In this document: positions 1 to 37,843 of the stretch, in pieces | Numbering within the stretch: position 1 is the stretch's first letter | Layout: each line of letters opens with the position of its first letter | Made by a program: the position numbers and the translations under genes | Source of the DNA: an uncultured Lachnospiraceae bacterium | Lineage (GTDB): Bacteria; Bacillota; Clostridia; Lachnospirales; Lachnospiraceae | Reading direction: 5' to 3' | DNA length: 37,843 nucleotides | NCBI GenBank assembly: GCA_947174705.1 | Contig: CAMWKB010000010.1 | Coordinates: 1 to 37,843 of the forward strand | Notes under the pieces: generated by a model | The model's input: the letters and a program-made list of their open reading frames with translations, nothing else | The model's database searches: none | Told to the model about the DNA's origin: nothing

Positions 1-511
1 TTGGACTAAAATTATCATTATAATTATTCCTAGAAATATAAGAAAAAATACAACTTTCTCCCACGGGATTAGATATAAAAAAATCATTTTTAAAGCTATA
101 CGGTAAATCTATTTCTTTTATATATTGCAACATTATGGCATTCAATGCATCGCCATCATAAAGTTTTACTTCATATTGAATTTTTTCTGTAAAGCTATTG
201 ATTTCCCGAATAGCTATGTCCGTAAATGGAGAAACTGAGAAAATCATGACCTTCTTAACATCTTCTGCAATAGCCATTACAAAAGTCTTTGCAATATCAC
301 TAGTAGCAAGAGCATCAGAATAGTTTTTACATTCTGCCCAATATTCATCACTACTTTTTGTGATGCATACGAAATCTTTTCCACCATCTCTCGTCTTTGG
401 TGTATGGGTATATTCCTCTAAGGGAAACATAACTTTAAGTAATTCTTCGATTATTTGTTCAAACGCATATCCGTCTTTTTCAATTTTCTGCCAGCATAAT
501 AGCCGATTCAT
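1..511 (-). CDS. PD-(D/E)XK (Mrr-like) nuclease-domain protein, partial at left edge
   Basis: The reading frame is open for 170 codons from an ATG at 509-511 to the window edge, so the C-terminus is missing. GAGG lies about 8 bases upstream of the ATG. The visible part matches a restriction-endonuclease fold: a Gly-Gly-Lys-Asp segment, then a Trp-Ala-Glu-Cys-Lys stretch giving the typical D...ExK catalytic core, then helix/strand segments resembling Mrr_cat (KKVMIFSVSPFTDIAIREIN). In known proteins such a domain is often the N-terminal effector of a larger multidomain defence protein (STAND ATPases, type IV restriction), but the partner domain here lies outside the window. The function as a DNA-cleaving defence protein is inferred. 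A low-complexity or alternative nuclease fold is unlikely given the D-GKD-ECK spacing. Confidence 0.7.
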   Translation of the reverse strand, partial: MNRLLCWQKIEKDGYAFEQIIEELLKVMFPLEEYTHTPKTRDGGKDFVCITKSSDEYWAECKNYSDALATSDIAKTFVMAIAEDVKKVMIFSVSPFTDIAIREINSFTEKIQYEVKLYDGDALNAIMLQYIKEIDLPYSFKNDFFISNPVGESCIFSYISRNNYNDNFSP

Positions 512-563
512 GCATATACCTCATATTAAGTTTATCTGTGAGAAAGTTTTTTACATTTTTCAT

Positions 564-592
564 ATAATGGATAACTCTAAATTATCCGTCAA
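564..592 (-). promoter_or_regulatory. Candidate promoter with dyad for the left-edge nuclease gene
   Basis: On the minus strand TTGACG (587-592) is followed after 17 bases by CATTAT (564-569). The spacer holds a perfect 6-base dyad, GGATAA (569-574) and TTATCC (582-587), which could be an operator. It lies about 50 bases upstream of the start at 511. No regulator can be assigned. Confidence 0.4.
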
Positions 593-760
593 CCGCAAAC
601 ATCACCCATTTAACACAATCAAAAATATTTCCCCCTTTATTCTAACCCTCAATCGCTTAGTAGGCATTCCAAATTACTAATATATGGTCCAATCATTTAT
701 AACCATTAGTTGCCTATAGCTTGTAAAAAATCACCAGAAAGTTGATGTCCCAAACTTTTT
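593..760. other. Intergenic stretch without recognisable gene
   Basis: This AT-rich stretch lies between the divergently placed nuclease promoter and the decayed regulator. No ribosome binding site with an open frame, no RNA gene and no strong hairpin was seen. Confidence 0.5.
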
Positions 761-768
761 AGGTTTGA

Positions 769-774
769 TATAAT
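769..774 (+). promoter_or_regulatory. Extended -10 upstream of the decayed XRE gene
   Basis: A TATAAT preceded by TG at one base distance forms an extended -10 element about 30 bases ahead of the ATG of the decayed regulator. No good -35 is present. It may be a remnant promoter. Confidence 0.35.
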
Positions 775-800
775 TTACAGGAACGCTAGGGGATATTTCT

Positions 801-998
801 ATGAAACTATCTGAAAAAATATAGATACTAAAAAAAGAATTACTCACAAGAAGAATTGGCCGCTATCTGTAATGTGAGCCGACAATCTATTTCTAATTAG
901 GCGGCTAATATTCACTTCTGGAAATAGAAAGTTTGTAATGAATGCAGAGAATTTCAGATGCCGATATAAATTGGAGCGAATAAATCAAGAAGAATTTT
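801..998 (+). pseudogene. Decayed XRE-family (HTH_3) transcriptional regulator
   Basis: The ATG at 801 opens MKLSEKI, then an in-frame TAG replaces the usual Gln/Arg codon, followed by ILKK. A shift of frame then gives NYSQEELAAICNVSRQSISN, the classic helix-turn-helix of XRE regulators (compare MKLSEKIQKLRKEN-YSQEELAEKLNVSRQAISKWE, known for the family). The expected Trp after SISN is a TAG stop. A further frame carries AANIHFWK, again stopped. A short tail ending RINQEEF-stop at about 997 may be its end. At least three inactivating lesions are visible, so no product is expected. It sits next to the acetyltransferase/MATE operon and may once have regulated it; that link is inference. Confidence 0.75.
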
Positions 999-1000
999 AA

Positions 1001-1029
1001 TGAACACACAATAGAAATATAACTATAAT
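1001..1029 (+). promoter_or_regulatory. Promoter of the acetyltransferase-MATE operon
   Basis: TGAACA (1001-1006) and TATAAT (1024-1029) are separated by exactly 17 bases. A start near 1036 would give a leader of about 108 bases that contains the short leader ORF and the attenuator stem. Confidence 0.5.
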
Positions 1030-1078
1030 TATGTTATTATATTAACGCCATAAATTAAAAGTTAAGAGGTGGTATACA

Positions 1079-1126
1079 GTGAAACGCTGCATTGTAGTGA
1101 CTGATATAGTCAAACAAATTTATTAA
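1079..1126 (+). CDS. 15-residue leader peptide of a translational attenuator
   Basis: A GTG start at 1079 follows AAGAGGTGG (1064-1072) at 6-base spacing and encodes [15 protein letters not shown], then TAA at 1124. Short leader ORFs in this position control drug-inducible resistance genes (ermC, ermA, cat) through ribosome stalling. Codons 8-12 of this leader form the left arm of a perfect stem with the downstream start-codon region. Residues 4-7 (CIVV) resemble the IAVV stall motif of ErmA-type leaders. A ribosome with codon 7 in its P site would cover roughly up to base 1112, exactly the left arm. Translation and stalling are inferred from the layout; the inducing drug is unknown. Confidence 0.65.
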
Positions 1127-1156
1127 ATTTCGGAGGTTTAAAAATGACTATATCAG
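1101..1156 (+). promoter_or_regulatory. Start-codon-sequestering stem (attenuator)
   Basis: CTGATATAGTCA (1101-1112) is the perfect reverse complement of TGACTATATCAG (1145-1156). The right arm includes the UG of the acetyltransferase ATG (1144-1146) and its first codons, and the 32-base loop carries the ribosome binding site (CGGAGG, 1131-1136). A smaller competing hairpin exists inside the left arm, TGACT (1098-1102) with AGTCA (1108-1112). This is the geometry of translational attenuation. Confidence 0.7.
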
Positions 1157-1773
1157 AAAATAAAATATATCCCCGTACAGGAGATACACAAACTATATAT
1201 CTTAAAAACGTAATTACAAATCCCAATATTACTGTAGGCGATTATACAATGTATAACGATTTCGTAAATGACCCAAGGGATTTTCAAAAAAATAATGTGT
1301 TGTATCATTATCCAATCAATCATGACAGGCTCATTATTGGTAAATTTTGTTCTATAGCTTGTGGTGCGAAATTCATTTTTACAAGTGCCAATCATACGCT
1401 GAGATCTCTTTCAACTTATCCGTTTCCACTGTTTTTTGAGGAATGGGGGTTGGACAAAGCAGATGTTGCAGATTCGTGGGACAACAAAGGTGATATTGTT
1501 GTTGGCAACGATGTGTGGATTGGATATGAAGCTGTCATTATGTCAGGCGTTACCATCGGTGACGGAGCCATCATTGGCACACGTGCGGTAGTGACAAAGG
1601 ATATTCCACCCTATACCATTGTCGGCGGTGTACCTGCAAAACCGATAAGAAAGCGGTTTGCTGATGATATTGTTGCTTCATTGCTTGATATAAAATGGTG
1701 GGAATGGGAAACTGAAAAAATCAAAAGAAATATTTCTGAAATTCAAAATGGCTATATTAATGAGTTATGCTAA
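1144..1773 (+). CDS. Vat/CatB-type xenobiotic O-acetyltransferase
   Basis: A 209-residue left-handed beta-helix (hexapeptide repeat) acetyltransferase of the XAT class, which transfers acetyl from acetyl-CoA to a drug hydroxyl (streptogramin A for Vat proteins, chloramphenicol for CatB types). Seen in the sequence: YHYP, then [12 protein letters not shown], the [13 protein letters not shown] segment whose His is the catalytic base in the family, then [12 protein letters not shown] and hexapeptide turns, and the WWEWETEKI tail typical of Vat/CatB proteins. Its length equals that of the family. CGGAGG lies 7 bases before the ATG, but the start is sequestered by the leader stem. The MATE gene follows 18 bases after the stop, so the two form a likely drug-resistance operon. 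The exact substrate cannot be told from sequence. Confidence 0.88.
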
Positions 1774-1791
1774 CTTTCGGAGCGACTGAAA

Positions 1792-3153
1792 ATGAAACTA
1801 TACGATAAAACACAGATAGACCAGAAAAATCTTTTATTTGACAATAAGACGCTATTTTGGCTGATTTTACCAATCGTTATAGAGCAGCTTTTAAACTCCC
1901 TGATGGGACTGGTTGACACTATGATGGTAACTTCAGTTGGAAGCGAGGCAATAGCTGCGGTATCGCTTGTAGATTCAATCAATAATCTTGTCATACAGAT
2001 TTTTTCGGCAATGGCAGCTGGTGCGGCAATCGTCTGTTCACAGTATATCGGAAGCGGGAACAAAAAGGAAAGCTGCAGGGCTGCGGAACAGGTCGTACTT
2101 ACGGTACTCGTAATTTCGCTCTCAATCACGGCATTTTGTATTTTAGGCGGAGAGAGGCTCTTGCAGCTGATATTCGGAACGGTTGAAGACTCCGTAATGG
2201 AAAACGCTTTAATTTATTTTATGATAACGGTTATTTCCTATCCGTTTTTGGGGTTATTCAGCGCGGGTGCGGCTTTTTACAGGGCGTCAGGCAACTCAAA
2301 GTTCCCGACAAAGGTATCCGTTATTTCAAATGTCATAAACGTTACTGGTAACGCATTGTTTATATATGGTTTCAAGTGGGGCGTAGCAGGAGCTGCTTTT
2401 GCTACGCTCTTAGCAAGAGTATTCAGTACAGTCGTCATTTACTACTGCCTAAGAAAGCCAAAACAGACAATCATAGTAAGGGACTATTTAAGAATCCGCC
2501 CCGATATAACGCTCATATTGGCAATAATGGCAATAGGCGTTCCGGCAGGAATTGAAAACGGTATGTTCCAGTTTGGAAAGCTTGCTGTTCAGTCTACGGT
2601 TTCAACACTGGGAACTATAGCAATATCTGCACAGGCAATGACAGATATTTTCGAACTGGTAAACGGTATTTTTAGTAATAGTGTAGGTATCGGACTTATG
2701 ACAGTGGTAGGTCAGTGCATCGGTGCGCGCCGGACAGAGGAAGCAAAGTATTATTTCGTAAAATTAATGGGCGTCGCAGGGATAGGCGTATTGGTATCAT
2801 GTCTTTTAGTGCTTGCAATTACAAAACCGGTAACATTGCTTAGCGGCATGGAACCTGAGGCTGCAGAAATGTGTTTTAAGATGGTTACGGCAATGACAAT
2901 TGTAAAACCGTTTATATGGGTAGGCGCATTTGGTCTGCCATATGGCTTTAGGGCGGCAGGTGACGTTAAATTTTCTATGATAGTTTCCGTCTGCAGCATG
3001 TGGGTATGCCGCGTAGGACTTTGCATCTTCTTAGTGAGAGGGCTTCATTTTGGACTTATGGGAGTATGGCTTGGAATATTTGTTGACTGGATTGTCAGGG
3101 CGTCTATCTTGTCAATGCGGTTTTTGAGTGGGAAGTGGCTTCATAAAGTTTAA
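1792..3153 (+). CDS. MATE family multidrug/Na+ antiporter
   Basis: A 453-residue polytopic membrane protein of the MATE superfamily, normally about 12 transmembrane helices in two inverted halves, which exports cationic drugs or metabolites using Na+ or H+. It begins with the family pattern LFWLILPIVIEQLLNSLMGLVDTMMV and QYIGSGNKKES, and the second half repeats it (GIGLMTVVGQCIGARRTEEA). Length is normal and no lesion is seen. GGAG lies 9 bases before the ATG. It follows the acetyltransferase by 18 bases without a terminator, so it should share that gene's leader-dependent transcript, and combined modification plus export of one drug class is a reasonable inference. Confidence 0.9.
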   Translation: MKLYDKTQIDQKNLLFDNKTLFWLILPIVIEQLLNSLMGLVDTMMVTSVGSEAIAAVSLVDSINNLVIQIFSAMAAGAAIVCSQYIGSGNKKESCRAAEQVVLTVLVISLSITAFCILGGERLLQLIFGTVEDSVMENALIYFMITVISYPFLGLFSAGAAFYRASGNSKFPTKVSVISNVINVTGNALFIYGFKWGVAGAAFATLLARVFSTVVIYYCLRKPKQTIIVRDYLRIRPDITLILAIMAIGVPAGIENGMFQFGKLAVQSTVSTLGTIAISAQAMTDIFELVNGIFSNSVGIGLMTVVGQCIGARRTEEAKYYFVKLMGVAGIGVLVSCLLVLAITKPVTLLSGMEPEAAEMCFKMVTAMTIVKPFIWVGAFGLPYGFRAAGDVKFSMIVSVCSMWVCRVGLCIFLVRGLHFGLMGVWLGIFVDWIVRASILSMRFLSGKWLHKV

Positions 3154-3221
3154 AATTTATGTTCTATTTCATTATATTATTGATGATGAAATGCATGTAT
3201 AAAATGTGAGGGATTTATAAA

Positions 3222-3253
3222 GTTTATCATGTAAAAATGATAGACCTTTTTAT
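3222..3253 (+). terminator. Rho-independent terminator after the MATE gene
   Basis: GTTTATCAT (3222-3230) pairs with ATGATAGAC (3237-3245) with one G-U pair around a 6-base loop, followed by CTTTTTATT. Confidence 0.65.
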
Positions 3254-3331
3254 TATGTGTGTTGTATTTTAATTGCTCAAAAAGCTTGTCAAATTATATC
3301 AATAAAAGTAGAGTATTTTATACGTTCATGG

Positions 3332-3337
3332 TATAAT
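3332..3337 (+). promoter_or_regulatory. Extended -10 promoter for the EcsC-family gene
   Basis: TGGTATAAT is an extended -10 element (TGnTATAAT) about 45 bases ahead of the start at 3381. The -35 region is weak. Confidence 0.45.
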
Positions 3338-3380
3338 TGCATAAATGATAAATTAGTAGTTGTTGAAAGGATTTTAGGTA

Positions 3381-4115
3381 ATGGACATCAAAGAGAAAAA
3401 ACGAGCAATAACACAAGAGGAAATTATGAGTCTTCTTGATGCTTGTTATGAGAAATGCTTAAACGGTATACCAAAAGTCAGTCCGAGTGTTGAAGATATG
3501 GCCAATGACTATTTAAAAAAATATAAATCGACAGAAGATGCCTGTAAAGCAATGTTGCGAAACCAAATTGTTAAATGCACAACATCTGGTGTGGTGACAG
3601 GATTCGGAGGTTTTATTACCATGCCTGTTGCAATTCCAGCAAATATTTCTAGTGTAATTTACGTGCAAATGCGTATGATTGCCTGTGTTGCATATATTGC
3701 AGGTTATGAATTGAACAGCGATCAGACACAAACTTTTGTTTACGCATGTCTAGCGGGTGTAGCAGTCAATGGCTTATTAAAACAAGCTGGTATAAAATTT
3801 GGTGTTAAATTTGCAAATGGACTTATTAAAAAAATCCCAGGCAAGGTATTGACCAAAATAAATCAAAAGGTGGGATTTAGATTCATTACCAAATTTGGCA
3901 CAAAAGGAATTGTCAATTTGGGAAAACTTCTTCCGGGTGTAGGGGCTATCGTAGGTGGTGGTCTAGATTTAGCAGAAACCAAGGTGATCGCCGACCGTGC
4001 TTATAAATGGTTTTTAAAAGGTGATTTTTCTATCAAAGGGGAGCCAGAGCAAGAGCCAATAGACATTGATTATATAGATTTTGAAAATGTAACAGAAACC
4101 TATGAAGATCAATAA
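3381..4115 (+). CDS. EcsC family protein
   Basis: A 244-residue protein resembling the EcsC family: a central segment FGGFITMPVAIPANISSVIYVQMRMIACVAYIAGY with two hydrophobic helices, then KIPGKVLTKINQKVGFRFITKFGTKGIVNLGKLLPGVGAIVGGGLD, a Gly-rich amphipathic/hydrophobic region, and an acidic C-terminal tail. EcsC-domain proteins are found in many Firmicutes and often in phage-defence or mobile settings, but their biochemistry is not established. In Bacillus EcsC is linked to the EcsAB ABC transporter, which is absent here. It has its own extended -10 promoter and is monocistronic, converging on galT. AAAGGA lies upstream of the ATG at a somewhat long distance. Function unknown; the family call is fairly firm. 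Confidence 0.8.
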   Translation: MDIKEKKRAITQEEIMSLLDACYEKCLNGIPKVSPSVEDMANDYLKKYKSTEDACKAMLRNQIVKCTTSGVVTGFGGFITMPVAIPANISSVIYVQMRMIACVAYIAGYELNSDQTQTFVYACLAGVAVNGLLKQAGIKFGVKFANGLIKKIPGKVLTKINQKVGFRFITKFGTKGIVNLGKLLPGVGAIVGGGLDLAETKVIADRAYKWFLKGDFSIKGEPEQEPIDIDYIDFENVTETYEDQ

Positions 4116-4204
4116 TCTGAATACAAAATAAATGTAATATATAAATACATATACAGCAACCGATAGCACAAAATATGAGAAAGAATGAAAAAAATAATAA
4201 TAGA

Positions 4205-4247
4205 CAAAACGAGGTTACTCTTGCTCCTGCAGCGTAACCCCGTTTTG
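4205..4247. terminator. Bidirectional terminator between ecsC-like gene and galT
   Basis: CAAAACG (4205-4211) plus GGTTAC (4213-4218) pair with GTAACC (4234-4239) plus CGTTTTG (4241-4247), with one internal mismatch. On the minus strand the stem is followed by TCTATTATTATTTTTTT, so it serves at least the galK-galT transcript. Confidence 0.75.
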
Positions 4248-4258
4248 CAATAGCTTAT

Positions 4259-5767
4259 TTACTTATTATTCAACGACTCCACAAACCTATCAAACGCCGC
4301 CTGTCCATCTTCGGTTCTCTTATAAACGCCGGCATCCTCTAATACTCTCATGAACACATCCCCGATTTCCTTATGTAAAATGTCCATTATATTGTCCTTA
4401 TTAACATCACTGTAATTAGGGAGAAAAGCCTCAACCCAATCCGCATGTTTTTCTAAAACCTCGTCACTGCGTATATCTTTTTTCTCAAGGATAGCCTCAG
4501 CTAACTGCTCCATTTCACCTTTTAATCTGGCGGGCAGTACGGCAAGGCCCATAACTTCAATCAGACCAATATTTTCTTTCTTAATATGGTGCAGCTCTGC
4601 ATGAGGATGATAAACCCCGAGCGGATGCTCATCGGTCGTTATATTATTACGCAAAACTAAATCAAGCTCGAATTTATCTCCGCGCTTCCTTGCAATCGGA
4701 GTAATCGTATTGTGTGGCTCACCGTCTGTTTCGGCATAGATAAATGCCTCCTCATCGGTGTATCCTCTCCACGCATCCAGAATTACATCTGCAAGCGCAA
4801 TTAATCTGTCGGTATTTTCCGAAGAAATACGGATTACGGACATAGGCCAGTTGACAATTCCTGCTTCAACATCCTCAAATCCTTTGATTGTACATTTCCT
4901 TTCGATAGGAGCCTTAGCCATTGCGAATTCATAGTGCCCGCCCTGGAAATGGTCGTGGCTTAAAATAGAACCTCCTACAATCGGCAAATCGGCATTTGAA
5001 CCAACAAAATAATGAGGAAACTGTTTTACAAAATCGAAGAGCTTGCAAAACGTATCATGCTCAATCTTCATTGGAATATGTTTGGAATTAAAAACTATAC
5101 AATGCTCATTATAGTATACATATGGTGAATACTGAAAGCCCCATCTGCTTCCATTAATAGTAACCGGTATGATTCTATGGTTCTGTCTTGCAGGATGATT
5201 TACCCTGCCCGCATATCCCTCATTTTCCATGCACAATAAGCATTTAGGATAGCCGCTTTGCTTTGCCGTTTTAGCTGCGGCAATCGCCTTGGGATCTTTT
5301 TCCGGTTTGGATAAATTGATTGTAATATCCAAATCGCCATACTTAGTAGGCGCAATCCATTTCTGGTCTTTTTTAATACGATAACGCCTTATATAATCCG
5401 TATCCTGACTTAATTTATAAAAATAGTCTGTCGCTTCCTGCGGGCTTTTCTCATACTTTGCCTTAAAAGCTGCAATTACCTCGCTTGGTCTAGGAACCAA
5501 CAAGCTCATAATCTTAGTATCAAACAAATCACGATACACGATACTATTCTCAGTCATAATCCCCTGCTCATACGCATAATCCATCATTTCGGAGAGAACT
5601 GTTTCCAGCTCATCTTCAGCCATTGTGACATCTGTGTCAATTTCTTCCAGTTCATCCAAACGGAAAAGTTCCAGCAGACGGTTAATTGTATACGTCTTAT
5701 CCTCTTCCTCAATCAAATTGGTCTGCAATGCGTATTGAACTAATTTCCTAATATTATTTTGAATCAT
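4259..5767 (-). CDS. galT: Galactose-1-phosphate uridylyltransferase, class II
   Basis: GalT transfers UMP from UDP-glucose to galactose-1-phosphate in the Leloir pathway. The 502-residue length and sequence fit the Firmicutes class II GalT, which is distinct from the shorter E. coli type. The catalytic HxHxQ signature is seen as HDHFQ (residues 271-275), preceded by VGGSILS, and the segment ending KCLLCMENEGYAGRVNHPARQNHR is typical of the class. GGAGG lies 6 bases before the ATG. It follows galK by 22 bases and ends before a strong terminator. No galE or aldose epimerase gene is in the window, so the pathway must be completed elsewhere. Confidence 0.96.
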   Translation of the reverse strand: MIQNNIRKLVQYALQTNLIEEEDKTYTINRLLELFRLDELEEIDTDVTMAEDELETVLSEMMDYAYEQGIMTENSIVYRDLFDTKIMSLLVPRPSEVIAAFKAKYEKSPQEATDYFYKLSQDTDYIRRYRIKKDQKWIAPTKYGDLDITINLSKPEKDPKAIAAAKTAKQSGYPKCLLCMENEGYAGRVNHPARQNHRIIPVTINGSRWGFQYSPYVYYNEHCIVFNSKHIPMKIEHDTFCKLFDFVKQFPHYFVGSNADLPIVGGSILSHDHFQGGHYEFAMAKAPIERKCTIKGFEDVEAGIVNWPMSVIRISSENTDRLIALADVILDAWRGYTDEEAFIYAETDGEPHNTITPIARKRGDKFELDLVLRNNITTDEHPLGVYHPHAELHHIKKENIGLIEVMGLAVLPARLKGEMEQLAEAILEKKDIRSDEVLEKHADWVEAFLPNYSDVNKDNIMDILHKEIGDVFMRVLEDAGVYKRTEDGQAAFDRFVESLNNK

Positions 5768-5789
5768 ATCTTACCTCCACCCCATTAAA

Positions 5790-6953
5790 TTACAATTTAC
5801 TCGGTCCGTTTCCAATTTCTACCACATAGAAATCAGCCTGCTTACCAACTCGCTCTTTATATACCGCTCCCAGCTTCTCCTTAAATTCCTCTACAGCTTC
5901 ATCCTTAACTATGCTGACCGTACATCCGCCAAAACCGGCTCCGGTGATACGTGAACCAATCACGCCCGGTATCTTCCATGCTTCTTCTACCAAAACATCA
6001 ACTTCCTCACAAGATACCTGATAGTCGTCACGCAAAGAAATATGGGACAGGTTCATCAACTCGCCAAAAAGCTTAACGTCGTTTTTCTTTAAAGCCGCAA
6101 CAGCCTTAATTGTTCTCTGATTTTCGTAAACGGCATGTTTTGCCCTTTTTATTCTTACTTCATCTTTAATAGCCGATTTATGCGCTTCAAACTCTTCTTC
6201 GGAAAGGTCGCCCAGCTCTTTAATATCCACAACGGTCTTAAGCTCCTCAAGAGCTGTTTCACATTCATTTCTTCTTGTGTTATATGAAGAATCCGTCAGC
6301 TTATGTTTTACGTTACTGTTAGTTACAACTATCTTAGCTCCTTCCAAAACAAGGGGTGCATATTCATAAGATAAATCTGCAGTATTAAGGAAAATGGCGT
6401 TATCCTTTTTACCCATTGCAGAAGCAAACTGATCCATAATTCCGCAGTTCATGCCATTGAAGTTATTCTCTGAATACTGTCCTATAAGCGCCAAATCAAT
6501 ATTCGTCACGTCAAAACCAAATAAGTCGCGAAGCATAAAACCTGTAAGCACTTCCAATGATGCAGAAGAAGATAAACCGGAGCCGTTCGGAATATTTCCA
6601 TTGAGCACAATATCCATACCGCATGGCATTTTGAATCCTCTTTTTTCAAAAGCCCACATAACGCCCTTAGGATAGTTCGTCCATTCAGCTTCTTTTTCCG
6701 GCTTCAAATCTATGATAGAAGATTCAATTACTCCCAGCTTGTCAAAATTCATGGAATATAAACGCAGCTTATCATCTTCCCTCTTTCTGGCTGCCGCATA
6801 TGTTCCTATTGTCAATGCGCAGGGAAAAACATGTCCACCGTTATAGTCCGTATGCTCGCCTATCATATTGACGCGGCCCGGTGCAAAATATACGCTTACC
6901 CCATCTGTGTCTCCAAAAATCTCTTCAAACTTTTTAAGAACTATTTCCTTCAT
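5790..6953 (-). CDS. galK: Galactokinase
   Basis: A 387-residue GHMP-superfamily kinase that phosphorylates galactose at C1 with ATP in the cytoplasm. All three signatures are present: GRVNMIGEHTDYNGG near the N-terminus (substrate binding), PNGSGLSSSASLEV (phosphate-binding motif 2) and GSRITGAGFGGCTVSIV near the C-terminus (motif 3). The length is normal. AAAGGAG sits about 9 bases before the ATG. It lies only 29 bases downstream of the GH25 muramidase stop with no hairpin in between and 22 bases ahead of galT, so all three genes may be on one transcript. Confidence 0.97.
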   Translation of the reverse strand: MKEIVLKKFEEIFGDTDGVSVYFAPGRVNMIGEHTDYNGGHVFPCALTIGTYAAARKREDDKLRLYSMNFDKLGVIESSIIDLKPEKEAEWTNYPKGVMWAFEKRGFKMPCGMDIVLNGNIPNGSGLSSSASLEVLTGFMLRDLFGFDVTNIDLALIGQYSENNFNGMNCGIMDQFASAMGKKDNAIFLNTADLSYEYAPLVLEGAKIVVTNSNVKHKLTDSSYNTRRNECETALEELKTVVDIKELGDLSEEEFEAHKSAIKDEVRIKRAKHAVYENQRTIKAVAALKKNDVKLFGELMNLSHISLRDDYQVSCEEVDVLVEEAWKIPGVIGSRITGAGFGGCTVSIVKDEAVEEFKEKLGAVYKERVGKQADFYVVEIGNGPSKL

Positions 6954-6982
6954 ACTTACGTCTCCTTTATTATTTTTTTAAC

Positions 6983-8680
6983 TTAAGGCTGCACTGTTAA
7001 ATAGCTTGAAACGGCATATACGGTTTGTCCGTTATACTCAAGTTGTGACCAGCCGTTGTCACCTATGCCTACTCTGGTAAGAACCTCTCCGTTATGCAGC
7101 ATCCCTACCACCGTATCCGGGTTTGCCGTACTGGGCTCAGTCCGGAGATTCGTTTCAATCTTCGCCGTAACCTGCTCATTTACCGGAGTATATACAGGCC
7201 CCTGCGGCGGCGCCTGCTGACCGGTATCCGCCATATCGGTGGTCAGGTAACTTGTAACCGCATACAGTGTCTGTCCATTATATATGACCCTTGACCATCC
7301 ATTATGCCCAATTCCTGTTCTTGTTGCCGTATCTCCATGAACAAGCTTGTATACAATAGTGTCGTCGCTATTCGTGCTTGGCTCAGAACGCAGATTAGTC
7401 TCCTGTTTGGCAGTTACGGTCTCATTGACCTCTGTAAAAATAATTCCGACTTCCGGATTTGCCTCCACTACCTCTGCTGGCGTATCATCCTTTGCATCAG
7501 CTTCTTTTGTATATTTAAAATATGCTATATTTACATCGGTTTTCCTCGGTATTCCGTCAACATTTCCCTGACTTGTATATTGCCACATATCATGAGTTCC
7601 CGAATATTCTGAAGCATTGGTCTCAGGGTATGGCTTACCCGGATACTGCGCCACCCATATTTTATATTTCGAAGCAAGCGTTGTGGTATCCCACTGGGCG
7701 TTACCCTCAAGCTCTCCTTTTGATGCATAAAACATAGGCGTATATCCGCCTGACGCAATTTCGTCAAGATATGCACACGCCAGCGCAGTTCTTGTGGAAG
7801 AATCCAGTCCATACTGCCTGCTGTCAGGCGACTGAAAATCTTCGCAATTATACGCTACCGGATACGTTATTTTATATTTAGCAATAATATTTTTAGTAAA
7901 TGAGGCCTCGGCTCTTGCTTCTTCCTGTGTAACCGCAGATGAAAAGAAATATGCTCCTATCATGATGCCGGCATTTTGTGCCTCCTGCATGTTATACCTT
8001 GCAGTCGGGTCTTCAAAAATCTCTCCGGTGGTCTTGGCCCTGTACCCTACACGGATCATGGCGAACTCTACACCTGAGGCTTTGACTTTTCCCCAGTTGA
8101 TATTCCCCTGATACTTGGATACGTCTATTCCCATCGTAACTCCGGAAACTTCATCATCACTTATACCTGTTACAGTAACCTCCGCTCCACTTCCTTCGTT
8201 ACCTGCTGCCGCATTTGCCTGTGGGTCCTGCTCATCATCCAGTGCTCCTACTTCAACATTCTCAGAATCATTAATATCTTTTTCCAAATCCGGTTCTTCC
8301 GGTTGTACATTCTGCTCAGGCTCTGTATCATCCGATACGTCGTTCTCCGAAGGCTGCGGTTCTTCTACGTTTTCCATATCAAGCTGCATCTGTAATGCTT
8401 CGCGCTCATCTTTTTTATTCTTCAAAAAGACGGCAAATACGATAATCAGCACAATCAGAACCAGCACTACGACTGCTGCTACTCCATATAACAGCTTTTT
8501 ATTTACAATATCTTTCCATTCCGGCTCCCACTCGTCTTCATAGTCATCTTCTGCATATTCTTTTCTGTCGAAATCTACGGAATCTTCTAAGTCTTCTTCG
8601 TCTAAGTCTAGTATATCGTCGTCATTGTCGTTTAATTCTATATGATTATTTGAACGATTTGTGTATGTATCTCTTTTCAT
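6983..8680 (-). CDS. Membrane-anchored GH25 muramidase with two C-terminal SH3 domains
   Basis: A 565-residue wall hydrolase predicted to cut the MurNAc-GlcNAc glycan backbone of peptidoglycan. Order of parts: a very acidic cytoplasmic N-terminus (1-60), one transmembrane helix (about 63-86), an acidic Pro/Glu linker (90-180), the GH25 domain (about 183-390, opening MGIDVSKYQGNINWGKVK), then two bacterial SH3 repeats (about 415-480 and 496-565), each with a TNLR-EPST core and NGW--V-YNGQT-YAV-SYLT. Asp186 and Glu280 of the active site are present, but the usual Asp two residues before the Glu is Asn278 (YNCE), a substitution I recall from other Clostridia. The N-in topology makes it a type II membrane protein rather than a secreted lysozyme, suggesting a role in its own cell wall. 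Confidence 0.92.
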   Translation of the reverse strand: MKRDTYTNRSNNHIELNDNDDDILDLDEEDLEDSVDFDRKEYAEDDYEDEWEPEWKDIVNKKLLYGVAAVVVLVLIVLIIVFAVFLKNKKDEREALQMQLDMENVEEPQPSENDVSDDTEPEQNVQPEEPDLEKDINDSENVEVGALDDEQDPQANAAAGNEGSGAEVTVTGISDDEVSGVTMGIDVSKYQGNINWGKVKASGVEFAMIRVGYRAKTTGEIFEDPTARYNMQEAQNAGIMIGAYFFSSAVTQEEARAEASFTKNIIAKYKITYPVAYNCEDFQSPDSRQYGLDSSTRTALACAYLDEIASGGYTPMFYASKGELEGNAQWDTTTLASKYKIWVAQYPGKPYPETNASEYSGTHDMWQYTSQGNVDGIPRKTDVNIAYFKYTKEADAKDDTPAEVVEANPEVGIIFTEVNETVTAKQETNLRSEPSTNSDDTIVYKLVHGDTATRTGIGHNGWSRVIYNGQTLYAVTSYLTTDMADTGQQAPPQGPVYTPVNEQVTAKIETNLRTEPSTANPDTVVGMLHNGEVLTRVGIGDNGWSQLEYNGQTVYAVSSYLTVQP

Positions 8681-8730
8681 GGTTTTTATTCCTTATCAAA
8701 GTGTCGTTCGTACTTGTCTCCGCTCCATTT

Positions 8731-8746
8731 ATGACATGCGTGTCAT
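8731..8746. promoter_or_regulatory. Dyad in the muramidase leader
   Basis: ATGACA and TGTCAT flank a 4-base centre. The element lies between the muramidase promoter and its start codon and could be an operator or a small mRNA hairpin. The regulator is unknown. Confidence 0.35.
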
Positions 8747-8777
8747 GTTTGTGTCAATGTTGCACTTTCTCTTTTTT

Positions 8778-8806
8778 ATTATAAAAAGGTTATTCAGAAT
8801 TGTCTA
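8778..8806 (-). promoter_or_regulatory. Promoter of the muramidase(-galK-galT) transcript
   Basis: On the minus strand TAGACA (8801-8806), a 17-base spacer and TATAAT (8778-8783) form a near-consensus promoter about 100 bases upstream of the start at 8680. A second possible promoter (TTGACA with CATAAA) overlaps the dyad further downstream. Confidence 0.6.
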
Positions 8807-8820
8807 TAGCTGTATTTCGA

Positions 8821-8860
8821 TAAATAAAAAGCAGCAGTGGAAGTAATAAACTGTTGCTTT
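8821..8860 (-). terminator. Terminator after the MNT/HEPN remnant
   Basis: AAAGCAGCAGT (8828-8838) faces ACTGTTGCTTT (8850-8860), complementary except for one position. Read on the minus strand the hairpin is followed by TTTTTATTTA. Confidence 0.65.
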
Positions 8861-9054
8861 TATGATAATACATTTTTTAATTCAGTCTCTAGTATTGGCA
8901 AATCTTTTTCTATGGTTTCTCATACAATTTTCATTTCTATACGCATATTGTCTTTTTGGAAATCTACTAAAGAGGAGCAATCCTCACAATATGATAAGAC
9001 TGATTTTACGTGGTTATATATTTTATTTAATGTCTGATTATCCTTGTAATCCAT
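8860..9054 (-). pseudogene. Broken HEPN (DUF86-type) toxin gene
   Basis: The ATG at 9052-9054 overlaps the end of the MNT gene, as is usual for MNT-HEPN toxin-antitoxin pairs. The frame reads a normal HEPN start (NHVKSVLSYCEDCSSLVDF, then DNMRIE) but jumps directly to a C-terminal-like piece, KIV-stop-ETIEKDLPILETELKNVL, ending at 8860. The expected Trp before ETIEKDLP is a TGA (8920-8922). The central part of the domain, which carries the RxxxxH catalytic motif of HEPN RNases, is absent. Only 64 codons remain where about 110 are usual. The gene therefore carries an internal deletion plus a nonsense mutation and should give no toxin. Confidence 0.78.
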
Positions 9055-9347
9055 AAATAAGAACCCCATTTTTTTTGATTTCGTGATCTATAACAGAATT
9101 GGGAATAATTTCCGAACAATCAATTAAGTCAACAGATTTATTTAGAGAAGTCACTACATCTTCTAATAGACCATAAAAAGCCAACCCATGAAGATTGCTG
9201 TCTACAAGTATATCAATATCACTATTTTCCTTAGGAGTACCTTTTGCATAAGATCCAAATAATACTGCACTTTGCACATTATATGTCTGAAATATCGGGA
9301 ACAAGATAGATTTTATCTGTTCTGTTGTGTATATTGTATCATTCATA
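9038..9347 (-). CDS. MNT-type nucleotidyltransferase (antitoxin of an MNT-HEPN pair)
   Basis: A 103-residue minimal nucleotidyltransferase. The fold signature is seen as VLFGSYAKGTPKENSDIDILVDS: the GSxAxG helix turn and the Asp-x-Asp metal ligands, with a further Asp in KSVDLIDCSE. In characterised MNT-HEPN modules this protein modifies the HEPN RNase (adenylylation) and neutralises it. I chose the ATG at 9345-9347 because GAGGGG lies 8 bases upstream; a longer frame without a site exists. The 17-base overlap with the HEPN remnant shows the two were a module. The gene is intact, so it is a surviving antitoxin without an active partner. Confidence 0.85.
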
Positions 9348-9462
9348 AAAATGCCCCTCAAAAATGCTTTAATTGAGCCAGTAATATTGTAACACAAATT
9401 TTATTATTTTAGAAGTTATTATTTTTAAACCGACTGCTGCATATAATTATACCAGAATTTTA

Positions 9463-9491
9463 TTGACAAGAAAAACCATATATGATATTAT
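9463..9491 (+). promoter_or_regulatory. Promoter of tRNA-Gly
   Basis: TTGACA (9463-9468), exactly 17 bases, then TATTAT (9486-9491) with an upstream TG. This near-consensus promoter would start transcription near 9498, 26 bases before the tRNA. Confidence 0.7.
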
Positions 9492-9523
9492 TGCTAAGGT
9501 TTCAAAAATATATGATACATTTT

Positions 9524-9594
9524 GCGGGTGTAGTTCAGTGGTAGAACACCAGCCTTCCAAGCTGGATATGTGGGTTCGATTCCCATCACCCGCT
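9524..9594 (+). tRNA. tRNA-Gly (anticodon TCC)
   Basis: The acceptor arm GCGGGTG (9524-9530) pairs with CACCCGC (9587-9593), followed by a discriminator T. The D-arm GTTCAGTGGTAGAAC, the anticodon arm CCAGC-CTTCCAA-GCTGG (anticodon TCC) and the T-arm GTGGG-TTCGATT-CCCAT are all intact. CCA is not encoded. A T-run follows at once, which may end part of the transcripts. Confidence 0.97.
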
Positions 9595-9621
9595 TTTTTG
9601 TATGGAAAGGAAGCATTTATT

Positions 9622-10230
9622 ATGGAAGAACATAATCCGGTGCATGCACCCATTCCCGGTCTGGGACTTAGAAGTATTAAAACTGCTCTGGCAACAATGA
9701 TCACAGCGCTTCTTTATGCTCCGTTTCCGGACGCAAACCCTACCTTTGCCTGCATTGGTGCAATTTTTGGTATGGGTGTGAACATGGAAGACTCTAAGCG
9801 CAGCGGCGGAAATCGTTTTTTCGGAACAATTATTGGCGGTTTCATCGGTCTGGGACTTTTTCAGATAGAGCATATGTTTTATCCGGAAGGAAATTATTGG
9901 TTAAGACTCCTGATGGTCTTTCTGGGAATTATTATATTAATTGCCCTGTGCGTGCGTTTTCACTGGCCGGGCGGGGTACAGCCGGGTGGAGTAGTCCTGT
10001 GCATTATTCTTTTTAACACACCGCCCAATTATATAAATTATGCTTTGGAGCGTATGATAGACACAGGTATAGGCGTGCTTATTTCTCTTCTGGTAAATTA
10101 TGAATTTTCCAGAAAAAGAGTGGAGACATGGTTACATATGAAAAGTGGTAAAAATGCTGTAGCCGGAACCGGTGAGACATCGGCGGCTGACGAAAACGAA
10201 AATATAATAGATAACAAAACGGAACGGTAA
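9622..10230 (+). CDS. Aromatic acid exporter / FUSC-like membrane protein
   Basis: A 202-residue integral membrane protein resembling the N-terminal module of the ArAE_1/FUSC families. It opens PGLGLRSIKTALATMITALLY with ANPTFACIGAIFGMG, the pattern of that family (a first helix, then the next helix with few charges), and has about four to six hydrophobic segments up to residue 170, then a polar tail rich in Ala, Glu and Asn. Transport of aromatic or organic acids is known only for larger relatives, so the substrate is open. I start it at the ATG at 9622 (AAAGGAAG 8-9 bases upstream) because a longer frame would run through the tRNA. It is only 28 bases after the tRNA and has no separate promoter visible, so readthrough from the tRNA promoter is likely. 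Confidence 0.78.
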   Translation: MEEHNPVHAPIPGLGLRSIKTALATMITALLYAPFPDANPTFACIGAIFGMGVNMEDSKRSGGNRFFGTIIGGFIGLGLFQIEHMFYPEGNYWLRLLMVFLGIIILIALCVRFHWPGGVQPGGVVLCIILFNTPPNYINYALERMIDTGIGVLISLLVNYEFSRKRVETWLHMKSGKNAVAGTGETSAADENENIIDNKTER

Positions 10231-10239
10231 ACGAATATG

Positions 10240-10284
10240 AAAAAGAGCGGGCAGGAACTTTGATTCCCATCACCCGTTCTTTTT
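10240..10284 (+). terminator. Terminator containing a tRNA-Gly 3' fragment
   Basis: AAAAAGAGCGGG (10240-10251) pairs with CCCGTTCTTTTT (10273-10284) with one wobble. The loop and right arm carry GATTCCCATCACCCG (10262-10276), identical to the 3' part of the upstream tRNA-Gly (9578-9592), and the left arm carries GCGGG as in the tRNA 5' end. It looks like an internally deleted tRNA copy working as a terminator, also usable by the convergent amidase gene. Confidence 0.65.
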
Positions 10285-11182
10285 ATTGTTCTTCCTCAAA
10301 CCTGCTCACATCCCTAAGCAGCTTATCCCATGCGCCTTCATTTTCGACATAATAAATCGGGCAAAGTTTGCCGCCACAGTCATAATGGCGCAGTATATCC
10401 TCGTTACTTAGGTTGTACTCCTGCTTAAGCCAGGCAAGAAGATGTATCAATGAATCATAAGTTTCCTGTGTAAACTGTCCGTCTTTATCCAAATAGCAGC
10501 ATTCTATAGAAATAGAATCCTCATTTCTTGTCATTACCGCGTAAGCCTGTTCATCCATAGGGATGCACTGTATAATTTCTCCTTCATAACCGACAATAAA
10601 ATGTGCGCTTGCCGACCGTTCGTGAGTCTCGCCAAGATTGGAAAAATAACTGCGGTTCTGCTTGGCAGACGTTCCGGGATTCGCGGTATAATGAACAAAT
10701 ATGCTTTTAATCTCGTTAAGTTCGGTTGCAGGTCTGGAATAATCGTTAACTTCCAGCAAATCAACCGTTATATCCGGCTTCGCTATCTTTGGCTCTTCAA
10801 CATCTTTTATGATCGGCGTACTTTTTACAGTGCTTGCTTCCCTTACCTGCTCTTTACCCATAAATTTAAAGATAAATCCCACTACAGAAAGCATAAGCAC
10901 AAGTATAGATGCAAGCATGGCAAATGCCAGCGCGCGGTAAAAATATGCGCGCCGGCGTCTTGCTATCCTGCGTTCATTAATCTGAGCCATATTAGGACTC
11001 TGATAATAGTGCTTTGGTCTTGCTGTAGGTTCAATTACATGAATAGTCTTAGTGCTTGTGCGATTAGCAGTTTGTGAACTACGTGAGCGATTTCTTCCAA
11101 CCCTGTTTGCAGTTTTTCCCCTGCGCGCATCCATTTCCCATAAGGCGAGCTCCGAGTTCTTCTTATGTACTGTACTTTGCAC
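10283..11182 (-). CDS. Membrane-anchored N-acetylmuramoyl-L-alanine amidase (Amidase_2)
   Basis: The C-terminal half is an Amidase_2/PGRP-like zinc amidase domain that cleaves the peptide stem from MurNAc: IFVHYTANPGTSAKQN (first His ligand), SASAHFIVGYEGEIIQCIP, and RHYDCGGKLCP near the end (second His and the Cys ligand position). Before it come a basic Arg/Lys-rich cytoplasmic stretch, a transmembrane helix (ALAFAMLASILVLMLSVVGFI) and a linker, so the enzyme is held on the outer face of the membrane. I chose the GTG at 11180-11182 because GGGAG precedes it by 10 bases; an earlier TTG at 11233 has no good site. It lies directly downstream of a BlaR1-like gene, and a dyad sits on its promoter region. 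Confidence 0.88.
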   Translation of the reverse strand: MQSTVHKKNSELALWEMDARRGKTANRVGRNRSRSSQTANRTSTKTIHVIEPTARPKHYYQSPNMAQINERRIARRRRAYFYRALAFAMLASILVLMLSVVGFIFKFMGKEQVREASTVKSTPIIKDVEEPKIAKPDITVDLLEVNDYSRPATELNEIKSIFVHYTANPGTSAKQNRSYFSNLGETHERSASAHFIVGYEGEIIQCIPMDEQAYAVMTRNEDSISIECCYLDKDGQFTQETYDSLIHLLAWLKQEYNLSNEDILRHYDCGGKLCPIYYVENEGAWDKLLRDVSRFEEEQ

Positions 11183-11270
11183 TTTTATCCCACTCCCTAT
11201 AAAAATAGTTTTATCCCGATAATAATTTAACAAACTTATCTTTAAATAGTCTCTAAACCACTTTGTTTAT

Positions 11271-11303
11271 ACTATACCATATATAGTCTATATAATACTA
11301 TAT
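11271..11303 (-). promoter_or_regulatory. Candidate operator/promoter of the amidase gene
   Basis: ACTATA-N5-TATAGT (11271-11287) is a perfect 6-5-6 dyad, and a third half-site ACTATA lies at 11297-11302. On the minus strand the first half-site reads as the -10 hexamer TATAGT with an upstream TG. The 6-5-6 layout is the same as at the second blaI promoter (16844-16887), so a BlaI-type repressor could act here; that is inference. Confidence 0.4.
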
Positions 11304-11387
11304 ATATTAGAGTATTTAGATTAAAAAAAAGTTTCCAAAATTTTAATTTTTTATGAAAATTTTATAATTTATAAATCGGATACTATA

Positions 11388-14042
11388 CTATTCCTGAGCC
11401 CCAAGGTACTCCACAACCCTGTTATATAAATCGACAAGCGCCTCCTTTGTTTCAGAACATGGGTAAAGCTCTCCAAACAGTTCTTCCATTTCACTTCTTT
11501 CATAATCATAATTCACTGTTGATGCCAGATAATCATCCGGTGTAACTACAGAATATTTAACTTTATCTGAATCCCCACTAATACGGAAACTGCACGTCTC
11601 CAGATCCTCAATCAGTGAAAACATTAATACCGCATCCACAAAGAGCGTATCCTTATCTATCCTTGCAATATCATCATACAATAAGCGATAATGCAGCGTT
11701 ATCTTATCCGGTTCGCGATCTGACAACTCCACCATACTATAACTTAATCCTTCCGCAGCCGGAATTGTTTGGGCGATTTCAGAGATATTAGGTAAATTAT
11801 TAATATCCGAACGGTGAGTTCCCGCAAGAATATCCAGTATCTCCTCCATGGAATCCATACTTATAAATATTATATTAACGGAATCGCTCAAATTAATAAG
11901 TTCCTGATTCAGTTCTGCCAGCTCATTTTGTATACTTTCTTCAGCGTCAGAATTATCTGCGGGTACATAAATATAGCAGTATTTATATGCAGGTATATTA
12001 ATATTAGTAATCCCCTCATCAGGAAGCATTATAGTAGAAGTTTCGTGAACACTCTCGGTTGGAAGATAATCATGGCTTTCTTCATATGGAGTGCCGGCTT
12101 GACTCTCTGCAATATCTTCTGTTCCAACATTCTCACTCGGCGTATAAATATGGTCTACTTCGGTATGTGACACATCGGGCGTAAATGTTACAGTAATATT
12201 CTCATTCGGGAGATAATCATGTGCCTCTTCATACGGGATATCTTCTTTATTCCCTGCATCATTTTTAATTACATCTTCAGTTTCAATATACTCATTTGGA
12301 GTATAAAAATGGTCTACGGTACTTGAAGCATCGTTTATATCTGTTGAAGTAATAGTCTCATTCGGAAGATAATCATGACTTTCTTCATACGGGGCGCTGT
12401 TACTTACATCTTCTGTTTTAAATATATAAGTATGCTCATCATTTTGTGTGTCATTTCCAATTTCTCCGACATCTACTGCTGAATAATCCTCATCCTTATC
12501 ATAAGGCAGGTTAATTACCTTACTATCCACATCCTCCGGCGCCGGAATAGGATTGATCCCACCGTTTGATGCATACGCAGTACCAGAAGAATCAACGCCA
12601 TTGTAATGCTCTATATTTGTCGAATCATCATCTATTATATAGGTTGTATCATCATTACTATCCGTACCTGCTACCCCTCCGGTTCCGGCCTCATTCTTAT
12701 CATTAGGATCATAATACGTTGATGTAGAATTGGTTGTAGAATTGTCATCAATAACCCCTTCCAGTTCATCCTCGCCGTTCATATGAAGCTTAAGCATCCA
12801 ATTCTTCCCATAGTCCCCGATTGGTACAACTTCCCTCTCATCCGAAAGTGCCGCTGCCTCTTCATATATAAGCTTGCGAAAAGATCCAATTTCTCTTTTA
12901 TTATCTTTATGGCATATTATGACATCAGTGTCATTTTCTTTTATGCAATATATTTCTTTCGCTAAAGTTTCCGGAAAATTAATCTGGAAGCAATCTGTCG
13001 AAACAAGCTGCTCTCCCTCTCTGTCTAAGAAAAACGCACCCTCCGGATATTCCTTTGCCTGTGTAAAAGTAAATGCAACGATAGCACCAACTGCCACTAA
13101 AACCGGAAGCAGAATAATCGCTAACCGTTTCGGTTTCTGGGCAATTCTTTTAATTCTCTCCTTAACACTCTTACCGGTGCCCGTCATCGTTGTTGCAGCG
13201 CAGACTATATCTGACGCCTTCGTAGTTTTGGTAATCAGGGAAAGCAGCGTCTTACCATATGCAATTCTTTCCTCTTCTCCAAGCATCCTGATTGCAGCTT
13301 CGTCGCAGGCAAGTTCGCAGTCACGTTTAGACAAAACAGCCGCTAACCACACAAACGGATTGAACCAATAAACCGCCAGCAAAATACAGCGCAGTCCTGC
13401 CCATAATACATCCCTATGTTTATAATGACAATATTCATGTGCCAAAATATGTCTGACTCTCTCTTCATCCTCTATAACTTCCTCAGGAAGATAAATCGCC
13501 TGTTTTCCGGATATTCCATACAGACAGGGCGAAGCCAGTTCTTTGACATAATATATAGGAAGCTTATAATCCTCTTTCTCGTATTTAGTCCGGTTTGCCA
13601 AAAGCCTTCGCATAAATAATATATTGACCGCCGCCATCCATACGCCTGCAATTACCATGCCCGCATACCATATGCCTTTGAAAAAATCCAACCATGTCCA
13701 GCCAATCTGTCCTGCATAAAATACGGCTGTTGGTCCGTCCGCATTCGCTACATTGACAAAGGGCAGTTTACCAAACGGAACATTAATCTGTCCAATCTGC
13801 TCCGGCGTCTGTATATAATCCTGCGCACTTGTCTCGACTTTCTCAGCCACATTCATAATGCTAAGATCCCATTCCGGCAGCAAATCGGGAAAAACAACCG
13901 TAACCGCCGGTACTATCAGTCTGAGCGCCACTATCAGCCATAGTGCATACTGCACGCCTGCACTTATTCTGCCCCTGCAAAGTCTTCTTAGTAATATAAT
14001 GCATATAATCAAAATTGAAGATGTAATAATTGCTGCTTTCAT
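11388..14042 (-). CDS. BlaR1/MecR1-like M56 sensor protease with long repeat-bearing extracellular region
   Basis: An 884-residue membrane protease of family M56. Helices near the N-terminus (1-20, 30-50, 120-145) flank the cytoplasmic zinc protease: HEYCH at 202-206 and the later metal ligand segment CELACDEAAIRML (about 242-254), followed by WFNPFVWL-type helices and a last helix at about 308-328. BlaR1 proteins sense cell-wall damage or antibiotics outside and cleave the BlaI repressor inside. The extracellular part here is not a penicillin-binding domain: residues 430-680 are Asp/Ser/Thr/Asn-rich with a roughly 50-residue repeat containing PYEE-HDYLPNE three times (551, 603, 652), then a 200-residue folded-looking end. 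It follows blaI-1 by 15 bases. The ligand is unknown. Confidence 0.88.
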   Translation of the reverse strand: MKAAIITSSILIICIILLRRLCRGRISAGVQYALWLIVALRLIVPAVTVVFPDLLPEWDLSIMNVAEKVETSAQDYIQTPEQIGQINVPFGKLPFVNVANADGPTAVFYAGQIGWTWLDFFKGIWYAGMVIAGVWMAAVNILFMRRLLANRTKYEKEDYKLPIYYVKELASPCLYGISGKQAIYLPEEVIEDEERVRHILAHEYCHYKHRDVLWAGLRCILLAVYWFNPFVWLAAVLSKRDCELACDEAAIRMLGEEERIAYGKTLLSLITKTTKASDIVCAATTMTGTGKSVKERIKRIAQKPKRLAIILLPVLVAVGAIVAFTFTQAKEYPEGAFFLDREGEQLVSTDCFQINFPETLAKEIYCIKENDTDVIICHKDNKREIGSFRKLIYEEAAALSDEREVVPIGDYGKNWMLKLHMNGEDELEGVIDDNSTTNSTSTYYDPNDKNEAGTGGVAGTDSNDDTTYIIDDDSTNIEHYNGVDSSGTAYASNGGINPIPAPEDVDSKVINLPYDKDEDYSAVDVGEIGNDTQNDEHTYIFKTEDVSNSAPYEESHDYLPNETITSTDINDASSTVDHFYTPNEYIETEDVIKNDAGNKEDIPYEEAHDYLPNENITVTFTPDVSHTEVDHIYTPSENVGTEDIAESQAGTPYEESHDYLPTESVHETSTIMLPDEGITNINIPAYKYCYIYVPADNSDAEESIQNELAELNQELINLSDSVNIIFISMDSMEEILDILAGTHRSDINNLPNISEIAQTIPAAEGLSYSMVELSDREPDKITLHYRLLYDDIARIDKDTLFVDAVLMFSLIEDLETCSFRISGDSDKVKYSVVTPDDYLASTVNYDYERSEMEELFGELYPCSETKEALVDLYNRVVEYLGAQE
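12054..12392 (-). repeat. Three tandem copies of a ~50-residue coding repeat in the BlaR1-like protein
   Basis: The core PYEESHDYLPNE, PYEEAHDYLPNE and PYEESHDYLPTE occurs at residues 551, 603 and 652, with VDH-YTP-E---TED between copies. The third copy is partial. The repeat is at protein level, with diverged DNA. Confidence 0.8.
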
Positions 14043-14057
14043 TTATACAACCCCTTT

Positions 14058-14432
14058 TTATTTTAATTCAGCCTGCTCCAGTATTTTATAAAGTTCTTCT
14101 ATATCCTGCTTTGACAGAGCCTTATCCTCTACCATTGCATTAACCATCATTCCGATACTGCCACGGTATACCTTATTCAAAAATCCCTTTGTTTCCCGTA
14201 TAGAAACCTCACTCTGTGAAAGCAGCGGATAAAACTGCTTCGCCCGTCCTTTTTCATAAAAAGAAACCGCCCCCTTCTTTACCATACGGTTAAGCATAGT
14301 AATAATAATATGCTTATCCCAGCCTGTTGTCTCCTGCAGCCACGCCGTAAGCTCCGTTATGGTAGCCGTCTCATGCTCCCACAACTGATTCATGATCTTC
14401 CATTCACCGTCCGATAAATTTACGTTTGTCAT
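14058..14432 (-). CDS. BlaI/MecI family transcriptional repressor (first pair)
   Basis: A 124-residue winged-helix repressor of the BlaI/MecI family: LSDGEWKIMNQLWEHETATITEL, then WDKHIIITMLNRMVKKGAVSFYEKGRAKQFYPLLS (recognition helix and wing), and a dimerising C-terminus. In the family, cleavage by the partner BlaR1 protease releases repression. The partner gene follows 15 bases later. Its promoter (TTGACA-17-TAAAGT) is covered by a perfect 10-base inverted repeat, so autorepression is likely. AAGGA lies about 10 bases before the ATG. No beta-lactamase gene is nearby. Confidence 0.93.
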   Translation of the reverse strand: MTNVNLSDGEWKIMNQLWEHETATITELTAWLQETTGWDKHIIITMLNRMVKKGAVSFYEKGRAKQFYPLLSQSEVSIRETKGFLNKVYRGSIGMMVNAMVEDKALSKQDIEELYKILEQAELK

Positions 14433-14481
14433 AATAAGTTTTTCCTTTTCTATGTATTTAATTTAATAAACAATACTTTTA

Positions 14482-14534
14482 TGCAAGGTGTACTGTTGTA
14501 TACCAACTTTAACACATTGGTATACATCTGTCAA
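14482..14534 (-). promoter_or_regulatory. Promoter and operator of the first blaI-blaR1 pair
   Basis: On the minus strand TTGACA (14529-14534), 17 bases, TAAAGT (14506-14511). TGTATACCAA (14497-14506) and TTGGTATACA (14517-14526) are a perfect inverted repeat spanning the spacer and -10. A further imperfect dyad, GGTGTAC (14487-14493) with GTATACC (14498-14504), overlaps it. Confidence 0.75.
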
Positions 14535-14548
14535 CCAAATATTTTGCA

Positions 14549-14596
14549 AAAAATAATCGGAAAGCCCTATAAACATCAAACTTTCCGATTATTTTT
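14549..14596 (-). terminator. Strong terminator after the second blaR1-like gene
   Basis: A 16-base perfect stem, AAAAATAATCGGAAAG (14549-14564) with its complement (14581-14596), around a 16-base loop and with U-rich ends on both strands. It separates the second blaI-blaR1 pair from the promoter of the first. Confidence 0.85.
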
Positions 14597-14618
14597 AAAA
14601 TTTGTATTAAATAATCCT

Positions 14619-16331
14619 CTACGGCGCCTTTGCATTCCAGACGGCAGTATCAACAATCCAAATATCCTGACCATTCCAGCTTTCGCCACTACCTGCCTCT
14701 TCATCAACCGGATTATACATAGGAATCATTACTTCGCTTCCGTCTGCAAAAGTATACCGCACCATTGCCTGCCAAGAATAATCTCCTTCCACTCTGCCAC
14801 TTCCGCCTGTCAGATTCAGGATATTCGCTGCTGCCGTCTCTGGCTTTGCATATACCGTATTGTTAGTGTAAACATTTCCTGTTTCTATCTGATAATTAAT
14901 CTCCTCCACAAAGCCATTTTCCAGGTAATTGACAAACTGATATTCACCGTCAATCATATATGCCTCGTCAAATTCCTCTTTAGATGAAATACTGTCCAAA
15001 AACTTCAGACTACTGCCAACTGCCTTAATCTCACCTTCAACGGTTGTATAATGCATCTCTTCCTTCCATACCGCCATGTGCGGGTCGAATGTCATTGCAT
15101 AATAGTAAATATCCGCTTTATTTTCTTCCTGAATGATCCTATACCTGAAACTGTCAACAAAAGGGCTTGACATTCCTAATGTATATACATCATCCCCTAC
15201 TTTTTCCAACAGAAATACATTTTCAAGTGCGGTTTCCTCATCTATGTATGCCTCCACCATTTTTGCCCCGTCCCGACCGCTAAATGCTGTTGCGTAATTT
15301 TCTACAAATTCTGACAGCCTATCCAAATCAACTTCATCTACATTATCTCCCGCCGGATTCAATATAAGCCCGACACTTACAATTATAAGAATCGCCACAG
15401 CCAAGACTACGGTTATAAATGCTCTTTTATGATATCCTAATATATTCTGAATTCTACCCTTAACATTCCCTTCCCCAAATGCCAACGGACTGCCTTGGAA
15501 AAGTTTTCGCTCAACAGACAGGGAAAGTAAAGAGCGCGAGTATTCTTTCTTTACACCTTCACCCAGCTTCTTAAGCACCGCTTCATCACAAGACATTTCC
15601 ATATCATTTTCCATAAGAACAAAAGCTACCCATACAAGCGGATTGAACCAATGCAGGCATACGACCAGATACGCCAATATTTTTATTAAATAATCCCTTC
15701 TTACAATATGGATTTCTTCATGCGTCAAAACATACTTCCGCTCGTCTTCGTTTATATATGCCGGAATGTAAATTCGCGGCCTTACTATACCAAATACAAA
15801 AGGCGTATCAATCCCCTCCGCTTCATATATATTCTTCTCTATGTATATAGCGTTTTTCAAAGAATATCTCATACGCAGCGTTGCTACTATGCTGTAAAGT
15901 ATAAGCAGCGCCATTCCTGCCGCCCATATCCATGAAGCCACAACAAATGCTTCATTTATCCATGTATTCCTGCTCATTTCCTGCATATCTGTATTAAAAT
16001 TAAAAAAGGAATCTTGAATATTATCTGTATTTATCTGTGTAGGCAGTGTCGGTATGTCATCATCCTCCATATTGTTTTGATTCAGGTCCGCGGCAGCCCA
16101 CCTATCTATATTTTCCTGTGAAATAATATCTGTATCCACCCTAAGCAGGCTGTAAGTACTCGATATTGAAAATGGACAAATAAGCCGGAACAGCACTACG
16201 CTCCACAACAGATAAGAAAAAATTTTAGCTTGTTTTCTCAGCAAAAATCTAAGCACAATAACCGATATAATACAATAACTCGCCGTGAAACTCATGTTCA
16301 ATATTTTGATAAATATATAACTTAATTCCAT
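14619..16331 (-). CDS. BlaR1/MecR1-like M56 sensor protease (second pair)
   Basis: A 570-residue M56 membrane protease, shorter than its neighbour. Helices at about 5-30, 38-55, 130-150, 222-240 and 303-324 surround the zinc protease: HEEIH (204-208) and MEMSCDEAVLKKLG (245-258). The extracellular C-terminus (330-570) is a different sequence from the first sensor, with no repeats and no penicillin-binding motifs; it begins EVDLDRLSEFVENYATAF and contains a tail rich in aromatic residues. I start it at the ATG at 16329-16331 because GAGAGGAAG stands just upstream; a longer frame would overlap the blaI stop and lacks a site. It is 82 bases after blaI-2 and presumably cleaves that repressor on an unknown wall-stress signal. 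Confidence 0.87.
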   Translation of the reverse strand: MELSYIFIKILNMSFTASYCIISVIVLRFLLRKQAKIFSYLLWSVVLFRLICPFSISSTYSLLRVDTDIISQENIDRWAAADLNQNNMEDDDIPTLPTQINTDNIQDSFFNFNTDMQEMSRNTWINEAFVVASWIWAAGMALLILYSIVATLRMRYSLKNAIYIEKNIYEAEGIDTPFVFGIVRPRIYIPAYINEDERKYVLTHEEIHIVRRDYLIKILAYLVVCLHWFNPLVWVAFVLMENDMEMSCDEAVLKKLGEGVKKEYSRSLLSLSVERKLFQGSPLAFGEGNVKGRIQNILGYHKRAFITVVLAVAILIIVSVGLILNPAGDNVDEVDLDRLSEFVENYATAFSGRDGAKMVEAYIDEETALENVFLLEKVGDDVYTLGMSSPFVDSFRYRIIQEENKADIYYYAMTFDPHMAVWKEEMHYTTVEGEIKAVGSSLKFLDSISSKEEFDEAYMIDGEYQFVNYLENGFVEEINYQIETGNVYTNNTVYAKPETAAANILNLTGGSGRVEGDYSWQAMVRYTFADGSEVMIPMYNPVDEEAGSGESWNGQDIWIVDTAVWNAKAP

Positions 16332-16380
16332 TAAAATCTTCCTCTCTATTAAAACGTATTTCCAAGTAATTATGAAACTA

Positions 16381-16406
16381 ATATCTAAGTTCTTGGCCTT
16401 AGATAT
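16381..16406. repeat. Small palindrome between blaI-2 and blaR1-2
   Basis: ATATCTAA (16381-16388) and TTAGATAT (16399-16406) form an 8-base inverted repeat. Bases 16384-16399 match 18562-18577 at 15 of 16 positions, inside the large palindrome. Confidence 0.5.
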
Positions 16407-16413
16407 CATGTTT

Positions 16414-16773
16414 TCACTCTTTAAAACTATCAATCAAATTCTTAATTTCCTCAGCCTGTTCAGCCGTCAATTTTTTCCCACCCATAAACGCCGTCAAAAA
16501 CCTTGGTATAGAACCTCCAAAAGACTCTTCGATAAAGTTCCTGCTTTTATGACTGTAAAATTCTTCTTTACTGATCAGGGCAGTCACCACCGCCTTTTCA
16601 TTTTGAAAAATTCCCCTATCGCACAGCTTCTTTAAAACAGTGTATGTCGTTGATTTCTTCCAATTAAATTCCTTCTCGCACAATTTCACTAACTCGGGAG
16701 AAGTGATTGGCTCCTTTTCCCAAATTAATTCCGCAAACCTTAATTCGCCCTCCGCTAATTTATACTCTTTCAT
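16414..16773 (-). CDS. BlaI/MecI family transcriptional repressor (second pair)
   Basis: A 119-residue winged-helix protein: LAEGELRFAELIWEKEPITSPELVKLCEKEFNWKKSTTYTVLKKLCDRGIF is the characteristic N-terminal DNA-binding part, and the C-terminus GGKKLTAEQAEEIKNLIDSF is the dimer helix. It is clearly diverged from the first BlaI in the recognition helix (KKSTTYTVLKKL against DKHIIITMLNRM), which agrees with the different operator dyads. GGGAGGA lies 9 bases before the ATG. It should repress its own promoter and the sensor gene behind it. Confidence 0.93.
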   Translation of the reverse strand: MKEYKLAEGELRFAELIWEKEPITSPELVKLCEKEFNWKKSTTYTVLKKLCDRGIFQNEKAVVTALISKEEFYSHKSRNFIEESFGGSIPRFLTAFMGGKKLTAEQAEEIKNLIDSFKE

Positions 16774-16841
16774 GTAATTAATTCCTCCCGCTAAACTTAT
16801 TATCCAGATGATTTCGAAACTGTTATATGGATTAAAAAAAT

Positions 16842-16898
16842 GGGTCTATAGGTAATAGACTGTATATTCAGTCTATCGCCTATAGACCCGCATGTCAA
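16842..16898 (-). promoter_or_regulatory. Promoter with two 6-5-6 operators for the second blaI-blaR1 pair
   Basis: On the minus strand TTGACA (16893-16898), 17 bases, TAGACT (16870-16875). GTCTAT-N5-ATAGAC occurs twice, at 16844-16860 and 16871-16887, 27 bases apart. One copy covers the spacer and -10, the other the start region. The two together also form a long hairpin (11 plus 8 base pairs). Confidence 0.8.
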
Positions 16899-16971
16899 CA
16901 CACAACTAAAAAAAGATAACAAATTCGCCTTCTGATTCCATCTGATGACATACTTTCCTATAAGGTAAGAA

Positions 16972-18390
16972 TTAAAATCTAACTATATCCCCATTTTTTA
17001 TTGCCTTAGTAGCAGAAATCACAACCTGGCTGTCACTGTCCAGCGCACCCTGCAGCGCCGCCCAGTTTTCGTTTTGATCAAGCACTTTAACATTTACTTC
17101 TTCTATATAATATTCCATACCCAAAATGCCTTCCCGTTCTTTTACTACATATACATAAGTTCTTCCGTTGTTCTCGTAAACGGCATAGGGATCGACACAA
17201 CAGTAATATTTATCTCCGGGCTCACTGTGACGGATCGTACCTGACAACCCGGGCATTCCTATTCCTTCCGGTAAATCCATATTAATTTCGTAATTTCCGG
17301 GCATGGTTTCACTTTCTGCCAAATTTTCTACCGATAAATCTATATCCCTGCTGACGCCTTCTAACTTCAAAGAAACTTTATCCTTTAAACCGACATATTT
17401 TTTCTGTTCTTTATCAATAGTCGCTTTAAACTGATACGGAATACTCTCATCTGCAAGCAGCATAACTGCCGAATCAGAGACCCGATTTCCTTCACTGATA
17501 TTAATATCTGTAATAAATCCGCCCGCCTTAGACGAAATCTGACCTTCGTTGCTCTCTATTTCCTTATACTTTGCAAGCTCCTCCTGCAAACCGGCAAGCT
17601 CAAGTTTATAGGATGCCAAAGTAGAATCCGTGTTATCAGGCAGCAGGATATCTTCTACCCTTCTTCCGGCTTCTTTTATTATATTATCTCTGGCACGCTT
17701 AGCGTCAGCCTCCGCGTATGCCGCTGCCTTGAGCGCTTCTTTTAATTCTTCGCTCGCCTCTTCTCCTCCGGCTTCTTCAATCTTTTTTTCTATCTTGTTA
17801 ACCTCTTCCGCCGCCCTGCCGACTAAATCATTATAATACCTTGCCTGCTCGTCATAGTCTTCCCTTGCGCGCTCTTCCTCAAGCGTTTTTTTCTGACTGG
17901 CAAGCGCTGCGTTTTGATTAAGCGTATCGACCTGAAGCTGCAGCTTGGAAATCTGTATCTCCTTTTCTTTGATACTTTCTTTTAAATCATCTAAATCCAC
18001 TGTAAAAAGTATGTCTCCCTCTTCCACCTTATCTCCAACCTGCACCAGAATCTTCTCTACCCTGACTCCGCTAAGAACTGTAAGCGGCTTCTTTTCCCCC
18101 GCCACAACAATGCCGTCCGTTTCAACAATATGCTCTATATATTTTTCTGCCGGCCTATCCGTTAAAACCACCGGAAGTTTAGAAGCATAGATGCTCTTAG
18201 ATATAACAGTACAAAGCCACATCAACCCCAGGAATATAAGAAACCCGTATATAATCCTGCGTTTATTTAAACCACCCCTATACACGCCATTTCCACCAAA
18301 ACCGATTATTCCATTTTCGCCCTGTACCACCCTGATAACTCCACTATCTTCCTGCATCACTATCAAATCTCTCTTCTCCTGCATTACCAC
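16972..18390 (-). CDS. HlyD-like membrane fusion (periplasmic-adaptor type) protein
   Basis: A 472-residue membrane fusion protein. After a polar start comes one transmembrane helix (about 46-68), a biotinyl-lipoyl-like half (LSGVRVEKILVQVGDKVEEGDILFTVD), a long coiled coil of Glu/Lys/Ala-rich helices (about 135-290, interrupted near the middle), the second lipoyl half (SKAGGFITDINISEGNRVSDSAVMLLAD) and beta-barrel domains. Such proteins work with ABC or other exporters in Firmicutes, but no transporter gene is adjacent, so its partner is unknown. The GTG at 18390 has AAAGGA 5 bases upstream; an ATG six bases later is an equal choice. The promoter was not identified; the big palindrome lies upstream. 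Confidence 0.82.
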   Translation of the reverse strand: MVMQEKRDLIVMQEDSGVIRVVQGENGIIGFGGNGVYRGGLNKRRIIYGFLIFLGLMWLCTVISKSIYASKLPVVLTDRPAEKYIEHIVETDGIVVAGEKKPLTVLSGVRVEKILVQVGDKVEEGDILFTVDLDDLKESIKEKEIQISKLQLQVDTLNQNAALASQKKTLEEERAREDYDEQARYYNDLVGRAAEEVNKIEKKIEEAGGEEASEELKEALKAAAYAEADAKRARDNIIKEAGRRVEDILLPDNTDSTLASYKLELAGLQEELAKYKEIESNEGQISSKAGGFITDINISEGNRVSDSAVMLLADESIPYQFKATIDKEQKKYVGLKDKVSLKLEGVSRDIDLSVENLAESETMPGNYEINMDLPEGIGMPGLSGTIRHSEPGDKYYCCVDPYAVYENNGRTYVYVVKEREGILGMEYYIEEVNVKVLDQNENWAALQGALDSDSQVVISATKAIKNGDIVRF

Positions 18391-18461
18391 TTCAGTCCTT
18401 TCGAATCATCTCTTACTCAATCAACTGCGAAACCACCATCCGGGCTTACGAACCCATACAA

Positions 18462-18594
18462 ATTGCGAAACTCTTCTCCAGTACCCAGAACTTAGACATT
18501 ATAAACAAAAAGGCGGAGTGAGTTCGCTCCCGCGGTCGAACTCCGTTTTTTGTTTATAATGTCTAAGTTCGTGGCCTGCCACCATTTTCGCAAT
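18462..18594. repeat. Large nested palindrome with embedded terminator
   Basis: The core arms at 18488-18511 and 18547-18570 are perfectly complementary over 24 bases (ends GAACTTAGAC and GTCTAAGTTC). Inside them CGGAGT (18514-18519) pairs with ACTCCG (18540-18545), and on the minus strand the inner hairpin runs into CTTTTTGTTT, a terminator for the ABC importer operon. Outside them ATTGCGAAA (18462-18470) and TTTCGCAAT (18586-18594) form a further 9-base pair. A partly similar GCGAAACCACC block precedes at 18426-18438. It is far larger than a terminator needs and looks like a repeat element. Confidence 0.7.
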
Positions 18595-18598
18595 CCCC

Positions 18599-19471
18599 CT
18601 ACTCTTTAAGCCCGGAAAAAATAATCCCCTGCTCCAAATAATCCTGTCCCCATATAAAAACAAACACCGCAGGAATCAATGTAATCATCGACGCCACAAA
18701 AGCATATCCGGCCTGAGCCCAGGTTATTTCAGGCAGATACAGCGAAAGCGGCCATAATGCTTTACTTTCGATAAACGCCATCGGCTGCTCCATCATGTTC
18801 CAATATTCCAGAAAACCAAGCACCATAGCCGACAAAATACCGCTTTTCCCAAGAGGAAGCCCTATGTGACAAAAAATCTTAAACTCTCCGGCGCCGTCAA
18901 TCCGTGCGGCTTCAATAAGCTGCATCGGTATACTTCTGAATCCGCCGTAAGCAAGAAATACCGGAAAAGTAGAAAATATCGCCGGCAGAATGATCGCCTT
19001 ATGCGTATCCAACAAGCCCAGTGAATTGAGTACCAAATAGCTTGAGAGCATCGTGACCTGAAAGGGCAGCAGCATAAGCACCACATAAAGTACAAAAAGC
19101 ATACGGTTTCCCTTAACCTTATATATTGCAAAAGCCCATGCCGCCGGCACCCCTACAATGAGCTGCCCTGCCAGAATACACGCTACCAGCTTAATCGAGT
19201 TCCAAAACAGCACGAAAAACTGCGGCGTCAAAAAAAGCAATTTTCCATAGTTTTCAAATGTCGGATAATCCGGTATGAGTTTCCAGTTTATAAATTCTAC
19301 ACTGTCAAGAAAAAGCGGCGACAAATACTGCTTTAATTCCCCGCTTCCCATAACCGAACCTGTTATAAGCAATATTATCGGAAGACAGACAAAAACTGCA
19401 GGCAACAACAATAGAGTTTTTATTAAATTTGATTTTAATTTTTCAAAAATTAATTCCGCTTTTTCCATCAT
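18599..19471 (-). CDS. ABC sugar transporter permease, MalG-like
   Basis: A 290-residue inner-membrane permease of carbohydrate-uptake type 1 importers, with about six helices. The EAA loop, which contacts the ATPase, is seen as EAARIDGAGEFKIFCHIGLPLGKSG (about 183-207), and the family start pattern of a long extracellular loop between helices 1 and 2 is present. ATG at 19471 has GGATG overlapping the stop of the upstream permease, and the gap is 9 bases. No ATPase gene is in the operon; a shared MsmX-type ATPase encoded elsewhere is usual in Firmicutes. The terminator is the palindrome at 18488-18570. Confidence 0.93.
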   Translation of the reverse strand: MMEKAELIFEKLKSNLIKTLLLLPAVFVCLPIILLITGSVMGSGELKQYLSPLFLDSVEFINWKLIPDYPTFENYGKLLFLTPQFFVLFWNSIKLVACILAGQLIVGVPAAWAFAIYKVKGNRMLFVLYVVLMLLPFQVTMLSSYLVLNSLGLLDTHKAIILPAIFSTFPVFLAYGGFRSIPMQLIEAARIDGAGEFKIFCHIGLPLGKSGILSAMVLGFLEYWNMMEQPMAFIESKALWPLSLYLPEITWAQAGYAFVASMITLIPAVFVFIWGQDYLEQGIIFSGLKE

Positions 19472-19480
19472 TACTCATCC

Positions 19481-20410
19481 CTACCTGCTATCCCACAAAT
19501 GCTGCAGCAGCATAATGACCACAAACAAAAATCCCCCAACACAAACCGTTGCCGCCGCCATTTTATCAAAATCCAGATTTACAAACCAGTTATTAAATAA
19601 ATGCTGCAAAAGATATATGTCCTGTTCCGGGTACGCACCCGCAGTTAAATATGCCTCCCTGTATATCTTAAAAGAGTTAAGGAATGACAATATAACTATC
19701 GTGTACAGACTGCCTTTCAAATTAGGAAGTATAATTTTGAAAAAGCATTGGAGCTCTGAGGCGCCGTCTACTCTCGCCGCCTCTATGAGCTCATTGGAAA
19801 TGCCAAGGATTCCCGCCAGCCACAAAACCAACGTATAGCCTGTATTCTTCCAAATATAGCTGGCTACCAATACCCAGAAAGCCGCACTGCTTCCCAGATA
19901 ATCTTTATGTATTTCGCCCCATAAGCCGGTCAGCTCCCCAAGTTTGCTTAAGAATAAATTCAAAAATCCCTGCTTATAAAATAGCATCTTCCAGACAATA
20001 ACAATGGTTGCCGTAGGCATGGCCAGCGGGAATAAATACAGAGACTTTATTACTCCCGCATTTTTTAACCTGCTGACCGGCATTGCAATTATAAGACCGA
20101 TTACCACTAGCAGCGGAATACACACTATCGTAAAACGAAACGTGTTTTTTATGGCAAGCCCGAAAGCCTGATTGGTAAAAACAGTCCTGTAATTTTGAAA
20201 TCCGCAAAACTGCTTTGTTATCACCGTATGAAAAGAGCGTTTAAACACATCCAGAAACGGAATAATTACAAATACCAGTGTTCCCAATAAGCTGGGCATC
20301 ATAAAAGTAAAGAAAGCGCGCGCGTCTTTAAGTCTTTTACCCCTGTATTTAGATGCCTTTACTATATGTTTATTTGTTGTTGATTCCTGCACTCTTATGC
20401 CCTTTTTCAT
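19481..20410 (-). CDS. ABC sugar transporter permease, MalF-like
   Basis: A 309-residue partner permease: a basic N-terminus, the first helix ARAFFTFMMPSLLGTLVFVIIPFLDVF typical of LplB/MalF-like permeases, and the EAA loop EAARVDGASELQCFFKIILPNLKGS. With the MalG-like protein it forms the membrane channel. The ATG at 20410 has a weak site; a GTG at 20392 has AGGG 7 bases upstream and may be the real start. The binding-protein gene is 50 bases upstream, giving the order binding protein, MalF, MalG. Confidence 0.93.
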   Translation of the reverse strand: MKKGIRVQESTTNKHIVKASKYRGKRLKDARAFFTFMMPSLLGTLVFVIIPFLDVFKRSFHTVITKQFCGFQNYRTVFTNQAFGLAIKNTFRFTIVCIPLLVVIGLIIAMPVSRLKNAGVIKSLYLFPLAMPTATIVIVWKMLFYKQGFLNLFLSKLGELTGLWGEIHKDYLGSSAAFWVLVASYIWKNTGYTLVLWLAGILGISNELIEAARVDGASELQCFFKIILPNLKGSLYTIVILSFLNSFKIYREAYLTAGAYPEQDIYLLQHLFNNWFVNLDFDKMAAATVCVGGFLFVVIMLLQHLWDSR

Positions 20411-20460
20411 ATATATTTACACCTATAAATCACGACACGCGCCTCAATTCTATACAAATT

Positions 20461-22869
20461 CTACTCCGCTAAAAATAGTGAAACTTTCTTCTCAATAGCG
20501 TTTACCGCATCTTCAAGACTCTTTTCTCCTCTGAAATAGGCAATGCCTTCTTCATATACGGCCTCTTCTAGCATACCGTTCTCTATATAAGCTGTATTTA
20601 ATGACTCTATACACTTCTTAAATTCAGCCGCCTGCTCCTCACTCGACCAGTATGTTATAAAGTCAAGTCTGGTTCCATCCTCATAACTTGAAGATTCCCA
20701 TGAATACGCCCCTTCTTCATTTACCAGACTCTTATCCACTTTAAAACTATCATCATAAGCAGCCTTATTGACTGTAAACCCATTAAACATAGCTGACTGG
20801 TTTTCTTTGCCAAGACACAGTTTTATGAAATCCTGCGCCTGTGAGGTATACTGCGACGCTGCATTGATACCCATTAATGTATTGGCGCAGAATACATTCT
20901 GGCATTGTCCGTCCATAAGCGCCCATACCCTGTCTTCAAATCCATCTACCTTGTTTACGGAAATCACATGGTCATAATCGCTGCGCGAGCTGAGCGCGTT
21001 CATAAACAGCTTAATATTTCCTGCTGTATACTCAAGTCCTCTGGCTGTTGTTCTCAAATACTTGGACTCGTCATATAATTCTCCCATTTCTGACAGCCAG
21101 TATTCGTTTGTACGATTGTATCTTTCGATTAACTCTTCCGGAAGTCCGTCCAGATGGGCGTCATAAATTCTCTTGGTCTGTTTAAGATATTCCGTAACCG
21201 CTTCCTTATCAATTTCCCCGCTTTCCTTAGTCCACGCAGGAACCGATGTCATGGAGAAGAAACGCAGTATTCCTTTTTCACTTGCAATATTAAACAAGTT
21301 ATCACCCGGATTATCCTTCCGCAGCTCCTCTATCATATCCGCCAAACCTGCCAAATCCTTTGCCTTGGAAAGATACTTATCTTCACTCATAATAACCGGA
21401 ACCTGTATTTCACAGGGCATAGCATATAATTTATCGCCCGTCTTCATAGCGTCCACAATGTTCCCGAATAATTCTTCGTCTCCGCTTAAACCATCTATAA
21501 GCGGGCTTAAATCAAGCAAAAGACCTTTTTCAATATAAGAATCTAACGGCATATCATCCAATATCAGAACATCCGGTCCTTCTCCTGCCATTATCTTGGT
21601 ATTCAGACTCTTTAGCGCATCGTCTCTTGTAACCGAACTGTCATTTCCCATACCCATTTCATATTCCACATAGACTTCAGGATTTGCAGTCTGATACAGA
21701 GAAATTGCCTGACGTATTGTATCATTTTCTTTAAGACTGTATACTTTAAGCCTTTCGTTCGGAACCGTAGGCATATCGGGATCATAGACGAAATGAACCA
21801 GTCTGCCGCCGCTGAATATAGCCATAAACTCATTATTCGGAAGCATTATCATACTGCCAATGCCATAGGCCGGATTAGAAAATGTACATAAATTTCCGTC
21901 AATGACCTCCTCCACTGCACTGCCTCCTATTACGTGTCTGTGCAGCCCCTTTTGTCCCGCAATATAAATTACATTTTCTTCTCCTATAAAGGGATATAGT
22001 TCATACCAGTCACTGCCAAAGCTATTACCGCTCTCATAATTCTCACTCATAAAGTCTTCTAAAACTTTATCCTCTATATACTCCTCTTTTTCTATATCAT
22101 AAATAAGCGGTGCCTTATAATCAAAACCATCCATTACTAACAGACTTCCGCAAACGTTCATTAACCCAGGGCCTTCCGACATAGTGAGAAACAATTCGCA
22201 GCTTCCGTCTTCCTTAGCTTCATAAAGATTATCACCTCCCAGAAAGCTTACAAAAACCCTGCCCGTCTCTGTTACCACAGCATGTCTCGGATAATGCCCG
22301 GCTTCAGCCGGCGTCTCTACAGGAATTTCCGTACCGTCCGGCTTTATAATAAAAAGGAACTGTTCATAATCATCATTGTCATCACTAACGCCATATATAA
22401 CGGCAGCCGTCCCGTCACCGCCTATCGCAGTTTCCGAGATATACGTTTTGTCATCCATCATTTTCTTATGCCATGCCCAGTCGTCCGCTTCCCAGGTTTC
22501 CCCATTATCCTTTGAAATCCAAAACGGATGTGAACTTCCCTCTGTGATAATAAGAGTTCCGTCATTTAATCTGAATATGCCGTTACCCGTAAGTCCGTTG
22601 ATTTTATCTGACATATCTGTCACTTTTTCTACATACCGCCCCATTGCAACCGGTTCGTCCGACGCAGATTGGCTGCCCTGACTGTCTGCATTTGTACCAG
22701 TCGAAGCCGTCTGCGCTGCCGCGTCCGGATTGTCTGTATTGTTTGTACTTTCAGTCGTCTTAGTACAACCGCTGAGTATTGTCGCTAACATTGCAAATAA
22801 TAATATAAGCGATACTATTTTCTTTGGTGTTCTTTGATTAAATTTTGTGTTTGTTTGAATATTTTTCAC
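20461..22869 (-). CDS. ABC substrate-binding lipoprotein with N-terminal Asp-box (propeller-like) domain
   Basis: An 802-residue lipoprotein, almost twice the usual length of a family 1 sugar-binding protein. Residues 1-35 are a signal peptide with lipobox LSGC, then a Ser/Thr/Gln/Ala linker. Residues about 75-365 look like a beta-propeller: an Asp box SKDNGETW (119-126) and strands such as GTLIITE, GRVFVSF, ENVIYIAG and NNEFMAIFSGGRLVHF. From about 372 (NERLKVYSL--NDTIRQAISLYQTANPEV) a normal SBP_bac_1 domain begins, with MAGEGPDVLILDDMPLDSYIEKGLLLDLSPLID and family-like ends. It starts at GTG (22867-22869) with AAGGAGGAG upstream. The propeller may bind a surface glycan or protein; that is inference. 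Confidence 0.88.
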   Translation of the reverse strand: MKNIQTNTKFNQRTPKKIVSLILLFAMLATILSGCTKTTESTNNTDNPDAAAQTASTGTNADSQGSQSASDEPVAMGRYVEKVTDMSDKINGLTGNGIFRLNDGTLIITEGSSHPFWISKDNGETWEADDWAWHKKMMDDKTYISETAIGGDGTAAVIYGVSDDNDDYEQFLFIIKPDGTEIPVETPAEAGHYPRHAVVTETGRVFVSFLGGDNLYEAKEDGSCELFLTMSEGPGLMNVCGSLLVMDGFDYKAPLIYDIEKEEYIEDKVLEDFMSENYESGNSFGSDWYELYPFIGEENVIYIAGQKGLHRHVIGGSAVEEVIDGNLCTFSNPAYGIGSMIMLPNNEFMAIFSGGRLVHFVYDPDMPTVPNERLKVYSLKENDTIRQAISLYQTANPEVYVEYEMGMGNDSSVTRDDALKSLNTKIMAGEGPDVLILDDMPLDSYIEKGLLLDLSPLIDGLSGDEELFGNIVDAMKTGDKLYAMPCEIQVPVIMSEDKYLSKAKDLAGLADMIEELRKDNPGDNLFNIASEKGILRFFSMTSVPAWTKESGEIDKEAVTEYLKQTKRIYDAHLDGLPEELIERYNRTNEYWLSEMGELYDESKYLRTTARGLEYTAGNIKLFMNALSSRSDYDHVISVNKVDGFEDRVWALMDGQCQNVFCANTLMGINAASQYTSQAQDFIKLCLGKENQSAMFNGFTVNKAAYDDSFKVDKSLVNEEGAYSWESSSYEDGTRLDFITYWSSEEQAAEFKKCIESLNTAYIENGMLEEAVYEEGIAYFRGEKSLEDAVNAIEKKVSLFLAE

Positions 22870-22980
22870 AACTTCTCCTCCTTATGATAATAATTCTGAC
22901 AATCGCATCATAACAATTTTATCTCTAAACAACCTCTAAAAAGATATTGCCGTAAAATGTGATTTTTAAAGTTATATTTG

Positions 22981-23003
22981 TAAATATTCTTAGAGAATAT
23001 TTA
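22981..23003. promoter_or_regulatory. Dyad in the divergent importer / two-component promoter region
   Basis: TAAATATTCT (22981-22990) and AGAATATTTA (22994-23003) form a perfect 10-base inverted repeat with a 3-base centre, upstream of the response regulator promoter. It is a candidate operator, perhaps of the regulator itself. Confidence 0.45.
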
Positions 23004-23012
23004 AAGATTTCT

Positions 23013-23040
23013 TTGTTAAAATTATAAATACTGATATAAT
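23013..23040 (+). promoter_or_regulatory. Promoter of the first two-component system
   Basis: TTGTTA (23013-23018), 16 bases, TATAAT (23035-23040) with TG one base upstream (extended -10), 17 bases before the regulator ATG at 23058. Confidence 0.55.
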
Positions 23041-23057
23041 ACAAAGGGGTACATGAA

Positions 23058-23732
23058 ATGAGAGTTTTACTGGCGGAAGATGACAAACAATTAAATGCCT
23101 CCCTTACCTATCAATTAGAGGCGGCGGGCTTTAGTGTGGATTCCTGCTTAGATGGGGAAGACGCTCTTTATTATGGTGAACAAAATATTTACGATATTAT
23201 TTTACTGGACAGAATGTTGCCATATATGGAAGGTACAGACGTGCTGACTTCATTAAGAAAAAGCGGTATCACCACGCCTATTATTTTAATAACAGCGCTT
23301 GGAGCCTTATCCGATAAGGTAGACGGTCTTGACCTTGGTGCAGATGATTATCTGGTTAAGCCCTTCGCTTTCGAGGAGCTACTTGCAAGAATCCGCTGTG
23401 TCACCAGAAGACCTCATACAATTACAGACTCTAATATTATGACGGTAGCCGATATTACATGGCAGAACTCCGAGGGTATCTTAACCGGACCTTCAGGAAC
23501 CTGCACTCTGTCTAAAAGAGAATCTGAGCTGCTTGAAACTTTTCTACGCTCTAAAGGACAGACCATCCCCAGAAATACACTATTACTTAAAGTATGGGGA
23601 CCTGACAGCGATGTAGAAGACGGAAATCTTGATAACTACATTCATTTTTTACGCAGACGTTTAAAAATAACAGGCAGTAAACTTCAAATCAAAACAATGA
23701 GAGGTGTCGGCTATAGTCTTCAGGAGAATTAA
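23058..23732 (+). CDS. OmpR/PhoB-family response regulator
   Basis: A 224-residue regulator. The receiver domain has the acidic pair EDD (8-9), the phosphoacceptor Asp51 in DIILLDRMLPYM, and the YLVKPF lysine. The C-terminal winged helix covers about 135-222 (LSKRESELLETFL, GNLDNYIHFLRRRLKI, IKTMRGVGYSL). It is transcribed away from the ABC importer, with its kinase 3 bases behind, so control of the importer is likely. AAGGGG lies 8 bases before the ATG. Confidence 0.95.
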   Translation: MRVLLAEDDKQLNASLTYQLEAAGFSVDSCLDGEDALYYGEQNIYDIILLDRMLPYMEGTDVLTSLRKSGITTPIILITALGALSDKVDGLDLGADDYLVKPFAFEELLARIRCVTRRPHTITDSNIMTVADITWQNSEGILTGPSGTCTLSKRESELLETFLRSKGQTIPRNTLLLKVWGPDSDVEDGNLDNYIHFLRRRLKITGSKLQIKTMRGVGYSLQEN

Positions 23733-23735
23733 ACT

Positions 23736-25031
23736 ATGTTTAAGAAAGTACACATACGCCTGACTATATTATGTGCCGGAATTACCGCTACAATTATGAC
23801 AGTCATGTCATTTATTTTCTTGCTTGTATCTGAAAAAGCGCTCTATCAAAATCAATTTCGGGCTTTTGAAAACGATATCAATACCATTACCACTAACTTA
23901 GAACACCAACCCGTCATCTCTATGGAATGGCTTTCAAAAATGGAATCCCAGGGTAAATATATGTTTTTTATTACGGATAACGGAGTTCCTTTTCTCTTTA
24001 ACAGGTTAAAGAATGCCGATGAAAAAATTTCGGGAAACATTTTGGAAGAAAGTATCAAGGCTTATAATAGTATGTTTGAAGTGGAGACCCTCGTCACATC
24101 GACTTATTCCTATGAATATTATCATCTTGAATATGAATTTACTTCCGAATCTACGGGCTCTGACTTTTTTGCAAGTAAAGTTATTTCTACTGCGCCAGAT
24201 TCCGCTCTCGAAATCAGTGTACTCTATTCTCTTGAAAATCTTAAAAAACAGATATGGCAGCAGCGGCTGCTCTTTGTTTTGATTGATATTATAGCGGTAT
24301 TTATACTCACCGTATTTTCATGGTTTTTTACCGGAAAACTTTTATATCCTATTGTAGAAAACCATAAAAAGCAGGCTGCGTTTGTAGCCTCCGCTTCACA
24401 TGAGCTACGCACACCGCTTGCCGTAATTTTATCGTCAGCAGAGTGTTGTAAAACAGCAGCTTCCGACAAGAAAGACGGCTTCTTAAAGACAATTTGTCAG
24501 GAAACGCTTCGTATGTCTTCTTTGGTGAATGACATGCTTACCCTTTCAAGCTCTGATAACAACAGCTTTACTATCCAGATTCAATCTATAGAATTAGACA
24601 CTCTGCTTATTAACGCATACGACGCATTTAAACCAATGGCGGATAATAAGAAAATCAAACTTGCCATATACCTTCCGGAACAGGCGCTGCCACTATGTTC
24701 AGCCGATCCGAACCGTATCACTCAGGTTGTTTCCATACTTTTACACAACGCTATAAGCTATACCCCTGAGCATGGAAAAGTATCCATTACACTTTCTCAT
24801 AATAAAGAGCATTTTCATATATCTGTTAAGGATAGCGGCATAGGTATTTCCGATGAGGATAAAAAGAAAATCTTCGACCGCTTTTACCGGGCAGAAAAAT
24901 CCCGAAGCACTAAAGAGCACTTCGGGCTTGGTCTATCAATTGCTTATGAAATAGTTACTGCACATGGCGGTAAAATATCCGTCTCCGACGCCGAGGGCGG
25001 TGGATGTATATTTACGGTTATACTAGGTTGA
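23736..25031 (+). CDS. Sensor histidine kinase of the first two-component system
   Basis: A 431-residue kinase. Two helices (about 9-31 and 178-198) enclose a 145-residue extracellular sensor with no recognised domain. No HAMP domain is obvious: the HisKA box follows directly (ASHELRTPLAVI, His222) and the ATPase has N-box NAISYTPEHG, G1 DSGIGIS and G2 GLGLSI. The ribosome site AGGAG is inside the end of the regulator gene. It ends 38 bases before the convergent proS stop. Confidence 0.94.
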   Translation: MFKKVHIRLTILCAGITATIMTVMSFIFLLVSEKALYQNQFRAFENDINTITTNLEHQPVISMEWLSKMESQGKYMFFITDNGVPFLFNRLKNADEKISGNILEESIKAYNSMFEVETLVTSTYSYEYYHLEYEFTSESTGSDFFASKVISTAPDSALEISVLYSLENLKKQIWQQRLLFVLIDIIAVFILTVFSWFFTGKLLYPIVENHKKQAAFVASASHELRTPLAVILSSAECCKTAASDKKDGFLKTICQETLRMSSLVNDMLTLSSSDNNSFTIQIQSIELDTLLINAYDAFKPMADNKKIKLAIYLPEQALPLCSADPNRITQVVSILLHNAISYTPEHGKVSITLSHNKEHFHISVKDSGIGISDEDKKKIFDRFYRAEKSRSTKEHFGLGLSIAYEIVTAHGGKISVSDAEGGGCIFTVILG

Positions 25032-25069
25032 AAAATAAATTTTCACCCTGTACGAAGCGTAGGAGTTAC

Positions 25070-26500
25070 TTAGTATGCCCTGCCCCAATATACCATCTTC
25101 TTGGCAGGTTTTCCACAGCATACGCAGACGTCCGAAAGCTGCTCCTGCTCAAATGGCATACATCTGCTGGTAACCGACAGTTCTTCCTTAATCTTATCCT
25201 CGCAGTCCTGCCCGCCGCACCACATTGCTTTTACAAATCCGGCTTTCTCTGCGAAAATCTTCTTAAACTCGTCAGAATCCTTAGCCACATAAGTATGCTC
25301 ATCTCTATGTGCCCTTGCACGCTCTAACATCTCAACCTGCATCTTATCCAGAATTTCAGCAGCCTTAGTCTCTAATTCATCCAATGAAACCTCTATCTTT
25401 TCTCTGGTATCGCGACGGCAGATAACACACTTATTTGCCTCAATATCCTTCGGGCCGATTTCCACACGGATCGGAATTCCGCGCATCTCCTGTTCAGAGA
25501 ATTTCCAACCCGGACTCTTATCCGCATCATCCACTTTTACTCGGAAATTGCTGAGTCTGTCTTTTAATTCAAAAGCCTTCTCAAGCACACCTTCTTTTTT
25601 CTGCTGAATCGGAATGATTACAATCTGGGTAGGCGCAATCTTAGGCGGAAGAACCAGACCTGAATTGTCGCCATGTACCATAATGATACCGCCGATAAGA
25701 CGTGTTGACATTCCCCATGAAGTCTGATGTACGTGCTTTAATGTATTATCTTTATCTGTAAACTGAATATCAAAAGCCTTAGCAAAACCGTCGCCAAAAT
25801 TATGGCTTGTTCCCGACTGCAGCGCCTTACCGTCATGCATAAGCGCCTCAATCGTATAAGTTGCAACCGCTCCCGCAAATTTTTCCTTATCGGTTTTACG
25901 TCCTTTTATTACCGGCATTGCCAACACTTTTTCGCAGAACTCCGCATATACATTTAACATCTGCAAAGTTCTCTCTTCTGCATCCTGCGCCGATGCATGT
26001 GCTGTATGACCTTCCTGCCATAAGAATTCGCGGCTTCTGAGGAAAGGTCTTGTCTCCTTTTCCCAACGTACAACCGAACACCACTGATTGCACACCTGCG
26101 GCAAATCTCTATATGAATGAACCGTATTTTTATAATAATCGCAAAACAGCGTCTCTGAAGTAGGTCTTACGCACAATCTCTCTTGTAATGGCTGCTGCCC
26201 GCCATGCGTAACCCATGCAACCTCAGGCGCGAAACCTTCTACATGATCTTTCTCTTTATTCAACAGGCCCTCAGGAATGAACATCGGCAAATATACATTC
26301 TGAACCCCTACTGCCTTAAACATTGCGTCCAACTGCTGCTGAATCAATTCCCAAATCGCATAGCCTGCAGGCCGCAGCACCATACAACCTTTTACGCTGG
26401 TATAATCAATCAACTCTGCCTTCTTTACAACGTCCGTATACCACTGCGCGAAATCTTCTTCCATAGATGTAATTGCTTCTACTAACTTTTTATCTGCCAT
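25070..26500 (-). CDS. proS: Prolyl-tRNA synthetase, type 3 (eukaryote/archaeal-like)
   Basis: A class II synthetase that charges tRNA-Pro. At 476 residues it lacks the editing insert of the bacterial-type enzyme and has the eukaryote/archaeal-like layout. Motif segments seen are [22 protein letters not shown] (motif 2 region precursor), [28 protein letters not shown] (motif 2) and [31 protein letters not shown] (motif 3), followed by the anticodon-binding domain and a Cys-rich C-terminal end ([15 protein letters not shown]). I chose the ATG at 26498-26500; a second at 26512 is only one base from the GGA of the binding site, the first is 13. No T-box leader was seen. Confidence 0.96.
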
Positions 26501-26633
26501 TTTAATAACCATGTCCTTTCCATAACCTGCCGTTCTTTTTCAACTTGCAAGTATCATTTTGTGTGTTAAAAAATATTATTAATGCATATATTTAACTTCT
26601 CCACTAACATATTATTTTAATAAAATAAGTGTG

Positions 26634-26663
26634 GCTTGTCTATAACGATTTGACTATACAAGC
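26634..26663 (-). terminator. Weak hairpin downstream of the O-antigen-ligase-like gene
   Basis: GCTTGT (26634-26639) pairs with ACAAGC (26658-26663). On the minus strand a CACACTTATTTTATT stretch follows. The stem is short, so termination is uncertain. Confidence 0.3.
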
Positions 26664-26671
26664 ATAAAAGT

Positions 26672-28207
26672 TCAATTTTTTCTACAAATTCCTTCCCCAA
26701 TCCCTAATATCATAAAAACATATGGAGCATTCAATATCTGCTGAAAGCTTACCATATTGTGCAACATATAAAATAAAATGCTTGCAGCACACATATATAA
26801 CGCAGCATCTATATGCGCTTTCTTCATAAACCTGACAACCGCCGCGGCAAAAGCCCCAACAAAACAACCAAATCCCATAATTCCCTGATTAACAAGCATC
26901 GTAATCCATTCATTGTGAGCATTAGTCAGCCTCGCATTGCCAAATAACGCATATGTACTCTCTGCCAAACCTTCTACCGAATATACATAGCTCGCAAAGC
27001 AATCCGGTCCTGCACCTATCAGTTTATTCAACGTCGGCATACTCTGGTAAGCCCGCACACCGATACTCCAAGTCGCCCCTCTATAACTTGCCCACGCATC
27101 ATCAAAAGTAAAAAGCGAAACTCCCGACAATCCAAAAAGCCCGCCTGCCAGACAAGTATTTCCCACTAATAATAATATGTATATAATTAATACTGCTGCC
27201 ATTATAGCGAGTGCGGTATTACGTATTTTTTTATGCTGTTTAACGCCGCAGTCCTTTTTCTTCACATAATAATCAAAAAGTATATATTTAGCTATAAATA
27301 CTATTCCTATAAACAAAGTCAGATTTGTATCCGTCAGCACAACGCCCAGCTCATTTTCATAATTCATCTCAAGGTCCGGCAGATAGCGAATCAGTCTCGC
27401 TATCTGACACGATAACGCAAACATCACACATAACTGTAGGAATCTATACATTGCCCGATTTTCCTGAAAAGAAAGCGCAAACAAAAAAATAAAAATTCCA
27501 GCAAAAACAAGATATGCACTGCTGCTTCCCTGAACCACCCCTGTAACAAAGCAAAGCACAACATATATACCCGCCGCTATCTGCTGCCATTTTGCGCTGC
27601 TTGTCCAATAAAACACAATCCCGAGAGGACAAATGACCGCCCAATATCCGCAAAACCAGTTAATATTTCCCATTGTGGAAATAAAACCCGGATTCTGTTC
27701 GCTCATATAAATCGGATAAACAGAATACCTATTTAAAATCCCAAGCAAAAAAACCAAACCGGAGCTGAGCAATATTAGAAACAGCCATTTATTACTCCAG
27801 ATAAAATATCTGGAAAACAAAAAATATATCCCGATAAATAAAAGCTGGCTGACAAGTCCCATATACCAGCCTTCCGCTCCCCAAAAGGCTTCCTCTGCAA
27901 ACGGCGTAAAGATGTAGGAAATAAGAACAAACATGAAATATCCATACATGAACCAATCCGTTACTGATAAGCTCTTATAAAAAGTTCTAACGGAGAAACT
28001 TTTTCTTTGCAGAAAAAGGGATTCTGCTATAACCAGTATCATAACAGCCGTTATCGCAAGCCCGATATTACGGAAAAGATTATATTTCACTTCGCCGATT
28101 TCTGCGTAGCCGCCTTGGGTGTAGAATGGGAATATTATTATCAGGGCAATAAAGTATAGGGTTACGATAATGAAAGAAACCATATTTATTTTCGACAATT
28201 TATACAT
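26672..28207 (-). CDS. O-antigen ligase / Wzy-type polymerase-like membrane protein
   Basis: A 511-residue polytopic membrane protein, about 11-13 helices, with a large extracellular loop between the last helices. The Wzy_C hallmark is the segment IGAGPDCFASYVYS, then NARLTNAHNEWITMLVNQGIMG, which carries the conserved Asn-Ala-His-Asn of O-antigen ligases and teichuronic or capsule polymerases. Ligase-type enzymes move undecaprenyl-linked glycans; in a Gram-positive the acceptor is not known. The start overlaps the end of the preceding ATPase gene by 22 bases, so it is translationally coupled. No glycosyltransferase or flippase gene is in the window, which makes its place in this operon odd. 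Confidence 0.75.
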   Translation of the reverse strand: MYKLSKINMVSFIIVTLYFIALIIIFPFYTQGGYAEIGEVKYNLFRNIGLAITAVMILVIAESLFLQRKSFSVRTFYKSLSVTDWFMYGYFMFVLISYIFTPFAEEAFWGAEGWYMGLVSQLLFIGIYFLFSRYFIWSNKWLFLILLSSGLVFLLGILNRYSVYPIYMSEQNPGFISTMGNINWFCGYWAVICPLGIVFYWTSSAKWQQIAAGIYVVLCFVTGVVQGSSSAYLVFAGIFIFLFALSFQENRAMYRFLQLCVMFALSCQIARLIRYLPDLEMNYENELGVVLTDTNLTLFIGIVFIAKYILFDYYVKKKDCGVKQHKKIRNTALAIMAAVLIIYILLLVGNTCLAGGLFGLSGVSLFTFDDAWASYRGATWSIGVRAYQSMPTLNKLIGAGPDCFASYVYSVEGLAESTYALFGNARLTNAHNEWITMLVNQGIMGFGCFVGAFAAAVVRFMKKAHIDAALYMCAASILFYMLHNMVSFQQILNAPYVFMILGIGEGICRKN

Positions 28208-30855
28208 AGCTTCGGTACTTCTTCCCCTCTACTCTCATAATCTTCCATCTCGCCATATGTAATAACAAATCTTCTTCCGCACTTTTCACAAAAAATGGGA
28301 TCGCACAATTTATCCCTGCATTCTTTATGAAGTGTCTGTCTGCCAATGTTATGTCTCGCTACAAAATATGACTGATATGTAATATCCTTTCCACAGGCCT
28401 TGCACACTCCCACTGTAACCATCCTGCTATCGTCTTGTCTGCATTTAGGGCATATCGTCGGCAATGCGTTTCCGTTTTCTTCCAGTCTTCTTTTATGGGC
28501 ATACGTGAATTCAATCATATCTCCACATCGCTCACAAGTAACATAAACTTTTTGTTTATACAACTCTGTACATGCATTACACAAGCATTTTTTCTTTAAA
28601 AGCTGTAATTCTTCGAGAGCGCTCTGTTCAATCCAGACGCTCTTTCCGCACTCTTCACATATAGCCTTCTGACTGCATCCGCAAATCAATTCCGCTTCTT
28701 TTTTCAGTATATGTTTATAATACAGCGGATATATAATCTCTTTATTACAGCCTTGGCAGTTTACGGTCTCGCTCTTTTCAAGACATCTTACACATAATAC
28801 GTTTTCATTATGGTCAAGTTCTCTTCCGCAGGCTTCACACAATTTCTTATCCGCTTCAGTTTTTTTAACAGATTCAAAAAATTCTTTTTGAGTAAAATCT
28901 GTTATCATATTTTTCCCCGCATGACCGCCATCCTTATTGGTCCTGTGGCTGCCTACCCTGTTAAAAAGCCCTGATATAACAGACGTCATTCTAAACTGTG
29001 TTTTCAGCGTGCATTTCATATTATCCGGACAATCTTCATATAATCGTTGGAAGAAACTTTTATTCAACGAATCTGCCTGCTGCTTGCAATCGCCGAGCAT
29101 GATTATTTTTCTCGCCCGGTTGATTGGAACTAACAATTCTCCGGCAGGCGCCGTTCCGGCTTCATTAATTATAACCAGATCAAACTCATATCCATTTAAT
29201 ACATAATTCCTGCTTTCCAATCCGGAACATGTAGCGGCAACAATTCGGAAGTCTCCTAGAATATATTCTCCTACAACATCACTATTTGCTTTATCCTCAA
29301 TAAGGTTCAGCCATTTCTCCCTTAGTTTAATAACTTCGCCGCTTACATCATGATTTTTGAGTTTATCTTTGTATTTATCATATTTATTTTCAAGTGAATA
29401 TTCCTCTATATCTTGGGCGATTTTTCCCATAGAGCCACACCTGACGATCTGATTCTTTTTAATAAGTTCAGACCCCTGCGAAGCATCTGTAATTCCTCTG
29501 ATAACATTATCAACTGCATCGTTTGTCTGGGAGACAAGCAATATTTTTGAATTGGGGATTCTGTTTAACTGCTGCAGGATGAGTTCTTTTATAACGGTTG
29601 TTTTTCCGGTTCCCGGCTCCCCTTGTATCATAAAGAATTTCTCTTCGCCAAACGCCCTTATGACTGCGTCAACCTGTGCCTCATTTGTCTGGATATCCGT
29701 GTTAAAAAATGATTTAATTCTATATCCGTTGTCCGAATATTTTTCTTCTTTTACATTAAGGATAGCCATTTTAACTTTTTCGTTTACAACCCTTCCCTCT
29801 TTAAAATAGCTATATGCCTTGGCGTGCTGCTTTTGGGCACATTTATCCAAATACACACTCATAGGCGAGACAACCGCCATTTTTCTCTGTATCAGAAATT
29901 CGAATGTTAAATATAATTGTAATTTAAAAGATTCATCAAATAATTCTTTATATTTCGATTTATCTTCAATAATTTGTTCCGGGGAATAACAATCCACCGT
30001 TACATTTGATTTAACAAAAACACCATCAAATGAAACAAAATTCTTTTTTTCAAGTATTCCTTTATATCTTAATATCGGCCGCCCCAACGCTGTAGCCGGC
30101 TCCAAATTCTCAAATATTGCTTTGTATGCATATTGATTTCCGGACTGCATAATAACGCCTTTTAAAACAGTTTTCTTATTTTCATCCCAAATAGGCGCTA
30201 TTATCCATTCATCAACATTATCTGAAAAATCATTTTCCTTTAAATACGTTTGAAACTCCCTTTTTTCATCAGCAGTCTGAACCATCACGATATTTTCAAA
30301 CTGCGTGGCTGAGAGTGAATCATCATCTTTTTTACTGACTTCAGTCGTTCCATGAGACCCAAAATCATAATCCTTAGGCAAAGTAAATGAAAACGGCTCA
30401 TCAATTTCCCCCGAATTTTCAAATGTTTCTCTAAAACGCTTTTTATAATCCGTTAAATACTCAAGATACGCCTGCAGTTTATATACAACCTTATCAAGTG
30501 ATATCTGGGTAGTATTACTGCATTCTTTTAATAAATCTTCTTTTTCAGCATAATGCTGTGTATATAGACTTAGTATATCAATATATATCTGCTTATTCTC
30601 TTTTTTCCGGCTTTCTGTCCTTTGCCTCTGATACTCTATCACTGCCTGTATGGGATCATCTTTCGATTTCTTTAAGGCATTTTCATAATATCTTAAAGTA
30701 TCATTATAATCCCGGTTTCTGCGGTTTTTATATTCGTTATATTTTTCCTGCATATTTATCTGACGCTGCTTTTCCTGTTCAGATAATTCGTCACAAATAA
30801 ATCTTACTGCAGCGCCTGTAACCAAAAGAGTTTTTTCATATTGATTTATCTGCAT
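28186..30855 (-). CDS. SF1-like (Dna2/NAM7-type) ATPase with missing domain 2A and C-terminal zinc-ribbon array
   Basis: An 889-residue protein. Residues about 25-145 are charged and helical (coiled-coil-like), 160-390 a beta-rich unassigned region, and 395-640 the first RecA domain of a UPF1/Dna2-like helicase: Walker A GEPGTGKT, motif Ia SQTNDAVDNV, motif II DLVIINEAG, motif III LGDCKQQADSL and motif IV TQFRM. The usual Asp of motif II (DEA) is Asn (NEAG). Motifs V and VI of the second RecA domain are not found; after QFRM the chain goes into about 220 residues with many CxxC pairs (CEACGRELD, CQGC, CGCSQK, CEECG, CERCG, CPKC, CKACG, CEKCGRR), a zinc-ribbon array. Start at 30855 has GAGAGG 8 bases upstream and overlaps the preceding gene by 20 bases. 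Function unknown. Confidence 0.78.
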   Translation of the reverse strand: MQINQYEKTLLVTGAAVRFICDELSEQEKQRQINMQEKYNEYKNRRNRDYNDTLRYYENALKKSKDDPIQAVIEYQRQRTESRKKENKQIYIDILSLYTQHYAEKEDLLKECSNTTQISLDKVVYKLQAYLEYLTDYKKRFRETFENSGEIDEPFSFTLPKDYDFGSHGTTEVSKKDDDSLSATQFENIVMVQTADEKREFQTYLKENDFSDNVDEWIIAPIWDENKKTVLKGVIMQSGNQYAYKAIFENLEPATALGRPILRYKGILEKKNFVSFDGVFVKSNVTVDCYSPEQIIEDKSKYKELFDESFKLQLYLTFEFLIQRKMAVVSPMSVYLDKCAQKQHAKAYSYFKEGRVVNEKVKMAILNVKEEKYSDNGYRIKSFFNTDIQTNEAQVDAVIRAFGEEKFFMIQGEPGTGKTTVIKELILQQLNRIPNSKILLVSQTNDAVDNVIRGITDASQGSELIKKNQIVRCGSMGKIAQDIEEYSLENKYDKYKDKLKNHDVSGEVIKLREKWLNLIEDKANSDVVGEYILGDFRIVAATCSGLESRNYVLNGYEFDLVIINEAGTAPAGELLVPINRARKIIMLGDCKQQADSLNKSFFQRLYEDCPDNMKCTLKTQFRMTSVISGLFNRVGSHRTNKDGGHAGKNMITDFTQKEFFESVKKTEADKKLCEACGRELDHNENVLCVRCLEKSETVNCQGCNKEIIYPLYYKHILKKEAELICGCSQKAICEECGKSVWIEQSALEELQLLKKKCLCNACTELYKQKVYVTCERCGDMIEFTYAHKRRLEENGNALPTICPKCRQDDSRMVTVGVCKACGKDITYQSYFVARHNIGRQTLHKECRDKLCDPIFCEKCGRRFVITYGEMEDYESRGEEVPKLCINCRK

Positions 30856-31918
30856 ATACATCACCTCTCAATTCTTCCAGGCAAAATCCGACTATGTAAT
30901 TCTCTTCTTTAACATCTGCTATATCAACCTGATATTTTTCATCTAAATTCCACTTTGTTTTTACTGCGGCAAAAATCCAGCTTTTAACTTTATCATCTAT
31001 CGCTTTTTCCGCTTTTAACGCCAGTTGCGTTCTTTTATCCGGAAAAGCATCAACATCATATTCTTCTTCCCTGAACATTCCGGATGTATGGTCAAACACA
31101 AATGTCAGTTTTTCGTTTTTATAATCCTCATACTGCTTGTATTCCTTGATTAAATCTTTTCCAAAGTCAGAAATTAATTCCGGTGCATCCGTACACAATT
31201 CTTTAAGGGGTTCCATTTTTTCACTATATTTTTCAAGGCTGTCATTTGACACTTCTACCGTTATAACTGAATATTTTCCTTCAGCATATATCTTGTCTTC
31301 ACCTTTTAATTTATTATCGCCTATCAGACATGGCAATTTATTAATTTCCTGCTGCTTATACACTGTTTTTTTATCAGTTTCATTCAACTCAACATATACA
31401 GATGAACGCAATTTATCAATTTGTTCTTCAGTAAAACCACCAAAAACAGTCATACTGTCAGCCAAAATAGATTCTTTATCCTCTATACAGATTTCGGATA
31501 TATCCTCAAATCTTATTTCCCCTTCAATAACCCAATCATCATGACCCGGATTATAATAGATATCTTCATTATATTCTTCAAGTTCTCCGGTAATCAGATT
31601 AATACATATTTCCTTTTTTTCATTATTCAGTATCTCTAAACATCTTGAAATCATTAAGATATTTTCCGCTGCTTCTGATAATGTAAAATCTTCCTTAATC
31701 AGGTTCTGTCTCTGCAGCTGCAACACTTCCGATTCAATCACATTTTCAGTCAATTGTGTTGCATCTTCAATTTGTTCTAATGTAGCATTCTCTTCAATCG
31801 CTTCTAATATAAATTTCTGAAAAATATTAAGTTCAACTTTATTTTTAATATGAAAATTTACTGTTAATGGTTTTAAAGGTATGTATATCCTTTTTTCTAC
31901 ATCAATATAATCAGCCAC
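30836..31918 (-). CDS. Winged-helix-like protein of unknown function, first gene of a three-gene operon
   Basis: A 360-residue protein I do not recognise. Residues about 30-90 (IFQKFILEAIEENATLEQIEDATQLTENVIESEVLQLQRQNLI) read as a winged-helix domain of the kind that follows a helix-turn-helix rule of four short helices. The rest is acidic and mixed, with an INLITGELEEY segment, an SVITVEVS strand and a conserved-looking end LTFVFDHTSGMF. There is no signal peptide or membrane helix. It starts at GTG (31918) with GGGGGTG 6 bases upstream and overlaps the ATPase gene by 20 bases, so the two products are probably needed in fixed proportion. Tempting roles are DNA recognition or a partner loading the ATPase, but neither is shown. 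Confidence 0.6.
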   Translation of the reverse strand: MADYIDVEKRIYIPLKPLTVNFHIKNKVELNIFQKFILEAIEENATLEQIEDATQLTENVIESEVLQLQRQNLIKEDFTLSEAAENILMISRCLEILNNEKKEICINLITGELEEYNEDIYYNPGHDDWVIEGEIRFEDISEICIEDKESILADSMTVFGGFTEEQIDKLRSSVYVELNETDKKTVYKQQEINKLPCLIGDNKLKGEDKIYAEGKYSVITVEVSNDSLEKYSEKMEPLKELCTDAPELISDFGKDLIKEYKQYEDYKNEKLTFVFDHTSGMFREEEYDVDAFPDKRTQLALKAEKAIDDKVKSWIFAAVKTKWNLDEKYQVDIADVKEENYIVGFCLEELRGDVYADKSI

Positions 31919-31976
31919 TGAAACACCCCCAAATTAACATATGCAACAATACAATTACACTTTTATCTTTGTTAAA

Positions 31977-32005
31977 ATTTTATCACGACTAATAAAAATA
32001 TACAA
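31977..32005 (-). promoter_or_regulatory. Promoter of the wHTH-ATPase-ligase operon
   Basis: On the minus strand TTGTAT (32000-32005), exactly 17 bases, TAAAAT (31977-31982) preceded by TG. It lies about 60 bases upstream of the first start. Confidence 0.55.
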
Positions 32006-32041
32006 CTTTTCTATATGCAAAAGAAGCATATAAAAAGCCTC

Positions 32042-33088
32042 TTACCCCTTCATCAGTTCATGAATTACAATCAGCGCAAGCGGCCCTTCAATAATCCCTC
32101 CTACCCCGAAAAGCTTTATCCCGGCGTAAATCCCAAACAGCATAAGCACCGGCGCAATTCCAAGTTGCTCCCCAATCAGTTTAGGCTCCAGAAATTCCCT
32201 GATGCAGATACAGGCAACGTAAAGCAGCAGACAAACAACCATTGCCACATAGTAACCGTTAAGAAGCTGCCATATTGCAACCGGCACTAACACAATTCCG
32301 GTCCCGATAAAGGGCAGTATATCCATACAGCCCGCGAGAATCCCCAGAAAGATACTTCCATCCACTCCCGCTGCCCACAAAACGGCACTGCACGACACAC
32401 TAATAACCAACAAAATTATGCCCTGTGCTTTTAAAAAAGTAATAATATAATCCAAAACACTCTCTAACGTTTTCCAGATAAAAGACATCTCTTCTGAAGT
32501 CTTTAGCCAGTTAATAAAGGATGAATAATCTTTTTCCAACAATATTGCCGAAAGCAAGGTAATAAAAATAAACGCTACAAATGCAAATATTGCCTTAAAG
32601 CAATTATACGAGGAAGATAAAACCCTCGGAATCACCTGCACCTGAACATTTTCCATAATTACTGTCATTTTCTCTACAATGAAACTTTCTATTTCATATC
32701 CGTTCCAGCCAAACTTTCCGTCCAGACTGTAGCAGCAGTTATGCAGGGTTAACTGCAGTTTGTCATAGGTCTTTTGAATAAAATTGGTAAGCCCGTTCAA
32801 GTCTATACTGCTTCCATATCCAAGCGCCCATAAAAGTATAACTAAAAATACTAAAACCAGCAGCATCACGCCGACCGCAAGAAACTTTTTTCTCATAGGT
32901 ATCTTTTTTTGTATGCGGTGCAATACCGGATAAAATAAGGTAATTAATATAAATGCAAGAAAAAACGGAGCTATTAACGGGAAAATAAAGCGAAAAAAAA
33001 TATAAACCAGTAAAGTTATTGTCATGAACTTCACCAGTTTATTTCTTTTAAAAATTAAATCATAAATTTCGCTGCCCCAGTCTCTCAT
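32042..33088 (-). CDS. AI-2E family transporter (YtvI/YdbI-like)
   Basis: A 348-residue membrane protein of the UPF0118/AI-2E exporter family. The family layout is clear: two N-terminal hairpin helices (MTITLLVYIFFRFIFPLIAPFFLAFI, then the next pair), an amphipathic middle about 100-180, and the conserved C-terminal helices GILAGCMDILPFIGTGIVLVPVAIWQLL and AGIKLFGVGGIIEGPLALIVI. Members export small molecules or Na+/H+; related YtvI proteins appear in spore formers. GGAGAG lies 6 bases before the ATG. It stands between the wHTH operon and the pseudouridine synthase with no clear partner. Confidence 0.88.
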   Translation of the reverse strand: MRDWGSEIYDLIFKRNKLVKFMTITLLVYIFFRFIFPLIAPFFLAFILITLFYPVLHRIQKKIPMRKKFLAVGVMLLVLVFLVILLWALGYGSSIDLNGLTNFIQKTYDKLQLTLHNCCYSLDGKFGWNGYEIESFIVEKMTVIMENVQVQVIPRVLSSSYNCFKAIFAFVAFIFITLLSAILLEKDYSSFINWLKTSEEMSFIWKTLESVLDYIITFLKAQGIILLVISVSCSAVLWAAGVDGSIFLGILAGCMDILPFIGTGIVLVPVAIWQLLNGYYVAMVVCLLLYVACICIREFLEPKLIGEQLGIAPVLMLFGIYAGIKLFGVGGIIEGPLALIVIHELMKG

Positions 33089-33172
33089 CTAAATCTCTCC
33101 AATATATAATTGAAATCCTCATAAAATATCTAATTAAGTTCCTTTAAAATATTATGAGAAATTTACGTTTAT

Positions 33173-34036
33173 TTATAATGAGAAGATTTGGAAAATTCCC
33201 GCTTCGGGATTTTTAAGAAAAGACATTTTCTTTCCACTTACAGGATGATTAAATTCAAGTTTATACGCACATAGGGCTACCTGCTTTTGACCAAGCAACT
33301 TCGCAAGTTGCGTGGTCTTATCGTCAGCATATTTATAGTCGCCCAAAAGACTCATGCCCGCGTTGCTCATCTGCACCCTTATCTGATGATGCCTGCCTGT
33401 AATCAGCTTAATCTGCGCCAGAGCTATGTCAGTATTTTCATAATCTGCTAAAACGGATGTACCGCCTTCATTTTTTTCACTTGCAATATTATTGTATATC
33501 GCAACGTCGTATTTTTTACAAAAATCCTTAACGGGCATACAGCTAAGCAATCTATAATGCAATTCCGCTCTTTTGGCTCCGTTTTGCTCTTTATTTACAA
33601 CTACTGATATGTTTGATTTATTATCTTTGTAAAGATAATTTACCAACGTTTTTTCGTCTTCTATATTTGTTTCTTCTAAGCTTGATGTTTTTTCAACCCC
33701 TATAACCAACTCTGCCGCCACTATGTCTAAAGCAATCACCGCATAATAATATTTCTCCATCCGCCCATCACTTACCTGCTTGCTAAGATCCCCTGCTGCT
33801 CTCTGGTTCTTGGCAAAAACAAGTATCCCTTCAACAGGTTGGTCAAGACGGTGAATGAGTCCGACATACGGACGTTTATTCGATTTACTGTCTGCCTTAG
33901 ATGCTGTGGCCAGATAATTAGCCACTTCACTCACCATATCACGCTGTCCAACCTTAGCAGTCTGGGTGGCAATTCCTGCCGGTTTATGGCACACTATGAT
34001 ATCTTTATCTTCATACAATATTTGCTCTTTATCCAT
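33173..34036 (-). CDS. RluA-family RNA pseudouridine synthase
   Basis: A 287-residue enzyme that isomerises uridine in rRNA or tRNA. The catalytic HRLD motif is seen in YVGLIHRLDQPVEGILVFAKN, whose Asp is the nucleophile, and the conserved RHHQIRVQMSNAG and LLGDYKY follow. The usual S4 domain is missing, so it belongs to the short RluA-like group, and it carries a roughly 50-residue insert around SLEETNIEDEKTLVNYLYKDNKSNISV. AAAGGA precedes the ATG by 7 bases. Target position unknown. Confidence 0.92.
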   Translation of the reverse strand: MDKEQILYEDKDIIVCHKPAGIATQTAKVGQRDMVSEVANYLATASKADSKSNKRPYVGLIHRLDQPVEGILVFAKNQRAAGDLSKQVSDGRMEKYYYAVIALDIVAAELVIGVEKTSSLEETNIEDEKTLVNYLYKDNKSNISVVVNKEQNGAKRAELHYRLLSCMPVKDFCKKYDVAIYNNIASEKNEGGTSVLADYENTDIALAQIKLITGRHHQIRVQMSNAGMSLLGDYKYADDKTTQLAKLLGQKQVALCAYKLEFNHPVSGKKMSFLKNPEAGIFQIFSL

Positions 34037-34075
34037 TTCGGTATCCTTTTACAGCGCCGCTAATATCCTGATTTT

Positions 34076-34765
34076 CTAAATCTTAAACCGATACCCCACG
34101 CCCCAGATAGTCTCAATATACTGCGGTTTCGTCGTATCAAACTCTATTTTTTCACGGATTTTCTTAATATGCACCGTAACAGTCGCTATATCTCCGATAG
34201 AATCCATGTCCCATATCTCCCTAAAGAGCTCTTCCTTCGTATACACATGGTTTGGATTCTGCGCCAAAAATGATAATAAATCAAATTCCTTAGTTGTAAA
34301 AATCTTCTCTTCGCCGTCTAAATATACACGTCTTGCCGTTTTATCAATTTTTAAGCCACGAATTTCAATTATATCATTTGCCCTCTGGTTGCTTCCTACC
34401 AATCTGTCATAACGCGCCATATGCGCCTTAACCCTTGCCACAAGCTCAGAAGGACTAAAAGGCTTAGTCATATAATCATCGGCACCCAGACCAAGCCCTC
34501 TGATCTTATCAATATCATCTTTTTTCGCAGATACCATTATAATAGGTATATCTTTTTCCTCACGAAGGTTCTTACATACCTCGAAGCCATCCATGCCGGG
34601 CAGCATCAAATCCAGTATCAATAAGTCAAAATCTTCCGACATAGCTCTTTTTAAACCGGCGTCTCCGGTATTCTCGATTACTACCTCGAAATCGCTAAGC
34701 TCCAAATAATCTTTTTCCAAATCGGCAATCGCTTCTTCATCTTCAATAATTAAAATCCTGCTCAT
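34076..34765 (-). CDS. OmpR-family response regulator (VanR-like)
   Basis: A 229-residue regulator: acidic pair ED (8-9), phosphoacceptor Asp52 in LLILDLMLPGMDGFEV, KPFSPSELVARVKAH, and a winged-helix output domain ending in the family pattern IETIWGVGYRFKI. It overlaps the kinase gene by 4 bases (ATGA), and GAGGAGG for its start lies in the kinase end. Unusually, it comes after its kinase. Confidence 0.94.
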   Translation of the reverse strand: MSRILIIEDEEAIADLEKDYLELSDFEVVIENTGDAGLKRAMSEDFDLLILDLMLPGMDGFEVCKNLREEKDIPIIMVSAKKDDIDKIRGLGLGADDYMTKPFSPSELVARVKAHMARYDRLVGSNQRANDIIEIRGLKIDKTARRVYLDGEEKIFTTKEFDLLSFLAQNPNHVYTKEELFREIWDMDSIGDIATVTVHIKKIREKIEFDTTKPQYIETIWGVGYRFKI

Positions 34766-36255
34766 ACGTCATTTACCTCCTCTTGTTCAGGCACTTGATA
34801 TTTTCTGATTACAAAATGCATACATGTTCCTTCCTGCTCTTTACTGGTTGCCCATATATATCCCCCATGATCCTCAATAATTTTCCTGACTATGGAAAGT
34901 CCTATACCGCTTCCGCCCTGGGAAGAATTTCTTGAGGCATCCGTCCTGTAGAAACGCTCGAAAATATTAGGAAGGTCTTTGGCCGCAATACCTTTTCCAT
35001 TGTCTTCTATTTCAACCCGTATAGAGTCTACTTCATCCAGAATACGAATATCAATAATTCCGTCTTCCTTATCCATATATTTTACACTATTACCAATTAT
35101 ATTATCAATAACACGTTTTAACTGTTCCGGATCTGCGATAATCTGTGTATCCGGAGATACCAGATCATCATAATTTAACTTAATATTCTTTGATTCCAAA
35201 TCCAGCCCGACATCTTCTACACAGTCCCCGAAATATTCTGCTACGTTAATACGGTGAAAATTATACGGAATTCTGTTGCTGTCAATTCCCGAGTAAAGGG
35301 TAAGCTCATTAATCAGCCTGTCCATATCATTGGCCTTATTGTAAATGGTTTTAATATACTTATCCATCTTTTCAGGCGTATCGGCCACGCCGTCCATAAT
35401 ACCCTCAACATAGCCTTTAACCGCGGTAATAGGCGTCTTCAGATCATGCGAAATATTACTTATTAATTCCCGGTTCTGTTTCTCATGCTCAAACTTCTCA
35501 TCCGTAGATTCTTTAAGCCGAAGCCTCATATCTTCATAATTTCTATACAGCTCACCGATTTCACCCTTGCCATCACTTGAAAGCCTGTACTCCAGATTTC
35601 CCTCCGCTATATTCTGCATCGCCGTATTCAACTGATTAATCGGTATAAAAACACCCTTTTGCATCCACTGCGTCAAAACCATACTGGTAAAAATAAGGAT
35701 TAAGATAAATGCAAGTATCATATCCACCAGCATCCTTTGTGAAATAAGGGAACTTACTTTAGTAACGATAAAAAAGCTGCCCTCGGCTCCGTCAAGAAAC
35801 CTAAAATCCAGCTGCTTTACGAGCTTCCTCATATCATTATAAAAATAACCACGTTCTGAGCTCGTAATGTCCCTTCCGTATTCCGGAAGCAGGTTAAAAA
35901 TTTTTTCTGCTGCTTTATAATTTCCTGTATAATATATTTCACCATCTTTTCTCACTATAATATAAGAAGAATTCAATGCCAGATTTTTATTAATCTCTTC
36001 CAGATACTCAATGTTCTCCATAATGCTCGAATCTACACGCATATGTTCCCTGATCTCCAAAATAACATCTTCCGTTATCTGGTTATAATTCTCTAACGTA
36101 TTAGTGAAAAAAATATAATTGCTGCTCTCCATCCCCAAATCCGGCTCCGAATTGACCATATAAATCCCGATAGCCGTAAATGCAACCGCAGTAAGCAAAA
36201 GCGGCACCACAATAATTAAAACTGATGTAATAAGCAGTCTGGTCTTAAATTTCAA
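34762..36255 (-). CDS. Sensor histidine kinase (second two-component system)
   Basis: A 497-residue kinase: helices at about 8-33 and 176-196 enclose a 140-residue extracellular sensor, then HAMP (about 197-250), the HisKA box NISHDLKTPITAVKGYVEG (His270) and the ATPase (NIIGNSVKYMDKEDG, DNGKGIAAKDL, GGSGIGLSI). I keep the TTG start at 36255 because the AGGA ribosome site is suitably placed and no in-frame ATG is near. No vanH, vanA or vanX gene is around, so no link to vancomycin resistance is implied. Confidence 0.94.
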   Translation of the reverse strand: MKFKTRLLITSVLIIVVPLLLTAVAFTAIGIYMVNSEPDLGMESSNYIFFTNTLENYNQITEDVILEIREHMRVDSSIMENIEYLEEINKNLALNSSYIIVRKDGEIYYTGNYKAAEKIFNLLPEYGRDITSSERGYFYNDMRKLVKQLDFRFLDGAEGSFFIVTKVSSLISQRMLVDMILAFILILIFTSMVLTQWMQKGVFIPINQLNTAMQNIAEGNLEYRLSSDGKGEIGELYRNYEDMRLRLKESTDEKFEHEKQNRELISNISHDLKTPITAVKGYVEGIMDGVADTPEKMDKYIKTIYNKANDMDRLINELTLYSGIDSNRIPYNFHRINVAEYFGDCVEDVGLDLESKNIKLNYDDLVSPDTQIIADPEQLKRVIDNIIGNSVKYMDKEDGIIDIRILDEVDSIRVEIEDNGKGIAAKDLPNIFERFYRTDASRNSSQGGSGIGLSIVRKIIEDHGGYIWATSKEQEGTCMHFVIRKYQVPEQEEVNDV

Positions 36256-36411
36256 AAAAACTCATCCTTCCCAATTGTATATATGTGTACTATAAATGCT
36301 ATAACAATACGTTCTTATATTAATATACCACAAAATATCCAAATAAAAATAAAGCCATTCATATAATCTTATTAAAAATTTGTAAAATTTTATTTTAAAA
36401 CTTAATTTATA

Positions 36412-36439
36412 TTGACTTTTGTACTTTCTTTGTTATACT
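36412..36439 (+). promoter_or_regulatory. Promoter of perR
   Basis: TTGACT (36412-36417), 16 bases, TATACT (36434-36439) with TG one base upstream. The palindrome directly downstream covers the start site. Confidence 0.6.
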
Positions 36440-36442
36440 AAT

Positions 36443-36461
36443 ATCAGTAATGATTACTGAT
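36443..36461. promoter_or_regulatory. Fur/PerR-type operator at perR
   Basis: ATCAGTAAT-G-ATTACTGAT is a perfect 9-1-9 palindrome (19 bases), the size and symmetry of a Fur/PerR box. It begins 4 bases after the -10, which would allow autorepression. Confidence 0.7.
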
Positions 36462-36469
36462 TTGGAGAG

Positions 36470-36871
36470 ATGAATTTGGCTATTAAATACAGCCGGCAAC
36501 GGCAGGAAATTAAAAATTTTTTAATGTCAAGAAAAGATCACCCTACTGCTGATGTTGTATATATGAATGTCAGACAGCAATATCCTAATATCAGTCTTGG
36601 CACCGTATATAGAAACCTTACTTTATTAGCAGATATGGGCGAAATTACCCGTTTGCACCTTGGAGACGGTGTGGATCATTTTGATGCCGATACCTCGCCC
36701 CATTATCATTTTGTCTGCTCAAAATGCGGGCAGGTCATGGATTTACACATGAATAATATTGACAGCATTGTAGATATCGCAGGCATGAATTTTAATGGAG
36801 AGATTCAAGGCCATATTACTTATTTCTATGGCATCTGCGGTAATTGCAACGAACCAGACGATGAACATTAA
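36470..36871 (+). CDS. perR: Fur-family regulator, PerR-like
   Basis: A 133-residue Fur-family repressor. The DNA-binding half is seen as HPTADVVYMNVRQQYPNISLGTVYRNLTLLADMGEI, and the metal half as HFDADTSPHYHFVCSKCGQVMDL with a second CxxC in YGICGNCN, the two Cys pairs holding structural zinc in PerR/Fur. PerR members sense peroxide by metal-catalysed oxidation. The gene next to it, a rubrerythrin, is a typical PerR target, and a 19-base palindrome lies on its promoter. The ATG at 36470 stands directly on GGAGAG; a TTG six bases later has better spacing, so the true start may be 36476. Confidence 0.88.
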   Translation: MNLAIKYSRQRQEIKNFLMSRKDHPTADVVYMNVRQQYPNISLGTVYRNLTLLADMGEITRLHLGDGVDHFDADTSPHYHFVCSKCGQVMDLHMNNIDSIVDIAGMNFNGEIQGHITYFYGICGNCNEPDDEH

Positions 36872-36904
36872 GATGTGTCCCTATGCTTTGGTTAAACATC
36901 TTAA
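36868..36904 (+). promoter_or_regulatory. Hairpin between perR and rubrerythrin
   Basis: TTAAGATGT (36868-36876) and ACATCTTAA (36896-36904) form a perfect 9-base stem with a 19-base loop overlapping the perR stop codon. It may be a partial terminator or a processing site that sets the level of rubrerythrin mRNA. Confidence 0.45.
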
Positions 36905-36934
36905 AATATAACTTTATTAAAGGAGAGAAAAACT

Positions 36935-37474
36935 ATGAAATATGTATGTCAGGTATGTGGCTATGTACATGAAGGAGATGCAGCACCGGATAAATGTCCT
37001 CAGTGTGGTGCTCCCGCTGAAAAGTTCACAGAGCAGGGAAGCGGAAAAACATGGGCTGCTGAACACGTAGTAGGTGTTGCAAAAGGTGTAAGCGAAGATA
37101 TTCTTGCTGACCTTAGAGCAAACTTTAACGGCGAATGTACAGAAGTTGGTATGTATCTTGCAATGGCAAGAGTTGCTCACAGAGAGGGATATCCTGAAAT
37201 TGGCTTATATTGGGAAAAAGCTGCTTGGGAAGAAGCTGAACATGCTGCTAAATTTGCAGAACTTCTCGGCGAAGTTGTAACAGATTCAACCAAGAAAAAT
37301 CTTGAAATGAGAGTTGAAGCTGAAAACGGCGCTACCGCAGGTAAATTTGACCTTGCAAAACGCGCTAAAGCTGCTAACCTGGATGCAATCCATGATACCG
37401 TTCATGAAATGGCTCGCGACGAGGCTAGACATGGCAAGGCATTTGAGGGACTGCTTAATAGATACTTTGGTTAA
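36935..37474 (+). CDS. Reverse rubrerythrin
   Basis: A 179-residue non-haem di-iron peroxidase. The rubredoxin-like iron site is at the N-terminus ([23 protein letters not shown]), before the four-helix di-iron domain, the order called reverse rubrerythrin in clostridia. The di-iron ligands are seen in [28 protein letters not shown] and [16 protein letters not shown]. It reduces peroxide in the anaerobic cytoplasm. AAAGGAG stands 8 bases before the ATG, with perR 63 bases upstream, so it is probably controlled by that repressor through readthrough or its own promoter. Confidence 0.94.
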
Positions 37475-37509
37475 TTAAAAATACCGTAAAATCAATCTTT
37501 AAAGACTTT

Positions 37510-37548
37510 AAGGGTATGTTAGAGCAATCTGACATGCCCTTATTCTTC
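37510..37548 (+). terminator. Terminator after rubrerythrin
   Basis: AAGGGTATGT (37510-37519) pairs with ACATGCCCTT (37532-37541), one G-U pair, followed by ATTCTTC. Confidence 0.6.
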
Positions 37549-37585
37549 ATAAGCAGGAAGATTTGCATGGCAAGGAGGTATATTT

Positions 37586-37843
37586 ATGGGAATATGGAAC
37601 CCTTGGCGTGGTTGTCATAGATATAGTACAGGCTGTAAATATTGCTATATCCATAAAGGGGATTATAAAAAAGGAATTGATACAAACATTGTTACGAAAA
37701 CAGAAAAATTTTACGCCCCTATTGAAAAAACAAAAAACGGAGCTTATAAAATGAAATCCGGTCAAACGGTTTATGTGTGCTTTTCATCAGATTTCTTAAT
37801 AGAGGACGCTGATAAGTGGCGTACTGAATGTTGGGAAATGATA
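37586..37843 (+). CDS. DUF5131 family protein, partial at right edge
   Basis: The first 86 codons of an open frame that runs off the window. It starts at ATG 37586 with AAGGAGG 9 bases upstream. The opening IWNPWRGCHRYSTGCKYCY is the signature of DUF5131 (phage Gp37/Gp68-like) proteins, with Cys spacing C-x6-C-x2-C resembling an iron-sulfur or radical-SAM type site, and the segment TVYVCFSSDFLIEDADKWR matches the family. Function of the family is not known. Confidence 0.85.
   Translation, partial: MGIWNPWRGCHRYSTGCKYCYIHKGDYKKGIDTNIVTKTEKFYAPIEKTKNGAYKMKSGQTVYVCFSSDFLIEDADKWRTECWEMI

Follow-up and report, generated by a model that had tools for sequence, protein, structure and literature searches.

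Each of the resistance genes erm(A), erm(C), and cat86 lies behind a short leader ORF, the 3' part of which base-pairs with the site where translation of that gene begins; arrest of a ribosome on the leader opens this site. Acetyltransferases of the group to which Vat belongs act on streptogramin A and phenicols, and to our knowledge they do not act on macrolides. IAVV is the motif named for the L1 leader of erm(A) (PMC12698558, available part). On the MsrDL leader (MYLIFM), the ribosome stalls when residue 6 occupies the P site, whether the A site holds a stop or a seventh codon that has been added (PMC10314930, available part); MsrDL responds to cladinose macrolides and steers the terminator of an ABC-F gene. 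The uORFs of CplR, VmlR, VmlR2, and LsaA encode MR[I/M], MIN, MK[L/Q], and MAGN, and arrest on them governs genes directed against pleuromutilins, lincosamides, and streptogramin A (PMC10201436 and PMC9226507, available parts). These uORFs are 3-4 residues long, and short uORFs for this drug group are thought to need little sequence context (PMC10201436, available part); CplR and VmlR also use a terminator.

The locus described here resembles each of these systems in part. As in erm(A), erm(C), and cat86, the 3' part of a leader ORF pairs with a resistance-gene start; unlike in them, there is a single stem, which hides the start codon and the codons next to it and leaves the Shine-Dalgarno sequence in its loop (except in locus L215), the peptide is different, and the regulated gene encodes a vat-like acetyltransferase. 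The arrest that we infer would, as in MsrDL, follow six residues and be indifferent to a stop or sense codon at position 7, but the two peptides are unrelated in sequence and no terminator was found here. Compared with the uORFs of CplR and its kin, six residues are conserved instead of three or four, and the gene whose start codon would be acted on encodes an enzyme and not an ABC-F protein. The enzyme is homologous to the products of vat(A), vat(D), and vat(E) and shares their ANH-motif histidine. None of the titles and abstract openings of the open-access matches listed describes an attenuator ahead of a vat-type acetyltransferase gene; the words vat, acetyltransferase, and streptogramin are absent from the uORF4u paper; and MKRCIV, MKRCIA, MKLCIA, and MKLCIV had no match in open-access papers. 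A comparison with Rfam returned no described family, with one chance-level match (E 0.83) outside the leader.

We propose, at a probability of about 80%, that this locus is a translational attenuator induced by an antibiotic that acts at the peptidyl-transferase center (PTC), where gene kinship and natural variants of the leader are the grounds for the drug dependence and for the predicted stall site.

A leader ORF and a start-hiding stem precede the vat-like gene

The window, by which we mean the whole 37,843-nt stretch of DNA that was analyzed, belongs to an assembly of 2.79 Mb that is 84.5% complete. A preliminary description of the window had proposed a leader ORF with its own ribosome binding site and a perfect 12-base complementarity between leader codons 8-12 and the acetyltransferase start, with the Shine-Dalgarno sequence in the loop, and both features are borne out by the sequence, its translation, and its folds (Table 1). 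The two arms form 12 of 12 Watson-Crick pairs, and 17 nt separate the leader stop codon from the vat-like ATG. The minimum free energy (MFE) of region 1058-1175 is -24.8 kcal/mol compared to -15.2 (sd 2.8) for shuffled sequences (z = -3.48; 0 of 200 equally low). To measure pairing at a gene start, we took the highest complementarity that the start region has with the 59 nt lying 16 to 75 nt before the start. This score is 28 in the window compared to a maximum of 26 for 512 other ORF starts preceded by a Shine-Dalgarno sequence (window and loci L062-L180). The pairing threshold (score 21 and 9 bp) was reached by 9 of these 512 unrelated starts and by 77 of 81 vat starts at the same loci, for which the selecting pattern overlaps the left arm. 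The arrangement of leader and stem is neither a product of chance nor restricted to the window.

Table 1. Features of the leader and vat-like locus (positions in the window)
Feature	Positions	Strand	Remarks
Promoter-like TGAACA-17-TATAAT	1001-1029	+	5' of leader; consensus scan only, not evidence of function
Promoter-like TAGAAA-17-TATTAT	1012-1040	+	5' of leader; consensus scan only, not evidence of function
Leader Shine-Dalgarno-like GAGGTGG	1066-1072	+	6 nt 5' of GTG; from sequence
Leader ORF	1079-1126	+	15 codons, GTG start, TAA stop; reads V(M) + 14 residues; from translation
Leader codons 6-7	1094-1099	+	would occupy the P and A sites at arrest, as proposed from leaders with a codon-7 stop and frameshifted L208
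Left arm of stem (leader codons 8-12)	1101-1112	+	sequence, fold, covariation
Shine-Dalgarno GGAGG of vat-like gene	1132-1136	+	in stem loop; from sequence
Right arm of stem	1145-1156	+	from the second base of the ATG through base 1 of codon 5; sequence, fold, covariation
vat-like hexapeptide acetyltransferase (xenobiotic acetyltransferase group)	1144-1773	+	His84 in ANH motif
MATE efflux protein	1792-3153	+	18 nt 3' of vat-like gene

The consensus scan found 6 promoter-like sites on the two strands of region 850-1200, where 1.9 were expected. There was no terminator-like site on the + strand of this region, and none of the 93 aligned relatives described below has a T-rich tract after the right arm, which led us to reject transcription attenuation of the msrD or vmlR type. 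Farther 5' of the leader, a remnant of a helix-turn-helix regulator gene with internal stops is visible by eye at 801-900 (+).

The enzyme belongs to a sister clade of Vat

The enzyme contains hexapeptide repeats and the ANH-motif histidine, as expected for the Vat/xenobiotic acetyltransferase fold group. This histidine, which we take to be the catalytic residue in VatD, is conserved in 81 of 81 homologues encoded behind a leader, 36 of 37 leaderless homologues, and 7 of 7 Vat references. These 125 proteins were placed in a quick tree, in which the 118 leader and leaderless proteins stand opposite the 7 references across a branch with an SH-aLRT of 100, and a long branch separates this clade from VatA, VatD, and VatE. 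The score against the Vat model NCBIfam NF000311 is 242.4 bits, under the cut-off of 300, and the closest solved structures are VatD (1khr, 176 bits) and VatA (174 bits), with the best CatB-type structure at 158 bits. As judged from these scores and the tree, the enzyme is a member of a sister clade of known Vat, and the earlier label "Vat-like" holds in that sense but not in the sense of Vat proper.

Of the 103 leader loci with at least 1,500 nt of downstream DNA among the matches listed (some genomes are counted twice), a single one has a MATE homologue 3' of the vat-like gene, and that one locus is the window itself. The MATE gene may share a transcript with the vat-like gene in the window, but on this count we dropped it as part of a conserved switch unit, and the regulated acetyltransferase-MATE operon of the preliminary description is not sustained. 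Two other genes lie in this part of the window: a Mrr_cat-type restriction endonuclease gene (2-511, - strand; Pfam PF04471, weak PADLOC match to LmuA) is cut by the contig end, and an EcsC-family protein gene (3381-4115, + strand) matches the candidate defense model PDC-S29 at 249 bits.

The leader and the pairing occur together in homologues

Protein searches found a match at E 1e-60 in 37 of 299 genomes of the family and a match at E 1e-70 in 31 of 392 genomes of the order; the two genome sets overlap, and both include the genome of the window. The resulting protein-found set, which adds ten further stretches and four plasmid or phage records, comprises 70 loci, all of which were scored. 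A leader was recognized as a start codon, any two codons, and C-I-[A/V] within 130 nt, and was present in 30 of the 70 loci. Pairing reached the threshold in 29 of the 30 leader loci compared to 1 of the 40 leaderless loci (L015; Fisher p = 2e-17). A search of homologous upstream regions had been suggested as a check on the preliminary description, and its outcome is that leader and pairing co-occur, even though the leader is absent from 40 of 70 loci and hence dispensable for a vat-like gene. Four of the 40 leaderless loci are plasmid or phage records, one vat(E).

The sole leader locus under the pairing threshold is L215, where the partner of the same leader region is ACCATTCGGA, a stretch that takes in some of the Shine-Dalgarno sequence, and the fold agrees. 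The target of pairing can therefore shift from the start codon to the Shine-Dalgarno sequence with the leader retained. When ten leader regions were folded singly, the stem was present in every MFE structure (over the Shine-Dalgarno sequence in L215), and it was absent in three leaderless regions; whole-region z-scores were weak in some relatives (L208, -0.82; L195, -0.66). The known vat genes differ from this locus in that all eight annotated Vat loci (L226, VatD; L227, VatA; L211 and L229, VatE; L228; L223-L225) contain no leader pattern within 130 nt and no matching arm; L211 belongs both to these eight and to the 70 protein-found loci. The vat(E) gene of L211 (~1430-1515) starts with ATGACTATACCT, which resembles the right arm of leader-bearing vat-like genes and is perhaps its relic; a TTGACA...TATAAT-like promoter lies nearby, as seen by eye, and there is no leader. 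We also considered a second type of leader in leaderless relatives, but the motif 5' of L013, L018, and L021 reads better by eye as a promoter.

Covariation supports sequestration of the start

Leader loci from the protein-found set and from the DNA-pattern scan described below were pooled (126, that is 30 + 96, minus L030, L135, L138, and L177, which have odd spacing or a misplaced start) and thinned at 0.93 similarity to 93 rows, 25 protein-found and 68 pattern-found. The 12-pair stem is formed in 93.9% of the cells of this alignment, where the search pattern constrains several bases of the left arm and none of the right arm, compared to 22.5-42.9% with a slid partner. Changes on both sides occur in 9 of the 12 pairs, and the number of double-changed cells is 101 compared to 35.9 (sd 7.9) in shuffled alignments, none of 500 being as high. 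RNAalifold returned the identical stem and no other. The 25 protein-found rows alone behave similarly: 91.9% of cells are paired (21.9-44.8% with a slid partner), 7 pairs are double-changed, and 23 double-changed cells compare to 7.2 (sd 2.0) in shuffles (0 of 500). The weakest measure of covariation is the count of further pair types, for which 2 of 500 shuffles were as high in the 93 rows and 33 of 500 in the 25 rows. The innermost three pairs are weaker, being unpaired in 14, 15, and 35 of the 93 rows, as would be expected if about nine pairs suffice. Paired changes alter leader and enzyme together; in L217, leader Ile10 is changed to Thr along with a change of Ile to Val in the vat-like protein.

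Sequestration of the start by the leader is thus strongly supported by covariation, and the attenuator geometry that had been proposed from the window alone proves to be conserved among relatives.

Selection on a six-residue peptide is well supported

As the best supported RNA feature of the locus, the stem might by itself act as a repressive or thermal hairpin or as a translational coupler in which the peptide sequence is irrelevant, and coupling would be feasible in L005 and L046, whose leaders continue beyond the vat start in a different frame. We consider this explanation very doubtful, because codons 2-6 lie outside the stem and the synonymous sites of codons 2, 3, 4, and 6 vary much, while the encoded peptide is conserved as MK[R/L]CI[A/V]. 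Among the 30 protein-found leaders, residue 2 is K in 27 (AAA in 18, AAG in 9) and R in 3; residue 3 is R in 21, by way of six codons, and L in 6; C4 is present in all 30 (TGC in 23, TGT in 7), as is I5, with ATT as its only codon; residue 6 is V in 15 and A in 15; and residue 7 is hydrophobic in 25, Q in 1, S in 1, and a stop in 3. The invariance of C4, I5, and A/V6 is partly by construction, since these residues are set by the search pattern (68 rows) and by the rule for leader recognition. However, codons 2 and 3, which that rule leaves free among the protein-found loci, still encode K/R while changing at synonymous sites. Selection on the six-residue leader peptide is therefore well supported by the pattern of codon change. 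A loose Shine-Dalgarno motif precedes the leader in 92 of the 93 relatives and the vat-like gene in all 93.

Conservation of Cys4 in 30 of 30 protein-found leaders, though set by the recognition rule, could also point to a leader that senses an amino-acid shortage or a metabolite instead of a drug. Yet there is one Cys codon only and no run of a single residue, the downstream gene is related to genes for drug-modifying enzymes, and several resistance-gene uORFs for the same drug group respond to the drug (PMC10201436 and PMC9226507, available parts); this reading is highly improbable.

The residues that follow are under different constraints. Codon 7 encodes V, L, I, M, or F in 70 of the 93 leaders, with A, S, N, K, E, and G also seen, and is a stop in 4 (L032, L187, L189, and L103). 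L187 and L189 are sisters in the tree, and L032 lies elsewhere. L103 is outside the tree, but its Enterococcus relative L105 is included and also lies elsewhere; these positions imply at least three separate codon-7-stop events. Stops at codons 8-11 occur in 0 of 93 leaders; the pattern forbids them in pattern-found rows but not in protein-found rows. The remaining leaders stop at codon 12 or later, or beyond the 50 codons read (1 row). In L208, an extra base after codon 7 changes the C-terminal residues and leaves the left arm intact. Because the codon-7 stops and the L208 frameshift retain the arm, arrest probably needs codons 1-6 only, with residues 1-6 as the sensed peptide, and by the same comparisons leader codons 8-12 are held by RNA pairing. 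The codon-7 stops could instead reflect decay of the leader, although genes and arms look intact there.

These variants bear on two further explanations. In the first, arrest comes later, with codon 7 or 8 in the P site, on an ErmAL1-like IAVV chain that senses a macrolide or ketolide. CIVVTD in the window and CIAVSG in relatives resemble the IAVV of erm(A) L1 (PMC12698558, available part), and a ribosome on codon 7, with its mostly hydrophobic residues, would cover the entire left arm. However, residue 7 is free and four leaders finish after codon 6, residue 8 is accounted for by pairing, and the enzyme group works on streptogramin A and phenicols and is not known to work on macrolides. We therefore think this explanation rather unlikely. 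The likeness of CIVV to IAVV, raised in the preliminary description, reduces to I5-[A/V]6, and the pause with codon 7 in the P site that it favored gives way to one in which codon 6 is at least as likely, given the natural six-codon leaders. In the second explanation, the leader senses a phenicol or oxazolidinone, and the ribosome arrests at codon 9 in the P site, so that T, S, or A at position 8 is the penultimate residue. One of these three residues stands at position 8 in 91 of 93 leaders, where the pattern limits codon 8 in 68 rows, and these drugs favor a penultimate Ala, then Ser or Thr (PMC8987054, available part). But bases 2 and 3 of codon 8 form the outermost two pairs of the stem, which accounts for its NCY form, and leaders with a codon-7 stop never translate codon 8. 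This makes a phenicol or oxazolidinone sensor quite unlikely.

Proposed mechanism of the switch

Three features of an attenuator of the erm and cat type are present here: a leader ORF with its own Shine-Dalgarno sequence, a start-hiding stem with one arm in the leader, and a peptide under selection. In the resting mRNA, leader codons 8-12 would be paired with the beginning of the vat-like gene, from its start codon through the three codons that follow, with its Shine-Dalgarno sequence in the loop and the start closed, a structure backed by covariation. A ribosome on the leader would make M-K-[R/L]-C-I-[A/V], at which point the drug and the short nascent chain would together stop it. Codon 6 would then occupy the P site, and codon 7, whether sense or stop, the A site. 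That a PTC drug arrests the ribosome at codon 6 is our best inference from gene kinship and natural variants, and the kinship of the enzyme would make a group A streptogramin the most likely inducer. With P-site base 1094 and a distance of 15-16 nt, the edge of the arrested ribosome would fall near 1109-1110, which would keep 9-10 of the 12 pairs from forming; for an initiation complex, the stated toeprint distance is 16 nt (PMC9226507, available part). A ribosome with codon 6 (1094-1096) in the P site would cover 9-10 of the 12 left-arm bases, and one at codon 7 would cover all 12. The opened start would let a second ribosome begin the acetyltransferase, and removal of the drug by the enzyme would close the switch.

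A broader proposal, which we put forward tentatively as somewhat short of probable, is that MK[R/L]CI[A/V] represents a new and ancient family of arrest peptides, sequence-specific for a group A streptogramin or another PTC drug, which would block elongation and termination alike after six residues and would have been inherited with the whole vat-like clade across Clostridia, with the leader and enzyme coding sequences coevolving base by base through the stem.

The leader is found across many families, mostly ahead of vat-like genes

A DNA-pattern scan of one genome per species (84,980 species) yielded at least 119 stretches, and a viral scan yielded 2. A vat-like ORF follows the leader in 91 of 121 pattern matches listed. 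The other 30 comprise 8 at the end of a stretch, 8 vat remnants or orphan leaders (L088, L091, L102, L123, L135, L139, L147, and L082), and 14 probable chance matches, three of which (L136, L156, and L169) were judged from the match table alone. The vat start is still visible in five stretch-end matches (L075, L079, L125, L126, and L146), and L077, L114, and L127 stop before it, L114 and L127 as judged from the match table alone. In L088, L123, L139, L147, and L082, the leader is retained and the vat-like gene has decayed, been replaced, or gone. Leader and stem ahead of another kind of gene were not recognized among the inspected matches listed, genes beside remnants aside. In a scan at family level, 17 of 28 matches lie 5' of vat-like genes, and the reversed-pattern control gave 4 matches.

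Hosts of the leader among the matches listed are Lachnospiraceae, Oscillospiraceae, Clostridiaceae, Eubacteriaceae, Peptostreptococcaceae, Enterococcus, Desulfosporosinus, and one Treponema MAG. The last (L176) is the only non-Bacillota locus with leader and vat-like gene among these matches and could reflect transfer or mis-binning. Two Enterococcus loci, L103 from E. malodoratus and L105 from E. raffinosus, lack an ATG, GTG, or TTG in the vat-like frame near the Shine-Dalgarno sequence, and an AUU (ATT CCA) 8-9 nt 3' of it looks to be the sole start; leader and stem are retained (L105 was folded).

Leader presence across the tree

Leader presence is spread over the whole vat-like clade and requires at least 12 changes on the quick tree, in which 46 of 122 inner branches are open; well-supported branches force only one leader change. 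The simplest reading of this distribution would be an ancestral leader that was lost many times, for example in a Bacteroides plasmid, a Phocaeicola plasmid, and phage copies (L209, L210, L212). The occurrence of the leader in commensals of many families and not on clinical plasmids suggests that resistance of the streptogramin type, in inducible form, is of long standing in the gut and regulated there. The naturally occurring set of six-codon, frameshifted, and Shine-Dalgarno-hiding variants and dozens of compensated stems provides ready test pieces for arrest of a six-residue chain by PTC drugs. On the Bacteroides fragilis plasmid (L209, 2561-3636), the vat-like gene has no leader but shares 4 bases with an overlapping GNAT acetyltransferase gene, an overlap that could couple translation of the vat-like gene in place of a leader.
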